Shown: one piece after another, positions 1 through 64,000 of the stretch
Numbering within the stretch: the stretch's first letter is position 1
How the letters are laid out: the number at the start of each line of letters is the position of its first letter
Source of the DNA: Fidelibacterota bacterium
GTDB lineage: Bacteria > Fidelibacterota > Marinisomatia > Marinisomatales > TCS55
Length of the DNA stretch: 64,000 nucleotides
NCBI GenBank assembly: GCA_018674655.1
Contig: JABGZQ010000066.1
Span: 62,001-126,000, forward strand
Direction: 5' to 3'
Made by a program: the position numbers and the translations under genes
Notes under the pieces: generated by a model
The model's database searches: none
Told to the model about the DNA's origin: nothing
What the model saw: only the letters and a program-made list of their open reading frames with translations

Positions 1-2083
1 CAAACAGATCCCCAACAACATTCATCCCATCCATTAGAGGGCCTTCGATCACATGAATTGGACGTTCATACTTTTGGCGTGCTTCTTCTGTATCTTCCAC
101 AACAAAATCCGTAATGCCATCTACCAATGCATGACTTAGCCGTTCCTCAACGGTTTTTTCTCGCCATGATAAATCTTTTTTTGCTACTTTTTTTACCCCT
201 TGATATTCATCAGCGATTTTTACCAGCCGGTCTGTTGCATCTTTGCCACGATTAAATAACACATCCTCCACCCGTTCTTTTAAATCAGGTGGGATATCAT
301 CATAAAGAGTAAGTTGACCTGCATTTACAATTCCCATATCCATTCCCGCTTGAACGGCATGATATAAAAATGATGAATGCATCGCTTCACGAACACCGTT
401 ATTCCCACGAAAAGAAAATGAAAGGTTTGAGATACCACCGCTAATATGAACACTTGGCAATGTTTCTTTAATCGTTTTTACCGCTTTAATAAAATCCAAT
501 CCATACCCATTGTGCTCTTCAATTCCGGTGGCTACTGCAAAAATATTGGGATCAAAAATAATATCTTCGGGCGGGAAGCCGACCTCTTCCGTTAATATTT
601 TATAGGCTTGAGAGCAAATTTCTACTTTTCGATCATAAGATTCTGCCTGCCCTTTTTCGTCGAAGGCCATGACGATGACGGCAGCGCCATACTTCTTGAT
701 AATTTTTGCCTGGCGGATGAATTCTGCTTCGCCCTCTTTCATAGAAATTGAATTTACAATCCCTTTACCCTGAAGGTTTTTTAGGCCTTCTTCCAAAACA
801 GTCCATTTTGATGAATCCACCATGACCGGCACTTTGGCTATATCCGGTTCAGCCGCAATCAAGCGAAGGAATGTTACCATTGCCTCTTCGGAGTCAAGCA
901 ACCCTTCATCCATATTCACATCAATAATTTGGGCGCCATTTTCAATTTGCTGGCGTGCTACAGATAAGGCTTCCTCATAATTATCTTCTTTTATCAAACG
1001 GCGAAATTTAGCCGAACCAGTCACGTTGGTTCGTTCACCAATATTTACAAAATTACTCTCAGGACGAATCGTAACCGGTTCAAGTCCGCTTAGTTTGGTT
1101 AACGGGTCTATATCTGGAATCTTACGTGGTGTCAATCCTGCAACTGCTTTAGAAATCGCTTTAATGTGCGGTGGCGTTGTACCACAGCAACCACCGACCA
1201 AATTTACCAATCCACTTTCAGCAAATTCTTTAATGATGGCCGCCATTGCTTCAGGAGATTCATCATACTCACCAAATTCATTCGGCAAACCCGCATTCGG
1301 ATAAACAAAAACAGGAATATCCGCAATTGTAGATAATTCATCTAGCCAGGGGCGAATTTGTTCAGCACCTAACGCACAGTTAAGCCCCACGGCTGTTAAA
1401 TTTGCATGACGAATAGAATGCCAAAAAGCTTCGACTGTTTGGCCGGATAAAGTTCGGCCACTTGCGTCCGTAATTGTTCCTGAAACCATGATAGGAATTT
1501 CAATCCCACGTTCTTCCAACAAAGTTTGAACGGCAAAAAGTGCCGCCTTACAATTGAGCGTGTCAAAAACAGTTTCAATTAAAAATAGATCAACGCCACC
1601 GTCTAAAAGGCCTTTTGCTTGGTCATAATATGCGATTTTTAATTCATCGAAGGAAACATTACGAAATCCCGGGTCATTCACATCAGGACTCATGGAGGCT
1701 GTACGGTTAGTTGGGCCCAATGCACCGGCCACATACCGCGGTTTATCTAAATATGTTTTTGCGATAGATTTAGCAATTTTGGCTGCTTCAAAATTGATCT
1801 CATAAGCCAGATCTTCAATGCCATAATCCGCTTGAGAAATGGCATTCGCATTAAAGGTGTTCGTTTCAACAATATCCGCACCAACATCATAATAGGCTTT
1901 ATGGATTTCACCGACAATATCAGGTCGACTCAAACACAATAAATCATTATTCCCTTTTAAATCGCAAGAATGATTTATGAATCGATTCCCACAAAAATCA
2001 GCCTCAGTTAATTTATATGATTGAACCATGGTTCCCATGGCACCATCAAAAACTAAAATGTTATTATTGAGTATTCTTTTCAT
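1..2083 (-). CDS. metH: Cobalamin-dependent methionine synthase, N-terminal two thirds (cut by left window edge)
   Basis: Transfers a methyl group from 5-methyltetrahydrofolate to homocysteine through cobalamin, giving methionine. My translation from the ATG at 2083 runs open to the left edge (about 694 codons). The homocysteine-binding barrel comes first (VFDGAMGTM near the start, then GLNCALG and GGCCGTTP carrying the zinc-binding cysteines). The pterin-binding domain follows ([31 protein letters not shown]), and then the start of the cobalamin cap region. The B12 and SAM-reactivation domains must lie beyond the window. A GGA-containing Shine-Dalgarno sits just before the ATG. The gene stands alone behind a SAM-II-type riboswitch and a terminator, so SAM feedback is the likely control. 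The family assignment is secure; only the 3' end is missing. Confidence 0.97.
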
Positions 2084-2092
2084 CTTTTTCCT

Positions 2093-2122
2093 AATAAAAA
2101 ACCCCGATGCTAAACCAGGGTT
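2093..2122 (-). terminator. Intrinsic terminator in the metH leader
   Basis: On the minus strand AACCCTG (2122-2116) pairs with CGGGGTT (2106-2100) around a 9-nt loop and is followed by a T-rich run. It lies between the aptamer and the metH start codon, so it can only work as an attenuator. The loop TTTAGCATC (2114-2106) is complementary, with one G-U pair, to GGTGCTAAA (2140-2132) in the aptamer tail, giving a 9-bp antiterminator. Ligand-bound aptamer would free the terminator and switch metH off. Confidence 0.8.
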
Positions 2123-2126
2123 ATCT

Positions 2127-2178
2127 ACCTTTTTAGCACCATTCTTTTATGTCGCGGCAATAGGGCATAAATGACGAC
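2127..2178 (-). promoter_or_regulatory. SAM-II-type riboswitch aptamer upstream of metH
   Basis: The minus-strand leader has the SAM-II layout. A P1 stem forms between GTCGT (2178-2174) and GCGAC (2155-2151). The P1 loop starts ATTTA and contains CCCTATTGC (2165-2157). The 3' tail GCTAAAAAGG (2137-2128) can form the H-type pseudoknot with that loop (CC with GG, GC with GC, U/A contacts between). I recall the family consensus as CCxUAUUGC in the loop and GCUAAAAAGG in the tail; both match, and the length of about 52 nt fits. Placement before a methionine synthase gene is typical. SAM-V, which shares this core, is the main alternative. A covariance-model search was not possible here. Confidence 0.83.
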
Positions 2179-2229
2179 AAGTCAAAGTTAGGGGTAAAAT
2201 TAAGTTCACATCAACCTCAAAAATGTTCA

Positions 2230-2258
2230 TTTATACTTCTTGGTCAAGTTAACTGCAA
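2230..2258 (-). promoter_or_regulatory. Candidate sigma-70 promoter for metH
   Basis: On the minus strand a -35-like TTGCAG (2258-2253) and a -10-like TATAAA (2235-2230) are separated by 17 nt. Transcription from here would start about 45 nt ahead of the riboswitch aptamer. This is pattern matching only. Confidence 0.45.
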
Positions 2259-2489
2259 TTTGTAATTTGACCCTTGGTTGGTGATGAATTGAAGGTGCAA
2301 ATCCAAAAAGTTTTTTCGGTCTGATTTTAGACCCATACAAAAAGTTATAAAAAATTTTCATCCTTCAGAAGATTAAATTGATTCATTCTGTAGAATTCTT
2401 CCTCGGCTGAAGGGCCGACTGCTACCTTCCCTTCGTCTCCCGCCCAAAATAACAATAACCCTTAGTTGGTAAATCTTTGGAGTCATAAT
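2259..2489 (+). other. Leader region of rng, rich in inverted repeats
   Basis: No protein or RNA gene is recognisable here. GGTCT/AGACC (2318-2333) and CCTTCAG (2362-2368) with CTGAAGG (2407-2413) form inverted repeats. ATTCTGTAGAAT and CGGC..GCCG (2404-2417) form smaller hairpins. The stretch presumably contains the rng promoter and a structured 5' untranslated region; no convincing -35/-10 pair was found. Confidence 0.4.
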
Positions 2490-4067
2490 ATGAAAAAAGA
2501 GATTTTTATCAGCGAAAGCATGGGGGAATCTCGAATAGCTATCGTTGAGGATAGTACGCTTGTAGAGGTGTATGTCGAGAAACAGGACCAGCAACGCATG
2601 GTCGGGAATATTTATAAAGGACAAGTTGAAAATGTCCTCCCCGGCATGCAGGCTGCCTTTGTTGATATCGGATATGATATCAATGCATTCCTCCCTTTCT
2701 CTGAAATAGAAAATTCCGCCTATTTGGCGGATGTAGATGATGAAGACAATACGTCATCCAAAAGCCGTAAAAATAAAAACGGTCAAGGAAAACCACGTCG
2801 AAAGTATCAGGATAACATTGATGTTGATTTGAAATCTGGTCAAGATATTTATGTCCAGGTGATTAAAGAAGCATTTGCTGGAAAAGGGCCTAGGGTCACA
2901 ACCGAGATCGCTCTACCCGGGCGACTTTTGGTCTTAGTCCCCAATGCAAAATATATTGGTATATCCAAAAAAATATGGGATAAATATGAACGACGCCGAT
3001 TAAAGAAAATTGTTTCGTCAATGAAAGAAAAAGACATGGGCGTCATTGTCCGTACGGTGGCCGAAGGCAAGAGTGAAGAACTTCTTAAAAACGATTTTTC
3101 CATATTGGTGGAAAACTGGAAAAAATTACAGAATAAAAGTGACCGGTCAAAAGGCCCCTCATTGGTTTATGAAGATTTAGAAACTGCGTCCAGTATCATA
3201 CGTGATTTATTTACACCGGATATCAATAAAATTGTCATTGATTCTAAAAAACTCTATCGAAAACTCCAGGGGTATCTGGAGGAAGTTTCACCCAACATGG
3301 CCAATCGGTTGGAGCACTATAAATTGAAACAGCCGCTTTTTGAAAGTATGGGAATTGAGAATGAACTAGACAAATTGCTTCGGCCAAAAGTATGGTTGAA
3401 AAGCGGTGCTTATCTCATTATAGAAAAAACGGAAGCCATGGTGGTGGTTGATGTGAATAGCGGTCGTTTTGTGGGGAAGAAAAAACATGAAGAAAATTCT
3501 CTCAAAATAAATTTGGAAACGTGTAAAGAGGTGGCTCGACAACTACGGTTACGAGATTTATCTGGGTTAGTTGTTATCGATTTTATCGATATGCGCGAAG
3601 AATCAAATCGTCGAAAAATCTATTATGAACTTCGTAAAGAGTTAAAAAAGGACCGGGCAAAGGTCGCCGTTTCTCCAATTTCAGAATTTGGGTTATTGGA
3701 AATGACTCGCCAAAGAATCCGATTAAGTTTGTTGGATTCAATGAGCGAAGAATGCCCTACTTGCCATGGTTCAGGGCGCATTATGTCTCGTGAAACGTTG
3801 ATTACGCGAATTGATCACTGGCTTCGTCGATATAAAACGAAACATCGCAGTTTAAAGCTGAAATTGGAGCTTCATCCTGAGATTGCTCAATTCATGAAAG
3901 ATAATAAAAAAGCTCTTCGTGGACTGATGTGGCAGAATTTTACTTACATCACTATTGAGGGTAATCGAGATATTGCTCGGGATGAATTTCGCTTTTTAAA
4001 TACAAAAAATGGACAATTAAAAGAAATAGAGCATGTAGGGGTTGAACACAAGGAAGATTCAGCTTAA
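2490..4067 (+). CDS. rng: Ribonuclease E/G family endoribonuclease
   Basis: Single-strand endoribonuclease of the Rne/Rng family, acting in rRNA maturation and mRNA turnover. From the ATG at 2490 the protein has 525 residues, the size of RNase G rather than full RNase E. An N-terminal S1-like domain (GNIYKGQVENVLPGMQAAF) carries a charged insertion near residues 80-110. The catalytic DNase I-like region has VVVDVNSGRFVG and VVIDFIDM with the metal-binding aspartates, and the zinc-link CPTCHGSGR lies near the C terminus. The start at 2490 is preferred over an in-frame ATG at 2466 because GGAG (2479-2482) lies 7 nt before it and the family begins MKKEI-like. rplU follows 25 nt later, a common rng-rplU-rpmA arrangement. 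Confidence 0.95.
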   Translation: MKKEIFISESMGESRIAIVEDSTLVEVYVEKQDQQRMVGNIYKGQVENVLPGMQAAFVDIGYDINAFLPFSEIENSAYLADVDDEDNTSSKSRKNKNGQGKPRRKYQDNIDVDLKSGQDIYVQVIKEAFAGKGPRVTTEIALPGRLLVLVPNAKYIGISKKIWDKYERRRLKKIVSSMKEKDMGVIVRTVAEGKSEELLKNDFSILVENWKKLQNKSDRSKGPSLVYEDLETASSIIRDLFTPDINKIVIDSKKLYRKLQGYLEEVSPNMANRLEHYKLKQPLFESMGIENELDKLLRPKVWLKSGAYLIIEKTEAMVVVDVNSGRFVGKKKHEENSLKINLETCKEVARQLRLRDLSGLVVIDFIDMREESNRRKIYYELRKELKKDRAKVAVSPISEFGLLEMTRQRIRLSLLDSMSEECPTCHGSGRIMSRETLITRIDHWLRRYKTKHRSLKLKLELHPEIAQFMKDNKKALRGLMWQNFTYITIEGNRDIARDEFRFLNTKNGQLKEIEHVGVEHKEDSA

Positions 4068-4092
4068 ATTACCTGGCTTTTTTGGAGAAAAA

Positions 4093-4455
4093 ATGTTTGC
4101 AATCGTTAATATATCAGGAAAACAATACCGCGTCGAAAAGGGTGACAAGATTAAAGTGGCACTTCTTGAGACGGAAGCTGGAAAAAAGGTCAAATTTGAG
4201 AATGTCCTTTTAACGGATGACGGGAAAAAAGTTACAGTTGGCAATCCAACTGTAAGTGGAGCCACTGTTTCGGGCACAGTCATGAGCCATGGCCGAGACA
4301 AAAAAGTAATTGTTTTCAAGAAAAAACGGCGAAAAGGCTATCGTCGTAAAAATGGACATCGTCAGGATTTTTCTTTGTTACAAATTGATGCAATTTCTGC
4401 GTCAGCCCCTAAGAAAAAAACAGCGAAACCTAAAGCTGAAAAGAAGAAAGACTAA
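4093..4455 (+). CDS. rplU: Large ribosomal subunit protein bL21
   Basis: Ribosomal protein of the 50S subunit that binds 23S rRNA. The start at 4093 gives [15 protein letters not shown], the canonical L21 N terminus, and has GGAG at 4083-4086; an upstream ATG at 4042 inside rng is rejected. The 120 residues include the [23 protein letters not shown]-binding core and a family-typical GHRQ. The last 20 or so residues form an Ala/Lys-rich tail ([14 protein letters not shown]) that extends beyond the usual roughly 103-residue family length. It is followed 2 nt later by rpmA. Confidence 0.97.
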
Positions 4456-4457
4456 AC

Positions 4458-4715
4458 ATGGCACATAAAAAAGGTGTTGGAAGTTCCAGAAATGGGCGCG
4501 ATTCCAATTCAAAAAGACTGGGTGTCAAAGTAGCGGATGGACAAAGCATTCTCTCTGGTGGCATTATTTTAAAACAACGTGGTACCAAATTCCATCCCGG
4601 CGTTAATGTACGGCGCGGTGGAGACGATACTCTATTCGCAACTTCTGATGGTGTGGTTAAATTTATTAGAAAAGGTCGTGATCGTAAATTTGTTAGCGTT
4701 TTAAATAATAGCTAA
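4458..4715 (+). CDS. rpmA: Large ribosomal subunit protein bL27
   Basis: Ribosomal protein near the peptidyl-transferase centre. The 85-residue product starts [16 protein letters not shown] and contains the conserved LGVKVADGQ and [16 protein letters not shown] stretches. There is no N-terminal cleavable extension of the Firmicutes type. It ends the rng-rplU-rpmA operon, with an intrinsic terminator 25 nt downstream. Confidence 0.98.
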
Positions 4716-4740
4716 AAACATTTAAAATCTACTCTATTTA

Positions 4741-4779
4741 AACCCCCGTATTATGGATATAACACGGGGGTTTTTTTTG
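4741..4779 (+). terminator. Intrinsic terminator after rpmA
   Basis: AACCCCCGT (4741-4749) pairs perfectly with ACGGGGGTT (4764-4772) around a 14-nt loop and is followed by a run of T. It closes the rng-rplU-rpmA unit before mdh. Confidence 0.93.
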
Positions 4780-4836
4780 CCTAAAAACAGATAAATGACT
4801 TAATTTCTATTGATTTAAAACCTGAATAAACAATAA

Positions 4837-5784
<948 letters not shown>

Positions 5785-5830
5785 ACTTCATTCTCCACCA
5801 ATATTAGGTGGATCATATATTGAATAATAG

Positions 5831-5867
5831 AAAAAGTCCGTCGGTAATATACCGGCGGACTTTTTCT
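5831..5867 (+). terminator. Intrinsic terminator after mdh
   Basis: AAAAAGTCCG (5831-5840) pairs with CGGACTTTTT (5856-5865). The stem continues through a T-G pair and CGGT/ACCG to a 5-nt loop. The A-rich 5' arm and T-rich 3' arm make it plausible in both directions. Confidence 0.92.
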
Positions 5868-5892
5868 ATCTTTTCTATATATTTTAATTTTA

Positions 5893-5920
5893 TGACAACC
5901 TTATTGATAAGGCCGTGTCA
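5893..5920 (+). promoter_or_regulatory. Interrupted palindrome ahead of the sigma factor gene
   Basis: TGACA-A-CCTTAT-TG-ATAAGG-CCG-TGTCA forms a nested inverted repeat that ends 24 nt before the sigma factor's TTG start. TGACAAC resembles the AAC-containing -35 element of many ECF promoters, and CGTGTC could be part of a -10. It could therefore be an autoregulated promoter, an operator, or an mRNA hairpin. The symmetry is directly visible; the role is a guess. Confidence 0.4.
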
Positions 5921-5944
5921 TACATCGTGTGAACAAACTAAATC

Positions 5945-6499
5945 TTGAAAAACGAAATCAGACAATTAATTCAATTAGCCCAAGCTGGAGATTCGGAAGC
6001 ATTTCACCAACTTGTGGCTTTACACGATGAAAAAATAATGACATTGGCTTTTCAACTTACTCAAAATAAAACAGATGCAGAGGACCTATATCAAGAGGTC
6101 TTTATCAAGGCATATAAAAGTTTATCAAAATTTCGCTTTCAAAGTGCATTTTATACATGGTTATATAGAATTACGGTGAATACCTTTTATAATTTGAAAC
6201 GGTCACAAAATAAAATGCTTATTCAAGAGACATTAGAAGATGGGCCAGATCCTCTTTTAAATATTTCTGAAGAGCCAAAATCGCCTTATGCCCAAAATGA
6301 AATTATGATTGCAGTAAAAACAGCTGCGGAAAAACTTCCAGACAAACAACGAACGGCATTTTTACTCAAGCATATACAAAACTTAAAAATCCGTGAAATT
6401 TCCGTAATTATGGGTATCGGTGAAGGTACCGTAAAAAAATATCTATTCCGGGCCATAGAAAAACTTAGAATTGAACTGAAAGATTACCGTTATGAATGA
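5945..6499 (+). CDS. ECF-type RNA polymerase sigma factor
   Basis: A group 4 sigma factor that would direct RNA polymerase to a small regulon. The 184 residues hold region 2 (DAEDLYQEVFIKAYKSL, then FYTWLYRITVNTFYN) and region 4 (KLPDKQRTAFLLKH, then IREISVIMGIGEGTVKK). The only start that keeps region 2 intact is a TTG at 5945, because an in-frame TGA lies at 5930 and no usable ATG follows until inside region 2. Weak initiation fits a low-level regulator. It overlaps the next gene by 8 nt, and the operon downstream is probably its main target. Confidence 0.93.
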   Translation: MKNEIRQLIQLAQAGDSEAFHQLVALHDEKIMTLAFQLTQNKTDAEDLYQEVFIKAYKSLSKFRFQSAFYTWLYRITVNTFYNLKRSQNKMLIQETLEDGPDPLLNISEEPKSPYAQNEIMIAVKTAAEKLPDKQRTAFLLKHIQNLKIREISVIMGIGEGTVKKYLFRAIEKLRIELKDYRYE

Positions 6500-7463
6500 T
6501 ATTTCCAATAAATTGAAAGAAAAGGCATCGCTTTATGTCCTGGATGCCATGGATATCAAAACACGGCAATCATTCAAAACTTTAATTGATCATGATGACC
6601 ATTTAAAACAATACGTTTTGGAATTAAAGAACACTTTGGCACTTACATTAGATTCTTTTGAATACAAACCATCAGAAGAAGAATTACAAGGTCAACGAAA
6701 TTTGTTAAGGGCGCGGACGCTTCAATTAGACAATAGTCAATCTAATGACCCTTTGTTTGAAAAAATTAGTCATGCTTTTGACTCAGTTCTTTCACCCCGC
6801 CAACCTGTTTGGGCGGTGGTAACATATGTGGTGATTGCTTTTATTGCGGGACGATTTTTATCTATTCCTCCTCAACAAGGCGACTCTACAAATCAAAATT
6901 TTTCTTCTACCGGAATTTTAAATCTCATCCAAGAAGACGCATTCTCTAATATTCAGTTTGAAAAATCAGACAATGATAATATCCGTCTGGCATTGGAAAC
7001 AAAACAGAATGTAGACATAGCTGGTGGAACTAATGATGAGATTATTCAGCAAATATTGTATTATTTATTACTCAACGATGCGAATCCAGGGAAAAGACTC
7101 CAAGCTGTGAGACTCATAGAAGCTGTTCCAGCGCAAGATAGTAAAAAACTCGTGCTCATTTCATCTGTATTATCTGAAACCAATACAGGTATACGACTAA
7201 GAGCTCTTGATTTATTATCCCAATTTGAAACGGACAAAACGATTCGGGATGCCTGCTTAAAGATTTTACTGGAAGACCAAAATGAAGCCGTTCGAATGGG
7301 GGCCCTATCTATCTTGGCCAATAGTCCATCAGCAGATATCGTTCCTGCTCTCCGGGTCGTGAGTCTTATGGATCAAAATGAATATATTCGTGAACGGGCA
7401 GTAGAAGTAATGACCGATATAAGTTACTTAGCCGAAGACCAAGCATTAGAGGTAATTCAATGA
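6492..7463 (+). CDS. Membrane-anchored anti-sigma-like HEAT-repeat protein
   Basis: Probable partner and inhibitor of the sigma factor encoded just upstream. The N terminus (ASLYVLDAMDIKTRQSFKTL) resembles anti-sigma domains of the RskA/ChrR kind but lacks zinc-binding His/Cys ligands. One membrane segment (VWAVVTYVVIAFIAG) lies near residues 105-125. The C-terminal part, from about residue 185, is made of HEAT-like helical pairs (RLQAVRLIEAV, IRLRALDLLSQF, VRMGALSILANS, IRERAVEVMTDI). With a cytoplasmic N terminus the HEAT part would be periplasmic, where it could sense the envelope proteins encoded next. The anti-sigma role is inferred from position and weak similarity. Confidence 0.72.
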   Translation: MNDISNKLKEKASLYVLDAMDIKTRQSFKTLIDHDDHLKQYVLELKNTLALTLDSFEYKPSEEELQGQRNLLRARTLQLDNSQSNDPLFEKISHAFDSVLSPRQPVWAVVTYVVIAFIAGRFLSIPPQQGDSTNQNFSSTGILNLIQEDAFSNIQFEKSDNDNIRLALETKQNVDIAGGTNDEIIQQILYYLLLNDANPGKRLQAVRLIEAVPAQDSKKLVLISSVLSETNTGIRLRALDLLSQFETDKTIRDACLKILLEDQNEAVRMGALSILANSPSADIVPALRVVSLMDQNEYIRERAVEVMTDISYLAEDQALEVIQ

Positions 7464-8707
7464 AATATCTTATTCCATTAATGTTCATCGTCTCAGCTCA
7501 TACTCAAAACTTGTATGAGTCATTCGAAACGTTTGATAAAGATTCAAAAAATTGGTATGTAGCCAAAACGACATACGAATTTGATGTGCGTAAAGCAGAA
7601 GTAAATAACCGAGTGGTAGAATTCAGAAATGTCATCGGTGACATTTCTGTTGAAGGAAAACCAACAACGACTGTTACGATTATTGAAAAAATAAAAATAC
7701 GATCAAAAATCAAGTCATCTGCAGAAGAAATATTTCAATCCAGCAAGGCTGAGGTGTCCAAATCCGGGATGGGACATATCCAATTTAAGGGTAACAAAAA
7801 GTCCCGTTCCCATAAGGTTCACTATGATTATGATGTCATCGTCCCAAATCATTATAACCTGAGAATGTATACTTCTGGCGGTGATGTAGAAGTGTTATAT
7901 CTTACTGGAGAAGCTTATCTCAAAACTAGCGGCGGTGACGTGGATGTGACTGCCTTAACCGGTCGTCTCACCGCCAAGACTTCCGGTGGTGATTTAACTC
8001 TGAAAAAAGTGAAAGGCGTGGCCAATATCCGTACATCAGGCGGTGATATTGAACTTACTGATTGTGTAGGCAAATTGGAGGGGACTACATCTGGTGGCGA
8101 TATAGATGTTTCTTTCTGTCAGGCCGAAGTGGATATGCATACCAGTGGGGGAAATATTGACTTTAGAGAAATTACAGGCAAAAATATTTACGGTAGGACT
8201 TCCGGAGGGGACATCGAAGTTGAAGATATTAAAGGTGATTTAGAAGTTTATACATCTGGTGGGAATATAGAAGTGGAAAACCTATACGGCCATTTAGAAG
8301 GTGAAACATCTGGAGGTCATATAGATCTTGTTCGAATTCAAGGGAATGTTGATGTGAAAACCAGCGGCGGAACCATCAAGGGGGATCGCATTCATGGAAA
8401 AATATATGCCCGAACCAGCGGTGGATCCGTTAATATTGAAAAGATCTGGGATCAGTCGTTGAAGAATCATGACATTAATTTGAGAACCAGCGATGGTAGT
8501 ATTGGATTAATCCTACCAGATAATTTTCCTGCTTCTTTTGATGCATTCGTTGAAAATCGTCGATCTACCAGCGTCATTGATTCTGAATTTCCATTACAAA
8601 TCCGTCTTGATGATGGTGATGTGATTGGTTCTGGTGATATAAACGGGGGAACGTTTATTGTGAAATTAAAATCGAGCCGCGGCTCAATCACTATAGAAAA
8701 AGATTAA
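7460..8707 (+). CDS. DUF4097-type exported beta-solenoid protein with TSGGD repeats
   Basis: A 415-residue exported protein with a short signal peptide (MKYLIPLMFIVSAHTQ). After an N-terminal beta-rich region come eleven TSGG units and one TSDG unit at an almost exact 18-residue period (residues 138 to about 350), for example TSGGDVDV and TSGGDIEV. This is the DUF4097 (putative adhesin) type of beta-solenoid. There is no C-terminal sorting signal that I recognise. It overlaps the anti-sigma gene by 4 nt (ATGA) and is followed 4 nt later by the barrel gene, so it is co-transcribed. Biochemical function is unknown; a surface or periplasmic structural role is likely. Confidence 0.82.
   Translation: MKYLIPLMFIVSAHTQNLYESFETFDKDSKNWYVAKTTYEFDVRKAEVNNRVVEFRNVIGDISVEGKPTTTVTIIEKIKIRSKIKSSAEEIFQSSKAEVSKSGMGHIQFKGNKKSRSHKVHYDYDVIVPNHYNLRMYTSGGDVEVLYLTGEAYLKTSGGDVDVTALTGRLTAKTSGGDLTLKKVKGVANIRTSGGDIELTDCVGKLEGTTSGGDIDVSFCQAEVDMHTSGGNIDFREITGKNIYGRTSGGDIEVEDIKGDLEVYTSGGNIEVENLYGHLEGETSGGHIDLVRIQGNVDVKTSGGTIKGDRIHGKIYARTSGGSVNIEKIWDQSLKNHDINLRTSDGSIGLILPDNFPASFDAFVENRRSTSVIDSEFPLQIRLDDGDVIGSGDINGGTFIVKLKSSRGSITIEKD
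7871..8485 (+). repeat. Array of 18-residue (54-bp) TSGG coding repeats
   Basis: Eleven successive units inside the DUF4097 gene. Nine of the first ten are exactly 18 residues and one is 19; the eleventh is stretched to 24 residues before a final TSDG. Only the TSGG[D/N/H/T/S] core and alternating hydrophobics are conserved, so the DNA copies have diverged. This indicates an old structural repeat rather than a recent tandem expansion. Confidence 0.88.
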
Positions 8708-8711
8708 GGCC

Positions 8712-10268
8712 ATGAAAATATTATTATCATTTATTATTCTGAATATGGGAATTGCCCAGGACACAACTGAGGTAAAAATCGTTGTTGATCCAGCCATTTC
8801 TCCAGAATCCACCCAAGATGAGAAAAAAGAAAACTTAGCCACAGATGAATTCACATTCCGTGAGGATGTAACCATTGCCTCTAGTGAGGTATCTGAAACC
8901 AATATGCGTATCATCGGTGGAGATTTGACTGTTTTTGGTACCGTGAATGGCAAGATAACCTTATTTGGTGGTGATGCTACCCTAAAAAATGGCAGTGTGC
9001 TGAATGGCGAAATCATTACCATCGGCGGGAACGTTTACCGTGAACCCAAAAGTATGGTAAATGGAAAAATTATCGAGAATAATCTGTCGGAAGGATTGAT
9101 TTACCGAGAAACGGACAAGGAAGATGCCATTCAGGGAACAACTGAATTTGGTTTGGATCAAAAATCAGAACGATCCCGCCAAAGTTGGATACATCCCGAA
9201 CGCCCGGTCGTTCAGTATAATAGAAATGAAGGCCTCTTGCTTATGCCTTTTAATGAACGATGGGATCGTCATTCAAAATCAAATTTTAGACTCAATTGGT
9301 CAGCAGGGGTTCGCTGGAGAAAAGGACTTGCTCCCGATTATGTCGGACGTGCTACTTTTGAAAAAAACTTTTTTGAGAATCAAAATTTGGTCCTTTATAC
9401 GAGTTTATTTAAAGAAGCGCGAACCGATGATGGATACAGACTACCCCAAAAAGAAAATGGATTGGCCAGTTTTTTAGCCCGGCAAGATTTTTATGATCGT
9501 TGGGAAGAACAAGGATGGGAAGCCGGTATTGGGTTAAACCTTTTTAATAATATTAGAATCAAGGGTCGGGTTGTATCTGCTGAGCAGGATACACTCCCAA
9601 TTTCGAGTATGTATAGTCTTTTCGAAAAACAGCGGGCCTTAAGACCAAATCCTGTTTTGGACCCAACATCTATTAACTATTCGGAAATTTCAATAATGGG
9701 TCGATCCACCCATTATTCTCCGTTGAGCACGGGGTTAGCCGTGTTTTTACAATCTGAATACATTCAAGCATCCGGCGATTCTACCACCGTATTTAAAATG
9801 GACTATGGGAAAGCAATCCGGCGTAATCTTGCATTAATTGTATTCAATTGGGAATTTTCTGAAGGTCTTGTATTTCGTTCCAGACTCATGATGGGCTCTG
9901 CTGGAGAAACGCTACCTATCCATCGATTGTTTACTGTGGGTGGCCTTGGCTCTGTGGCAGCACAGCCCTATAAATATCAACAAGGGAATCAAATGGCACA
10001 GTTAAATCTGGCATTGTTATTAACCCCCGCGTTTACCGATGGCGATTGGCTAATTTCATTTTTTGTTGACGGTGGGCGGGCTTGGGATGGAAATACATTT
10101 GAAACAGACTGGGTTTCCGAAAACTCAAAGTTAGGTATTTCATCTGCAGGCATCGGTATTGGTCATGGTGATTTTGATGATGATTTTGATTCAATGATTA
10201 ATATAGCCAAACCCATAGACCACGATGGCCCTTACGAAATCACCTTTCGTATTAACTACTCTTTTTAA
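8712..10268 (+). CDS. Bactofilin-like N domain fused to an outer-membrane beta-barrel
   Basis: A 518-residue exported protein with signal peptide MKILLSFIILNMGIAQ. Residues about 70-120 carry a bactofilin/polymer-forming-like beta-helix (MRIIGGDLTVFGTVNGKI, then LFGGDATLKNGSVLNGEI). The C-terminal 350 residues look like an outer-membrane barrel related to the surface-antigen (D15/Omp85) group: FTVGGLGSVAAQPYKYQQGN resembles its GG-L-RGY element, and the chain ends in a terminal Phe (FRINYSF). The combination suggests a short solenoid tethered to an outer-membrane pore. It is third in the sigma-controlled operon after the anti-sigma gene. Function unknown. Confidence 0.72.
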   Translation: MKILLSFIILNMGIAQDTTEVKIVVDPAISPESTQDEKKENLATDEFTFREDVTIASSEVSETNMRIIGGDLTVFGTVNGKITLFGGDATLKNGSVLNGEIITIGGNVYREPKSMVNGKIIENNLSEGLIYRETDKEDAIQGTTEFGLDQKSERSRQSWIHPERPVVQYNRNEGLLLMPFNERWDRHSKSNFRLNWSAGVRWRKGLAPDYVGRATFEKNFFENQNLVLYTSLFKEARTDDGYRLPQKENGLASFLARQDFYDRWEEQGWEAGIGLNLFNNIRIKGRVVSAEQDTLPISSMYSLFEKQRALRPNPVLDPTSINYSEISIMGRSTHYSPLSTGLAVFLQSEYIQASGDSTTVFKMDYGKAIRRNLALIVFNWEFSEGLVFRSRLMMGSAGETLPIHRLFTVGGLGSVAAQPYKYQQGNQMAQLNLALLLTPAFTDGDWLISFFVDGGRAWDGNTFETDWVSENSKLGISSAGIGIGHGDFDDDFDSMINIAKPIDHDGPYEITFRINYSF

Positions 10269-10269
10269 C

Positions 10270-11184
10270 ATGAAAAAGACACAATATATTATAGTAATCT
10301 TTCTCCTATCGTTTGGCATGGGCCAAGGTCCATCCGCTTCCCTATTTCAACAAGATAAAGGGCGTGACGACAAAGGAAAGTGGATCCAGGATCATTATAA
10401 ATATACAGTGGGTAATATTGACCAATTAGAAGTGGATATTGAATATGGTATGGGGGAATTCAATCTAGATGCAAACATGAAACCAAAATTAATCAGCGGA
10501 AATATCTTTTATTACCCTCTCTGGTTTGCACCTGAGATTGAATATGAAGAAAGGTCTAATCGAGGGATTCTTTCAATCCGGACAGATCAAGAGGACAATT
10601 TTGTTATGAGTGACTATAAAATATTTAAAAATGGCTTCAATAAATTTGAAGATAATTCTCTTGATTTTTCCCTTCCATCAATGGTGCCAATTGAATTGGA
10701 TTTGGATATCGGTATGGGTGAATCAAATATTGATTTTACCGACTTAATATTATCTCGCATCCAAATAGAAGGTGGAATGGGTGAAATGAATGTGGAAATG
10801 CATAAACCCAATCCTATGGTATGTGATTTTCTAAAGATTGATACAGGCTTAGGATCATTTGAAGCGGAAGGATTGGGGAATATTAACGCTCGGGAAGTGG
10901 ATATAGAAGTGGGCATGGGCTCTGCAGATATCGATTATCGGGGACATTTTAACCATGATGTTGAAATTAATATTGAAGTGGGTATGGGATCGATTGAGCT
11001 GATACTACCAGAAAATGTGAATGTGAAGGCAAAAGTTCACCACAATTTTTTATCCAGTATTGATATGGATGATTTAATCAAAAAAGGGAATTATTATTTA
11101 ACCGATGATTGGGTATCAGATCGGCCAACAGTTTACCTCGATATCAGTGTTGGATTGGGATCTGTCGATATTAATCTACGATAA
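10270..11184 (+). CDS. Toast-rack/DUF4097-like exported protein
   Basis: A 304-residue exported protein beginning MKKTQYIIVIFLLSFGMGQG. The ATG at 10270, one base after the previous stop codon, is chosen over an in-frame upstream ATG at 10225 because it starts a proper signal peptide. The body has short beta repeats marked by GMGE/GMGS/GLGS (VDIEYGMGEFNLD, LDIGMGESNIDF, IEVGMGSADIDY, ISVGLGSVDINL). This resembles the toast-rack domain found in LiaF-type cell-envelope stress proteins. It ends the sigma operon and overlaps the convergent Rieske gene by 14 nt. Family placement is tentative; the repeat structure is clear. Confidence 0.68.
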   Translation: MKKTQYIIVIFLLSFGMGQGPSASLFQQDKGRDDKGKWIQDHYKYTVGNIDQLEVDIEYGMGEFNLDANMKPKLISGNIFYYPLWFAPEIEYEERSNRGILSIRTDQEDNFVMSDYKIFKNGFNKFEDNSLDFSLPSMVPIELDLDIGMGESNIDFTDLILSRIQIEGGMGEMNVEMHKPNPMVCDFLKIDTGLGSFEAEGLGNINAREVDIEVGMGSADIDYRGHFNHDVEINIEVGMGSIELILPENVNVKAKVHHNFLSSIDMDDLIKKGNYYLTDDWVSDRPTVYLDISVGLGSVDINLR

Positions 11185-11467
11185 AAATAGACCCGTCCTG
11201 GATCTCTACAGGAAATGATTTTATTTTAATATTCGGATTGGCAGCTGCACATGCGGTTTCAACATTAAAATCCCATAAATGAAATTTGCATTGAATTATT
11301 TTTTCAGAAATATTGCCATCCGCCAATGATGCACCTCTGTGGGGACAGCGATTATCCCATGCAAATACAATCCCTTTTATATTAAACAAAGCAATGGGAA
11401 TATCATTTACCATAACCAGTTTACTCCCCCCTTCTGGAATTTCAGAAAATTTCGCGACTTTTATCAT
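11171..11467 (-). CDS. Small Rieske [2Fe-2S] ferredoxin
   Basis: A 98-residue electron carrier of the NirD/biphenyl-ferredoxin type. The cluster ligands are visible as C41-P-H43 in CPHRGASL and C60-K-F-H63 in CKFHLWDF. There is no signal peptide or membrane anchor, so it is cytoplasmic. It overlaps elbB by 4 nt and is probably co-transcribed with it and queG. Partner oxygenase or reductase genes are not nearby, so the substrate pathway cannot be named. Confidence 0.9.
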   Translation of the reverse strand: MIKVAKFSEIPEGGSKLVMVNDIPIALFNIKGIVFAWDNRCPHRGASLADGNISEKIIQCKFHLWDFNVETACAAANPNIKIKSFPVEIQDGSIFIVD

Positions 11468-12126
11468 TCAACCATAGCTAATACTTCGGCTACCAGTTTT
11501 TCTATTCCTTCCGCTGCGTCCTTGATGGATTTTGCCTCCATATATGCAGGTGTTGTCACAATTCTTTTCTCCTTATCCACTACCATTTCATCTACTGGGC
11601 ATGATACATGTACACTGCCCATTGCTTTTATATCACCTGCAGTTGCTTTATCTGTTCCAATAGTCAAGTTGGCAGACTCATCCAAATTACCTAAGATTTT
11701 GGCCATCATGGCCGGTGCTATACATATAGCGCCAATGGGTTTTTGTAATAGATGAACTTCTGAAACCAGTCGATTTACGTCGGGATTAATAGAACAATCA
11801 GCGCCAGACATGGCATAATCACTTAAATTTTTTGCGACACCGAACCCCCCGGGAATTATTAAAGCATCAATATCATGACCTGTTACTTCTGCCATATCTT
11901 TTATATCACCCCGGGCAATGCGAGATGACTCTACAAGTACATTTCGAAATTCATCCATTTCTTGCCCTGTATAATGATTAACCACATGCATTTGGTCAAT
12001 ATTGGGCGCCATAAGAATCATTTCGACACCTGCACGATCCAGGGCCAACATTGTAATCACTGTTTCATGAATTTCTGATCCATCATTCACACCACACCCA
12101 GACAATAAAACACCTACTTTTTTCAT
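11464..12126 (-). CDS. elbB: ElbB-type DJ-1/PfpI superfamily glyoxalase
   Basis: DJ-1/PfpI superfamily protein of the ElbB branch (isoprenoid biosynthesis protein with amidotransferase-like fold; glyoxalase activity has been reported for the E. coli protein). The 220 residues start KKVGVLLSGCGVNDGSEIHE, contain IIPGGFGVAKNLSDYA, and have the nucleophile cysteine C135 in GAICIAPAMM. Length and motifs match the family along the whole chain. It lies between queG and the Rieske gene. Confidence 0.93.
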   Translation of the reverse strand: MKKVGVLLSGCGVNDGSEIHETVITMLALDRAGVEMILMAPNIDQMHVVNHYTGQEMDEFRNVLVESSRIARGDIKDMAEVTGHDIDALIIPGGFGVAKNLSDYAMSGADCSINPDVNRLVSEVHLLQKPIGAICIAPAMMAKILGNLDESANLTIGTDKATAGDIKAMGSVHVSCPVDEMVVDKEKRIVTTPAYMEAKSIKDAAEGIEKLVAEVLAMVE

Positions 12127-12175
12127 AATTTACCTATTTGTTTAATTAATTGTAAAGACTCAGCATGTTGAGTCT

Positions 12176-13099
12176 CTACTTTGTATTTTGATTAATATTT
12201 CTATTTAGACCTGAAAATTTGGTACGTTTGACCGCAGATCCTTTAAACAATTTACGAAACCCATCTTCACTCATTTTAGTCCAATCTTTGTTGGACCATT
12301 CTAAAAAAGCTTGTCGTGGTTGGAAAGCTTCTTCATTAGAAACTTGGCTAAATTTTTGATTCCATGGACACACCTCCTGACAAATATCACATCCATAAAT
12401 CCAACCGTTTAAATTTTCATTTTCACTAAAGTCACCACGATATTCAATGGATTGGTATGAAATACATTTTCTTGAATTAATGGTATATTCATCCAATGCC
12501 TGGGTAGGACATGCATCAATACAAGCAGTACAAGAACCACACAAATCCTCTCGAAAACTTTGGTCATATTCCAACTCAATATCCAAGAGAAGTTCGCCCA
12601 AAAATATCCAGCTGCCATAATCTCGAGTAATCAGATTGGTATGTTTTCCCTGCCAACCTAATCCCGCTTTCTGAGCCCATACTTTATCCATTACCGGAGA
12701 TGTATCTACGCACACAATTCCTTTCATTTCTGGATTTTCTTCTTTCAACCACGCCAATAAATGAAACAGTTTCTTCTTCAATAAATCATGATAATCATCC
12801 CCCCAGGCATAATTGCTGAATTTGAGATCAGTCGTTATATCTGACTGATCTTTTCCGACAAAATAGTTCATCCCGACGCTAATAACAGACTTCGCTTCCG
12901 GGAAATATGTATGAATATCTCCCCGCTCATCCTTTCGCTTTGCAATCCATTCCATGGTGGCGTGGTTACCTACATTTAGCCATTGATCCAGATTTCTCTT
13001 CGCGTCCGGTGTGGGTTTCGCTTTAGCAATACCCACTTTTTGGAACCCAAATCCCTTCGCTTTTGATTTGATTGATTCTGAAAGAGAAATTTTCATCAT
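12176..13099 (-). CDS. queG: Epoxyqueuosine reductase
   Basis: Cobalamin and iron-sulfur enzyme that reduces epoxyqueuosine to queuosine in tRNA, the last step of the pathway. The two [4Fe-4S] motifs are visible as CGSCTACIDACPTQAL and CDICQEVCPW. VCVDTSPVMDKVWAQKAGLG is the family core. The product is about 307 residues, shorter than E. coli QueG, whose C-terminal extension is missing. The ATG at 13099 is preferred; a TTG at 13117 and an ATG at 13096 are alternatives with equally poor Shine-Dalgarno sites. Tgt, acting earlier in the same pathway, is encoded at 17217-18350. Confidence 0.94.
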   Translation of the reverse strand: MMKISLSESIKSKAKGFGFQKVGIAKAKPTPDAKRNLDQWLNVGNHATMEWIAKRKDERGDIHTYFPEAKSVISVGMNYFVGKDQSDITTDLKFSNYAWGDDYHDLLKKKLFHLLAWLKEENPEMKGIVCVDTSPVMDKVWAQKAGLGWQGKHTNLITRDYGSWIFLGELLLDIELEYDQSFREDLCGSCTACIDACPTQALDEYTINSRKCISYQSIEYRGDFSENENLNGWIYGCDICQEVCPWNQKFSQVSNEEAFQPRQAFLEWSNKDWTKMSEDGFRKLFKGSAVKRTKFSGLNRNINQNTK

Positions 13100-13161
13100 A
13101 GAATTTAGAGAACCCAAATTACCACATCACACCAAAATTGGGATGTAAATTTTAGCAACTT

Positions 13162-14076
13162 ATGAGTGAATTACATCCAAATTTAATCGAGTGGAAAACT
13201 GGCGGTGAGATGCAGACTGTATTGTCCGGTTCATTCGAAATATTTTGCCGGCAAATTGGAAATCCAAATGCTGATTCTAATAAAACAGTTCTCCTACTTC
13301 ATGGCTTCCCTGAATCGTCCTATTCTTATCATCGCGTTATTGATGGTCTAAGACCTTTTTTTGATCGCATTGTTCTTTTTGACTTTTTGGGCTTTGGCCT
13401 AAGTGATAAACCGATTAATCATCATTATAATATTTTTGAGCAAGCGCAAATTGCTTTGGATGTTTGGCAATCTTATGGCATAAAAGGAGGACATTTGATT
13501 GCCCATGATATGGGCGACACTGTTACCAACGAGCTGATGTTCTTAGCAAATACCGGAATCGGCAATTGGTTCTCAGATGGTTTTCAATCGGTGACATTCA
13601 CCAATGGGGGTATGATAATTGAACTTTCAAAACTTAGGATTTTACAAAAACTAACCTTAAACCCTATCTTAGGTCCGGTGTTGTCAAAACTATCAAGCTA
13701 CAAAGCATTTAAACAGCAAGTTAATAGCGCCAATGGCAATAAATCTTTGGTTGAATCCGAAATTGAAATAATGTGGTCAGCGTTTCGTAGTGGGAATGGT
13801 AAAATAATTGGTCATCGGCTCATACAATATATAAATGATCGATATAGATATCAAAACAGCCGATGGTTGCCGGCGCTCAAAGAAACATCTATTCCAATTC
13901 ATTTATGTTGGGGTGAGTTGGATTCAGTTGCCCCAATAGCCATTGCTGAAAAACTTAATAATGGTACATGTCCCAATTCGCATTTCACACGTATGTCAGA
14001 AACTGGCCATTTTTGCCAATTGGATAATCCTGAAAAATGGATAGAAAGTGTTTTAAATTTTTATCGAGCGGATTAA
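13162..14076 (+). CDS. Alpha/beta hydrolase with an Asp nucleophile (haloalkane dehalogenase/epoxide hydrolase-like)
   Basis: A 304-residue alpha/beta-fold hydrolase. The oxyanion-hole motif is LLLHGFPESSYSY. The nucleophile elbow reads A-H-D116-M-G, so the nucleophile is aspartate rather than serine. Acid and base candidates are in GELDSVAP and ETGHFCQLDNPE. Asp-nucleophile members are haloalkane dehalogenases, epoxide hydrolases and the MEST group, which shares the HD.GD pattern (seen here as HDMGD). There is no signal peptide. Transcription diverges from queG across 62 nt. The substrate cannot be assigned. Confidence 0.85.
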   Translation: MSELHPNLIEWKTGGEMQTVLSGSFEIFCRQIGNPNADSNKTVLLLHGFPESSYSYHRVIDGLRPFFDRIVLFDFLGFGLSDKPINHHYNIFEQAQIALDVWQSYGIKGGHLIAHDMGDTVTNELMFLANTGIGNWFSDGFQSVTFTNGGMIIELSKLRILQKLTLNPILGPVLSKLSSYKAFKQQVNSANGNKSLVESEIEIMWSAFRSGNGKIIGHRLIQYINDRYRYQNSRWLPALKETSIPIHLCWGELDSVAPIAIAEKLNNGTCPNSHFTRMSETGHFCQLDNPEKWIESVLNFYRAD

Positions 14077-14618
14077 ACCCTGCTCCTCAATAGTTTTTCA
14101 GCCCATAATATTCCGATGATTGTTTTTACATCGGTAATCTTTCCACTCCAAACCCATGATAATGCTACTTTCAATGATGTAGGAAGCAACTCCAGAAATT
14201 CGTCCTGATCTAAATTATGTTCTGTTTGTGTTAAATCTTCGGCGAGATACATCCACATTTTTTCATTGGTAAAACCAATCGCAGGGTGAATATTGGTTAA
14301 ATAAGTTACTTTACTTGCTTGATATCCAATTTCCTCTTCCAATTCACGATGGGCACAATCTATCGGTTTTTCACCTTTATCCAGTTTACCGGCTGGGAGT
14401 TCAATAAATTCCTGACCTGGCCCATATCGAAACTGCCTAATAAGGCAGATATTTCCATCGGGTAAAATTGGAATTATGCAAACGGCACCTGGGTGGTCAA
14501 TCCATTCTCGGGTACTGGTTTTGCCATTGGGTAATCTAACTTTGTCAAAGTATAAATCTAGGTAACGGCCAGAGAATTTTTTCTCTGAAGTTAATTTAGT
14601 CTCTTTTAGATCTGACAA
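14073..14618 (-). CDS. Nudix hydrolase, ADP-ribose pyrophosphatase-like
   Basis: Hydrolyses nucleoside diphosphate derivatives, probably ADP-ribose or an ADP-sugar. The 181 residues hold a Nudix box (G-KLDKG-E-KPIDCAH-RELEEEIGY), preceded by EFIELPAG as in the ADP-ribose pyrophosphatase branch. IRQFRYGPGQEF is also typical of that branch. The start codon is a TTG at 14618; no in-frame ATG lies near. It starts 14 nt after the TPR gene, so the two are likely co-transcribed, and its end overlaps the convergent hydrolase gene by 4 nt. Confidence 0.9.
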   Translation of the reverse strand: MSDLKETKLTSEKKFSGRYLDLYFDKVRLPNGKTSTREWIDHPGAVCIIPILPDGNICLIRQFRYGPGQEFIELPAGKLDKGEKPIDCAHRELEEEIGYQASKVTYLTNIHPAIGFTNEKMWMYLAEDLTQTEHNLDQDEFLELLPTSLKVALSWVWSGKITDVKTIIGILWAEKLLRSRV

Positions 14619-14632
14619 TATTATTGTATCGA

Positions 14633-15406
14633 TTATCGGTATTCTTTGAGAAGATTTTTGGCTTTTTTAATCTGCTCCCAATCTTCTACAGGCCGATTGT
14701 TAGAAGGTGCCATGGTTGCAACTTCCTCTAATATAGAAATGGCACTATCGACCTTTTTTCCCTTGTAATAAGCTTGTCCTAAATAGACTTTTTGGTTAGG
14801 CGTTGCCGCACCAGTCTCAACAGCTTTCTCTAACCAAATAATCGCATCATCATTATCTGGCCAAGACAATAGGAACGGAATGTATGGGGATTTATAATGT
14901 ACTGCACCCAACATAAAATAACCTCCACCATCTTCATATTGTGGGTCCAAAGCAATAATTTTTTCTGAATGATCCTTCATTAGGTCAGCTACCCCTTCCT
15001 TTGCAGCGGTGAGAATTCCGTAGACTTCTGACCAACTTCCCAAGTTTACTAAGTACCAATACCGAAAAGGTGCTGAGTTTGGATATTCCGCAATATATTT
15101 TTCGCCTAAATCCTTTCCTTTTTGAAAAGACTTTTTTTGAGCCTTTTCATTTTCTCCAATAAATTTCCCATGAAAATAGACGCACTTCATTAATGCCAAT
15201 GCGGCTTCTTTTTCCACTTTAGGATTTTTTAATGCTTCTTCTAAATGAGATATTGCGTTTTCAATTGGAGAAGGAGCTGCCTTATCCTCTACGCTGCCTA
15301 TTGCTCTATTTTTAAATGCGGATTCCCCCAATTCTAGGGCAGATTGGCTGAACCCGGCACCTGTAAGTACAACTAGGAGAATTTGAGTGATATTTTTCAT
15401 TTTCAT
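14633..15406 (-). CDS. Exported TPR-repeat protein of unknown function
   Basis: A 257-residue protein with a signal peptide (MKMKNITQILLVVLTGAGFSQ) followed by helical repeats. TPR-like units are seen in ISHLEEALKNPKVEKEAALA and near the C terminus (PNQKVYLGQAYYKGKKVDSA, then ILEEVATMAPSNNRPVEDWE). The middle (IALDPQYEDGGGYFMLGAVH) resembles TRAP transporter TatT-like periplasmic TPR proteins, which would be one candidate family. It is transcribed after the barrel gene at 15427-16200 and before the Nudix gene. Confidence 0.72.
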   Translation of the reverse strand: MKMKNITQILLVVLTGAGFSQSALELGESAFKNRAIGSVEDKAAPSPIENAISHLEEALKNPKVEKEAALALMKCVYFHGKFIGENEKAQKKSFQKGKDLGEKYIAEYPNSAPFRYWYLVNLGSWSEVYGILTAAKEGVADLMKDHSEKIIALDPQYEDGGGYFMLGAVHYKSPYIPFLLSWPDNDDAIIWLEKAVETGAATPNQKVYLGQAYYKGKKVDSAISILEEVATMAPSNNRPVEDWEQIKKAKNLLKEYR

Positions 15407-15426
15407 CCCCCAGTTTCCGTTAAATA

Positions 15427-16200
15427 TTAAAAGTATTCAATGTAGGTAATTTTTAATTCACGTTGAAAATAGTCCACTTTTTCATCATCAAATAGTAAAT
15501 TATTAAAATCCATTTCAATATGGAGATGCTCAACAAATGTCCATCGGATGGCAGCATTTAAATAGCCACCTCTACTAATGGACATGGTCTTTGCCGTCAT
15601 GTCATTTTCATTGAGAGCAGCATTATATTCCAATAATAATGATAATTCAGGATTGAATTCAATATCGAACCCAAAGAAATAATTCAAATCCTTATCTCCG
15701 TCATTCACCTCTGCAAAATTATAATTGGTACCTGCGTGCACACCAAGATTCCCTAAGGGGGTTTTCCAGTTTTTACTACCAGCAAAATATAATCCCATGG
15801 CTTTCACGTCATAACGCATCAATGAATCCGCTTCATTAAAATGACCCAGCCCCTGAGTATTTAACCCAAAAGAAACACCGGGCATGGACTCCGTTTCATC
15901 TATAAGACGATATTTGAGATTTGCTTCTGGCCTTGGATACCAAACGAGGCTATCATCGCCTATCAAGTTAGCTGATCCAAAAGAAAGTCCAAATTGGAAT
16001 CTATCCGTGATGCCCACGCTGAGAGATGTCGTTAGACCACCACCCTTTTGCACTCGCATTTCCATGGCATAACTGCCCCGGACTAAAGTTCCAGCAGATG
16101 GAACGGTAACCAATGTTGTTGGAGGCGGATAGGATTGAGCCCACCCAATTATTGGAAGTAAAATAAAAAATGGTATTGAAATGGATTTAAAAAACTTCAT
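15427..16200 (-). CDS. Predicted outer-membrane beta-barrel protein
   Basis: A 257-residue exported protein with signal peptide MKFFKSISIPFFILLPIIGWAQ. The body has alternating hydrophobic strands typical of small barrels (TSLSVGITDRFQFGLSFGSA, then LSLLLEYNAALN). It ends with an aromatic residue (KITYIEYF), as outer-membrane proteins do. No known family is recognised. The TPR gene follows 20 nt downstream in the same direction, so the pair may act together at the outer membrane. Confidence 0.65.
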   Translation of the reverse strand: MKFFKSISIPFFILLPIIGWAQSYPPPTTLVTVPSAGTLVRGSYAMEMRVQKGGGLTTSLSVGITDRFQFGLSFGSANLIGDDSLVWYPRPEANLKYRLIDETESMPGVSFGLNTQGLGHFNEADSLMRYDVKAMGLYFAGSKNWKTPLGNLGVHAGTNYNFAEVNDGDKDLNYFFGFDIEFNPELSLLLEYNAALNENDMTAKTMSISRGGYLNAAIRWTFVEHLHIEMDFNNLLFDDEKVDYFQRELKITYIEYF

Positions 16201-16270
16201 TCAATCCTCTAGTATTAGTATGTGGTTAATGAGACATCAATTTAGCCATTGCACTCAATCCAATGCAAGT

Positions 16271-17215
16271 TCATGGAAAAATCTGTTCACCATACTTTGT
16301 CGTTATTGATTGCACTCGATATTTGGGCATCGTTAATTCACCTTTTTCCCCAATTATTATAAATGTAACGCGCTGTTTACCCAATTCTACTACGTGAATC
16401 AACAAACTATCCCCATTGGTCAGAACCATTAAATCATAATCTGTTTTAGGGATAAATACGTCAAATGGAACGGTTAAATCTTTTTCCCGAATTTCTTCTA
16501 ATATAATTGAAATTTCATCCAGTCGATTTCCATAACGCGGCGGTGGTGTTTTATATAATTGATCGGCCAGTGGTTTAACCAATGCCACATGGCTCACTTC
16601 TTGCCCACGATGGTCAAACTCCCAGATTTCTTTCCGGTTCGTCAACATATCTATAGAATATGCAAATCGGCGAATGGTTTTTTCCGTTGGTAATGATATC
16701 CAAAGTTCACCATTTAATAAGCCCAGGTGATCATAAATAAAATCGATTTTCCCATAATGGTCACTTCGAACATCTGTAAAATGGATTGATTCAATTTGAT
16801 CGGATTCATTCAGTATAAACTTGGATGCCTGCCCCTCATAGTATCCCTGAATTTGTTTAGGGGTTTCCTTCCGAAATTCTTCTGACCACGGTTCATCCAC
16901 CCCATATTGAATCAAGCTATCAGGTTTTTGATCTGCATCAAGAAAATATCTCCTGATTAATTTGTTTTCTTTAGAATATTGTAATACTTCCTGATTTATA
17001 GATTCACCGTCCGCATTAATCCATTCCTTCATTACAGCTAATTTCCTATCATTATAAAAAACTTGGAGGTGCGGTCTCTCAAATCGATCTGTAGCCAGCA
17101 GACGATTGTCAGATAAATAATCGTGATCGGTTGCATAGAACCTCATAAAGCTCACCTCTCCATTCTGTCCATTTAAGATCGTAAACACCATCAGTAATAT
17201 TGAAAAAACCTTCAT
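16271..17215 (-). CDS. Exported protein of unknown function with a C-terminal Sm-like module
   Basis: A 314-residue protein with signal peptide MKVFSILLMVFTILNGQ. The central part is rich in beta strands with YD/RG pairs (YDHLGLLNG, FDHRGQEVS), weakly like YD or MORN-type repeats. The last 55 residues (DLMVLTNGDSLLIHVVELG, then PKYRVQSITT) resemble a small Sm/SH3-like barrel seen in two other exported proteins of this window (at 24935-25789 and 53977-55308). It lies one base after tgt in the same direction, so it is probably co-transcribed with radA-tgt. I do not recognise the family. Confidence 0.6.
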   Translation of the reverse strand: MKVFSILLMVFTILNGQNGEVSFMRFYATDHDYLSDNRLLATDRFERPHLQVFYNDRKLAVMKEWINADGESINQEVLQYSKENKLIRRYFLDADQKPDSLIQYGVDEPWSEEFRKETPKQIQGYYEGQASKFILNESDQIESIHFTDVRSDHYGKIDFIYDHLGLLNGELWISLPTEKTIRRFAYSIDMLTNRKEIWEFDHRGQEVSHVALVKPLADQLYKTPPPRYGNRLDEISIILEEIREKDLTVPFDVFIPKTDYDLMVLTNGDSLLIHVVELGKQRVTFIIIGEKGELTMPKYRVQSITTKYGEQIFP

Positions 17216-17216
17216 A

Positions 17217-19705
<2,489 letters not shown>

Positions 19706-19764
19706 TTGGACGGAAGAAATTGAATCAGGAAAAAGGTAGAATCAAGCTGAAAGGTATTGATTTT

Positions 19765-22700
19765 CTACCAATCATACCCAATAGATAAAAACCATTGGGG
19801 CTTAGAGAAACCGCTATCAGTCCAATCATATGCCGCTTCAATCCGTAATAAATAGATAAAGGGGACTTTTATCCCATAGCCAATAGATCGAATCCACGGT
19901 GAAAAATTTTCTGGTATATTATTTCCGTATTTAGCTTGTAAAAATGCGGAGTCTGAAAATTCACGGCGATCATCCCAAGCGGCACCAATATCCATAAAGA
20001 TATGCCCACGGATATTCCCTAAAACCATTTTCATGGGGAAACCCAATTGAAAATATTGGATAAATGGAAAACGAAATTCAAGATTGGCTAAAAGTACATT
20101 TGTCCCAAATCGCTCTGAATAACGTGCCCCACGTAGTGGATAGGCAAATTCAGAAAAATAAATATCCTGAAGCAACGTATTATTATTACTATCTAAAATA
20201 ACATTCCGCCAGCGCGTTTCTCCAGATGTTTCATCATCAACGCCATCAGTAGATCCTGTTCCAAAAATCCAGTTCTGCATGCCGCCTAAAAAGTACTTTT
20301 GTGGGTTTTTCCCTGTACTTGTCCCAAAAAATAATCGCCCAGCAAATGAATAATCTCGAGTAATCATTTGATATTTTCGCATATCAATCTTTAGTTTTTG
20401 ATAAGAAATTCCCTTATCACCCATGGCGGGACTCATTTCAAATGTCGTATTTTGACGAAATCCATCCACAGGGCCCGTGTAGCCAAAAACAGCATTGTCA
20501 TATATATAGCTCAGAGTGGGATTGGCCGATACAAAACCATCATCCTGTATAATTTCATTTTTGTTTAGATAGGAATCAATATTAAATAATTTGTAATCCA
20601 AATTATGAATAATTAAACCCGCATCAATTCGATGAAACCGGTTGAAGGGTCGTGATGCCATAGCCGCCAAACCGTAATGACGCATTCGAGCTGTTAAATC
20701 AGTCGGCAATCCCATTTCATTAAACGCATATCCTGCATAAAAGAAATCGGCTTGATGAAAAAGAGTAAAATAATAATTCAATCGATTTTTTAAATAGGCG
20801 TAATTCAGATAATAATCGCTATTTTGCAATGAAATTTGCGATTCCATGGCAACAGATATTTGGTGATCTCCCATAATATCACTGAAATAAAACATGAATA
20901 ATCCTTGATGGCCAAACACATTATTATACCCATAAGCGCCCTGAGCAATATCGAGGCTAAATCGAGTTTTATAAGCTTGTGGAATGTAATCACCATCATC
21001 CTTTTTATAAATTGAATCTGGCTTAGAATCCAAGGGCTGGTCTCTCATAGATTCTTTATTATACTGCTCATATTCCCAAGCAAATATATATGTGGAATAA
21101 TCAGTCGTATTTGCGGCAGTACCTTTCAACTTATGTTTCCGTAGATCAGCCAACTCTTCCTGATCATTTTCTTTGCGATTTGCAATAAAATTGGTTGCAG
21201 AAACAGAAGTTGAATCTAAAGCCAACGGATTGTTGATACGGTAAATATCCCAACCAAGACCAGCGTACCCAGCAAATACCAAGGTGCCATCATCGCGAGT
21301 AAGACTCAATTGAAAAAGACCTGTGAGTAAGTTAGTAACAACTTGCGATCTACCTGAATTCAAATCATGGCGAAAAAGATTCCAAGTCCCTTGGTAATCA
21401 CCTGTATAAAATAAGCTGTTATCTGTATTCGCAAAAATTGGATAATTTTCATTATAATCCGTATCTGTAATTCGAGTTACATCTCGAGAATCAACATCAA
21501 TTGTATAAATATCTTGATGGTTGTAATTATGGCTCAGCATGTCTTTAGCTGTTGTTTCACCTTTGTTACTAAGCCCGCCACGATCAGAAACAAAAACAAT
21601 AGTTTTTCCATCCGGACTCCAGGATGGTTCTGTATCAGAAAAAACATCAGCCGTAATGTTTATTTTTTCTTTGTTGTCTAAATCATAAAGATAAATATCA
21701 CTGGCACCGCCTTCGTTACCTACAAATGCCAATTGTTTACCATCTGGACTCCAAGATGCTGTAAATACACCATCCAAATTAAAATTTATTTTTTTCTCCT
21801 TCCCTGTATTGACATCAATCAAATATAGCGCATCATGGGCCCCAGATTTTGCAGCAATCACGATCTGTTTACTGTCCGGTGACCAACTGATTCCGGGTTG
21901 AAGAAATTTTAATTCCTCGAAGTTAATTGACCGATTTCCCTTAACAACTCTGTCAATTTTTTTGCCTGTAACCGCATCCAATATATAAACATCCATATAT
22001 CCTGACCGATCAGAAAGAACGGCAATTTTGCTTCCATCTGGAGATACAGTAGGTGAAACATTATAAAAGTTTTTATCTTTTTTATGATCAGTTAATGGTT
22101 TTGCAATATCTTTTACTTCATCCCGGCCTGCAACATCGGGATAGTATTCTTTTTTAATATATTTATGCCATTGTTCAGTCAATTCTTCAAAATCCATTCC
22201 CAATGCTTCTTTAAATCCCTTTTCTGCATTTCCATGACGTTTCATAGCTTGGAATATTTCACCAATTTTTTCCCGTCCATATTTTGTTGCAATAAACCGC
22301 CAAACAGATTGTCCACCTTTATAGGCTAAAAAATATTCCAATTCACGGATCGTTGGAATTCTCTCATTGATGGCCAAATCACGAATGGTCATATCTGCCT
22401 GAGTATCCCAATTCATAGATAGATATTCGGCCAAACCTTCATTTGCCCAAAGCGGAATTCGAAGGTTCATACCTCCGGCAATCACATTTTGCATTCTACC
22501 ACCATAAACCAAGTCATTAATCATTGCATGGACCAATTCATGATGAATCACATGCCGAAATGCAGCATAGTCACCTTCAAAAGGAAGGACCACCCTATTT
22601 TTAAATAATTCAGTTACACCACCGATCCCTTCCTGCATGTATTGACCAATCACATTCGTTTGTTGAAATTCATTATGTGAATGGTATACAATTATTGAGA

Positions 22701-22935
22701 CGCGTTTTTTTAAATTCCAGCGAAGGTGCTTTGCTATTTGTTCATAAGCATCTGCTGCAACTTCCATCGTAAAATGTGCCAATTCCATTTCATCGCCATA
22801 ATAGTAAACATCAAATTGAGGTGATGATATAAATTGCCAATCATAATCACGATACTGCACTTTATTTTGCCCAAAAGATTGGGCGTTGAGCATCATGGAT
22901 GAGATAAGAAGAAGTATGAAAATTATTCGTTGCAT
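19765..22935 (-). CDS. Outer-membrane fusion: gluzincin protease, TolB-like propeller and Omp85-type barrel
   Basis: A 1056-residue exported protein with three parts. After a signal peptide (MQRIIFILLLISSMMLNAQ) comes a peptidase-MA-like domain with the zinc motif H132-E-L-V-H136 and a downstream glutamate in WANEGLAEYL. Residues about 285-610 form roughly six TolB/PD40 blades (VSPDGSKIAVLSDRSG, SWSPDSKQIVIAA, SWSPDGKQLAFVG, SWSPDGKTIVFVSDRGG and two degenerate ones). From about 680 to the end is a BamA-like barrel finishing WFLSIGYDW. The barrel probably anchors a periplasmic protease/propeller. PD40 proteins of this size are known in related phyla, but the substrate is unknown. It is monocistronic and divergent from lpxH. 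Confidence 0.85.
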   Translation of the reverse strand: MQRIIFILLLISSMMLNAQSFGQNKVQYRDYDWQFISSPQFDVYYYGDEMELAHFTMEVAADAYEQIAKHLRWNLKKRVSIIVYHSHNEFQQTNVIGQYMQEGIGGVTELFKNRVVLPFEGDYAAFRHVIHHELVHAMINDLVYGGRMQNVIAGGMNLRIPLWANEGLAEYLSMNWDTQADMTIRDLAINERIPTIRELEYFLAYKGGQSVWRFIATKYGREKIGEIFQAMKRHGNAEKGFKEALGMDFEELTEQWHKYIKKEYYPDVAGRDEVKDIAKPLTDHKKDKNFYNVSPTVSPDGSKIAVLSDRSGYMDVYILDAVTGKKIDRVVKGNRSINFEELKFLQPGISWSPDSKQIVIAAKSGAHDALYLIDVNTGKEKKINFNLDGVFTASWSPDGKQLAFVGNEGGASDIYLYDLDNKEKINITADVFSDTEPSWSPDGKTIVFVSDRGGLSNKGETTAKDMLSHNYNHQDIYTIDVDSRDVTRITDTDYNENYPIFANTDNSLFYTGDYQGTWNLFRHDLNSGRSQVVTNLLTGLFQLSLTRDDGTLVFAGYAGLGWDIYRINNPLALDSTSVSATNFIANRKENDQEELADLRKHKLKGTAANTTDYSTYIFAWEYEQYNKESMRDQPLDSKPDSIYKKDDGDYIPQAYKTRFSLDIAQGAYGYNNVFGHQGLFMFYFSDIMGDHQISVAMESQISLQNSDYYLNYAYLKNRLNYYFTLFHQADFFYAGYAFNEMGLPTDLTARMRHYGLAAMASRPFNRFHRIDAGLIIHNLDYKLFNIDSYLNKNEIIQDDGFVSANPTLSYIYDNAVFGYTGPVDGFRQNTTFEMSPAMGDKGISYQKLKIDMRKYQMITRDYSFAGRLFFGTSTGKNPQKYFLGGMQNWIFGTGSTDGVDDETSGETRWRNVILDSNNNTLLQDIYFSEFAYPLRGARYSERFGTNVLLANLEFRFPFIQYFQLGFPMKMVLGNIRGHIFMDIGAAWDDRREFSDSAFLQAKYGNNIPENFSPWIRSIGYGIKVPFIYLLRIEAAYDWTDSGFSKPQWFLSIGYDW

Positions 22936-23035
22936 GCTTTTATATAGTCGAATTTAATCTATTAGTTCCTCAATTTCGACGATTATCAACGAAAAATGTT
23001 AAAATATTTTTTGTTAAAATTTTATAGTTTCCAGA

Positions 23036-23065
23036 TTGACTAGCCCATAAGCGAAACAGTATTTT
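23036..23065 (+). promoter_or_regulatory. Candidate promoter of lpxH, possibly leaderless
   Basis: TTGACT (23036-23041) and TATTTT (23060-23065) are separated by 18 nt. The expected transcription start would fall within a few bases of the lpxH ATG at 23073, and no Shine-Dalgarno is visible ahead of that ATG. A leaderless transcript is therefore possible. Pattern-based only. Confidence 0.3.
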
Positions 23066-23072
23066 AAGCACT

Positions 23073-23819
23073 ATGGATTTGCCCATCTATTTTATTTCCG
23101 ACATCCATTTGATGCTGAACAGGTCAACATCCGAGGTGAAACGACAAAATAAGTTGTTCCAGTTTTTTCGTCACGTGAAGAAATCAGGTGGAACACTTGT
23201 GATCAATGGAGACCTCTTCGATTTCTATTTTGAATACAAAGATGTTATTCCAAAGGTCTTTGTTCCTTTTTATCATGAAATATTAAAATTACGGGAAGCG
23301 GGAATAAAGGTACATTTCATTCTAGGGAATCATGATTATTGGGTTCGAGATTTCATCACAGATACTCTGTTTGATTATACGTACTTCTCGGATACATCAT
23401 TTGAAATAAATAAAAAGAAGTTTTATGTAACCCATGGGGATGGTTATTTATCCTGGGACTTGGGATATCGAATACTCAAAGGGTTTCTTCATTCCAGACT
23501 ATTCATATGGTTTTATCGTATGATCCATCCAAGAATCGGATATGCTTTTGCCCGATGGATTTCTAAAAAAGGTGAAAATTATTTACATTCAGATGCCTAT
23601 AATAAAAAAATATGTGACGAAATGGCGATTCATGCGCAAAAAAAGTTGGATCAAGGGTTTGAATATTTTATTACAGGCCATTATCACCAAGCGAAGGATT
23701 TACCCCTGAATGGTGGTAAATTAATGATTCTCGGAGACTGGCTTAGTTTTTTTTCTTATGTAAAATTCGATGGTCATGATCTGAAATTAAAATTTTGGGA
23801 CAATCATGAAACGCCTTAA
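23073..23819 (+). CDS. lpxH: UDP-2,3-diacylglucosamine diphosphatase-type metallophosphoesterase
   Basis: Peripheral-membrane hydrolase that makes lipid X in lipid A synthesis. The 248 residues have calcineurin-fold motifs in order: FISDIHL, NGDLFDFYF, LGNHDYW, VTHGDGY and FITGHYHQA, supplying the Asp, His and Asn metal ligands. The arrangement and length fit LpxH or the LpxH-like branch of FCB bacteria. It overlaps the following lipoprotein gene by 14 nt. The LPS genes at 31868-37175 support a lipid A role; a different UDP-sugar or nucleotide substrate cannot be excluded. Confidence 0.85.
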   Translation: MDLPIYFISDIHLMLNRSTSEVKRQNKLFQFFRHVKKSGGTLVINGDLFDFYFEYKDVIPKVFVPFYHEILKLREAGIKVHFILGNHDYWVRDFITDTLFDYTYFSDTSFEINKKKFYVTHGDGYLSWDLGYRILKGFLHSRLFIWFYRMIHPRIGYAFARWISKKGENYLHSDAYNKKICDEMAIHAQKKLDQGFEYFITGHYHQAKDLPLNGGKLMILGDWLSFFSYVKFDGHDLKLKFWDNHETP

Positions 23820-24942
23820 TATTATAATTCTACTATTTGTTTCGCTCGTTTTTATAGACGGCTGTTCCATGATAAAAAAATTCTGGCCGGGGAAACGGGG
23901 CCCCAAAGATGATATTTCATATGAGTTAATTGAAAACCTCAGTACCGCTTTTAGTGAAGGAAAACTCCAAGCACTTGAGGAAATGATTGCCATTTACGAT
24001 GACACAAACCAACCATTCGATGTTCGAATTGCCGCGGGAAAAGCTCTGGCAGAAACCCAACACCCTACCGCTTTAAATGCTATTTCAAAAACCGTAGGAG
24101 ATGCGGCAGCGCTGGATGTGACTTTTATGATCGCTTCGATTGAATTGTTAGCTGAATTTAAAGATGATCCACGTGCAGCAGATGCAATGGTCAACGCCAT
24201 GAATAAAGTTGAAGTGAAAACCAATTCTCTCCAAATGGCATTGGTCCAAAATTTGAATCGGGTTCGAACCAAAGATCAGGTGTTGGCTTTGCTGGATCTT
24301 TATGAGGTCAGCCGAAACAATTTTAATCGTACCGAAAGATTGCTGACAGAAACATTGGGTGCCTTGGGAACGGATGAAGTAGTCCCGATCCTCACAAAAA
24401 TCTCAAGAGATCCCGATGTAAACTTGGGTATTCGTAACCGCGCGTTGGAAATTCTCGGAAAGAAAGACCCGTCTCAAGTGGCCGGTGCTTTCGCCGAACT
24501 GTTGGGAGATCCTCAAACCAATTTGGAAGTTCAGGATTTCGCCCTAAACACCATGAAAGGCGTCAAAGAGGAAAATCTTATTCTTGCACTGCTCCAAACT
24601 TATCGATCCGGCAAAGACCAGTATTATAATTTGCTTACCACATTGTTAGAAGCATTGGGTGAATTCAATGATCCTGAAATTCGCAGCGCTGTGAAAGCCA
24701 TCGCCATGAATAAGGACTATCCTTTGGACATACGGATGAAAGCAATCGAAAAACTATCGGATTTAGGGGATAACACTGTGATTCCAACCATCATGCCCAT
24801 CCTATCGGACCCGGAACAATACAAGCTCCATGCCGCTGTGATTCAGACCGTTAAGAACCTTGGTCAATATGACGCTTATGAACAAGAAATTCATCGGCGG
24901 ACTTTTGAGGCACATCAAAAAGCGATGACCTTAAATGAATAA
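23806..24942 (+). CDS. HEAT-repeat lipoprotein
   Basis: A 378-residue predicted lipoprotein: the signal sequence ends VFIDGCS, with C20 as the lipidation site. The mature part is a chain of HEAT-like helical hairpins (VRIAAGKALAETQHPTALNA, then IRNRALEILGKKDPSQVAGA and IRMKAIEKLSDLGDNTVIPT), making an alpha-solenoid. It overlaps lpxH by 14 nt and the next gene by 8 nt, so the three are translated from one message. Such solenoids usually act as protein-interaction scaffolds. No specific partner is evident. Confidence 0.8.
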   Translation: MKRLNIIILLFVSLVFIDGCSMIKKFWPGKRGPKDDISYELIENLSTAFSEGKLQALEEMIAIYDDTNQPFDVRIAAGKALAETQHPTALNAISKTVGDAAALDVTFMIASIELLAEFKDDPRAADAMVNAMNKVEVKTNSLQMALVQNLNRVRTKDQVLALLDLYEVSRNNFNRTERLLTETLGALGTDEVVPILTKISRDPDVNLGIRNRALEILGKKDPSQVAGAFAELLGDPQTNLEVQDFALNTMKGVKEENLILALLQTYRSGKDQYYNLLTTLLEALGEFNDPEIRSAVKAIAMNKDYPLDIRMKAIEKLSDLGDNTVIPTIMPILSDPEQYKLHAAVIQTVKNLGQYDAYEQEIHRRTFEAHQKAMTLNE

Positions 24943-25789
24943 ATTTATTTTATCCATCATAGTAGTTGGTGTTTGTTTTAGCCAAGATGAGGCCGACACC
25001 ACCGTTACCGCTCCTGTTGATACAACTGACCTTGTTGAGCCGGATACAGTTCAGGCAATCATCCAGGAGGAAATTCCAAAAACTACGGAACCGACTGCTA
25101 ATGATACATTGGTTCCCTTGCCAGATGTTCGTGAACTGGGTGACAAGACAAATAAACTCCCTTTAGGCGAACCTTTTTTTGAATTGAAATCGAGCATTGA
25201 TTTACTTCACCAACAAATGGATTCTCTCAAGCGGGTTATTTCCGTTTATGAAAAAGGGAAGGGTGCAATGCCGACTATCGATGAAGAATTACTGAACCTT
25301 ATTAAAATTCCTCAATTGCGCCATCGGATTGAACTTCAAAATGGTACAATCGTTAATGGTGAAATAATTCAAGAGGATGATTTAGGCATCATTGTTCAGA
25401 CGTCCATCGGCCAATTGTCCATTGAAATGGATCGGGTTGTAAACATCGTAGAAGATTTGCCACCCAATGCCAAGGTTGAAATAATGGGAGAGCCTTTTGT
25501 AAATGCGTTCCCGGATCGGGAAGAAATCTCTGGCGTCGTTAAGAATGTTGGTTTAAAACGGGCAGACTTTGTCCGAGTGATTGCTCATTTGTGGACAGCG
25601 ACAACAGAACTGGTTCAAACAGATTCTATTTTTGTTACAGGGAAACAACAAAAATATTTAACGGGAATACGAACAGATACGGCACTTGAACCAGGATCAA
25701 CCAGCGAATTTAAACTCACCATCCCTTTGTCCGATGAGGATAAAGTTTCCTATCGAACCTATGAAGTCCGTTGGGAAACATATAAATAA
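24935..25789 (+). CDS. Exported protein with coiled coil, Sm-like module and FxLYD-like domain
   Basis: A 284-residue protein with signal peptide MNKFILSIIVVGVCFSQ, followed by an acidic/threonine-rich linker. A short coiled coil comes next (FELKSSIDLLHQQMDSLKRV). Residues about 131-172 form a small Sm/SH3-like barrel (IELQNGTIVNGEIIQEDD, then EMDRVVNIVED). The C-terminal 90 residues (EISGVVKNVGLKRADFVRVI, then LEPGSTSEFKLTIP) match the FxLYD immunoglobulin-like pattern. It is last in the lpxH transcript. Function unknown; envelope location is likely. The domain names rest on pattern recognition. Confidence 0.65.
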   Translation: MNKFILSIIVVGVCFSQDEADTTVTAPVDTTDLVEPDTVQAIIQEEIPKTTEPTANDTLVPLPDVRELGDKTNKLPLGEPFFELKSSIDLLHQQMDSLKRVISVYEKGKGAMPTIDEELLNLIKIPQLRHRIELQNGTIVNGEIIQEDDLGIIVQTSIGQLSIEMDRVVNIVEDLPPNAKVEIMGEPFVNAFPDREEISGVVKNVGLKRADFVRVIAHLWTATTELVQTDSIFVTGKQQKYLTGIRTDTALEPGSTSEFKLTIPLSDEDKVSYRTYEVRWETYK

Positions 25790-25841
25790 ATCTATTTATA
25801 AAATAATTTGTTGGGAAAATTTCTCATACCATATGTGCTAA

Positions 25842-26762
<921 letters not shown>

Positions 26763-26810
26763 TCATTTCCACTTTTGATTTCTTGTTCCATCTTCCCTGA
26801 CCTATTATTC

Positions 26811-28151
26811 CTATAATATATATTTACTTAAGTCCTGATCCTCAACAATATCTTGCAATTTTTTCTCAACCATTTTTTTCGTTATGGTGATTGTTTTCTT
26901 TCGACCACTTGATTCTTCAAACATATATTCATCCAATAATGTAGTCATCACTGTATGAAGCCGTCTGGCACCAATATTTTCCATCTTTTGGTTTACCTCA
27001 ACGGCGATCTTGGCAATAGCACGAATAGCATCCGTATTAAACTTTAACGTCACATTTTCGGCACCTAATAGGGCCATATATTGCTTAATTAACGAAGATT
27101 CAGGATGCTTTAAGATTTTAACAAAATCATTCATGGATAACTTATTCATTTCCACACGAATAGGAAAACGTCCTTGGAGTTCTGGAATCATATCTGATGG
27201 AGAGGAGACATGAAATGCACCAGCAGAAATAAATAAAACATGATCAGTTTTAACCATACCATATTTTGTAGGGACTCGACTACCCTCAACAATTGGCAAC
27301 AAATCTCGTTGAACACCTTCCCTGCTCACGTCGGGACCCGATCCTCCCCCATCTCGATCGACGATTTTATCAATTTCATCCAGAAAAACAATACCGTTAT
27401 TTTCAACTCTTTCTTTCGCAGAGCGCACCAGTTCATCTTGATCCATGAGATTATCTGCTTCCATTTCAATCAATATATGACGCGCATCCGAAACGGGCAT
27501 TTTACGCCGCTTGGTGTGGTTAGGCATAACGTTAGATAACATATCTTTAATGTTCATTCCAATATCTTCACCGCCACCAATTGGTCCAAATATTTGCATT
27601 GCAGGAGCTGTATCTTCTGTTACTTCTATTTCTATTTCACGATTTTCAAAATCACCATTTTGTAATTTTTGGCGCAAACGATTTCGGGTTTTCTTATGTC
27701 TGGCGACCTCTTCTTTTGTCGGTTTATGCACACCATCATTTGGAAATAAAGAATCCAATATTCGTTCTTCTGCGAGACTTTCGGCTAATCCTTTTACTTC
27801 AATTTGTTTCTCTCGCTTAACAATACTCATTGAGACATCAGTCAAATCCCGTATGATCGATTCTACATCGCGCCCCACATAACCTACTTCTGTAAATTTA
27901 CTTGCTTCCACTTTTACAAAGGGCGCTTTAGCTAAAGATGCCAACCGACGAGATATCTCAGTTTTGCCTACACCTGTGGGTCCAATGAGAATAATATTGT
28001 TCGGAACAATTTCATTTCGCATTAATCCTTCAACTTTTTGGCGCCGCCAGCGATTCCTTAGTGCAATGGCCACTGCACGTTTGGCATCCGACTGTCCCAC
28101 AATATATCGGTCCAATTCCGTTACAATTTGTTTAGGTGTGAGTTGGCTCAT
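26811..28151 (-). CDS. hslU: HslU ATPase/unfoldase of the HslUV protease
   Basis: AAA+ ring that unfolds substrates and feeds HslV. The 446 residues begin LTPKQIVTELDRYIVGQ and have Walker A LIGPTGVGKTEI, the pore loop GYVGRD, Walker B VFLDEIDKI, and the C-terminal tail ending DLSKYIL, which inserts into HslV. The I domain is about residues 110-230. The start overlaps the hslV stop by 4 nt (ATGA), indicating translational coupling. Confidence 0.98.
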   Translation of the reverse strand: MSQLTPKQIVTELDRYIVGQSDAKRAVAIALRNRWRRQKVEGLMRNEIVPNNIILIGPTGVGKTEISRRLASLAKAPFVKVEASKFTEVGYVGRDVESIIRDLTDVSMSIVKREKQIEVKGLAESLAEERILDSLFPNDGVHKPTKEEVARHKKTRNRLRQKLQNGDFENREIEIEVTEDTAPAMQIFGPIGGGEDIGMNIKDMLSNVMPNHTKRRKMPVSDARHILIEMEADNLMDQDELVRSAKERVENNGIVFLDEIDKIVDRDGGGSGPDVSREGVQRDLLPIVEGSRVPTKYGMVKTDHVLFISAGAFHVSSPSDMIPELQGRFPIRVEMNKLSMNDFVKILKHPESSLIKQYMALLGAENVTLKFNTDAIRAIAKIAVEVNQKMENIGARRLHTVMTTLLDEYMFEESSGRKKTITITKKMVEKKLQDIVEDQDLSKYIL

Positions 28152-28693
28152 TTGGACTCTAATACCGTAATTGCATCATTGGTATAAATACATAACTCAG
28201 CTGCAATTAAGAGGGATTTTTCCACAACCTTTTTCGCGGGATAGGTGGTGCTTTTCATATAGGCCGTGGCTGCAGCCTGGGCAAAACCACCACCAGAACC
28301 AATCGAAATAATTGGACCATCCGGCTCAATTACATTTCCATCACCGGATACAATAAAAGCGTGTTTTTTATCCATAAGGGCCAACAAGGCTTCCAAATGG
28401 CGAAGAAATTTATCTGTTCGCCATTCTTTGGCTAACTCAACAACAGCCCGGGTTAAATTCCCTTCATATTCATCCAATTTAGATTCGAATTTTTCAAAAA
28501 GGGTCAAAGCATCGGCAGCGGCACCAGCGAACCCGCCAAGAACAATTCCTTTTTCAGAATCAAACTTTCGAACCTTTATTGCTTTTTGCTTAAAGGCCAT
28601 ATCTCCAAAGGTGACTTGTCCATCACCACCCATGGCTATTTGTCCTTTTTTCCGAATACCTAAAATGGTGGTTGATCGAATTTTTACATCCAT
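28148..28693 (-). CDS. hslV: HslV peptidase subunit of the HslUV protease
   Basis: Threonine peptidase of the bacterial proteasome-like HslUV complex. The 181 residues begin MDVKIRSTTILGIRKKG; the catalytic threonine is T8 of TTI, so a 7-residue propeptide must be removed. GQIAMGGDGQVTFGD and GSGGGFAQAAATA are family-typical. It follows hflC directly and precedes hslU with a 4-nt overlap. Confidence 0.97.
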   Translation of the reverse strand: MDVKIRSTTILGIRKKGQIAMGGDGQVTFGDMAFKQKAIKVRKFDSEKGIVLGGFAGAAADALTLFEKFESKLDEYEGNLTRAVVELAKEWRTDKFLRHLEALLALMDKKHAFIVSGDGNVIEPDGPIISIGSGGGFAQAAATAYMKSTTYPAKKVVEKSLLIAAELCIYTNDAITVLESK

Positions 28694-29542
28694 CTATTTA
28701 CCCAATAACAATTTAAATAACTGTGAGTCTGAGGGTAAAACCAACATTGTCTTATCATCAATTATTTTCTTATAGGCATCCAATGTACGCACAAATTCGT
28801 AGAATTTTGGATCAGCAGAATAGGCATCAGCATACACTTCTACAGCCTTCGCATCTCCTTCTCCGCGAATTCGTTCTGCTTGTTTATAAGCATCAGCTAA
28901 TATAATGGTTTTATCTCTATCAGTCGTGGCGCGGATTTTTTGTGCTTCTTCTTCACCTTCTGAACGAAATTTGTTGGCTTGTCGTTTTCGCTCTGCATCC
29001 ATCCTGGCATAGATGGATTCCTCATTTTGAGATGGGAGATCAACTCGGCGAATCCGTACATCCAACACTTCTATACCGTAATCCTGAGTAGCCTTATTGC
29101 TGGCCACAGTCACTGTTTTCATGAGTTCTTCACGATTCTCCGTGATGATTTCAACCATGTCATGGGTTCCCAACTCACGACGGAGTTCAGAATAAACAAT
29201 ATCATCCATACGGCTGAGAGCTGTGGGGATTGCCTGAACTGTTTTAAGAAATTGGAGCGGATCTACAATCTTCCATCGGACATAATTATCAACAATGAGG
29301 GATTTTTTATCTTTGCTCAATATTTCTTCCGGTGGAGAATCATATTCCAAGAGACGGTTATCAAAAACATTTTTTTCCTGAATCGGAAAAGGCACCTTCA
29401 TGTGCAGACCTGGTTCAGTAATAATCCGGACTGGCTTTCCAAATTGAAGGACAACAACCTGTTCTGTTTCATCCACAATAAAAATGGATGTTAAACCGAG
29501 AAAAACAAGGATCACCCCTATGGCAGTTAATATTTTCTTCAT
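28694..29542 (-). CDS. hflC: HflC, membrane SPFH-domain modulator of FtsH
   Basis: With HflK it forms the large membrane cage that surrounds and modulates the FtsH protease. The 282 residues start with one membrane segment (ILTAIGVILVFLGLTSIFIV). The SPFH/band-7 domain follows (VVVLQFGKPVRIITEPGLH), with the conserved IEVLDVRIRRVDLP. A helical region (RMDAERKRQANKFRSEGEEE) and the C-terminal KFYEFVRTLDAY complete it. It is spaced 2 nt after hflK. FtsH itself is not in this window. Confidence 0.96.
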   Translation of the reverse strand: MKKILTAIGVILVFLGLTSIFIVDETEQVVVLQFGKPVRIITEPGLHMKVPFPIQEKNVFDNRLLEYDSPPEEILSKDKKSLIVDNYVRWKIVDPLQFLKTVQAIPTALSRMDDIVYSELRRELGTHDMVEIITENREELMKTVTVASNKATQDYGIEVLDVRIRRVDLPSQNEESIYARMDAERKRQANKFRSEGEEEAQKIRATTDRDKTIILADAYKQAERIRGEGDAKAVEVYADAYSADPKFYEFVRTLDAYKKIIDDKTMLVLPSDSQLFKLLLGK

Positions 29543-29544
29543 GA

Positions 29545-30507
29545 TTATTTATCCCCCTGAGGTTTTAAGTTCAACAAATTAATCAGATTCCCACTTTTTG
29601 CATCGGGAACTATGATTTTTTCTTTATTTGGTAATATCTCTTCTATCGTTTCAAGATACATTCGGGTTTCCGTCACCCCTTTTGCCTTACGGTATTCTTT
29701 AAGAACTGCACTAAATTTGGCAACATCACCTTCAGCCCGGGCAATTCGAGCTTTTTTGTACCCTTCTGCTTCACGGATCATGGCCTGAGCTTCACCACGT
29801 GCTTTTGGAATTATATCATTCCGATATCCTTCCGCCTGGTTTACCATTTTATTTTTATCCTCTTTAGCCGATGCCACATCTTTAAATGCCGCAATCACTT
29901 GTTGGGGCGGGCTCACATCCTGTAGTTGAACGGCCACCACTATGATACCCGTCTTATATTTATCCAGGATACTTTGAACCAATGCCTTGGTTTCTTCCTG
30001 AATCATGAACTTCCCAGACGTAAGTGCTTCGTCAATATTATGCCGTCCTACCACGGTTCTTAATGATGCTTCCGAAGCTTCTCTGACTGTTAATTCAGGT
30101 TGAATAAAATTAAATGAATATGCCTCTGGATCTTTAATCTTGTACTGAACAATCATTTCAGCATCAACGATATTTTCATCCCCTGTTAGCATCAAACTTT
30201 CCCGCTCCACGGTTTGATATTGATTCTTTCCGACGGAACGGAATCCAATTTCAATACGCTTTACTTCTGTGACTTTGGGCGTTTTTACCGTTTCGATAGG
30301 ATAGGGGAAATGATAATTTAATCCCGATTGTGCGGCCCGAGAATATTTTCCGAATGTTTGGACGACACCAACTTCATCTGGCCCCACCACATAAATCCCT
30401 GTGAGTAGCCACAGGACTAAAGCAATTCCTAAAATCGGAAGTGCTCCTATTGTTATTGAGGGAACTTTTATTTCCTGATCCCCTACGATAATTCGTTTGT
30501 ATTGCAT
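29545..30507 (-). CDS. hflK: HflK, membrane SPFH-domain modulator of FtsH
   Basis: Partner of HflC. The 320 residues have a membrane segment near residues 20-42 (IGALPILGIALVLWLLTGI) and then the SPFH domain (VGPDEVGVVQTFGKYSR, then GLNYHFPYPIETV). The conserved VQLQDVSPPQQVIAAFKDV and a charged helix follow. The Gly/Pro-rich N-terminal extension of E. coli HflK is absent. It lies 14 nt after rpoN. Confidence 0.96.
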   Translation of the reverse strand: MQYKRIIVGDQEIKVPSITIGALPILGIALVLWLLTGIYVVGPDEVGVVQTFGKYSRAAQSGLNYHFPYPIETVKTPKVTEVKRIEIGFRSVGKNQYQTVERESLMLTGDENIVDAEMIVQYKIKDPEAYSFNFIQPELTVREASEASLRTVVGRHNIDEALTSGKFMIQEETKALVQSILDKYKTGIIVVAVQLQDVSPPQQVIAAFKDVASAKEDKNKMVNQAEGYRNDIIPKARGEAQAMIREAEGYKKARIARAEGDVAKFSAVLKEYRKAKGVTETRMYLETIEEILPNKEKIIVPDAKSGNLINLLNLKPQGDK

Positions 30508-30521
30508 ATACTTCCTCTTCT

Positions 30522-31868
30522 TTATTGTGTTAATTGTCGTCGCAATCGTGCGACAGGTAAATTTAATTGTTCTCGATATTTCGCAACCGTTCTTCTCGCC
30601 ATCGGAAACCCGCCATCCTTTAGTTTAGCAGCTAAATCTATATCCGTAAATGGTGAATCTTTATTCTCATCATGAATCAATTTCTTGAGTAATTCTTTAA
30701 TCGTTTTTGTGCTGACTTCTTCACCACCTTCAAGTGTATACCCTTCCGTAAAGAAGGATTTTAATTCAAAAATACCATAAGGTGTATCCACATATTTCCC
30801 TCTTGTGGAACGACTGATGGTTGATATATCCATATTAATTTCACTGGCAATATCCTGAAGTTTCATCGGAACTAAAGAATCAACCTTTCCATCAAAAAAC
30901 TTAGGTTGTTTTTTTATTATTGTTTCCATGACCGCAGTCAGTGTATGCCGTCTTTGTTGAATTGCCTGAATAAACCAGTTGGCTGAATCAAATTTTTCTT
31001 TTAGATAATTATGCGTTTCTCGGGCAGTGTCCTTTTGGTTCAATAATGTTAAATATTCATTACTTAAGTTGAGATCAGGAATCCATGAATCATTAACAAT
31101 AACAACCCATTTACCATCTCGTTGAACAGCGAGTAGATCTGGAATCACGGTTTCAATTCCTGAACCAATTTTACCGTCACCGGGTCTAGGGTTCAAATGG
31201 GTGATTTCTTCAATGATGTTACTTAGCGTTTCTTTAGAAATATCCATGTTTTTTTGAAGACATTCATAGCGGTGATTCGCAAAATCATCAAAATAATTTA
31301 ATACAACTTGGTAAGCTAAAGATTGCTCCTTCCCTCTCATCTGAATTAAAAGACAATCTTGCAGATCTTTGGCCGCAATGCCCGAAGGGTCTAGCTGCTG
31401 TACTTTTTCTAACACAAGACTTACGTCTTCGTTCGACCGATTATAACGGTCGGCAATTAATACCATATCCACCGCTAAATATCCATTTTCATCCAGATTC
31501 CATAGTAATTCTTCTGCAACTGCCCGTTCCCAATCTGATAAGGAAAAACTATCCAACTGGCGCACCAACCCCTCCACAAAATCCACTTGTTCCGCCATCG
31601 GAATATCTCTGTCTTTTGACCTCGCATTATCATATATATTCGCAGGCTCATACTCATCTGGATCTTCTTCATAGTCAACTTCTGTAGGTTCGACTTCTGC
31701 CATTTCTTCACTTTGAGATTCATCTGGCTCTAATACAGGATTACTCTCTAATTCATCTAATATTTTTTGCTCAAGATTCGCCACATTAAGTTGAAGAATA
31801 CTTGCCTGGAGCACCTGTTGAGGTGATAAAGTATGGCGTTGAGATTGTGTCTGCTTTAATCGAACCAT
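30522..31868 (-). CDS. rpoN: RNA polymerase sigma-54 factor
   Basis: Alternative sigma factor that needs AAA+ activators. The 448 residues show all three regions. Region I is Gln/Leu-rich (LSPQQVLQASILQLNVANLE) and is followed by an acidic region II. The core-binding domain contains LDPSGIAAKDLQDCLLIQM. A helix-turn-helix is in DIASEINMDISTISRSTRGK, and the RpoN box is ARRTVAKYREQL near the C terminus. The start overlaps the lptB stop (TGATG). The lptB-rpoN neighbourhood is also known from proteobacteria. No sigma-54 activator is in the window. Confidence 0.97.
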   Translation of the reverse strand: MVRLKQTQSQRHTLSPQQVLQASILQLNVANLEQKILDELESNPVLEPDESQSEEMAEVEPTEVDYEEDPDEYEPANIYDNARSKDRDIPMAEQVDFVEGLVRQLDSFSLSDWERAVAEELLWNLDENGYLAVDMVLIADRYNRSNEDVSLVLEKVQQLDPSGIAAKDLQDCLLIQMRGKEQSLAYQVVLNYFDDFANHRYECLQKNMDISKETLSNIIEEITHLNPRPGDGKIGSGIETVIPDLLAVQRDGKWVVIVNDSWIPDLNLSNEYLTLLNQKDTARETHNYLKEKFDSANWFIQAIQQRRHTLTAVMETIIKKQPKFFDGKVDSLVPMKLQDIASEINMDISTISRSTRGKYVDTPYGIFELKSFFTEGYTLEGGEEVSTKTIKELLKKLIHDENKDSPFTDIDLAAKLKDGGFPMARRTVAKYREQLNLPVARLRRQLTQ

Positions 31869-32602
31869 CAGAGTCGGAACTTTTCACCGAGGTATAGCCG
31901 GCGTGCTTCTTCATCATTTGCCAATGATTCAGAAGTACCGGATTTCAAAATTTTTCCATCAAATAATAAATAGGATCGATCTGTAATGGATAATGTTTCT
32001 CGAACGTTGTGATCAGTAATTAATACACCAATGTTTCGTTCTTTCAATGATTTTACAATGGATTGAATATCCTCGACCGCAATGGGATCAACACCTGCAA
32101 ATGGTTCGTCCAATAGGATAAAATCCGGATCAATAGCTAAGGTACGAGAAATTTCTACACGACGACGTTCTCCACCAGACAAATTATTTCCTATATTTTT
32201 CCGAATATGTTGAATGGATAAATCATCCAGTAATTTTTCAACTTTTTCCGCTTGTTCTTTCTTGGTCAAGTTTGTCATTTCCAGAACAAGACGCAGATTA
32301 TCCTCAACGGAGAGTTTCCCAAAAATAGATGGTTCCTGGGAAAGATAGCCAATTCCTGAACGACTGCGTTGGTACATCGCTCGGTTAGTTATATCACGTT
32401 CATTCAAAATAATGTGACCTTTTGTTGGTTTAATCATACCGGTAATCATATAAAATGTTGTTGTCTTTCCAGCGCCATTTGGACCCAATAAACCAACAAT
32501 CTCACCTTTGTTTACATTCAAATCCACATCACGGACCACCCACCGCTTACCATACCGTTTATACAGTCCGTTCGTACTTAATTTTTGATTATTGTTTTTC
32601 AT
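31868..32602 (-). CDS. lptB: LPS export ABC transporter ATPase LptB
   Basis: Cytoplasmic ATPase that powers LPS extraction with LptFG. Motifs: Walker A GPNGAGKTTT, signature LSGGERRRVEI, Walker B FILLDEPFAGVDP, and the H-loop VLITDHNVRETL. YLSQEPSIFGKLSVEDNL is specific to the LptB group. The ATG at 32602 is preferred because GAGAA lies just before it; the in-frame ATG at 32614 lacks a Shine-Dalgarno. It overlaps the LptC-like gene by 14 nt. lptF and lptG are not in the window. Confidence 0.96.
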   Translation of the reverse strand: MKNNNQKLSTNGLYKRYGKRWVVRDVDLNVNKGEIVGLLGPNGAGKTTTFYMITGMIKPTKGHIILNERDITNRAMYQRSRSGIGYLSQEPSIFGKLSVEDNLRLVLEMTNLTKKEQAEKVEKLLDDLSIQHIRKNIGNNLSGGERRRVEISRTLAIDPDFILLDEPFAGVDPIAVEDIQSIVKSLKERNIGVLITDHNVRETLSITDRSYLLFDGKILKSGTSESLANDEEARRLYLGEKFRL

Positions 32603-33131
32603 TTTCGTTCTCATGAAAAACGCCGGTCGGCTTCAGTATTTTCCAATTATTTAATTCCACATCCGATTCAAACCCAATCCCATAAAGTGTATCTTGACTA
32701 TCGGTAATAAATTTAACAGGATCATCTGTAAACACATTTTCTTTCACATTATCCCATGCTAGGGTATCTGTAAACAATGTAACACCACTATCTGAAACCA
32801 CAACAACATTCCCAATCGCAATCAGAAAATCTTCCTCTTCATCAACTTCCGCCATTTCTGATTTTAAGTTTGTCGTATATACTTCTTCTGAATTAAAAAA
32901 ATCGGCATCCACATTTTGGTCCAGTAAAATATAATGTCGTTCGTTATATTTTTCCAGATGTCCTGATCGAATAATTGCCCGTTTCGCACCTTCGTTTGTA
33001 AGCGTAATTGTGGCTTGCCAACTTTCAGCATCAGGACGGCCGATTCGAGATTCTCCAGATTTTGTATTTTCTGTTGTTTCACAACTTAAAATAAAAAACC
33101 CAACGAAAAAAAATTTAACCAAATTATTCAC
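32589..33131 (-). CDS. lptC: LptC-like LPS export lipoprotein
   Basis: Periplasmic bridge component of the Lpt pathway that hands LPS from LptB2FG towards LptA. The 180 residues begin with a signal ending FFILSCET, so unlike E. coli LptC it appears to be a lipoprotein. A beta-jellyroll region follows with typical LptC/OstA strands (GAKRAIIRSGHLEKYN, IAIGNVVVVSDSGVTLFTDT, GIGFESDVELNNWK). Position between kdsC and lptB matches the standard kdsC-lptC-lptA-lptB order, although lptA is missing here. Confidence 0.85.
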   Translation of the reverse strand: MNNLVKFFFVGFFILSCETTENTKSGESRIGRPDAESWQATITLTNEGAKRAIIRSGHLEKYNERHYILLDQNVDADFFNSEEVYTTNLKSEMAEVDEEEDFLIAIGNVVVVSDSGVTLFTDTLAWDNVKENVFTDDPVKFITDSQDTLYGIGFESDVELNNWKILKPTGVFHENENEKQ

Positions 33132-33661
33132 TATTGGTTTTGCACCTTTTCCCTTAAGTCGTTAATGACATCGGTTAAGCGACCTTGTTCTGAAAGAATC
33201 CATTCCACAGCTTCTCTAAAAGCACCATGTCCGCCTGGATTTTTTGTGACATGAACCGCCACATCTTTACAGGAATCAGAAGCATTTTCCGTAGCAATGG
33301 GTACCCCCACAATCGCCATAATTGGAATATCAATCATATCATCTCCAATATAAGCAATTTCTTCATCCTTTAAATTGTACTTCTCTTTTAAGGTTAAATA
33401 AGGTGGAATTTTATTTAAAGTACCATTATATACATTTTCTATCTTGAGTTCTTTTGCTCTTTCTGCTGTCGCATCTGAGTATCGACCAGAAATAAGTGCT
33501 AATTCCATTTTTGCTTCCCGGAGAAGTACCACACCTGCACCATCCATTACACAAAAACGTTTTAGTTCAATACCATCTTTTCCCTTATATATCGCACCAT
33601 CAGTCCAAACGCCATCTACATCTGAAATAATCATTTTTACTTTTTTGATATCGTACTTCAT
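33131..33661 (-). CDS. kdsC: Kdo-8-phosphate phosphatase
   Basis: HAD-superfamily phosphatase that removes phosphate from Kdo-8-phosphate. The 176 residues hold the HAD motifs IISDVDGVWTDG (nucleophile aspartate), LALISGR and IAYIGDDMIDIPIM. There is no cap domain, as expected for the tetrameric KdsC class. The C terminus contains NPGGHGAFREAVEWIL, the conserved tail. It overlaps kdsA by 4 nt and lptC by one base. Confidence 0.96.
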   Translation of the reverse strand: MKYDIKKVKMIISDVDGVWTDGAIYKGKDGIELKRFCVMDGAGVVLLREAKMELALISGRYSDATAERAKELKIENVYNGTLNKIPPYLTLKEKYNLKDEEIAYIGDDMIDIPIMAIVGVPIATENASDSCKDVAVHVTKNPGGHGAFREAVEWILSEQGRLTDVINDLREKVQNQ

Positions 33662-34851
33662 CCATTCACCGCTTCGTGTATTTTCATCAAATTAAAAAGC
33701 AAATCTTCCAGTTGATCTAATGGCCATTGGGTAGAAGCGTCAGATTTGGCCTCAATTGGATTATCATGGACTTCTAAAAAAAGTCCATCACACCCGGCAG
33801 CCACAGCAGACTTAGCCAATGTGGGGATCATATCCCGTTGGCCGCTGGTCTGATATACATCGTGGATTCTCAATAATCCAACACATTCATTGTCATTCCC
33901 TTTTATTACAGGTAGAACAGATATTTGAGATTCCCGTTCTTCCATTGTGGTTATCGTATCCAATAATGATGTTTCAATATTAATGGAAACTGGGTTAGAA
34001 GTCATTATTTCGCCAACAGTCAATTGGTCAATATTCCCATTTTCGGCCAAACACCTTCGCAGATCTCCTTCTGTGACAATGCCTGATAAAACCGACCCTT
34101 TGTCTATAACCACCGCCGCGCCTTGAGGTTTTTCTGTCATATCAATGATAACTTTTCGAATATTATCGTTTTTACTTACTGTCGCAACATTTTGAATAGG
34201 CTGCATGATATTTTTTGCTTTAAGTCCAACTGATTTATCGCTACTGGGTATTTGCGCAGAATGGGTGGCATCAAATACCACCGGAAACCCTAATGATTGC
34301 ATAGTGGGAATAGCCGTCATATCCGACACAAGACCATATCCGAAAGAAGTTCCTCGTTCTGTAAGTAAAATATTATTATTCCCTGTGGATTGTACTTTCT
34401 CTATCGCATGGGCCATAAGACCCGGTGCCAGGAATTGACCTTTTTTTATATTTATTGCTTTCCCAGTTTTACCAGCCGCAACTAACAGGTCTGTTTGGCG
34501 ACAAAGAAACGCGGGTATTTGTAATACATCCACCACTTTCCCAACGTCTTGACATTGACTTGGAAGATGGACATCAGTCAATACAGGTATACCTATTTCA
34601 CTTTTTACTTCAGCAAGAATATTCAACCCTTCTTCCATATTCAGCCCTCGAAATGACCCAACTGTAGATCGATTGGCTTTATCAAATGAACTTTTGAAAA
34701 TAAAGGGGACATTTAATCTATCTGTAATACTTTTAATTGCTTCTGCCATTTCCAAGCTATGGGCCCGGGACTCAATAACACAGGGACCTGCAATGAGGGG
34801 TAACCCCTTACCTCCGAAAGTGACATTACTAATGATAACCTGTTTACCCAT
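33658..34851 (-). CDS. kdsA: Kdo-8-phosphate synthase with an inserted CBS-domain pair
   Basis: Condenses arabinose-5-phosphate and phosphoenolpyruvate to Kdo-8-phosphate. The catalytic barrel is intact but split: residues 1-206 (LIAGPCVIES, KSSFDKANRSTVGSFRG, LCRQTDLLVAAGKTG, LTERGTSFGYG, FDATHSAQIP) and 337-397 (GQRDMIPTLAKSAVAAG, LFLEVHDNP, KSDASTQWPLDQLE). C24, H197, E360 and D371 are the expected metal ligands of the metal-dependent class. Between the halves lie about 130 residues with two CBS motifs (AVVIDKGSVLSGIVTEGDLR and VLPVIKGN...GLLRIHDVY), closest to the CBS pair of the Kdo enzyme KdsD. Total 397 residues, against about 275 for ordinary KdsA. The reading frame is continuous. See findings. 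Confidence 0.95.
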   Translation of the reverse strand: MGKQVIISNVTFGGKGLPLIAGPCVIESRAHSLEMAEAIKSITDRLNVPFIFKSSFDKANRSTVGSFRGLNMEEGLNILAEVKSEIGIPVLTDVHLPSQCQDVGKVVDVLQIPAFLCRQTDLLVAAGKTGKAINIKKGQFLAPGLMAHAIEKVQSTGNNNILLTERGTSFGYGLVSDMTAIPTMQSLGFPVVFDATHSAQIPSSDKSVGLKAKNIMQPIQNVATVSKNDNIRKVIIDMTEKPQGAAVVIDKGSVLSGIVTEGDLRRCLAENGNIDQLTVGEIMTSNPVSINIETSLLDTITTMEERESQISVLPVIKGNDNECVGLLRIHDVYQTSGQRDMIPTLAKSAVAAGCDGLFLEVHDNPIEAKSDASTQWPLDQLEDLLFNLMKIHEAVNG

Positions 34852-34853
34852 TT

Positions 34854-36476
<1,623 letters not shown>

Positions 36477-37175
36477 TTAAATCCTTTCAAGCTGTTTTAA
36501 ATCATCAATAACATCAATCCCCTTGGTCACTTTATCTGTCAGAATCACTTTAATTGGTATCCCGTTATCCAATGCTCTATATTGTTCCAAATTCAATAAT
36601 CGCTCATTATCAGATGGTTCTAATTCTGTGTATTTTTTTAAAGTGGATTTTCGATATGCATAAATTCCCATATGATGGTAATAGCCCCCCAGCTCATGGT
36701 GAATAGGCTCACGTCTGAAGTTCACCGCAAACCCAGCTTCATCGAGCAATACTTTTACCGCATTTACATCCATGATTTTTTCTACGTCCATATCTTTACC
36801 TGCAACTGTAGCCATTTCAATTGTTTCATCTTCAAACTGTTGTACCAATTCATCAATTAGGAGGGGGGGTATCGTGGGCTCATCTCCTTGAATATTCACC
36901 ACCACATCTGCTTCAATATCAGCCACGGCTTCCTGAATTCGATCTGTCCCTGAAACATGGTTATCCGAAGTCATAATCGTTTTTACTTTCCAATCGTTGA
37001 GTACTTTATTGGTTTCATCTGCATCAATCGCTACGATAACATCTTCTAATAATTGGGATTTTTTCGCTCGTTCATAAACATGAACAACCATGGGTTTCCC
37101 ATCGATGAGATGTAGAATTTTTTTGGGGAAACGGTTGGAATGGAGCCGTGCCGGAATCACACCTATGGCTTTCAT
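36477..37175 (-). CDS. kdsB: CMP-Kdo synthetase (3-deoxy-manno-octulosonate cytidylyltransferase)
   Basis: Activates Kdo with CTP for transfer to lipid A. The 232 residues start KAIGVIPARLHSNRFPKKIL and carry VNIQGDEPTIPP and the FRREPIHHELGGYYHHMGIY family stretch. A TTG three bases upstream (37178) is less likely than the ATG at 37175. It is the first gene of the long kdsB-to-argF block; the 167-nt gap before it presumably holds the promoter. Confidence 0.96.
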   Translation of the reverse strand: MKAIGVIPARLHSNRFPKKILHLIDGKPMVVHVYERAKKSQLLEDVIVAIDADETNKVLNDWKVKTIMTSDNHVSGTDRIQEAVADIEADVVVNIQGDEPTIPPLLIDELVQQFEDETIEMATVAGKDMDVEKIMDVNAVKVLLDEAGFAVNFRREPIHHELGGYYHHMGIYAYRKSTLKKYTELEPSDNERLLNLEQYRALDNGIPIKVILTDKVTKGIDVIDDLKQLERI

Positions 37176-37342
37176 CAAGATCCCCCTCCCGTACTGTATA
37201 GAGGCAAAGGTGGGACGAATGTGAAATGCACCCGATGTTCCTCAATCTTGTACCTATGGCTTAACATTATCTAATTGTATGAAAAATATTGGGGAAATTT
37301 AGGTGAACCATCTTGCCTCCACAAGCAGGTTCAGAGAAGATT

Positions 37343-38596
37343 TTATTCGAATCTCAGAGATTCGATAGGATCCAAATTCGCAGCGCGATAAGCAGGGTAA
37401 ATCCCAAAACCGATACCGATAAAAGAACAGACCGCCATACCGTAAAAGGCCCAATCCATGGGGATCACGGCGGGGACTTTAAGGAGGAGGGCAATGAGGT
37501 TCCCCCCGGCAATCCCTAGAATAACACCCACAATGCCACCGAACTGGCTTAAGAAAATGGCCTCCATGAGAAACTGGGTGAGAATATCTCGTTTTGTAGC
37601 GCCAATGGCCTTTCGGACGCCGATCTCCTTGATCCGATCCGTGACGGAAACGAGCATAATATTCATAATGCCGATCCCGGCCACAAGTAACGCAATAACG
37701 CTTACGGCACCGGCAAACAATTTGATTCCACCAGTAAAACCGGCAAATGTGTCCATGAGTTCTTCGTTGGAAATAATTTCAAAATCATTCTCTTCTTTGG
37801 GTGGCACCTTGCGAATAACACGCATCAGACCAATCACTTCATCCATGGTTTTTTCATACAATTCAGTCGATTCTGCTTCAACATTGATACCTAAGGATGT
37901 CCATCGATTAGAAAACCGTTGGATATAAACTGAAATCGGAATCATTACAAAATAATCCTGGCTCTGACCGAAAGCTTGTCCTTTTCTTTCCGTAATACCA
38001 ATGACTGTATAATCCAGTCCTTTAATTTGAATGACCTTCCCAATGGGATCTTCAAAGGGAAACAGGATATCAGCCAAATCTGGCCCAAGGATGGTAACGC
38101 TGCGATAAAAACGAATATCATCTTCCATAAAATTTCGTCCATCTGCCAGATATGTTTTGAATGAACGCAAGCCCCACTCATCCACACCGGACAATTCTGC
38201 TGTTTTCTTTAATCGTTTATCTTTATACTGAATATTTCTTTCACCGGTCCCATCTACTACACTGACCTGCCGTGGTAATTTTGCACGTTGCTTTAGTTCT
38301 TCATAATGGGTATATAGAATGTTTTTCCGTTTCCGGATTTTATTATTTCCTGGACCATGAATTTGTATAGCAGGTGCTTTTTGAACCATAAAAGTATTGG
38401 TACCAAAAATATCGAGTTGTGAATTCACAGAAGATTCCAAGGTTCGAATGGCAGTCATAACACCAATTACGGAGAATACACCAATACTGATACCGAGTAA
38501 AGTCAGAATCGATCGAAGTTTGTTTTGACGAATGGATTCGATGGCCATTCGAAAACTTTCTTTAATCGTATTTTTTAAATGTGATTGCTTGGCCAT
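37343..38596 (-). CDS. MacB-type ABC transporter permease (second copy)
   Basis: Membrane subunit of a MacB/FtsX-type transporter. About 417 residues: an N-terminal membrane helix (LRSILTLLGISIGVFSVIGV), a large periplasmic MacB_PCD-like domain, and a C-terminal FtsX domain with three helices ([39 protein letters not shown]). It ends DPIESLRFE, as is usual for the family. The ATG at 38596 overlaps the stop of the upstream paralogue (TGATG). It is the last gene of the export operon. Confidence 0.93.
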   Translation of the reverse strand: MAKQSHLKNTIKESFRMAIESIRQNKLRSILTLLGISIGVFSVIGVMTAIRTLESSVNSQLDIFGTNTFMVQKAPAIQIHGPGNNKIRKRKNILYTHYEELKQRAKLPRQVSVVDGTGERNIQYKDKRLKKTAELSGVDEWGLRSFKTYLADGRNFMEDDIRFYRSVTILGPDLADILFPFEDPIGKVIQIKGLDYTVIGITERKGQAFGQSQDYFVMIPISVYIQRFSNRWTSLGINVEAESTELYEKTMDEVIGLMRVIRKVPPKEENDFEIISNEELMDTFAGFTGGIKLFAGAVSVIALLVAGIGIMNIMLVSVTDRIKEIGVRKAIGATKRDILTQFLMEAIFLSQFGGIVGVILGIAGGNLIALLLKVPAVIPMDWAFYGMAVCSFIGIGFGIYPAYRAANLDPIESLRFE

Positions 38597-39813
38597 CACT
38601 CGTATCGCAGTGCATCAATGGGATCTAATCGAGCAGCTTGATAAGAAGGAATCAATCCGGATACGATACCAATTACAACGCTGAGAATAATGGATCCAAT
38701 GGCCAATCCCACTGGCATTGATGAGGGGAAAAACTGGTTAATAAGGAGACTCAATCCCCCGGCCAATCCCATCCCAACCAATCCGGCAATAAGACAAATT
38801 AAAACCGCCTCCATGAGGAATTGTCCTAAAATCATAGACTGTGTTGCGCCCAATGCTTTCCGGACACCAATTTCTTTCGTTCGTTCCTTCACCGATACAA
38901 ACATAATATTCATGATGCCGATTCCACCTACAATCAAAGATAGTGCCGTAATAAATAAACCTGTGCCACCGATTGCCAATTTAATTGCTTTATATTGTGC
39001 TTCCATGGTGGCCGATTGATTGATGGCAAAATCATCTTTTTCCATGGGTTTTAGCCCACGTATTTGTCGCATAACGCCATAGATTTCTTCTTTTGCTTCA
39101 TCATAATTATCCGTATTCACCTTGACTCTCACATTCATCCATCCTCGACGAGAAAATAAGCGCTGAAAGGTGCCAAATGGTAAGACAGCTTGATTATCCA
39201 AACTGAACATTCCCATAAATTTCCCCTGCTTTTTAAGTACACCAACCACTCGAAATTTATGTGAACCAATTTTGACATATTTATCAATGGGGTCTTCATC
39301 TGTGAATAGGGCATCAGCCACATCCCCACCAATGATCATTACCCGAGCACCCGATCGATTTTCCCCGTCAGTAAAATATCGCCCTGTTATCACGTCTGCC
39401 GATTCGTTTGTAGCCATATATTCCGGCGTGGTTCCAAAAAATCGAGTATCAATTCGTTTGTCGCCTCGAAAAATACTCCCTCCCCGCTCTGCCATTGGCG
39501 CAACCGCCGCAACAAATTGAGATTTCTCCCGAAGTTGTTCCACATAATCTTCTTTAATTCGGGGACGATTTCTCAACTCCCACCAATCCATATCACCACC
39601 AAACCAATCCATTCGACTGATAATCAAGACATCCCGGCTAAGGAAAGACATACTTTTTTCAAAGGTACGATCTAATCCAGAAATAAGGGTGCCCATCAAC
39701 GTCACCGATAAAACACCAATTACAATACCAAGAGCGGTTAAAATTGAACGAGATTTATTCCCGAAGATTGAACCCAGAGAAATGCGCAAATTCTCCCAAA
39801 AAAGTGATATCAA
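38596..39813 (-). CDS. MacB-type ABC transporter permease (first copy)
   Basis: A 405-residue permease with the same layout as its downstream neighbour: an N-terminal helix ([20 protein letters not shown]), a periplasmic domain, and an FtsX domain ([39 protein letters not shown]), ending DPIDALRYE. The two copies are clearly paralogous but have diverged in the periplasmic part, so a heterodimer driven by the single ATPase is likely. It overlaps the ATPase gene by 4 nt. Confidence 0.93.
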
Positions 39814-40517
39814 GTGGATACCTGTCTTTTTTTAGTCACTTTTTTATCCACTTTTATTTTTCCATCAAATAGGTGAATCGTTCGATCCGCATGGTCGGCA
39901 ATATATTCTTCATGGGTGACCAATATAATTGTATTACCACCCGAATGGAGTTTGTCTAATATCTTCATAATTTCGACACCACTTTTAGAATCCAAGTTCC
40001 CAGTAGGTTCATCTGCTAAAATAATAGATGGATCATTCACCAAGGCCCGGGCAATGGCAACCCGTTGACGCTGTCCACCTGAAAGTTCATTGGGCTTGTG
40101 ATGCATCCGCTCTTCTAATCCTACGGAAATGAGCGCTATTTTGGCTTTTTCGATTCTGTCATTCTTAGTCATATTTGCATAAATTAATGGGACTTCTACA
40201 TTTCGAAGGGCAGTGGCTTTCGGGAGTAAATTAAACGTCTGGAACACAAATCCGATTTTTCGATTCCGAATAGATGCTAATTGATTATCATCCATTTTAT
40301 GGACGAGTTCACCTTCAAATTCGTAGATGCCTTCTGTGGGCGTATCCAAACAGCCGATCATATTCATTAATGTTGATTTTCCCGAGCCGGACGGTCCCAT
40401 AATAGAGATATATTCATTTGGATTGATAATAAGATCAACGCCATCCAATGCACGAACCACTTCACCGCCCACATCATAATGACGTTTAATCTCTTTTAAT
40501 GAAATTAGATCAGCCAT
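39810..40517 (-). CDS. ABC transporter ATPase of the MacB/LolD type
   Basis: A 235-residue cytoplasmic ATPase. Walker A is [12 protein letters not shown], the Q-loop [10 protein letters not shown], the signature [15 protein letters not shown], Walker [14 protein letters not shown], and the H-loop [14 protein letters not shown]. This is the LolD/MacB subgroup that works with FtsX-like permeases. In E. coli MacB the ATPase is fused to the permease; here it is a separate gene, overlapping the first permease by 4 nt. Confidence 0.95.
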
Positions 40518-40519
40518 AA

Positions 40520-41887
40520 TTATTGCTTTGAATCTGAATCTTCGGATTCACTTCTAGAACCACCAATTTGAATCTTAAATCCTTTTTTCTTATCTTTACC
40601 ATCTTTATCTGTGGTTACCGCCTTATTATGAGCCAAATCTTTACTGATTGCACGATAGCTACCAGTAACTATTTCTTCTCCTTCATCGATGCCACTGAGT
40701 ACTTCGTAATGGGTTTCAGAAGAAATCCCCACTTTAACAGGACGGATATGAACCACTTTTCCATCTTTGGATGCTTTTTTCTTTTTACCTTTTTTGTCAT
40801 CCAATTCAGATAATTTTCCATCTCGAAGGACGCCGCCAGGTTTATCGGAAACTATAAATACCAATTCTTCCATTTTCTTCGCTTTTGGTTTTTTGGTACC
40901 ATCTGAGCCTTTTCCTTTCCCAAAGGTCGTTTTTTCAGAGCCTTCTGGACGAACGGTCAAGCTCTGGATTGGTATGGCCAACACTTTATCTTTTTTATCC
41001 GTTATAATATTGGCGGTGGCACTCATACCGGGACGTATCCCGTCCGGCACTTGTATCATCCGAATTTTGACTTCAAAATTTGTCACTTGCTCTGCAGACC
41101 CAACTGAAGATGTTTGAGCCATATGGGCAATTTCACTTACAAGGCCATAAAATACCGTATCCTGAAACGCATCAATTTCAATTTCTGTAGTATCCCCTTG
41201 GGAGACAGAAACCACATCATTCTCATTCACATCTACAATGACTTCCATAAGATTTAAATCCGCTATTATCATGAGTACTTCAGCTTGAAACATGCCTCCC
41301 ACTGCCATTTCACCCACTTCTTTATTCACTGCGGTGACAATTCCATCCTGCGGTGAAACAATTCGCGCTTTGTTTAAATCATCTTCTCTCGATTCAAGAC
41401 TAGATTTTGCTTGCGCCAGAGCGCTATTTGCTATTTCATATGAGGCTTGAATCGCTTCTAACTCCTGATCAGAAGCCAGATTTTGTTCATACATTGATTC
41501 GACACGTTTCTTGCTGGCCAATTCTTGCTTTAACCGTGCTTTGGCCGATCGAACTGAAGAGGAAGCGGAATTATAATTGGATAATAATTGTTTTCGATCC
41601 AATGTAATCAAGTGCTGACCTTTTTTCACGTGATCCCCTTCTTCTACCGTAATGGTATCAATCCATGCTGATGAAGTGGCACTGATTTTTACTTCGGTTT
41701 CAGGTTGGATTTTCCCACTGGCATTCACTTTATGTATAATCGTTTGCCGCACCACTTTTTCCGTTTCCACTTTGATAGCATCATCATCTTTTTTTCCCAG
41801 ACTTACCGCAATCAGTATGGCGAGTAATACGCCGCCGCCGCCAAAAATGAGCCATTTTTTCTTTTTAGTTAATTTTTCCTTAGCCAC
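40520..41887 (-). CDS. Periplasmic adaptor protein (MacA/RND-type membrane fusion protein)
   Basis: A 455-residue adaptor linking the permeases to a TolC-like pore. It has an N-terminal membrane anchor ([20 protein letters not shown]), a lipoyl/barrel-sandwich domain ([20 protein letters not shown]), an alpha-hairpin (residues about 105-170) and a beta-barrel domain ([18 protein letters not shown]). The C-terminal part is interrupted by two Lys/Gly-rich inserts ([15 protein letters not shown], then [15 protein letters not shown]), unusual for a periplasmic protein. The C terminus is also charged. It lies 2 nt before the ATPase. Confidence 0.92.
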
Positions 41888-41903
41888 TATTTTCTCCTCT
41901 AAC

Positions 41904-43217
41904 TTATTTATTCGTATCCAGTGTACCCAAAAGGGCTTTTAAATTTGCTTGTTCAATATAAGCGTCATATTTTGAACGAATCAGAGATGACCTCGCCCGT
42001 ACTACCGAAACCTGCGCATCCAACACTTCTAAAATAATTGTAGATCCTTGGGTATATCTCACCTGCGCCAGTTTTAAATCTTCCTCTGCAGAAATGAGAA
42101 CAGTTTCATTGATTGGGATAATTTCCTGGTAATTATTCAATTGATCAACCATACTTTGCAATTGGACGGATAGATCTTGTAGTTGGATCAAATATTCCGA
42201 TTCTTGTTTATCCACAGCAATCTTCGCCTGTTGAATTCGAGTGCTGATACTATTTCCTGAAAATATTGGAACAGAAATAGACACTCCCGTATTCATTCGT
42301 TTTTGATCATTAAAACTGTTAGTAATTGCATCGCCAAGATTTTTTGCACTGCCGGAATAACTGGCATTTGCACTAATGGTGGGCAAACGAGATCCTTTGG
42401 CAATTTTTGCACTAAGTTCTGCGCTTGTGATTTGATATTGTTTTGCTTTAACGCTTGGATTAAATTTTTGAATCAGTTCAAATCCAGTATCAAATTCAGG
42501 AACAATTTCCAAAGGTGTTTCCACTTCTACTGCAGAAAAATCTTGATCTGAGCCAACTAACCCCATGGTATTTTTCAATGTTCGATATGCGTTTTGTAGG
42601 TTTGCATCATTATTGATTACATCTACCCTGGCTTGACCAAAACGAACTTCTGCTTTTAGCAGATCCGTCTTTTTTGCTGAACCTAATTCATATTTTTGTT
42701 CTGCCAATGCCAACTGCTGTTGGGAACTCATGAGATTAGATCGAGCCACATCTAATAGCTGGGAAGCTTTAAGGTAATTAAAATAAGCTGAATGTACATT
42801 TCGAATTATATTGGTAATTACTTGACGGTCAAATTGTTCTGCAATTCGATAACTGTTTTTTGCTTGCCGAATTGTATTCCACCACACACCACCATCATAA
42901 ATATTCTGCGAAAGTGAAATGCTGGAAGATGCACTAGTTTGACTACTGATTTTATCCAATGTTAACTCTCCAGTTTCAGAATTAAATCCTCCAGTCTGTG
43001 CGGGAAACCGAGATTCGCTCATATTTCCAGAAAACCGAATTGAGGGCAAAATCCTACTGTAAGAGCCTTTAACACCTTGTCTGGATGATTGTAAATCCAA
43101 TGCCGATGTTTTCAACGCTTCCTTGTTCTCTAAAGCAATTTCAATCGCTTCCACCAGAGAATAGGTTTGACTAATCCCAATGGTAAAAGGGATCATAAAT
43201 AATAATCGTTTAATAAT
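41904..43217 (-). CDS. TolC-family outer-membrane efflux protein, probable ATT start
   Basis: Outer-membrane trimeric channel of the export system. The two OEP repeats are visible ([40 protein letters not shown]-like and [20 protein letters not shown] segments). The first ATG (43196) would leave a truncated signal, [11 protein letters not shown]. Extending upstream in frame gives IIKRLLF before it, a normal signal peptide, and an AAAGGA Shine-Dalgarno (43230-43225) lies 7 nt ahead of an ATT at 43217. I therefore prefer an ATT start (43217 or 43214); the ATG remains the conservative alternative, giving 430 residues. Confidence 0.9.
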
Positions 43218-43230
43218 TGTTAAGTCCTTT
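43215..43230 (-). promoter_or_regulatory. Shine-Dalgarno and probable ATT start of the TolC-like gene
   Basis: AAAGGA (43230-43225) lies immediately after the stop codon of the YIP1 gene and 7 nt before ATT (43217-43215). The first ATG is 28 nt from this site, too far for normal initiation. This decides the start in favour of a non-standard codon. Confidence 0.5.
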
Positions 43231-43231
43231 C

Positions 43232-43945
43232 TTATCCAAACATGCCTGAAACACCTGCGCTAATTCCCGCAAATACGATCAAACCAAATATCCATAAACC
43301 TGTCATAACGGTTAATGATGTTTTGGTCGTTTTATTATAAATAATACCAATTCCCACAGCCATGAGGAATACACGCCAGAAAGCAAATATATCCAACCCT
43401 GCAAGAAAACTGTTAATAAAATCTCCCTGTTCACCAATTCCCAAGGCACCCAATCCCGTAAAAATCATCATATTGTCAGAAATATACTGAATAGGTGTTT
43501 TGATGATATATTCAATAACCGATGGCATATAAGCAAATGCACTTAATGTAAATATTTGACCATATTTTCCGCCACCCCCTAAAAATAAATTAGCAGTCAG
43601 CATGGCAAACAGAGACCAAAAGGCGATCCGCATGGGCCAAGAGATTGCCATACTTACATAAGTAAAAATGGCACTCATACCTGTTTCTGAATAAACCCTA
43701 TCGTATTGGTTTGAAAGTATTTCATCTTTTTGCTCTTCAGAAATCTGCGTATTCCCTTCGATGCTTTTTTCAATTTGTTCCCACTGCATATCCGCAATTA
43801 AATCCTGAAGCACAAACCCGGAAACCAACGCCAAACCCATGAGTAAGGCAATGGGCATTAAGGCTTGTTTCAAGTTAAATTCTTTAACGATGGTTTCGAA
43901 TGTTTCACCGGGTGCGGTGATAGCATTAATCATTGTTCCAAACAT
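43232..43945 (-). CDS. YIP1-family multi-pass membrane protein
   Basis: A 237-residue integral membrane protein with about five hydrophobic segments (ALMPIALLMGLALVSGFVL, MRIAFWSLFAMLTANLFL, VMTGLWIFGLIVFAG and others). The N terminus NAITAPGETFETI and the layout match the YIP1 domain. GGGGKYGQIFTLSAFAYMP is a family-like stretch. A strong Shine-Dalgarno (AGGAGAATAG) precedes the ATG. It is the first gene of the export operon, with 75 nt of promoter region upstream, so it may assist assembly of the transporter. Confidence 0.82.
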   Translation of the reverse strand: MFGTMINAITAPGETFETIVKEFNLKQALMPIALLMGLALVSGFVLQDLIADMQWEQIEKSIEGNTQISEEQKDEILSNQYDRVYSETGMSAIFTYVSMAISWPMRIAFWSLFAMLTANLFLGGGGKYGQIFTLSAFAYMPSVIEYIIKTPIQYISDNMMIFTGLGALGIGEQGDFINSFLAGLDIFAFWRVFLMAVGIGIIYNKTTKTSLTVMTGLWIFGLIVFAGISAGVSGMFG

Positions 43946-44021
43946 TCTATTCTCCTACCTCTATTATGATAAAATATCTAAGACCTGCCACGTTTTAGAC
44001 TCAAAAATGTTCCTTTGGTTG

Positions 44022-44246
44022 TCAATCATTTTCATTTTTTTCATCTGCTTCATATTCCAAGATATCCCCCGGTTGACAACCCAATTCTTTGCATATTTTT
44101 TCTAATGTTGAAAACCGTACTGCTTTGGCTTTTTCCGTTTTCAAAATGGACAAATTTGCCTGGGTGATACCGATCTGTTCTGCAAGATCTCCCAGGGAAA
44201 TTTTCCGCCGGGCCATCATTACGTCTAAATTGATGCGGATGCCCAT
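44022..44246 (-). CDS. Small XRE/Cro-type transcriptional regulator
   Basis: A 74-residue HTH protein (MARRKISLGDLAEQIGITQA, then LEKICKELGCQPGDILEYEA), similar to the compact YozG/Cro-C1 type regulators. It starts on the last base of the DUF2975 gene (TAATG overlap). XRE regulators of this type commonly accompany a DUF2975 membrane protein, which may modulate their activity. Confidence 0.9.
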   Translation of the reverse strand: MGIRINLDVMMARRKISLGDLAEQIGITQANLSILKTEKAKAVRFSTLEKICKELGCQPGDILEYEADEKNEND

Positions 44247-44875
44247 TAAACCGTGAGTTCCTGCTCTTCTTTCATTTCTGCTCCAATACGAAATGCTTCA
44301 CCAATTACAATAATGACCATGGCCACCAATAAAAGACTCAAATTAAAATGAACGGATGATGACAGTACAATCGAATCGAATAAAAGTCTTGGCGTAATAA
44401 ATATATTGAGCAAGATATCATGAAAAAAATCAAAGACACCGATTATAAGTATAGAAAGGCCGATCCATCGCAGCCTGTTTCCATTTTTCATATTAAAAGG
44501 ATCACCCTTCCCGACAGATCTTACCAGTTGCCGTAATAATATTAATATCCAAATGATAAACCCAAAAATACTAAATCTTATCAGCTTAACTGGAATAAGT
44601 AACCATTCCGGTGTGGGAGATTCAATAAGAGCCAATGCTTGCGCTTTTGTAATCTTAACAGGAAGTTCCCTACCTGAAAACTCCGCCACACCTTCTTCTT
44701 CAACATTAAAATGAACTGGGTAGAATAATTTTGTTGTTTGATCTGTAATCCCGAATACGGGTCCAGCCAACAACATCAAAAAACGATAGACAATATATAT
44801 CGCCAACAATACGGTGATTGCTGTAATTAACCAGTCTGTAATTTTAACAAATAAATGAACGCGATGCTCTGACAT
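44246..44875 (-). CDS. DUF2975-type membrane protein
   Basis: A 209-residue protein with four membrane segments (WLITAITVLLAIYIVYRFLM, FSIFGFIIWILILLRQLV, LRWIGLSILIIGVFDFF and FNLSLLLVAMVIIVIGEAF). The GDPFNMKNGNRLRWIG stretch between segments 2 and 3 is characteristic of DUF2975. It is cotranscribed with the XRE gene and probably forms a membrane-sensor/regulator pair. What is sensed is not known. Confidence 0.82.
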   Translation of the reverse strand: MSEHRVHLFVKITDWLITAITVLLAIYIVYRFLMLLAGPVFGITDQTTKLFYPVHFNVEEEGVAEFSGRELPVKITKAQALALIESPTPEWLLIPVKLIRFSIFGFIIWILILLRQLVRSVGKGDPFNMKNGNRLRWIGLSILIIGVFDFFHDILLNIFITPRLLFDSIVLSSSVHFNLSLLLVAMVIIVIGEAFRIGAEMKEEQELTV

Positions 44876-44940
44876 AGCCCTAATCCTTTAATTAACGGGG
44901 CCGATTTTATAACTTATAACTTATTAATATCAATAAATAT

Positions 44941-46365
44941 TTATTGTTTTTCGATATATTGATCCTTTATCTCCATAAAATACGCAAAAGCAGCCTCATA
45001 GGTATTATCAATTTTTTCATCTAATATTGCATCTTCAATGGCTTTTTTTATGAGTCCCACCACTCGCCCTTCTTTCAATCCGCATTCAGCCATAATTTCT
45101 TCCCCCCGGACGGGCGATTGGAACGCCTTTAGAGAATCTCGTTCATATACATCCTTCATCTTGGTTTCGACCCGTTCAAAATTTCCCATATACTTTTTTA
45201 CTCTGCGGGGATTCTTCGTGGTTATATCGGCGCGGCAAAGGGTGAGCAAATCATCCAAATCTTCGCCTGCAGCCACCATAACCCGCCGAATTGCGGAATC
45301 GGTAATTTCTTTCTTCGCCAATGCAATGGGACGTAAATGAAGTAGCGTGAGTTTTTTCAAATAATCTTTCAATTCGTTGGACAGTTTCATTCGTCTAGCC
45401 ACTTTATTCAACATTCGTTCTCCCACCGCGTCGTGGCCATGAAATGTGTATCCTTTCAGCTTATCAATGCGTCGCGTTTTGGGCTTCGCAATATCATGAA
45501 CAAGGGCCGCAAACCGCAGTTCCATTTTATCTGAAAGCTGAGCCCCATTATCCACCACTTGCATGGTATGCTGGAATATATCTTTATGGTGCCATTCTCC
45601 AGTTTGATCCATACCAACCATGACATGAATCTCCGGGAAAATAAATTCCATTAAACCCACTTTTTGCAGGATATTTAACCCAACCGATGGTTTGGATGTC
45701 GATAATATTTTGGTGAATTCAGTTGTAATTCTTTCTTGAGAAACTATATTGATTCGGTTTGCCTGACGTTTCATGGATTCAAAACATTGGTCTTCTATTC
45801 TTAACCCAAGGCCAGACGCAAAATATGCGGCGCGCATCATCCGCAATGGGTCCTCAGAAAATGTTTCATCCGGATCCAGCGGCGTAACCAATTGCTTTGC
45901 CATTAAATCTTTGACACCGTTATAAGGATCGTGAAGTTTACCAAATTGATCGGGAAGCAAACCCATAGCCATGGCATTTACTGTAAAATCCCGTCTCAAG
46001 AGATCACCCTTCAAATCAGTATAAACAATTTCTTTTGGCTTTCTGGAATCATCATTATATGATTCTTCTCTTGCAGCGGCCACTTCTATCGGGATAGGCC
46101 GAGAAGGAATATGAGCTGTAGAAAATTTTGGGAATTGAATCACTTTTTTGATTCCCATATTTTTAGCTATTATTTTGGCAAATTCAATACCATCGCCAAT
46201 GACCATAAGGTCAATTTCTTTTAATTTTCGATTTAGAAATAAATCGCGGACAACACCCCCAACAACATACACCTCTTTGTTACAAGTAGCGGCAATTTCT
46301 CCTATTTTTTCGAGGATTAATCGCGGCTTCGGTTGGGAATCGAGTAAATGTTGAATGTTTGCCAT
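44941..46365 (-). CDS. CCA-adding enzyme / poly(A) polymerase family nucleotidyltransferase with HD domain
   Basis: Class II template-independent nucleotidyltransferase, probably completing tRNA 3' CCA ends. The 474 residues have the head-domain GGVVRDLFLNRK, RRDFTVNAMAMGL and EDPLRMMRAAYFASGLGL. An HD phosphohydrolase domain follows (ALVHDIAKPKTR, then FHGHDAVGERM). The first catalytic carboxylate position reads E50 in E-I-D rather than the usual D-x-D. CCA-adding and poly(A) polymerase activities cannot be told apart from sequence, so no symbol is given. Confidence 0.9.
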   Translation of the reverse strand: MANIQHLLDSQPKPRLILEKIGEIAATCNKEVYVVGGVVRDLFLNRKLKEIDLMVIGDGIEFAKIIAKNMGIKKVIQFPKFSTAHIPSRPIPIEVAAAREESYNDDSRKPKEIVYTDLKGDLLRRDFTVNAMAMGLLPDQFGKLHDPYNGVKDLMAKQLVTPLDPDETFSEDPLRMMRAAYFASGLGLRIEDQCFESMKRQANRINIVSQERITTEFTKILSTSKPSVGLNILQKVGLMEFIFPEIHVMVGMDQTGEWHHKDIFQHTMQVVDNGAQLSDKMELRFAALVHDIAKPKTRRIDKLKGYTFHGHDAVGERMLNKVARRMKLSNELKDYLKKLTLLHLRPIALAKKEITDSAIRRVMVAAGEDLDDLLTLCRADITTKNPRRVKKYMGNFERVETKMKDVYERDSLKAFQSPVRGEEIMAECGLKEGRVVGLIKKAIEDAILDEKIDNTYEAAFAYFMEIKDQYIEKQ

Positions 46366-46476
46366 TCTTAAAATTAATACAATTTTGGTAAAGGCATAGC
46401 ATACCGAAGTTTTGTTACGTTACAGTAATATTTATCCATCCTTTTTTCCTTAGAAAAATCATCCTATTTTCCAGCC

Positions 46477-47301
46477 ATGAGAATACTAATCTCATTCCTC
46501 ACCACCATAACCATGGCTTATTCCCAATTTGGAAAAGTAGATATTACTATTGATGATCGCCTCCTTCGAGATAATGAGCGGCAGGAGTTATCTTCTCTTA
46601 AAGATGAAGTAATTCGGTTTTTCTCCGGCCGAATATGGCATGAGGATTTCCAAGGTCTCAAAATACCACTTCATATTTCCATCGCATTTCAAGGTATGGC
46701 CCAAAAAGGCGGCCTCAAAACATTTCATACCCAGATTCTCATTTCTGATGGTATGGATCTTCGTTATTTTGATAAATCGGTCCAGTTCTATTATAATTCT
46801 GGCGGATCGATCCAATATGATCCAGTTATTTTTGATCCTTTGGGAAGTTTTTTGGCTTATTATGCCTATACCATGTTAGCCGGATATATGGATACATATG
46901 ATTTTTATGGAGGAAATCACGCCTACGATCAAGCTCGTGAAATTGCCCTACGAGGCATGGCATCTGACTACCCTAAAGGATGGTCTGCTCGCGTACAATT
47001 ATTAAAAGAAGTAACGGGAAATAAAGGTCTCCGGGAAGCACGGTTCGCTTATTATGTGGCTATGGATTTATTTGATCAAGGTAAGCCAGATGCAGCACTC
47101 AAAGAATTTGGTTATATGATGGATGGGTTAAAAAAAGTTATATATGGTTTTCCTGTGGGTAGGATGCAACATTTTTTAAAAGCTCACGCTAGGGATATCA
47201 CACATAAATTAACCATTTTGAGACAGGAAGAATATTTGCGGTACTTGGCTGATATTGATCAGGAAAACAAATATATATATCTCAGAGATATAAAGAAATA
47301 A
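46477..47301 (+). CDS. DUF4835 (PorD-like) exported protein
   Basis: A 274-residue exported protein with signal peptide MRILISFLTTITMAYSQ. The pattern of strands followed by helices fits DUF4835: FFSGRIWHEDFQGLKIPLHI, then a stretch on the F/Y-rich core (QFYYNSGGSIQYDPVIFDPL, LAYYAYTMLAGYMDTYDFYG). In Bacteroidota this family includes PorD, an accessory factor of the type IX secretion system. No other por/gld gene is in the window, so the role here is unconfirmed. The gene converges on a GT2 gene, leaving 8 nt. Confidence 0.65.
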   Translation: MRILISFLTTITMAYSQFGKVDITIDDRLLRDNERQELSSLKDEVIRFFSGRIWHEDFQGLKIPLHISIAFQGMAQKGGLKTFHTQILISDGMDLRYFDKSVQFYYNSGGSIQYDPVIFDPLGSFLAYYAYTMLAGYMDTYDFYGGNHAYDQAREIALRGMASDYPKGWSARVQLLKEVTGNKGLREARFAYYVAMDLFDQGKPDAALKEFGYMMDGLKKVIYGFPVGRMQHFLKAHARDITHKLTILRQEEYLRYLADIDQENKYIYLRDIKK

Positions 47302-47309
47302 ATTCAGAT

Positions 47310-48347
47310 TTACTCTTTAACAATCTCCGTTGATTGTTTTTTCCCACGAATATAATAGTCAAACACCACACTCCCCCAATATAGCCACGGCAACACTTTT
47401 TTATCTTTCACCACCCGAATTTGTTTAACCCTTCGACGCCGTTTCCAAATGATATGGGGATGGATAATTATCCAAGATAAAGATTGGATAATTCCGAAAA
47501 AATGGTTCATATCCAGACGAACTAAGGAATAAGCCAATGCCACAAACTCCAATGCCAAGCGGATGGGCGTAATGTATAACGTGAATGGTAAGCTAAAGTT
47601 AGATAAAACCATTAGTAGTGAATTGCGGTGATTTAAATATTGTTTTTGACGAGAAAACATGGGCAGTGTCACGGCATTTTTATGATAAACAATTGAACTG
47701 GGAATGGCCCAAGATTCTTTCTCCATGAGCCGGAATTTCCAACATAGATCGATTTCTTCTTGATGGGCAAAAAAAGTCTCATCAAACCCGCCGGCTAATT
47801 CAAAATCGGACTTCCGCACCATGATGGCTGTGCCACTGGCCCAAAATATCGGACGCATCCGATCATATTGCCCTTCATCTTTTTCCCGTTCAAAGAATAC
47901 ACGACCTCTGGCAAATGGGAATCCCAATATATCCAACCAACCACCGGCTCCGCCTGCATAATCAAATTGAGTTCGGTCGAAATAATTAAGAATTTTGGGT
48001 TGAACTGCTGCTACATTGGGGTTAAGATTCATAAAATCAATCAATCCAGCCAGCCAGCCTTTTTCCTGAACTGTATCATTATTTAGGAAAACAATATATT
48101 CACCTTTAGCAACTTCTGCTCCGCGGTTGCACCCGCCGGCGTAGCCATAGTTTTGATTATTCTCTATTAACTTAACTTGGGGAAAATTTAGGCTCACCCA
48201 ATCCGGACTACCATCTGTGGACGCATTATCCACCACAATAATTTCAAAATTTGAATATTCTGTTTGGGCGAGAGATTCTAAACATTCAGATAAAACCTCA
48301 ATCCCATTCCAATGGGGAATGATAACACTAACTAAGGGGTTTGACAT
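47310..48347 (-). CDS. Family 2 glycosyltransferase, rhamnosyltransferase-like
   Basis: Transfers a sugar from a nucleotide-sugar donor, probably for LPS or another surface glycan. The 345 residues begin VSVIIPHWNGIEVLSECLES and show VVDNASTDGSP, NRGAEVAKGEYIVFLNNDT with the metal-binding DxD-like site, and ARGRVFFEREKD followed by FWASGTAIMVRKSDF. A C-terminal hydrophobic stretch (LALEFVALAYSLVRL, then FGIIQSLSWIIIHP) would bind the membrane. No clear Shine-Dalgarno is present. Confidence 0.92.
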   Translation of the reverse strand: MSNPLVSVIIPHWNGIEVLSECLESLAQTEYSNFEIIVVDNASTDGSPDWVSLNFPQVKLIENNQNYGYAGGCNRGAEVAKGEYIVFLNNDTVQEKGWLAGLIDFMNLNPNVAAVQPKILNYFDRTQFDYAGGAGGWLDILGFPFARGRVFFEREKDEGQYDRMRPIFWASGTAIMVRKSDFELAGGFDETFFAHQEEIDLCWKFRLMEKESWAIPSSIVYHKNAVTLPMFSRQKQYLNHRNSLLMVLSNFSLPFTLYITPIRLALEFVALAYSLVRLDMNHFFGIIQSLSWIIIHPHIIWKRRRRVKQIRVVKDKKVLPWLYWGSVVFDYYIRGKKQSTEIVKE

Positions 48348-48415
48348 GGTAGGGAGAGTTTTAAGGAAGAAGGAAAAAGGAAGAAGGATATTTTTTCACT
48401 GCGTACATTTATACC

Positions 48416-51376
48416 CTATTCCTTTTTACTTTTTACTTCTCCATTTTTCAGGTCTTCCATCAATTTTTGTGCAACCGGATCGTTGGGATTTTTATCCAGC
48501 CAGTCAGCCAAAACGACTTCTGCTTTCGGTACCATATCCAATTTTTTATAGGTAAAAACAAGAGAGGAAACGATTTGAGTAAAACTCTGTCGCCAAGCAT
48601 CCATTTCTTTCTGGGTTGCACGACGATCGCCATTTTCAATATCTTTAAAATCTCTGTACAAATCTTCAAAGATAGATTGACCAATTTCAAATGAATCCAA
48701 TTGTGAAATATACACTTGTCCATAGTCTAAACGATCTCGAATATTTAGATCCTCCCTAATGACTAAATTACCCAATATTCGTCTTAATTCATCCTTATTC
48801 CCCAATTCACCAAAAAGGCGGCCAACCTGGTAATATAAATCTTTTGAATCGTACCGAATGGTTTTTTCCGGGATATTGTCCTGCATTTTCACTAAGACTT
48901 CTAATGCTTTATTTCGGTGGATATCTGATTGGTCTTTATCAGTCATTTCAAAGTCCTTAAAAGCCATATAATGAAATGCGGCTAATTGCATATAGGCACT
49001 GCGTAAATTTTGAAGTAGACGAATGTTGGTGGTGGGAAAATAAAAAACATCTTCTCTGCCTAAATTTCTGAATAGGTATCCTGGCTTATAACTCTTGGAC
49101 CATATTTCATTTTCGACTTTATCCCAATCATTTGCTTCTAAATCCTGTTTCCAAATTTCAGAACCATAGCCCGACATAAGATTGGTCCACATTCTTTCCT
49201 CATTAATCGGGTTTCTCCCATCCACATTATGGGGTCTTAATCGGTATACCAATCCTTCCATTTCTAAGAAGGGTTCTAAGCCAAGCCGATTGGATGCGGG
49301 CACAGTGACGGCAAAATAAATGGGGTAATTCCATTGGGCATCACTGATAATTTTTAAAATCATCATATCTTTCACCATGAGAGCGGCACCCGCAAAGGTG
49401 GGATTCACTTTCCACTGAATAAACCCATCCTTGTTTTTATTCGATTTCGGTGTGGGGATTTGCACATTTCGAGCCTTCCAAGGCTGAAGCCCCGAAGCCA
49501 CTTCCATGACCTGAGGATCCGTTAAATTAATAAACCGTTCAAGTTCGCGACCTTTCTGATCCACTCGTCCCCTCCGTGAGTCTCGAAGTTGACGAATGTA
49601 CCACTCTGTATTCAAAAGGCTGAGGTTGGCAATGGTAATATCTGTCCGTACCCCTTCCACTTCTTGTAAATACCATAGAGGGAAAGTATCGTTATCGCCA
49701 TTCGTAAATAATATGGCATTCGGTTCACAGGATTGCAAAATATTATAACTATAATCCCAGGCCAAACGATTATCGGATCGATCATGTTCATGATAATTTG
49801 CTTTCACCATCATGCCGGGCATGGCCACTATCAATAGAACCATCGTACCCATAACAGCATTATTAGACAAAGATTTATCCTTTAATAATAATCGGATTTT
49901 GTCCCCCAATGCAGCAACAGCAATACTAATCCAAATGGAAAATGCAAAGAAACTCCCAACATAAGAATAATCTCGTTCCCGAGGTTGTGGATTATCCTGA
50001 TTCACAAAAATTATAATCGCAAGACCCATCATGAGAAATAGACTGAATACGGAGAATGCCTGTTCACGGTCTTTTTGAAAATGGTAAAACATTCCCCATA
50101 AACCAAATAAGAATGCCAGAGGCAACCCAAATTGAAACCAATCGACCCCATCTTCTTTGGTATTGGCGCCGTAGGCCGTTACCCAATCATCAGTACTGGG
50201 ACCTCGTCCAGCGAATTGCCATAGAAAATATCGCCAATACATTTTCTTTACCTGATAACTCCAAAAATAATTCCACTGCTTATCCATTCGATAGGATTTG
50301 TATTTTCGTTCCTGGCTATCGGAATAATTACGACCACCTTTCGCAGGTCTTCCCACAACTTCATGTTTGGGCGGCAATCCTGTAAATCGACGAGGGAATT
50401 GGGTCATTTGGCCATATTGTTCTCTTTCCATATAAGCAATCGCTCGTGGAACGGTAGAAGGGTCATTTTCATTAATGGCAGGCTGCTGCCCCGATCGAAT
50501 AAAAATAGTGGCATAGCTTGAATACCCGACCAAAATAAGGACTATAGATGTGAGGGCCAATGCATATTGAAATTGTCTTTTAATAATTGTGAAAACCATA
50601 CCACCCATAATCGCCAAGCATAAGAATAAAAATAGCTCTAAACCGACAGCATTCACAATCTTAGGCACTCCATTAATGATACCTGTATTGATTATCAGAT
50701 AAATCACGCCCGTAATAGCTGTGGTTATTAGAAATCCTTTGTATGAAAATTCATATTTTTTGAAATAAATAATGAGTGCAATAAATGGAAGTGCCAGTAA
50801 GTTGAGTAAATGAACACCAGTGGCTAAACCAATCATATAGGCAATAATGAGAATGTATCTCTCATTCCCCTTTTCATCTGCCCGTTCGGCCCAATGAAGG
50901 ATGAGCCACACCACAATAGCGGTGAAAAATGTTGAAAAGCCATACACTTCTGCTTCAACTGCATTAAACCATTGAGAATCTGTAAAAGCAAATGTAAGGG
51001 CACCTACCAAAGAACCGCCAAATGTAATAATGGCATCCATAGAGCATTCAATTTTTCCACGATAATTCGAAATCAGCTTCACAGTTGAAAGATAAAGATA
51101 CATGACTGCTAAGGCACTGACCACAGGTGAAATCAAATTGATTCGGAATGCAATATCCGGATTAAAAGGAATCATAGAAAAAACACGACCAATAATCAAA
51201 TACAAAGGGCTCCCTGGCGGATGGGGTACACCCAAAATAAATGATGTGGCAATAAATTCACCCGAATCCCAATATGGCACAGTATCCGCCATGGTTAATA
51301 GGTACACAATAAAGGAGATGCCAAGCGCCAACCCGGCAAAAATTCGGTTCAAACGAATATAATCAGAATGGATCAA
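48416..51376 (-). CDS. DUF2723 membrane protein, protein O-mannosyltransferase-like
   Basis: A 986-residue multi-pass membrane protein. The N-terminal 420 residues are the DUF2723 (GT-C-like) core with DTVPYWDSGEFIATSFILG near the start, carrying the conserved acidic pair, and about ten membrane segments. A soluble region follows with NAILFTNGDNDTFPLWYLQE, typical of this family, and a C-terminal TPR-like tail ends DNPNDPVAQKLMEDLKNGEV-like. The start is a TTG at 51376 that overlaps the DUF1844 stop as TTGA; no ATG lies before the conserved motif. The family is presumed to glycosylate exported proteins or lipids; the sugar is unknown. Confidence 0.88.
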   Translation of the reverse strand: MIHSDYIRLNRIFAGLALGISFIVYLLTMADTVPYWDSGEFIATSFILGVPHPPGSPLYLIIGRVFSMIPFNPDIAFRINLISPVVSALAVMYLYLSTVKLISNYRGKIECSMDAIITFGGSLVGALTFAFTDSQWFNAVEAEVYGFSTFFTAIVVWLILHWAERADEKGNERYILIIAYMIGLATGVHLLNLLALPFIALIIYFKKYEFSYKGFLITTAITGVIYLIINTGIINGVPKIVNAVGLELFLFLCLAIMGGMVFTIIKRQFQYALALTSIVLILVGYSSYATIFIRSGQQPAINENDPSTVPRAIAYMEREQYGQMTQFPRRFTGLPPKHEVVGRPAKGGRNYSDSQERKYKSYRMDKQWNYFWSYQVKKMYWRYFLWQFAGRGPSTDDWVTAYGANTKEDGVDWFQFGLPLAFLFGLWGMFYHFQKDREQAFSVFSLFLMMGLAIIIFVNQDNPQPRERDYSYVGSFFAFSIWISIAVAALGDKIRLLLKDKSLSNNAVMGTMVLLIVAMPGMMVKANYHEHDRSDNRLAWDYSYNILQSCEPNAILFTNGDNDTFPLWYLQEVEGVRTDITIANLSLLNTEWYIRQLRDSRRGRVDQKGRELERFINLTDPQVMEVASGLQPWKARNVQIPTPKSNKNKDGFIQWKVNPTFAGAALMVKDMMILKIISDAQWNYPIYFAVTVPASNRLGLEPFLEMEGLVYRLRPHNVDGRNPINEERMWTNLMSGYGSEIWKQDLEANDWDKVENEIWSKSYKPGYLFRNLGREDVFYFPTTNIRLLQNLRSAYMQLAAFHYMAFKDFEMTDKDQSDIHRNKALEVLVKMQDNIPEKTIRYDSKDLYYQVGRLFGELGNKDELRRILGNLVIREDLNIRDRLDYGQVYISQLDSFEIGQSIFEDLYRDFKDIENGDRRATQKEMDAWRQSFTQIVSSLVFTYKKLDMVPKAEVVLADWLDKNPNDPVAQKLMEDLKNGEVKSKKE

Positions 51377-51771
51377 GTGTTAGTCTTTCTTTTTTTAGTA
51401 GCCTTTTTGGCTTTCTTTTTTGCTTTGGTCTTTGCTTCAGTTTTAGATTTTTCTGTCTTCTGATCTTCTGATTTCTCAGATTCTTCTGGAGAAGAATCTG
51501 AACCTTTCTTTTGTTCGTCGATGAAATTTAATTTCAATTCGCTGAGGCTATGGATAATATATTGTTCTTCCCATTCGCTGAGGTTTCCCTTCATTTTAAC
51601 TTGAAGCATATCCATTAGGTCGATATAGTAAGAAGCCTGATCAAGGTTACGTTCTAACGCATCATTCATAGGGTTTTTTACTTTTCCTAGAGATATCCAT
51701 GCACTTTGCACGAATGTATTCACCAAGTGAATAAATAATTGATCTTCTTTTTTCATTTGTTCTTCAGCCAT
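51373..51771 (-). CDS. DUF1844 protein with a lysine-rich tail
   Basis: A 132-residue cytoplasmic protein. Residues 10-85 match DUF1844 (LFIHLVNTFVQSAWISLGKV, then ASYYIDLMDMLQVKMKGNLS). From about residue 87 the chain becomes low-complexity, first acidic (SSPEESEKSEDQ) then strongly basic (KTKAKKKAKKATKKRKTNT), like histone H1 or nucleic-acid-binding tails. It overlaps the DUF2723 gene by 4 nt. Function of the family is unknown. Confidence 0.82.
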   Translation of the reverse strand: MAEEQMKKEDQLFIHLVNTFVQSAWISLGKVKNPMNDALERNLDQASYYIDLMDMLQVKMKGNLSEWEEQYIIHSLSELKLNFIDEQKKGSDSSPEESEKSEDQKTEKSKTEAKTKAKKKAKKATKKRKTNT

Positions 51772-51847
51772 GATTTTCCTCTAAAATTACTTATATTAAA
51801 TTTTGTTAAAAATGTTTCAAAAACAGCCGGTGAAAATACACCATATC

Positions 51848-51877
51848 TAATGAATATTGAATATCCAATATTCATTA
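51848..51877 (-). repeat. Perfect AT-rich inverted repeat downstream of recG
   Basis: TAATGAATATTG (51848-51859) is the exact reverse complement of CAATATTCATTA (51866-51877), with a 6-nt loop. It begins 6 nt beyond the recG stop codon in the transcribed direction. No T-run follows, so it is not a classic terminator; an operator for the DUF1844-DUF2723 unit or an RNA-processing hairpin are alternatives. Confidence 0.6.
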
Positions 51878-51882
51878 ATAAA

Positions 51883-53970
51883 TTATGAAATATTCACCTG
51901 CACAAGTTTATCCTGATATTCTGACATGAAGCGTGTATGGATTAATTCATGTGCCGACTGATTCAAATTCGGATCTGTTTTCACCAATTCAAAAGCTGCT
52001 TTGCGAGCTTTTCTTAAGATAGGCCCATCGGTCACCATATCCGCAATTTTATATTTTAGGAATCCACTTTGGCGGATACCGAAAAATTCTCCTGGTCCTC
52101 TGATTTTTAAATCTTCATCTGAAATTACAAAACCATCATTTGTGGATTCCATAATCTGTAGGCGCTTTTTGGAATTGTCCGTAAAATTCCGGCGAACGAG
52201 AATGCAGTAACTTTTTTCACTCCCCCGCCCCACACGGCCCCGAAGTTGGTGAAGTTGGGTCAAACCAAAGCGATCCGCATGCTCAATAAGCATTACCGTA
52301 GCGTTGGGTATGTCAATCCCCACTTCAATCACCGTAGTAGAAATCAAAATGTGAATTTCATTACGGCCGTAAGCATCCATGACAACGTCTTTCTCATCTT
52401 TTTTCATTCGCCCGTGAATGAGGCCTACTTTGAATTCCCGGAATATATTTCCTGAAAGATTCGCGTGCATTTCTACGGCGGCGGCTAAATCGGATTTTTC
52501 CGTCTCCTCTACCAAAGGATAAACCACCATACACTGACGTCCGGCGGCCACTTCATCTTTCATAAAATCGTATACTTTTTTCAATCGTTGTTCATCCACC
52601 ACTTTGGTCACGATAGGAATACGATTCTTTGGCATTTCATCAATGATGGATAAATCCATATCTCCATGGTAGGTAATGGCCAATGTTCGTGGAATTGGTG
52701 TGGCAGTCATTGCCAAAAGATGGGGATTCAACCCTTTCGATGTAAGGTCTCCTCGCTGGAGAACGCCAAAACGATGTTGTTCGTCCACAATAGCCAAACC
52801 CAATTCTTTAAATATTACATCCTTTTGAATGAGGGCATGGGTACCGATGATAATGTCGATCCGTCCTTCAGCTAAACCACCAAGAATGGCTTTACGTTCT
52901 TTTGCGGGGGTGCCTCCGACGAGAATAGCGCAAGTCATGTGGGCCATTTCAGCATACTTTTTAAATGATGCCAAATGTTGATGGGCTAAAATTTCCGTGG
53001 GCGCCATGACTGCCACCTGTACATTATTCGCCACCGCAATGGCCGCCGCTAAAACAGATACGATGGTTTTCCCCGATCCTACATCTCCCTGCAAAAGTCT
53101 GTTCATGGAGAAGGGCCGGGCCATATCATCCTTGATTTCTTTAATTACTTTTTTCTGGGCATTGGTCAGTTCAAAATCAAGACTATCAGAAATGAGTTTA
53201 ACTTGAGGCCCGATTTTCTTCAATGCTTTGGTCCCTGTTTGCTGTAGAGATGATTTTCGCAATGCCATAAGCATTTGGAGAAAAAAGTGTTCGTCAAATT
53301 TTAAGCGGTGAACCGCCTCATTCAGTACCTCTTCTGATTCGGCAAAATGGATATTTCTCAGGGCGCTGTTAATATGGATAAGATCGTTGGACTTTCGGAA
53401 TTCAGGCGAAAAATGATCGGGAATTTCTTTAAGGAAATCGGAAATGGTTTTAATGAGGCGGCGAAGGCCGCGGCTATCCAATCTCGTCTTTTTTAATTCG
53501 GCGGGAATTGAATAGAGGGGAATGACCAAACCGGAATTGACGGGGTCTTCATCTTCTTTCAGTTTATCATATTCAGGATGAACAATCTGGAAGCCGTTGA
53601 AAAATTCAACTTTCCCACTCACAGCCAGGCGGTCCCCAATTTTTATCGCTTTTTTTATGTATTGTGCACCATTGAACCAGGTGAGTGTCATCATACCCTT
53701 TCCATCAGAAATAATAGCCTGAAAATATTGGCGACGCTTCCCACGGCGCAAATCCGCTGCTTCAACTTTACCGATAACAGTGGCTTCCATATCTCTTTTG
53801 AGTTTAGATATTGGTGTAACGGTGGTGCGGTCTAAATGCTTGCGAGGATAATAATGAAGTAAATCAGACACTGTATTAACGTCGATGGCTGACAAAGCAT
53901 CCGCCCGGGCCGGGCCGACACCTTTAACGGATTGGAGAGATAAGGAAAGCGTTATGGCCTTTTCAGGCAC
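51883..53970 (-). CDS. recG: ATP-dependent DNA helicase RecG
   Basis: Branched-DNA helicase that remodels stalled replication forks. The 695 residues have the N-terminal wedge/OB domain (LSLQSVKGVGPARADALSAI, then YFQAIISDGKGMMTLTWF). Helicase motif I is LLQGDVGSGKT, motif II IVDEQHRFG, motif III AMTATPIPRTLA, and motifs V-VI are STTVIEVGIDIPNA and QLRGRVGRG. Length and order match RecG throughout. It follows the DUF4139 gene by 6 nt. Confidence 0.97.
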   Translation of the reverse strand: MPEKAITLSLSLQSVKGVGPARADALSAIDVNTVSDLLHYYPRKHLDRTTVTPISKLKRDMEATVIGKVEAADLRRGKRRQYFQAIISDGKGMMTLTWFNGAQYIKKAIKIGDRLAVSGKVEFFNGFQIVHPEYDKLKEDEDPVNSGLVIPLYSIPAELKKTRLDSRGLRRLIKTISDFLKEIPDHFSPEFRKSNDLIHINSALRNIHFAESEEVLNEAVHRLKFDEHFFLQMLMALRKSSLQQTGTKALKKIGPQVKLISDSLDFELTNAQKKVIKEIKDDMARPFSMNRLLQGDVGSGKTIVSVLAAAIAVANNVQVAVMAPTEILAHQHLASFKKYAEMAHMTCAILVGGTPAKERKAILGGLAEGRIDIIIGTHALIQKDVIFKELGLAIVDEQHRFGVLQRGDLTSKGLNPHLLAMTATPIPRTLAITYHGDMDLSIIDEMPKNRIPIVTKVVDEQRLKKVYDFMKDEVAAGRQCMVVYPLVEETEKSDLAAAVEMHANLSGNIFREFKVGLIHGRMKKDEKDVVMDAYGRNEIHILISTTVIEVGIDIPNATVMLIEHADRFGLTQLHQLRGRVGRGSEKSYCILVRRNFTDNSKKRLQIMESTNDGFVISDEDLKIRGPGEFFGIRQSGFLKYKIADMVTDGPILRKARKAAFELVKTDPNLNQSAHELIHTRFMSEYQDKLVQVNIS

Positions 53971-53976
53971 AATTTA

Positions 53977-55308
53977 TTAGTTCCATTCCTTGCGGTAAGT
54001 ATATGTCACAATTTGAGAACCATTTGCTGGAATGGTGAGTGGGAAGTGAATGGTAGACGCATCCTTTTTTCGATAGTTCACAGATGCATCTCGAATCACC
54101 CAGTCCCCAAAAACATGCTCGATAAGGCGAACTTTTATTTCTGTGTTTAACGTATTCGTTACTTCAATACTGATCGACCCTTCTTCACTTTTCCGTTGAC
54201 GATCATAATTTAATACGGTTCGTTTCCCAACCACATCAAACGCACGTCCAGAGATGATGGTAGCCGTCGCCCCTTTCGGTACTTGGCGAATTTCATCTTC
54301 TCCCACGAATTCAATTGTGCCACTCGTGCCGGATTGGTAGAGCTGGATTTTTCCCTGGGGCAGGGGGACACCCAGATTATTATCTTCTGTATTGGCAATT
54401 TGATATTCGATAGCCAGCGGTTCTTCTCGTTGACTCTGTTCGTCATTTTCAAATAAATATGTTTTTTGGAATAAAACTGTTTTTGGCGAATATAATCGAG
54501 TGGTAATACTTTCCTCTCCATTGAGCCCCATCTTCCCACCCAAATAATAAATATGATAATCTCCCAATTGTTCTTCTGTTGATCCTGCCTCAGTCTGGGG
54601 AGCCATCGTTTTGTACATGACTGCTGGTCTGCGGACAGTACCATTTTGTTTTAGATTCCCCTCCACAAGTTGAAGCGTAAGGTTTGAGAAATCCAAATTA
54701 CTGTTATTTTTAATATAGGCTTCAGCAATGAATTCTGCACCGTCCCCTGATTCATCTAAAATGAGACGATAAATGGCATCCCAGTCAAATCCATTAGATA
54801 AATAAATCAAACTCCCCCGGGCCGGGCCCATTTTCTTTTTAAATACATTCCATGTAAGAGATGGTTTAAACAAAATATTTTCAAGCTTCCCCGGTGTTGT
54901 GATATAATCAACACGATCCCGATTAAAGGAAATAACAGATCGTTTCCGCGTAATGGTAATTATATTGCCGCTGAGCTCAACCAGCGTACCTGTGAGGGAA
55001 TTTCCATTGATAAACTCTACATCAATGGTTTTCCCTAAATAATCATAGAGATGATCAGAAAAATGAAATACATCTTGATTATACCGCTGCGTTTTTACCG
55101 TGGCATTATCAAGGGTCAGGAATGGTGAATCTTTTATGATGCCTCCTGGAAACATATCCCAGGAAATGGTGGATTCACCATTTTGAACATTCCATGCTAC
55201 GGGTTGCTTTATCAGGGCAAACCCATCTTTGTAGAGGGTCATGGTGGCATGATTTGATTGACCCATTATGAGAGATAATAGTGTAATTAGTCCAATTGGT
55301 TTTTTCAT
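53977..55308 (-). CDS. Exported DUF4139-domain protein
   Basis: A 443-residue protein with signal peptide MKKPIGLITLLSLIMGQ. It starts with a typical strand pair (ATMTLYKDGFALIKQPVAWN). Residues 93-140 hold an Sm-like module (IDVEFINGNSLTGTLVELSG, then DRVDYITT). The remainder matches DUF4139 (GFDWDAIYRLILDESGDGAE, NLTLQLVEGNLKQNG, EHVFGDWVIRDAS). The family occurs in a range of bacteria and fungi with no settled function. It overlaps valS by 4 nt (ATGA), so it is translated from the valS message. Confidence 0.8.
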   Translation of the reverse strand: MKKPIGLITLLSLIMGQSNHATMTLYKDGFALIKQPVAWNVQNGESTISWDMFPGGIIKDSPFLTLDNATVKTQRYNQDVFHFSDHLYDYLGKTIDVEFINGNSLTGTLVELSGNIITITRKRSVISFNRDRVDYITTPGKLENILFKPSLTWNVFKKKMGPARGSLIYLSNGFDWDAIYRLILDESGDGAEFIAEAYIKNNSNLDFSNLTLQLVEGNLKQNGTVRRPAVMYKTMAPQTEAGSTEEQLGDYHIYYLGGKMGLNGEESITTRLYSPKTVLFQKTYLFENDEQSQREEPLAIEYQIANTEDNNLGVPLPQGKIQLYQSGTSGTIEFVGEDEIRQVPKGATATIISGRAFDVVGKRTVLNYDRQRKSEEGSISIEVTNTLNTEIKVRLIEHVFGDWVIRDASVNYRKKDASTIHFPLTIPANGSQIVTYTYRKEWN

Positions 55309-57941
55309 AACAGCATATCCAGGTTTGCTTTTACCAGTTCAAATTCTGCAGTCATATCCTGCATTTTTTTCTTTTCATATTCAACCACATTTTCTGGTGC
55401 GCGGTTGACAAAATTATCATTCGATAGTTTTTTCTCAATCCCTTGAAGATGGCCTTCCAACTCATTCAAACGCTTTGAAAGACGGTCATTTTCCTTATCT
55501 AAATCTATTAATCCTTTGAGTGGAACAAATAGCTCCATTTTTTGGACTACAGCCGTAGCAGATTGTTCCGGTTTTTTCAGGTTTTGACCTATTGTAATCG
55601 CTTCAATCCGACCGAGTGTTTTAATAATTTCATCAAATGATTCAATTTTTGATTGGTGCCCATTCACATTTCTAATGACCAAATCTGCCTTTTTCCCCGG
55701 AGGCACATTCATTCGGCTACGGATGGTGCGAATGGCCGTCACAATCTCTTTCAATAAATTCATAGATTTATCTGCAGTATCATCCTCGAAAGACGAATCG
55801 CCATTAAGCCAAGGAGATATGATTAAATCTAGGTCATCTTTTCCTCTAAAGTGTACCCAAAGTTCTTCCGTAATGAACGGTGCGTAAGGATGAAGCAACC
55901 TTAGAATTCCCTGGATCACATGAACGGCAACTGCCCGCGAAATATTGGCTTTTTCAATATTATCTCCATAAAATCGTGTTTTGGCAATTTCAACATACCA
56001 ATCACAAAAGTTACTCCAAGTAAATTCATAAATTGCTTTTGCCGCTTCGTTAAAATGAAACCGATCTAATTGGCGATTCACTTTTATAGCTGTTTTGTTC
56101 AACTGACTCAAAATCCATCGCTCCGGTAGATCCAACTCAATATCATTTATATTGATATTTGGGACTTTTCCCTCTTCAAGATTCATTTGAACAAAACGAG
56201 AGGCATTCCACAGTTTATTCATAAAGTTCCGGCCGACCTCTAATCGAGAATTCGAAAATAAAACATCCAATCCTTGTGGGGCCATGAGCATGGTACCAAA
56301 TCGGGTGGCATCTGTACCATATTCTTTGAATAAATCGAAAGGGTCAGGAGAATTCCCAAGGGATTTGCTGAATTTTTTCCCCGTTTCATCTCTTAAGATT
56401 GATGTGAAATACACATCCTTAAAAGGAATATCATCTAAAAATTCATAGCCGGACATTATCATTCGAGCCACCCAAAAGAAAATAATATCTGGGCCCGTAA
56501 CCAACGCATCTGTGGGAAAGAATGATTTTAAATTTTGATCTGCCTTCGGCCACGCGTGGACGGCGAATGGCCAAATCCAAGATGATGCCCACGTATCCAA
56601 GACATCTTCATCTTGGGTCCAATGTTCTGGATCTTCTGGCCCATCCACAGATACATGAATCTGTTTGGGATCATCGTTATGATACCAAACCGGTATTTGA
56701 TGCCCCCACCAAAGTTGGCGACTGATGCACCAATCTTTAATATTTTCCATCCAGTGATTGTAAGTCTTGGTCCAATGAGCTGGGTGAAACTTTATTTTGC
56801 CTGAATTCACTGCATCTAAAGCCGGTTTCGCTAATGCATCCATTTTTAAGTACCACTGTTCAGACATATAAAATTCGATTGGGACATTTCCCCGTTCGGA
56901 AAATCCGATGTTATTCGTATATTTTTCGACTTTATCTAACAATCCTTCTGAATCCATGTCTCGGACTACTGCCTTTCGCCCCTCTTCACGGAAACAATTC
57001 TGATATTTCTTCGGAACTTTCGAATTCAAAGAAGCATCATCGTTCATTATATTGATAAAGTCTAAATTGTGACGCTCTCCCATTGCAAAATCATTTGGAT
57101 CGTGGGCCGGCGTAACCTTAACGCACCCCGTTCCAAATTCCGGATCCACATAAGAATCGGCTATGATAGGGATTTCACGCCCCACTAATGGCAATGTCAC
57201 CGTTTTGCCAATAATATTTTTATACCGATCATCTTCCGGATGAACAGCCACAGCAGTGTCACCCAACATGGTTTCTGGACGGGTTGTGGCCACCACTAAA
57301 TATTCATTTGACCCCGTAATTGGATATTTGAAATGCCATAATTTTCCATTCACCTCTTTATGAATAACTTCTTCATCACTAATGGCTGATTTTGACACGG
57401 GGCACCAGTTCACCAAACGATGGCCTCGGTAAATAAGACCTTTGTCATACAATTGAACGAAAGCACTTAATACTGCTTGGGAATACCCTTCATCCATTGT
57501 AAATCGTTCCCGATCCCAATCACAGGAACAGCCCAGTTTTTTCAATTGATTAATAATGATGCCGCCATATTTTTCTTTCCACGCCCAAGCATGGACCAAA
57601 AAGTCTTCTCTTGATAAATCGTCCTTGGATATCCCCTGTTCTTGCAACATTTTATCGACTTTTGTTTCAGTTGCAATAGAGGCATGGTCCGTCCCTGGGA
57701 TCCAACACGCATTTTTCCCTTCCATGCGTGCTTTTCGAATCAATACATCTTGAATGGTGTTATTCAGAACATGGCCCATGGTGAGCATCCCCGTAACATT
57801 TGGCGGAGGGATTACAATTGAATAGGGTTCTTTATCAGATTTTTCATCAGCATGGAAATATCCTTGATCTAACCAATGTTTGTACCAATGGTCTTCCAGT
57901 TTATCCCAATTATATAATTTATCTAGTTGTGACGTACTCAT
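55305..57941 (-). CDS. valS: Valyl-tRNA synthetase
   Basis: Charges tRNA-Val. The 878 residues have the catalytic fold (IPPPNVTG, then CWIPGTDHASIATETKVD), an editing domain (TTRPETMLGDTAVAVHPED), the WCISRQLWWGHQIPVWY stretch, a KMSKS-type loop reading KFSKSLGNSPDP, an anticodon-binding domain, and a C-terminal coiled coil. The HIGH motif reads T54-M-G-H57, so its first histidine is replaced by threonine. Length is normal for the bacterial enzyme. The HIGH change is discussed in findings. Confidence 0.97.
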   Translation of the reverse strand: MSTSQLDKLYNWDKLEDHWYKHWLDQGYFHADEKSDKEPYSIVIPPPNVTGMLTMGHVLNNTIQDVLIRKARMEGKNACWIPGTDHASIATETKVDKMLQEQGISKDDLSREDFLVHAWAWKEKYGGIIINQLKKLGCSCDWDRERFTMDEGYSQAVLSAFVQLYDKGLIYRGHRLVNWCPVSKSAISDEEVIHKEVNGKLWHFKYPITGSNEYLVVATTRPETMLGDTAVAVHPEDDRYKNIIGKTVTLPLVGREIPIIADSYVDPEFGTGCVKVTPAHDPNDFAMGERHNLDFINIMNDDASLNSKVPKKYQNCFREEGRKAVVRDMDSEGLLDKVEKYTNNIGFSERGNVPIEFYMSEQWYLKMDALAKPALDAVNSGKIKFHPAHWTKTYNHWMENIKDWCISRQLWWGHQIPVWYHNDDPKQIHVSVDGPEDPEHWTQDEDVLDTWASSWIWPFAVHAWPKADQNLKSFFPTDALVTGPDIIFFWVARMIMSGYEFLDDIPFKDVYFTSILRDETGKKFSKSLGNSPDPFDLFKEYGTDATRFGTMLMAPQGLDVLFSNSRLEVGRNFMNKLWNASRFVQMNLEEGKVPNININDIELDLPERWILSQLNKTAIKVNRQLDRFHFNEAAKAIYEFTWSNFCDWYVEIAKTRFYGDNIEKANISRAVAVHVIQGILRLLHPYAPFITEELWVHFRGKDDLDLIISPWLNGDSSFEDDTADKSMNLLKEIVTAIRTIRSRMNVPPGKKADLVIRNVNGHQSKIESFDEIIKTLGRIEAITIGQNLKKPEQSATAVVQKMELFVPLKGLIDLDKENDRLSKRLNELEGHLQGIEKKLSNDNFVNRAPENVVEYEKKKMQDMTAEFELVKANLDMLL

Positions 57942-57990
57942 AAAAATCTGTTTGTGATGGATTCGAAATATTCAAACCCTGCTAAATAGT

Positions 57991-58494
57991 TTACCTTTCT
58001 AAAATTAAACTAAATGCTGTGGTGAGCTTTAATACGTTTTGATTTGCTTTGACTAAATTCCCCGAAATAATTCTTCCTAGGTTTCTCATTACTTTAAATC
58101 CAATAGTTGGATTTGTATCACAAATCTGAAATAAATCCGATTTATCCAATCGCGCTAATGTACAAGGGGTTTCAGCCCGAACGTTTGCCGTTCGACGATC
58201 TCCTTCATTGAACATGGACATTTCGCCAAATTGTGGATTGATATCGGACGGTAGTTTTAATATTGCTTTTTCTCTATTGTCCGTATCACCTTTATTCATC
58301 GATAAGGTTAAAGCCTGATTTATTTCTACCTCGCCTTCTAATAGAAGATAAATACAGTCTCCCTCCTCACCTTCCGTAATAAATTGTTGCCCTTTTTCCA
58401 TTTCTACTTTCTTAAGAGAATCATGGAATTGACCCAATTCATCATTGGTAAGATCGGCAAATATTTGAAACTTTCTTAGTCGTTCGTTATTCAT
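57991..58494 (-). CDS. Stand-alone cyclic-nucleotide-binding domain protein
   Basis: A 167-residue protein made almost entirely of one CRP-like cNMP-binding domain. IYLLLEGEVEI is a typical strand pair, and the phosphate-binding cassette is FGEMSMFNEGDRRTANVRAE, with the Glu and Arg expected for nucleotide binding. There is no helix-turn-helix, so it is not a transcription factor. A C-terminal helix (FKVMRNLGRIISGNLVKANQ) remains. It lies 7 nt after a potassium channel gene, suggesting a regulatory subunit of that channel. Confidence 0.85.
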   Translation of the reverse strand: MNNERLRKFQIFADLTNDELGQFHDSLKKVEMEKGQQFITEGEEGDCIYLLLEGEVEINQALTLSMNKGDTDNREKAILKLPSDINPQFGEMSMFNEGDRRTANVRAETPCTLARLDKSDLFQICDTNPTIGFKVMRNLGRIISGNLVKANQNVLKLTTAFSLILER

Positions 58495-58501
58495 AATAAC
58501 C

Positions 58502-59626
58502 TCATGGAATTATAATGGCACGTTCACCCTCATTGAGGGTATAGTCCTGATTGGGATTAATCATAACATTTATTTTACTTTCTTCATTCAATGATATGCC
58601 ACCCTCTTTTAATTTCTTTTCTATGAATGCGTCTAATGCCGAGGCATCTGAAGAAAGGATAGCGCCAATACCTAAATTTTCATCTTCTGAGAAAACCCCA
58701 ATCAAAACCGATCCGTCTCTTTTGCGGAAATAGTTAAACAATTCATCATAAGATTTTCCGATATATTCTGATGGAATATCTACTCGTTTAAATCGAGAGG
58801 ATGAATTACTATCCATGAGCTGATTGGCGATTTGAGGTATGCCTGGATCCGTAACGTGGGATGCAATAATATGGGCACTGAAATCATCTCCAACCACAAC
58901 CTCATCTGCGTTGGCTCTCTTAATATGGGTTAAGTTTTCCCGATCCAATAAATATGCCACAACACGAATACTCGGATCTATACTTTTGATGGTTAATGTA
59001 GCAAAGATCGTTTTTTCATCAAATGTGGCCACTTCTGAACCCGTTGTATTGGGAATTACAATAACAGTATCTGCATCATTTATACTGGCTTTTTCTAATA
59101 TCTCTTCCTGAGTGAAATCACCAGAAACAAATTGAATTTTCAAAGCATTAAATCGGTTTTTTAGTTTTGAAATTTCTTCTTCATTCAATTCATTAATAAG
59201 AACGACATCCTTTTTTTCTCCCTTGCTTAATTTCTGAATGGAGTTCAGTAGTCTTTCTCCATTAGGGTTCCAACCGCATAGGATCAAATGATCGGTTAAA
59301 TTTAACTTTTCCAAACCTTTACCCTCCCGAATTTTTTGAGCGACAAATATGGATGAAATGGTGGCTGTGAATAGTGAAACCAAAGAAATACCAATGAACA
59401 TAATGAGTACTGCAAAAACACGACCGCCCGGTGTTTCCGGCGAGAAATCGCCATATCCAACGGTCGTCATGGTTACAATCGCCCACCAAAATGGATTATT
59501 ATCTTTTGAAATTTCACCAGGTTCTAACCATTGCAAAACAACGCCGCCAATAATCATTGTGATTAAAATCCCGGCGCCAACCTGAAAAAAACTGTTACGA
59601 ATCAATGTTCTTACCCATAGACGCAT
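58502..59626 (-). CDS. Two-helix potassium channel with RCK domain
   Basis: An MthK/Kch-like channel of 374 residues. Two membrane helices (VGAGILITMIIGGVVLQWL and RVFAVLIMFIGISLVSLFTA) flank a pore loop with the selectivity filter T-V-G-Y-G-D (residues 55-60). An RCK/TrkA-N domain follows (DHLILCGWNPNGERLLNSIQ) although the usual GxGxxG is altered to CGWNPNG. A TrkA-C-like segment and a C-terminal ligand-binding region complete it. It is transcribed before the cNMP-binding gene and valS. Confidence 0.92.
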   Translation of the reverse strand: MRLWVRTLIRNSFFQVGAGILITMIIGGVVLQWLEPGEISKDNNPFWWAIVTMTTVGYGDFSPETPGGRVFAVLIMFIGISLVSLFTATISSIFVAQKIREGKGLEKLNLTDHLILCGWNPNGERLLNSIQKLSKGEKKDVVLINELNEEEISKLKNRFNALKIQFVSGDFTQEEILEKASINDADTVIVIPNTTGSEVATFDEKTIFATLTIKSIDPSIRVVAYLLDRENLTHIKRANADEVVVGDDFSAHIIASHVTDPGIPQIANQLMDSNSSSRFKRVDIPSEYIGKSYDELFNYFRKRDGSVLIGVFSEDENLGIGAILSSDASALDAFIEKKLKEGGISLNEESKINVMINPNQDYTLNEGERAIIIP

Positions 59627-59696
59627 TGCGGTAATTTAAATATACATGCGGTTGGAATAGGGGAAATTTTCCCAAAAAAGAATAATTAAATAATAA

Positions 59697-59726
59697 TTGA
59701 CTTATATCTTGATTGAGCCTTAGCAT
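59697..59726 (+). promoter_or_regulatory. Candidate promoter of the susC/susD pair
   Basis: TTGACT (59697-59702) and TAGCAT (59721-59726) are separated by 18 nt in the 209-nt gap before susC. A start just downstream would give a leader of about 100 nt. The -10 match is only moderate. Confidence 0.35.
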
Positions 59727-59835
59727 CTGTTAGGGTGTAGGGTAATAGGAGAGATTACTTTCGTTGTATTTAATTCAAGTCATCAGTTTTCTAACTCTAT
59801 CTCGGGTAAAAGTAAGTAATAAAACAGGAGGGTTT

Positions 59836-62800
59836 ATGAACAAACCTATTAAATCTAGATTGGCTACAATCTTCTTCCTATTGATTGGAATGTCCACATT
59901 CCTTATTGCGCAGGAAGGGTCAGTATCTGGTCGCGTCACTGACGATGACACTGGGGATCCTTTGGTGGGAGCCAACGTCATTGTTGTGGGCACCAACCTT
60001 GGTGCTGCCACGGATGTAAATGGTGAATATTCTATCAGTCGGGTACCTGCAGGTGCTCAGAGACTAAATGCCAACTACATTGGTTACGCAAGTAAATCAA
60101 TGAATGCAGATATTCCAACTAATGGTAATGCTATTGGAGACTTTAATCTGACTGTTGCAGCATTGAACCTAAATGAAGTTGTTGTAACTGGTGCTGGAAT
60201 AGCTGTTGAAAAATCTAAAATTGGTAACTCTATTGGTGTAGTGGATATGTCCGCACTAGAAGATGCTCCAATTACTAATTTTTCAGATGTTCTACAAGGT
60301 CGTGAGAAAGGTGTGGTAATGTTACCAAATGGTGGTTTGAATGGCGAAGGTGCTTCAATCCGTATTCGTGGTACATCAACCCTATCACAATCTAATGAAC
60401 CTGTTATTTATCTTGATGGCGTTCGTTTGGATAATACAATGGGTGCTTCATTTGGTGGTGGAACTCCATCGCGTTTAGATGAAATAAACCCTGATGCAAT
60501 TGACAGAGTTGAAATTCTTAAAGGTGCGGCGGCGGCATCACTTTATGGAACTCAAGCTGCAAATGGTATTATTCAAATTTTTACTAAGCAGGGCGCAATT
60601 TCTAAACCACAATTCACTGCAGAAGTGAGTACTTCTACTAGTAGTTTTCCTGAAGATCGCTTCAAACCAAATTCTGGTTTTGCCCGGGATCAGGAAACTG
60701 CAACTCGCATGGCTGGATTATTTCCTGACTATGCAAAGTCCGGCTTAAAACCATATGAAGTCATAGAAGTTCCTTTTACCAGTTGGTTATATGACAAAGG
60801 TAAAAACAAAAGTGTTTCTACTTCTGTTAGAGGTGGTGCTCCTGGTGCTACTTATTTTGCAAGTTTACGTTATTTAGCAACTGATGGTCCATTTGATGAG
60901 AAGGCTACATTACTAGGACTTCCAGTTGGGGCAGCTGACCCAACTAAACCTGGTGCAAATGATAAGCGTGATCAGTTTATGATGAGTGCTACTCTTAATA
61001 TTATTCCAACAGATAGAATGAGAATTCGTTTGTCAACAAATTATTCTCAAACAGATCATAATACGATTCAGAATAATAACAATATATATGGCACAACATC
61101 TCTTATTATGATGGGTAAACCCGAACATTCAACGGCATCAAATGCTTCTGGCTCTATTGCTTTTGCGACAGCACGTGAAACAACATATCGCTCATTGGCG
61201 AATGAGGGTGAGAATAGCACTATTTCTTTGCAGACTAGCTACAGAGTAACTGATGGCTTAAATGTTTCAGGTACTTTTGGGTTGAATACAACTCTTAATA
61301 AGTATACTAGTCTAACTCCTTTTGGATACAACGTTGATGGCAAGGTTGCTTCAAACGTTCAAGGTGCTCTTTGGAAAGGAAGTAATAACAAAAAAGTCTA
61401 TTCAATGGATGTCAAAGCTGACTATGCAATGAATATAGGCTCTGCCATTAGCTTAGAGAATGTGGCTGGATTCCAAGCGTTTCAAACTATTCATAAGAAT
61501 TTAGAAGGTGGTGGTTCACAGTTCCCAGGTCCAGGTCTTCAAGTCCTTGGTGCCTTAGGCGCTCCTGGAAACCCTTATTCAAGTTATTCTGAAGTTATTG
61601 AAGCCGGATTTTTAGCACAAAGTAGAATTGGCTTTGAAGACTACTTATATACAACGGTTGGTATTCGTCAGGATGCGAATAGTGCATTTGGTTCTGAATT
61701 CAGCACCATCACTTATCCTCGCGTAAATGTATCTTACATACCTACTACTCATATTGGACAGCTTGGTCCTGTTTCTACTGCACGTTTACGTTTTGCATGG
61801 GGTAAAGCAGGTCAGCAACCTGGCGCATTTGACCAGTTCACAACTTATCTGCCATGGGCATCTGAGTTTGGTCCTGGCTTAGCACCTGGTAATGTAGGTG
61901 ACCCATCCTTATCTCCTGAGATTTCTACTGAAGTTGAAATGGGTGGTGAAGTTGGACTTTTTAAAGATAAGATAGCATTTGATTTCCAGTATTGGGATCG
62001 TACAGTTAATGATGCTTTAATCCAACGTGCTTATCCAGCTTCTGGCGGTTTTTACCGTACTCAGTTATCTAATATTGGGGAACTTGCTGCAAATGGTTGG
62101 GAAGTGGGCGTTGATGCTAATCTTCTACGTAACTCAAAGGTTTCAGTAGATGTATTTGGAAGCTTATCTTATTTAGAAGAAAAAGTTGTTAGTCTCGGTG
62201 GTGCACCTGAGCAAAAAGTAGGTGGATCTTATCCTCGCTACAGGAACTTCTTAACTGAAGGTTTTGCTCCAGGTCAATACTTTGGCGCTAAACTAAATCG
62301 CGATGTGAAATATCCAATTGATATTAATGGTGATGGCGCGGCAGATAGTGATAGTGATTTACTTGCTTTCTTTACTACTGGCGGTGCTGGTGTAAGAAGT
62401 GGCTGGAATCCTGTAATGGCAACACCAACACAAGCTGATGTTGATGCTGGTCGCGCTAAAGGAACCGGTGCTTTAGACTGGAACCTTGGTAAACCAACTC
62501 CAGACTATACGAGTTCTTTTGGTATTAAAGTTAACTATGGTAAGAACTGGAGTGTAAATACTCTATTCGAGTCACGTTTTGGTGATTACAAGGTTACTAA
62601 CCTAACTGATGCTTTTCGTAAGTCTCACAGTTTGATTGGTAGAAATACACCTGAGGCTGCTGATAACGAGTCTAGGTTAATCAATCCAGCCAATGCTGGA
62701 CAAGGACGCTTAGATGCTGCCAATGAATGGGTTCGTAAACACTTAGCACTATCACCTTATAGTGGCTTAAATACAATGGAAGATGCTTCCTTTGTTAGAC

Positions 62801-63045
62801 TACGTGAGCTAAGTATCTCATACGACATTGATGCAACAATGGCTGCTCGTTTAGGATTAAAGAGTATGACCATTGCGGTATCGGGTAAGAACCTATGGAT
62901 GAGTACTGATTACAGTGGTATTGATCCAGAACTAAATGCTATTAGTCGTGGCAATGGTGGTATAGGTGATTTTCAACAATCAATTGATGCTTTCGGTGTT
63001 CCGATTCCAAAGATTTGGAACTTAAGCATCAAAGTTGGTCTGTAA
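59836..63045 (+). CDS. susC: SusC/RagA-family TonB-dependent outer-membrane transporter
   Basis: Outer-membrane import channel that works with a SusD-type lipoprotein. From the ATG at 59836 the protein has 1069 residues. The start is fixed by AGGAGGG (59826-59832) and by the signal peptide ending MSTFLIAQ; an in-frame ATG at 59764 is rejected. After the signal comes a CarboxypepD_reg-like domain (GSVSGRVTDDDTGDPLVGAN), then the plug (LNEVVVTGAG, ASIRIRGTSTLSQSNEPVIY) and a C-terminal barrel. Codons favour GGT, GCT, ACT and CGT more than the neighbouring genes, as in highly expressed genes. The imported substrate cannot be inferred. Confidence 0.96.
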   Translation: MNKPIKSRLATIFFLLIGMSTFLIAQEGSVSGRVTDDDTGDPLVGANVIVVGTNLGAATDVNGEYSISRVPAGAQRLNANYIGYASKSMNADIPTNGNAIGDFNLTVAALNLNEVVVTGAGIAVEKSKIGNSIGVVDMSALEDAPITNFSDVLQGREKGVVMLPNGGLNGEGASIRIRGTSTLSQSNEPVIYLDGVRLDNTMGASFGGGTPSRLDEINPDAIDRVEILKGAAAASLYGTQAANGIIQIFTKQGAISKPQFTAEVSTSTSSFPEDRFKPNSGFARDQETATRMAGLFPDYAKSGLKPYEVIEVPFTSWLYDKGKNKSVSTSVRGGAPGATYFASLRYLATDGPFDEKATLLGLPVGAADPTKPGANDKRDQFMMSATLNIIPTDRMRIRLSTNYSQTDHNTIQNNNNIYGTTSLIMMGKPEHSTASNASGSIAFATARETTYRSLANEGENSTISLQTSYRVTDGLNVSGTFGLNTTLNKYTSLTPFGYNVDGKVASNVQGALWKGSNNKKVYSMDVKADYAMNIGSAISLENVAGFQAFQTIHKNLEGGGSQFPGPGLQVLGALGAPGNPYSSYSEVIEAGFLAQSRIGFEDYLYTTVGIRQDANSAFGSEFSTITYPRVNVSYIPTTHIGQLGPVSTARLRFAWGKAGQQPGAFDQFTTYLPWASEFGPGLAPGNVGDPSLSPEISTEVEMGGEVGLFKDKIAFDFQYWDRTVNDALIQRAYPASGGFYRTQLSNIGELAANGWEVGVDANLLRNSKVSVDVFGSLSYLEEKVVSLGGAPEQKVGGSYPRYRNFLTEGFAPGQYFGAKLNRDVKYPIDINGDGAADSDSDLLAFFTTGGAGVRSGWNPVMATPTQADVDAGRAKGTGALDWNLGKPTPDYTSSFGIKVNYGKNWSVNTLFESRFGDYKVTNLTDAFRKSHSLIGRNTPEAADNESRLINPANAGQGRLDAANEWVRKHLALSPYSGLNTMEDASFVRLRELSISYDIDATMAARLGLKSMTIAVSGKNLWMSTDYSGIDPELNAISRGNGGIGDFQQSIDAFGVPIPKIWNLSIKVGL

Positions 63046-63057
63046 GGAGGTATGAAA

Positions 63058-64000
63058 ATGAAAAATAAAACAAAATTAATCAGCCTTTTCGTTGTATTTA
63101 CAATGATTGGCTGTGATTTAGATGTTGATAACCCAAACAGTTTACTTGAGGACGACTTAGCAGATCCAAGTGCTGCTGCAGCTCTCGCAAATGGTGCATG
63201 GAATGCATCACTCAGAGGAATTACCTATATGATGATGCCTCACGCTGTTGCCACTGATGAGTCTGTTTGGATCGGATCAAGAGATGCTTGGTATCAGATC
63301 GATAAAGGTGGTATGACAAATGTCTATAATGAGTTTGTTGATCAAGCATGGCCTTATATTAGTGAAGGACGATGGATGGCAGATAAAGCTATTGCAGTCC
63401 TAGAAGGATTAGGCACTGATCTTCCAGATTCTGATGATCTTGTCTTATCTTATTTAACGGGCGCAATGGTTCGTGTTTATATTGCTGACATGTTTGAGGA
63501 TTTTGTTTACTCAGATAAAACAGAAGCTGGCACACCTATTGGTGCTGCTAATATGTCTCAGCTCTATGATGAAGCTCTTGCTCTACTAGGAAAAGCTCAG
63601 TCAATAGCTACAGGCGACGATGCTGTTAAAGTGTTATCATTGGTCGCAAGAACTAAACATGCTAAAGCAGTTTGGGGTAAAGTTAACCCAGTCAATACTG
63701 CTAGCCCATATGTTAGCGCCGGCGCATCTGAAGCTGCATCTGCAGCTGCATTGATGAGTGCTGATTGGAAATGGAGAATGAATTTCAGTTCCAGTACTGT
63801 TTCTAATTACATGTCAGGACAAATCAATGACCGTCAAGAGATGGACCTTTTTCAGAATGCTTTAGTTGAGACTGCCACACCTGGTGCTGGCGGAGATCCT
63901 CAACCGAATGATCCCGTTACTGGTCTGCCAGACTCACGGATGTCCGTCTCAGCCGCTGAATTCAGAGCTGGTGGTGGTGGAACACAGTGGGCTCCTGTAA
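63058..64000 (+). CDS. susD: SusD/RagB-family substrate-binding lipoprotein (cut by right window edge)
   Basis: Surface lipoprotein that caps the SusC channel and captures substrate. My translation runs open for 314 codons to the edge. The lipobox is MIGCDLD, followed by a Ser/Asp-rich start (DNPNSLLEDDLADPSA) as in SusD proteins. Helical TPR-like regions follow (YMMMPHAVATDESVWIGSRD, LSYLTGAMVRVYIADMFEDF). Of the two ATGs, 63058 is preferred because AAGGAGG (63044-63050) lies 7 nt before it but only 1 nt before the ATG at 63052. It starts 12 nt after susC, so the pair forms one transcript. Confidence 0.94.
   Translation, partial: MKNKTKLISLFVVFTMIGCDLDVDNPNSLLEDDLADPSAAAALANGAWNASLRGITYMMMPHAVATDESVWIGSRDAWYQIDKGGMTNVYNEFVDQAWPYISEGRWMADKAIAVLEGLGTDLPDSDDLVLSYLTGAMVRVYIADMFEDFVYSDKTEAGTPIGAANMSQLYDEALALLGKAQSIATGDDAVKVLSLVARTKHAKAVWGKVNPVNTASPYVSAGASEAASAAALMSADWKWRMNFSSSTVSNYMSGQINDRQEMDLFQNALVETATPGAGGDPQPNDPVTGLPDSRMSVSAAEFRAGGGGTQWAPV

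Follow-up and report, generated by a model that had tools for sequence, protein, structure and literature searches.

The DNA upstream of metH in the window (the whole stretch analysed, 64,000 nt) raises the question of how an RNA resembling a SAM-II riboswitch, encoded on the minus strand ahead of an intrinsic terminator, might control this gene in a bacterium of the Marinimicrobia. We find that the metH leader is very probably a transcriptional OFF switch that would respond to SAM by early termination, as judged from comparison of related leaders and from folding models. The analysis bears directly on the parts of the leader, on how well they are conserved, on how tail and terminator co-evolve and on a predicted structural switch; that SAM is the ligand, where transcription starts, and in which direction and how strongly the switch acts in the cell are what we infer. 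The features of the leader, with the gene that it precedes, are as follows.

2183..2190, minus strand: promoter-like box TAACTTTG, a putative promoter, 4 nt upstream of P1
2174..2178, minus strand: P1, 5' strand GUCGU
2164..2166, minus strand: 5' strand of the P2 pseudoknot, GCC, within the P1 loop, partner GGU at 2129-2127
2165-2157, minus strand: loop CCCTATTGC
2151..2155, minus strand: P1, 3' strand GCGAC
2132..2140, minus strand: antiterminator 5' strand GGUGCUAAA, which overlaps with the tail of SAM-II; exact pairing with 2114-2106, covariation and swap test
2128..2137, minus strand: conserved SAM-II tail GCUAAAAAGG (also GCTAAAAAGG), containing the core of the ligand pocket and the 3' strand of P2; agrees with the tail conserved in RF00521 and occurs in nearly all leaders
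2117..2119, minus strand: CCU of the terminator 5' arm, partner of AGG 2130-2128 of the tail in the antiterminated fold (leader MFE fold)
2100..2122, minus strand: intrinsic terminator hairpin of nine pairs with a 5-nt loop, then a U tract to 2096
2106..2114, minus strand: antiterminator 3' strand UUUAGCAUC, the terminator loop and the start of its 3' arm
2..2083, minus strand: 5' part of metH, the regulated gene, running off the window (TIGR02082)

The earlier note on this DNA, made from the letters alone, had listed hallmarks of SAM-II in this leader, and every element that it quoted lies on the minus strand where it had placed it. From 5' to 3', the promoter-like box is followed by P1, the loop, the tail, the terminator hairpin with its U tract, and the start codon. 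P1 comprises five base pairs (2178-2174/2155-2151), the last of them U.G, and P2 is formed by G2166.U2127, C2165-G2128 and C2164-G2129. The loop sequence within the leader is GCCCUAUUGC, the extended tail GGUGCUAAAAAGG occupies 2140-2128, and the tail ends (2128), as the note had stated, 44 nt from the ATG (2083). Comparison with the RF00521 alignment and 105 sequences reveals that the UUGC and GCUAAA core is present and that the window loop departs from the family at two positions (CAUUUA versus GAUUUG).

A covariance search with RF00521 agrees with the SAM-II reading, the leader giving a full-model match of 32.8 bits (E 7.7e-6 in a 351-nt scan) and, over the whole 2.13-Mb genome, the sole significant match (E 1.1e-5). 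The Rfam gathering cut-off for this family is 36 bits, so that the window copy, though significant, lies under it; consequently, Rfam run over the window with default settings returns no match, and the aptamer is found in E-value mode. The next-best match in the genome (about 28212-28303, 17.3 bits, E 0.175) was considered as a second SAM-II and set aside as chance. SAM-V, which the earlier note had also named for a model search, gave no covariance-model match up to E 10 in 2050-2400; further Rfam matches of the leader, NsiR1 and MicC among them, were set aside as low-scoring and attributable to terminators or AT-rich DNA. We thus assign the leader to the SAM-II family, with SAM as the presumed ligand.

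The gene downstream is MetH, with a TIGR02082 (metH) score of 1105 bits that exceeds the model's cut-off, which places the SAM-II element before a methionine/SAM gene. Named relatives of this MetH assign the bacterium to Marinimicrobia/Neomarinimicrobiota. In 93 leaders aligned on P1, boxes are conserved relative to this stem (T-A-A-n-T-T-T at -12 to -6 and T-rich at -37 to -33), and the box at 2183..2190 predicts that transcription probably starts at about the first aptamer base. In relatives such as G082 the metH ATG abuts the U tract; the window codon at this place is AGG (2092-2090), part of an AGGA that lies 5 nt upstream of the next in-frame ATG at 2083. A lost metH start codon may here have turned into a ribosome site (region 2092-2081).

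The terminator that the earlier note had recognized behind the tail folds at -10.5 kcal/mol (z = -3.5 versus shuffles). The nine pairs that it had proposed between 2140-2132 and 2114-2106 are likewise present, or ten if U2141-G2105 is counted. In shuffles with G-U allowed, however, at least nine pairs arise with P ~0.14 and at least ten with P 0.06; the match in this single sequence is not significant, and its significance comes from the relatives. Left unconstrained, the window leader adopts the antiterminated fold as its MFE structure (-21.0 kcal/mol), and with the tail blocked, mimicking SAM binding, the terminator forms (-19.2). The antiterminator strand shares bases with both the aptamer and the terminator, so that sequence and folding both bear out the earlier claim that aptamer folding and antitermination exclude each other. 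In fact, the structural parts described for the window are conserved, with covariation, over about 98 metH leaders.

Across the leaders, the terminator folded in 91 of 94 when the tail was blocked in silico, the antiterminator folded in 90 of 94 when the loop had just been transcribed, and the terminator was the MFE structure in 59 of 94 complete, unconstrained leaders, all with folding energies that exclude the pseudoknot with SAM. Many leaders would therefore need kinetic control. We propose that transcription probably starts at P1 and that, when SAM is scarce, the free tail (GGUGCUAAA..AGG) would pair with the loop and the 5' arm of the terminator upon their emergence, allowing RNA polymerase to read into metH. 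With abundant SAM, the P1/P2 pseudoknot would be fixed and the tail held, the terminator would fold, and transcription would end short of the metH start codon with the release of an RNA about 85 nt long. Because the ligand-binding tail is itself part of the switching helix, ligand and antiterminator would compete for the same bases.

SAM-II matches were found in 94 of the 130 genomes of the host's order within the Marinimicrobia at E <= 0.01 (50 of 130 over the curated cut-off), in 105 of 245 genomes phylum-wide at E <= 0.001, and in none of 14 control genomes searched with RF00521. The Rfam cut-off misses many true SAM-II copies in this phylum. metH itself was found in 91 genomes of the order, 89 of which carry a SAM-II match; in one of the other two (G121) the contig begins inside the gene, and the second (G108) proves on reading to have a divergent copy with a changed yet paired P1 (GUCU/AGAC) and a terminator. 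Altogether, 98 SAM-II leaders precede metH in the phylum. A hairpin with a U tract was detected by script in 94 of 99 metH leaders and on reading in three more, the remaining two being G098, which has no terminator, and G077, which has a run of N. Most members of a small-genome clade (f9/g16) are without both metH and SAM-II, and two genomes of this clade, G036 (L043) and G020 (L012), keep the leader before a seemingly interrupted metH, as if the pair were on its way out. No paper describing SAM-II in Marinimicrobia/SAR406 was found among the open-licence papers searched.

The comparison with related metH leaders that the earlier note had suggested as a check reveals covariation in P1, P2, the terminator stem and the antiterminator. 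The fifth pair of P1 is UG in 77 of 93 leaders and otherwise GC (5), UA (5), AU (3) or CG (2). In P2, the third pair covaries (AU 27, GC 17, GU 15; none of 2000 shuffles as good), and the remaining two are C-G with hardly any variation. The tail NNGCUAAA stands opposite UUAGCNN of the terminator loop, and with the register fixed on this core motif, pair -1 is UA 42, UG 13, CG 9, AU 7 and GC 1, and pair -2 is GC 43, GU 18, UA 5, AU 5, UG 3 and CG 1, none of 2000 shuffles being as well paired at either position. The native register pairs 82% of cells, compared with 23-37% when it is slid by 1-2 bases. When tails and terminators were swapped among 39 genus representatives, tails paired with their own terminator over longer runs (6.59 versus 6.01 +/- 0.14 swapped, 0 of 2000 permutations) and with a stronger duplex (energy -8.57 versus -7.37 +/- 0.24 swapped). 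Shuffles retain shared ancestry, a concern that this genus-level test lessens and does not abolish. Only a termination switch would be expected to make tail and terminator co-evolve, which favours transcriptional over translational control.

These results bear on several other readings. The antiterminator could be a chance complement in a leader whose aptamer and terminator are real and switch by another route, and indeed 14% of shuffles of the single window sequence reach at least nine contiguous pairs and GCUAAA would be conserved for ligand binding regardless. Given the swap test, the covariation at two variable pairs and the slid-register control, together with the recurrence of a tail:terminator match in a Gemmatimonadales metH leader (L168, CCGCUAAAA with UUUUGGCGG), we regard this as the least probable of the alternatives and very improbable indeed. 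Hardly more probable is that the terminator is a constitutive attenuator or the terminator of a small RNA and the aptamer a relic that no longer senses SAM. The window copy does lie under the curated score, with two loop positions off consensus, and PMC9373788 describes a terminator of Sinorhizobium meliloti metA that works without clear SAM control. However, these loop positions are also variable among relatives scoring over the cut-off (such as G065, 41.4 bits, with CATTTG), nearly every leader has the ligand-pocket core, covariation is seen in P1 and P2, and aptamer and metH are retained and lost together.

Control of translation, in which SAM-bound P2 would hide AAGG of the tail as a distant ribosome site for metH, is somewhat less improbable than either of these, and still unlikely. 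Most metH leaders are without a canonical Shine-Dalgarno sequence beside the ATG, and in S. meliloti metA, according to PMC9373788, a Shine-Dalgarno sequence inside the aptamer serves a start codon beyond the terminator hairpin. Against this, a switch acting only on translation has no need of the co-evolution of tail and terminator, Shine-Dalgarno use in the phylum is weak (13 of 44 genes, counted over the 44 long ORFs of the window only), and the AGGA of the window, 5 nt before the ATG, lies downstream of the terminator. Moreover, the U tract or terminator 3' arm usually ends 4-9 nt before the ATG in metH leaders, too close for a Shine-Dalgarno site to fit in between and be masked by the aptamer. 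With the U tract of most leaders running directly into the metH start, the hairpin could act at two levels under one SAM-II aptamer, both ending transcription and blocking ribosome landing on escaped transcripts; we consider this extension of the termination switch conceivable, though we would bet against it.

Some Marinimicrobia carry a distinct and often tandem pair of SAM-II elements that does not precede met genes. The first element is followed by a terminator, and the second, about 110 nt downstream, is of a translation type whose stem and loop form 10-20 bp with a strand that otherwise covers the Shine-Dalgarno site. The second element is present in 10 of 245 genomes, and a scan of viral contigs for it gave no match. 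SAM-II-like elements head small unknown genes adjoining defence systems, or an operon with metK, at loci L227, L228, L224, L225, L230 and L234 (genomes G235, G086, G105, G182 and G087), and also at L208, L226, L229, L231 and L233. Neighbours include an Hma helicase, a type I methyltransferase and Schlafen (G235:C2), Druantia DruF/DruL (G235:C6), AbiE and Fic (G087), a ZorD-like helicase (G182) and HNH nucleases (G086 and G105), and an operon of G105 encodes an AAA ATPase, a DUF2201-like protein and MetK, with Fic and MetK named by eye from sequence; these neighbours represent many individual copies and not an enrichment figure over background. Such elements might be induced by a drop in SAM, as could be brought about by a phage enzyme that degrades it. 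Tandem SAM-II with mixed platforms has already been described, with 44 examples (PMC9481103), and a link of SAM-II to defence islands was not found among the open-licence papers searched; tandem SAM-II in defence islands may be more novel than the metH switch.

How, then, does the metH leader compare with known systems? The earlier note had framed SAM-II as usually hiding the ribosome-binding site, which is wrong, as most SAM-II RNAs are described as transcriptional; consequently, the terminator wiring seen here is the usual one and no exception, which corrects the impression of SAM-II as mainly translational. According to Corbino 2005 (PMC1273637), P2 is followed by a putative intrinsic terminator in many SAM-II RNAs, for which a genetic OFF switch was proposed. 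In PMC9373788 the S. meliloti metZ SAM-II is predicted to control an intrinsic terminator, and an attenuated RNA of about 100 nt is shown to become more abundant at high SAM. Reports of SAM-II terminators go back to 2005, and the mechanism proposed for the metH leader is not new.

With SAM-II (SAM_alpha, RF00521; PMC1273637, PMC2258182) the leader shares P1, the P2 pseudoknot, a GAUUU-type loop, UUGC, the GCUAAAAAGG tail, a downstream methionine gene and a terminator after P2. It differs in that the gene is metH rather than metA, metX, metY or metZ, the host belongs to the Marinimicrobia, and the window copy falls under the gathering score. For S. meliloti metZ, too, SAM-II is predicted to act on an intrinsic terminator, yet the gene there is metZ and the host an Alphaproteobacterium, and a comparative antiterminator test was not found in the passages of PMC9373788 consulted. 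In the marine-bacterial tandem of SAM-II and SAM-V, a SAM-II element likewise comes first and is followed by a terminator, whereas the second aptamer, SAM-V, controls translation and has no counterpart before metH here. SAM-I (S-box, RF00162) terminators follow the same logic, the SAM-bound aptamer freeing the terminator, with an unrelated four-way-junction aptamer. SAM-I precedes metH in several Bacteroidota (L122, L149, L184 and L186), and Gemmatimonadales metH leaders carry SAM-II (L139, 755-830, 51.4 bits; L168, 863-937, 50.6 bits) with terminator-like hairpins, the tail:terminator match of L168 being 9 bp long. The present comparison adds the predicted order-wide presence of SAM-II ahead of metH in Marinimicrobia and lends comparative support to its antiterminator: the alignment of this phylum allows a covariation test of a SAM-II antiterminator, and it places a candidate transcriptional switch of the SAM-II class before metH in nearly all of an order of uncultured marine bacteria.

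Follow-up and report, generated by a model that had tools for sequence, protein, structure and literature searches.

In the 64,000-nucleotide stretch of DNA analysed here (the window), five packed open reading frames on the forward strand, at 5945-11184, raise the question of what a sigma factor encoded together with envelope proteins switches on, and what holds it in check. The host is a marine Marinimicrobia bacterium, from a group that is common across the oceans and most of whose members have not been grown in culture. An ORF check found all five genes that the first-pass annotation had grouped as a tightly packed set, with junctions of -8, -4, +4 and +1 nt in order, the last counted with the ATG at 10270 as the start of the toast-rack gene, where a signal-peptide-like start sits. 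That annotation had begun the set at 5893, which is not a gene start (the ATG at 5892 hits a stop after 18 codons); it is at precisely this position, 5893, that the operon's predicted ECF-type promoter begins. The features are as follows.

5827..5869, forward: strong intrinsic-terminator-like hairpin (20-pair stem, T-rich tail) after mdh, separating mdh from the operon
5893..5922, forward: predicted ECF-type promoter of the operon, TGACAAC-N16-TGTCATA, conserved upstream of the sigma gene across the phylum
5945..6499, forward: ECF sigma factor, 184 aa, TTG start (Pfam Sigma70_r2 4e-17, Sigma70_r4_2 5e-16)
6492..7463, forward: anti-sigma-like protein, HEAT repeats at residues 183-320 (Pfam HEAT_2 2.6e-10)
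7460..8707, forward: exported DUF4097 (Toastrack) beta-solenoid protein (Pfam DUF4097 1.1e-15)
8712..10268, forward: exported bactofilin-like solenoid with Omp85-superfamily barrel, as predicted from an AF2 model, fold matches and Pfam on 27 relatives
10270..11184, forward: exported toast-rack / LiaF-C-like protein (Toast_rack_N 2.6e-8)

Pfam agrees with the domain names first given to these products (Sigma70_r2/r4_2, HEAT_2, DUF4097 and Toast_rack_N), the bactofilin and barrel names being borne out through relatives, and their predicted envelope location is supported. Whether the genes stay together was examined in 38 loci chosen by the anti-sigma gene alone, on which the cargo counts rest. 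The sigma gene adjoins the anti-sigma gene in 37 of them, the 8-nt overlap between the two recurring in many loci, and 37 carry cargo, meaning a DUF4097 gene, a toast-rack gene or both, the exception stopping at a contig edge. Gene order is thus conserved phylum-wide, which rules out chance; the five-gene observation is confirmed and the predicted sigma/anti-sigma pairing is supported. The cargo is modular: toast-rack is the only solenoid cargo in three of the 38 loci, DUF4097 occurs without toast-rack in 11, and the barrel is missing in 12 that have sigma, anti-sigma and DUF4097, as well as in the three toast-rack-only loci. Ten genomes do without the operon, the whole block being cleanly missing at the same mdh site; cargo without sigma and anti-sigma persists in several genomes, and one (G014) keeps the barrel alone next to mdh. 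A contig scan with two barrel peptide patterns returned 40 loci, all labelled Marinimicrobia/Neomarinimicrobiota or 'FCB group bacterium'.

The sigma factor is of the ECF type, with regions 2 and 4, no further sigma regions and a length of about 180 aa, and it exceeds the cut-off of the sigma70-ECF model TIGR02937. The promoter ahead of it is newly found here. Across the phylum its consensus, TGACAAC-N15/16-TGTC, precedes the sigma gene in strict form at 39 of 62 loci and in relaxed form at 53 of 62, against 0.2 expected, and of five DUF4097 or barrel loci without sigma that were inspected, none had kept it. With its AAC-type -35 and GTC-type -10 elements upstream of the sigma gene, it is predicted to be autoregulatory.

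A search for the same motif elsewhere, as suggested at first pass, found further copies, one of them in the window ahead of an efflux operon.

43995..44024, reverse: second ECF-type promoter copy, TGACAAC-N16-AGTCTAA, upstream of the efflux operon
43232..43945, reverse: membrane protein with a Yip1 domain, leading the putative regulon operon (Yip1 6.3e-13)
41904..43196, reverse: TolC-like outer-membrane efflux protein (OEP 6e-70)
40520..41887, reverse: MacA/HlyD-like membrane fusion protein (HlyD_D23 7.6e-18)
39810..40517, reverse: ABC ATPase of a MacB-type transporter (ABC_tran 1.2e-32)
38596..39813, reverse: MacB-like permease (MacB_PCD 1.3e-39, FtsX 1.4e-21)
37343..38599, reverse: second MacB-like permease (MacB_PCD 6e-33, FtsX 5.9e-22)

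The window alone holds two promoter sites with up to two mismatches against 1.14 expected, a count that by itself is no proof, and the second copy is accepted because it is conserved in relatives, being present in all six sigma-bearing members of the genus. Genome-wide, 24 sigma-bearing genomes hold 76 strict sites against 32 for a reversed-pattern control, so that a good part of these sites could be due to chance, while 18 sigma-less genomes hold 10 against 21. After removal of the operon and relict sites the figures are 56/32 (sites/control) in sigma-bearing and 9/21 in sigma-less genomes (Fisher p 0.0014); extra promoter copies are therefore enriched where the sigma factor is present and scarce where it is absent. 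Sigma-less members of the genus retain other sigma-70 family genes. The site ahead of the Yip1 operon occurs in 8 of 14 sigma-bearing genomes and in 1 of 9 sigma-less ones, its status at 11 of the 23 loci being taken from upstream reads for those on the plus strand and from genome-wide site hits for the rest. Distant sigma-bearing genomes, 6 of the 14, have the Yip1 operon without the site, and the regulon thus varies.

In various relatives promoter copies precede genes for DUF5916, M1 peptidase, PspC, GIN-domain and WD40-Omp85 proteins, some sites lying 200-310 nt away from the ORF (PspC, M20 and one Yip1). Ten extra sites read from a relaxed scan of the genus comprised six without a nearby ORF, two ahead of other ORFs, the DUF5916 site already known, and one in G007 associated with an M1-peptidase-like gene, so called by resemblance only. 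The genes downstream of promoter copies share coherent envelope functions. The remark that no enzyme is present holds for the five genes and fails for the inferred regulon, which includes enzymes; likewise, solenoids and barrels are the output of the operon itself, while the promoter also stands ahead of efflux, peptidase and PspC genes.

The product of 6492-7463 is the candidate for keeping this sigma factor in check. Its AF2 model has four N-terminal helices (6-16, 22-34, 36-56 and 62-79), one transmembrane segment, placed near 107-125 by hydropathy, three strands, and then the C-terminal HEAT repeats. Class I anti-sigma domains consist of an H1-H3 bundle, a linker and H4 (PMC7406223), a layout that the predicted N-terminus follows. 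The antisigma model NF052375 matches 16 of 24 relatives (E up to 0.01, best 1e-8) and the window's own protein at E 0.0016, scoring 18.5 bits where the cut-off is 100; RskA_N was found in one of the 24. Against solved structures the N-terminus gave weak matches to an RslA complex chain (E 0.11) and to RskA (E 1.4). Fold comparison of the whole model returned generic HEAT, armadillo and alphaRep folds only and was uninformative on the N-terminal domain.

Among the exported products, the DUF4097 and Toast_rack_N domains exceed their cut-offs, which places both proteins with the Toastracks of the Lia and PSP systems, the LiaG-family model falling below its cut-off on the former (3.8e-17) and LiaF-like_C just short of its own on the latter (3e-6). 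Family-model searches of the five operon proteins found no LiaI-LiaF-TM, PspC, PspA or two-component control. The fourth protein, first described as a bactofilin-like/barrel fusion, is predicted to carry a barrel that is specifically Omp85-like. Its AF2 model places a bactofilin-like solenoid at about 46-124 and a barrel of some 16 strands, as in the BamA/TamA fold, at about 167-518, and the fold matches are BamA at 8e-11 (Foldseek) and Sam50, TamA and BamA at Z 17-20 (VIA). A sequence search for solved relatives gave nothing convincing (best E 0.035). Pfam finds Omp85 alone in the window's own protein, below cut-off at 1.9e-4, and supports both Bactofilin and Omp85 among its relatives, Bactofilin (PF04519) in 11 of 27 (E up to 0.1, best 1.5e-4), the window protein not being among them. 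Pfam detected no POTRA family in the 27 relatives, the model having short-strand rungs at 46-124 instead, and the protein is thus predicted to be an Omp85-superfamily barrel in which a bactofilin-like solenoid replaces POTRA. An FxDxG-type motif, the inner-wall motif of Omp85 barrels, occurs in 32 of 37 barrel sequences. The superfamily carries a [VI]RG[FYW] motif in the L6 loop, which was found in none of the 37, so that the barrel is filed as Omp85-like by fold and not as a standard member.

Taken together, these observations make it quite likely that the locus is native to the Marinimicrobia phylum and mounts an envelope-stress response through an ECF sigma/anti-sigma pair that regulates its own expression, with an efflux operon under it. 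The switch is probably one that detects disturbance of the cell envelope and then turns on its own exported proteins and the efflux-pump operon. In the resting state, the second protein would use its four N-terminal helices to tether the sigma factor to the inner membrane, and an envelope cue acting on the periplasmic HEAT domain would free it. Free sigma would then recognise TGACAAC-N15/16-TGTC promoters, as their strong conservation and covariation with sigma presence suggest, and may amplify its own operon, leading to export of two toast-rack solenoid proteins and the bactofilin-Omp85 outer-membrane barrel. Within the genus, free sigma would also activate the Yip1-TolC-MacA-MacB operon, and in various relatives possibly the further genes that its promoter fronts. 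By analogy with their family, the most likely role of the exported solenoids is to protect the envelope or give it a scaffold, as is thought for LiaG/LiaF/LiaX-type proteins. It is a speculative and rather doubtful extension that the HEAT domain gauges the periplasmic export or assembly of the operon's own products, the system being a feedback checkpoint for a lattice in the envelope whose anchor is a new bactofilin-for-POTRA Omp85 class.

In a self-sensing circuit the HEAT domain would bind the exported solenoids or barrel, and the anti-sigma would release the sigma factor when these are depleted or misassembled at the outer membrane, so that more are made. That 37 of 38 loci have a DUF4097 or toast-rack gene next to the sigma and anti-sigma genes is in keeping with this, as is, as soft evidence, the correlation of 0.80 between anti-sigma and DUF4097 distance matrices, the top of ten pairs once species divergence (mdh, rng) is removed. 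However, DUF4097-barrel (0.799) and sigma-DUF4097 (0.77) are nearly equal, and since matrix entries are non-independent and other pairs are as high, the correlation does not single out contact. Neither solenoid is constant (three loci have toast-rack only, 11 have DUF4097 without it), and the persistence of cargo without sigma and anti-sigma indicates that it works without this sensor, which leaves self-sensing unlikely.

The set might instead serve outer-membrane biogenesis and not stress, the bactofilin-Omp85 protein inserting or exporting particular outer-membrane proteins while the sigma factor sets its supply. The BamA/Sam50/TamA fold matches, the FxDxG-type motif, the lone barrel of G014, and promoters ahead of DUF5916 and WD40-Omp85 outer-membrane proteins fit such a role, but the missing L6 motif and POTRA, the 12 of 38 loci and three toast-rack-only loci lacking the barrel, and the efflux, PspC and peptidase genes under the promoter, which are a better fit to stress, make it quite improbable. 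That the second protein is a co-transcribed membrane scaffold, with sigma controlled otherwise, would agree with weak anti-sigma scores and a fold search that matched the HEAT part alone; its strict adjacency to sigma with the recurrent overlap, its four-helix N-terminus and the antisigma-model and RskA_N matches among relatives speak against this, and we regard it as very unlikely.

The envelope-stress reading joins component types that are all of known kinds in a five-gene combination without description in the literature searched. That literature, with the main ECF reclassification paper lying outside it, never paired Marinimicrobia with anti-sigma or envelope stress; nor, in the literature searched, was Omp85 paired with bactofilin or DUF4097 with HEAT repeats. 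As in RpoE/RseA and SigW/RsiW, there is an ECF sigma factor, a co-encoded anti-sigma with one transmembrane segment and a predicted four-helix cytoplasmic domain, and, as inferred here, a self-activating AAC/GTC-type promoter and an envelope regulon. Unlike in those systems, a periplasmic HEAT-repeat domain is present, exported solenoids and a bactofilin-Omp85 barrel are in the operon, and an RseB-like or protease-like gene is absent from it. This would be an envelope-stress circuit found across the phylum, and since its promoter is readable, its regulon can be mined culture-free from genomes and metatranscriptomes. With LiaFSR/LiaG/LiaX and PSP it shares DUF4097 and LiaF-C/toast-rack proteins and, in some relatives, PspC and GIN-domain genes under the promoter, but an ECF factor is in charge where those rely on a two-component system or on PspF, which links Toastrack/PspC biology to ECF control. 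A PSP survey argues for intracellular Toastracks (PMC11237479), whereas those described here appear to be exported via signal-peptide-like starts. The repeating short-strand solenoid and weak Pfam matches recall bactofilins. Canonical bactofilins are cytoplasmic polymers, while the present one seems to be an exported domain joined to an outer-membrane barrel. With the Omp85 superfamily (BamA, TamA, WD40-Omp85 and noNterm-Omp85) the barrel shares its predicted strand number, nearest folds and, in most members, the FxDxG-type motif, and differs in its solenoid in place of POTRA and its L6 loop without RG[FYW]; a barrel of the Omp85 type that carries a bactofilin-like solenoid would bear on Omp85 roles without POTRA domains.

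The five open reading frames are real and closely spaced, as the first-pass annotation had described them; its operon start, 5893, is the first base of the promoter motif.

Features of the operon region
5827-5869, strong terminator-like hairpin between mdh (the gene before the operon) and the operon
5893-5922 (+), operon promoter
5945-6499 (+), sigma factor gene
6492-7463 (+), anti-sigma-like gene
7460-8707 (+), DUF4097 gene
8712-10268 (+), bactofilin-like/barrel gene
10270-11184 (+), toast-rack gene

The source genome is a 2.1 Mb draft (the window being C101:62001-126000), and its named relatives are Marinimicrobia/Neomarinimicrobiota genomes, a phylum now called Fidelibacterota. Pfam and NCBIfam matches of the operon proteins are ECF sigma factor, HEAT repeats, DUF4097/LiaG, and Toast_rack_N with LiaF-C, and three genes have signal-peptide-like N-termini by eye. 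The anti-sigma-like protein has a single clear hydrophobic stretch near residues 107-125, and its structure model (30 sequences, pLDDT 73.6) contains helices 6-16, 22-34, 36-56 and 62-79, then the TM segment, three strands (153-179) and eight HEAT helices. As modelled, the first four helices fit the arrangement of H1-H3 plus H4 that passages of PMC7406223 give for class I anti-sigma domains.

The window's barrel protein has a weak Pfam score (Omp85, 1.9e-4), and among 27 relatives, at E up to 0.1, Bactofilin is matched in 11 and Omp85 in 10 (best Omp85 2.5e-8). Its model (37 sequences, pLDDT 76.6) consists of short-strand rungs from 46 to 124, spaced by about 18 residues, and a barrel of about 16 strands, with BamA, Sam50 and TamA as top fold matches (Foldseek 8e-11; VIA Z 17-20, rmsd 3.7-5, 270-320 aligned). 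An FxDxG-type motif occurs in 32 of the 37 sequences; all 37 end in Phe, and none has the L6 RG[FYW] motif. By fold, then, the modelled protein falls in the Omp85 superfamily, yet it is neither BamA nor TamA.

The expectation that the five genes stay together in relatives is borne out. Of 61 genomes from the window's own genus, family and order, 32 carry a DUF4097 relative. Most of their loci keep the order sigma, anti-sigma, DUF4097, barrel, toast-rack, and the usual site lies directly after rng-rplU-rpmA-mdh. The anti-sigma profile is matched in 105 of the phylum's 245 genomes; 40 further matches, picked non-randomly to span families, were examined, and 38 were retained after excluding L242 and L243. 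Sigma adjoins anti-sigma in 37/38 loci (the exception, L240, has a broken anti-sigma frame), and at least one cargo gene (DUF4097, barrel or toast-rack) is found in 37/38, the exception, L232, stopping at a contig edge.

Gene combinations at 38 anti-sigma loci (cargo counts are lower bounds, because some loci stop at contig edges)
Complete five-gene set: 13
Sigma, anti-sigma, DUF4097, toast-rack: 9
Sigma, anti-sigma, DUF4097, barrel: 8
Sigma, anti-sigma, DUF4097: 3
Sigma, anti-sigma, toast-rack: 3
Sigma, anti-sigma, no cargo: 1
Sigma absent: 1

The excluded loci (L242:4727-5811 and L243:4349-5529), from reduced-genome relatives, carry a second, weakly related ECF/anti-sigma pair with neither cargo nor a HEAT match. 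In ten sigma-less genomes (G002, G003, G004, G008, G015, G016, G019, G022, G023, G028) mdh directly adjoins the small and 220-aa-type genes that lie 3' of the window's operon and look Rieske-like and DJ-1-like by eye, and the operon block is therefore cleanly absent there; G014 retains only the barrel, directly after mdh. At L035:8780-9141 (G006), a deletion of about 3 kb leaves some 33 sigma codons reading in frame into the DUF4097 C-terminus; promoter and barrel are intact, and sigma, anti-sigma and toast-rack are gone, although this arrangement may alternatively be an assembly artefact. At L037:7900-8400, in another species of the genus (G011), a different junction with ambiguous bases nearby removes sigma, anti-sigma and most of DUF4097, and the barrel is retained.

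Upstream of the sigma gene stands TGACAAC(C/T)-N15/16-TGTCATA, which is of the AAC/GTC type known from ECF promoters. Among 62 loci, a count that takes in both unrelated ECF pairs, the strict form occurs at 39 against 0.005 expected from mononucleotide shuffles, and the relaxed form, GACAAC-N15..18-RTC, at 53 against 0.2; several of the nine loci missing the latter are near-variants or miscalled starts.

A search for the same motif elsewhere in the genome, suggested in the first-pass annotation, yielded further sites. The strict pattern was scanned, with its reversed form as control, in 24 genomes with this sigma gene (sigma+; 76 sites, control 32) and 18 without it (sigma-; 10 sites, control 21). 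These 86 sites include 20 operon promoters and one relict (G006), without which the site/control counts are 56/32 in sigma+ versus 9/21 in sigma- genomes (Fisher p 0.0014); per-genome counts also differ (Mann-Whitney p 1e-5), both p values being optimistic because the genomes are related, and control counts show no such difference across the 42 genomes (p 0.74). Going by this control, many individual sites may be due to chance. The downstream gene was read at 41 of the 65 remaining sites (the window's one and 40 fetched); three had no ORF close by and 38 were grouped, with Pfam run on representatives. Site and gene are 200-310 nt apart at four sites (two PspC, one M20, one Yip1).

Genes downstream of 38 strict sites
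DUF5916/CBM9-type proteins: 13
Yip1 operons: 9
M1 peptidases: 3
PspC: 2
GIN (DUF2807): 2
WD40-like plus Omp85: 2
Singles: 7 (DUF4097, HlyD-like, CAAX-type protease, M20 peptidase, three without clear identity)

At L090:1200-4153 (contig C83), the third strict promoter of the window's genome precedes a gene for a 961-aa M1 peptidase, as a strict promoter also does in G009 and G037. In G021 and G032 (L110, L112), the same promoter stands before a protein of about 960-980 aa that combines a WD40-like beta-propeller with an Omp85-like part, and the regulon may therefore include a second Omp85 type. A HlyD/MacA-like gene behind the promoter at L128 (G058, C185) hints that efflux recurs among the outputs, outside the Yip1 operon as well.

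The window's second site, at 43995-44024 (-), is followed by genes for a Yip1 protein, a TolC-like protein, a MacA-like protein, an ATPase and two MacB-like permeases. For the 23 genomes in which Yip1 was matched, a strict site lies upstream of this gene in 8 of 14 sigma+ genomes (the genus contributes six, all with the site) and in one of nine sigma- genomes, G011, which retains the barrel and a DUF4097 stub; the sigma-less G003 and G008 have only decayed look-alikes. The strict site is absent upstream of Yip1 in the other six sigma+ genomes, all outside the genus, and regulon membership therefore shifts. Sigma-less genus members retain other sigma-70 family genes, which argues that strict sites depend on the operon's sigma.

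Sequence evidence covers the gene set, its linkage, promoter conservation and the covariation of sites with sigma. In the proposed mechanism, the N-terminal helices of the anti-sigma-like protein would sequester sigma, the HEAT domain would serve as a periplasmic sensor, sigma release would follow, and the exported solenoids would have a protective role.

No earlier account of this gene combination was found in the open-licence literature searched. Passages of an Omp85 survey (PMC4104836) describe WD40, patatin, metallo, lipo and noNterm types besides POTRA ones and contain no bactofilin-type Omp85. Passages of PSP surveys (PMC11237479, PMC9239133) contain no ECF/HEAT/bactofilin operon; they bring DUF4097, DUF2154 and DUF2807 together under the name Toastrack and note one Toastrack context in which a sigma factor is linked, along with a DUF2089-like protein. 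The system encoded by the operon would work like those of the RpoE/RseA and SigW/RsiW types, with parts borrowed from Lia/PSP systems.
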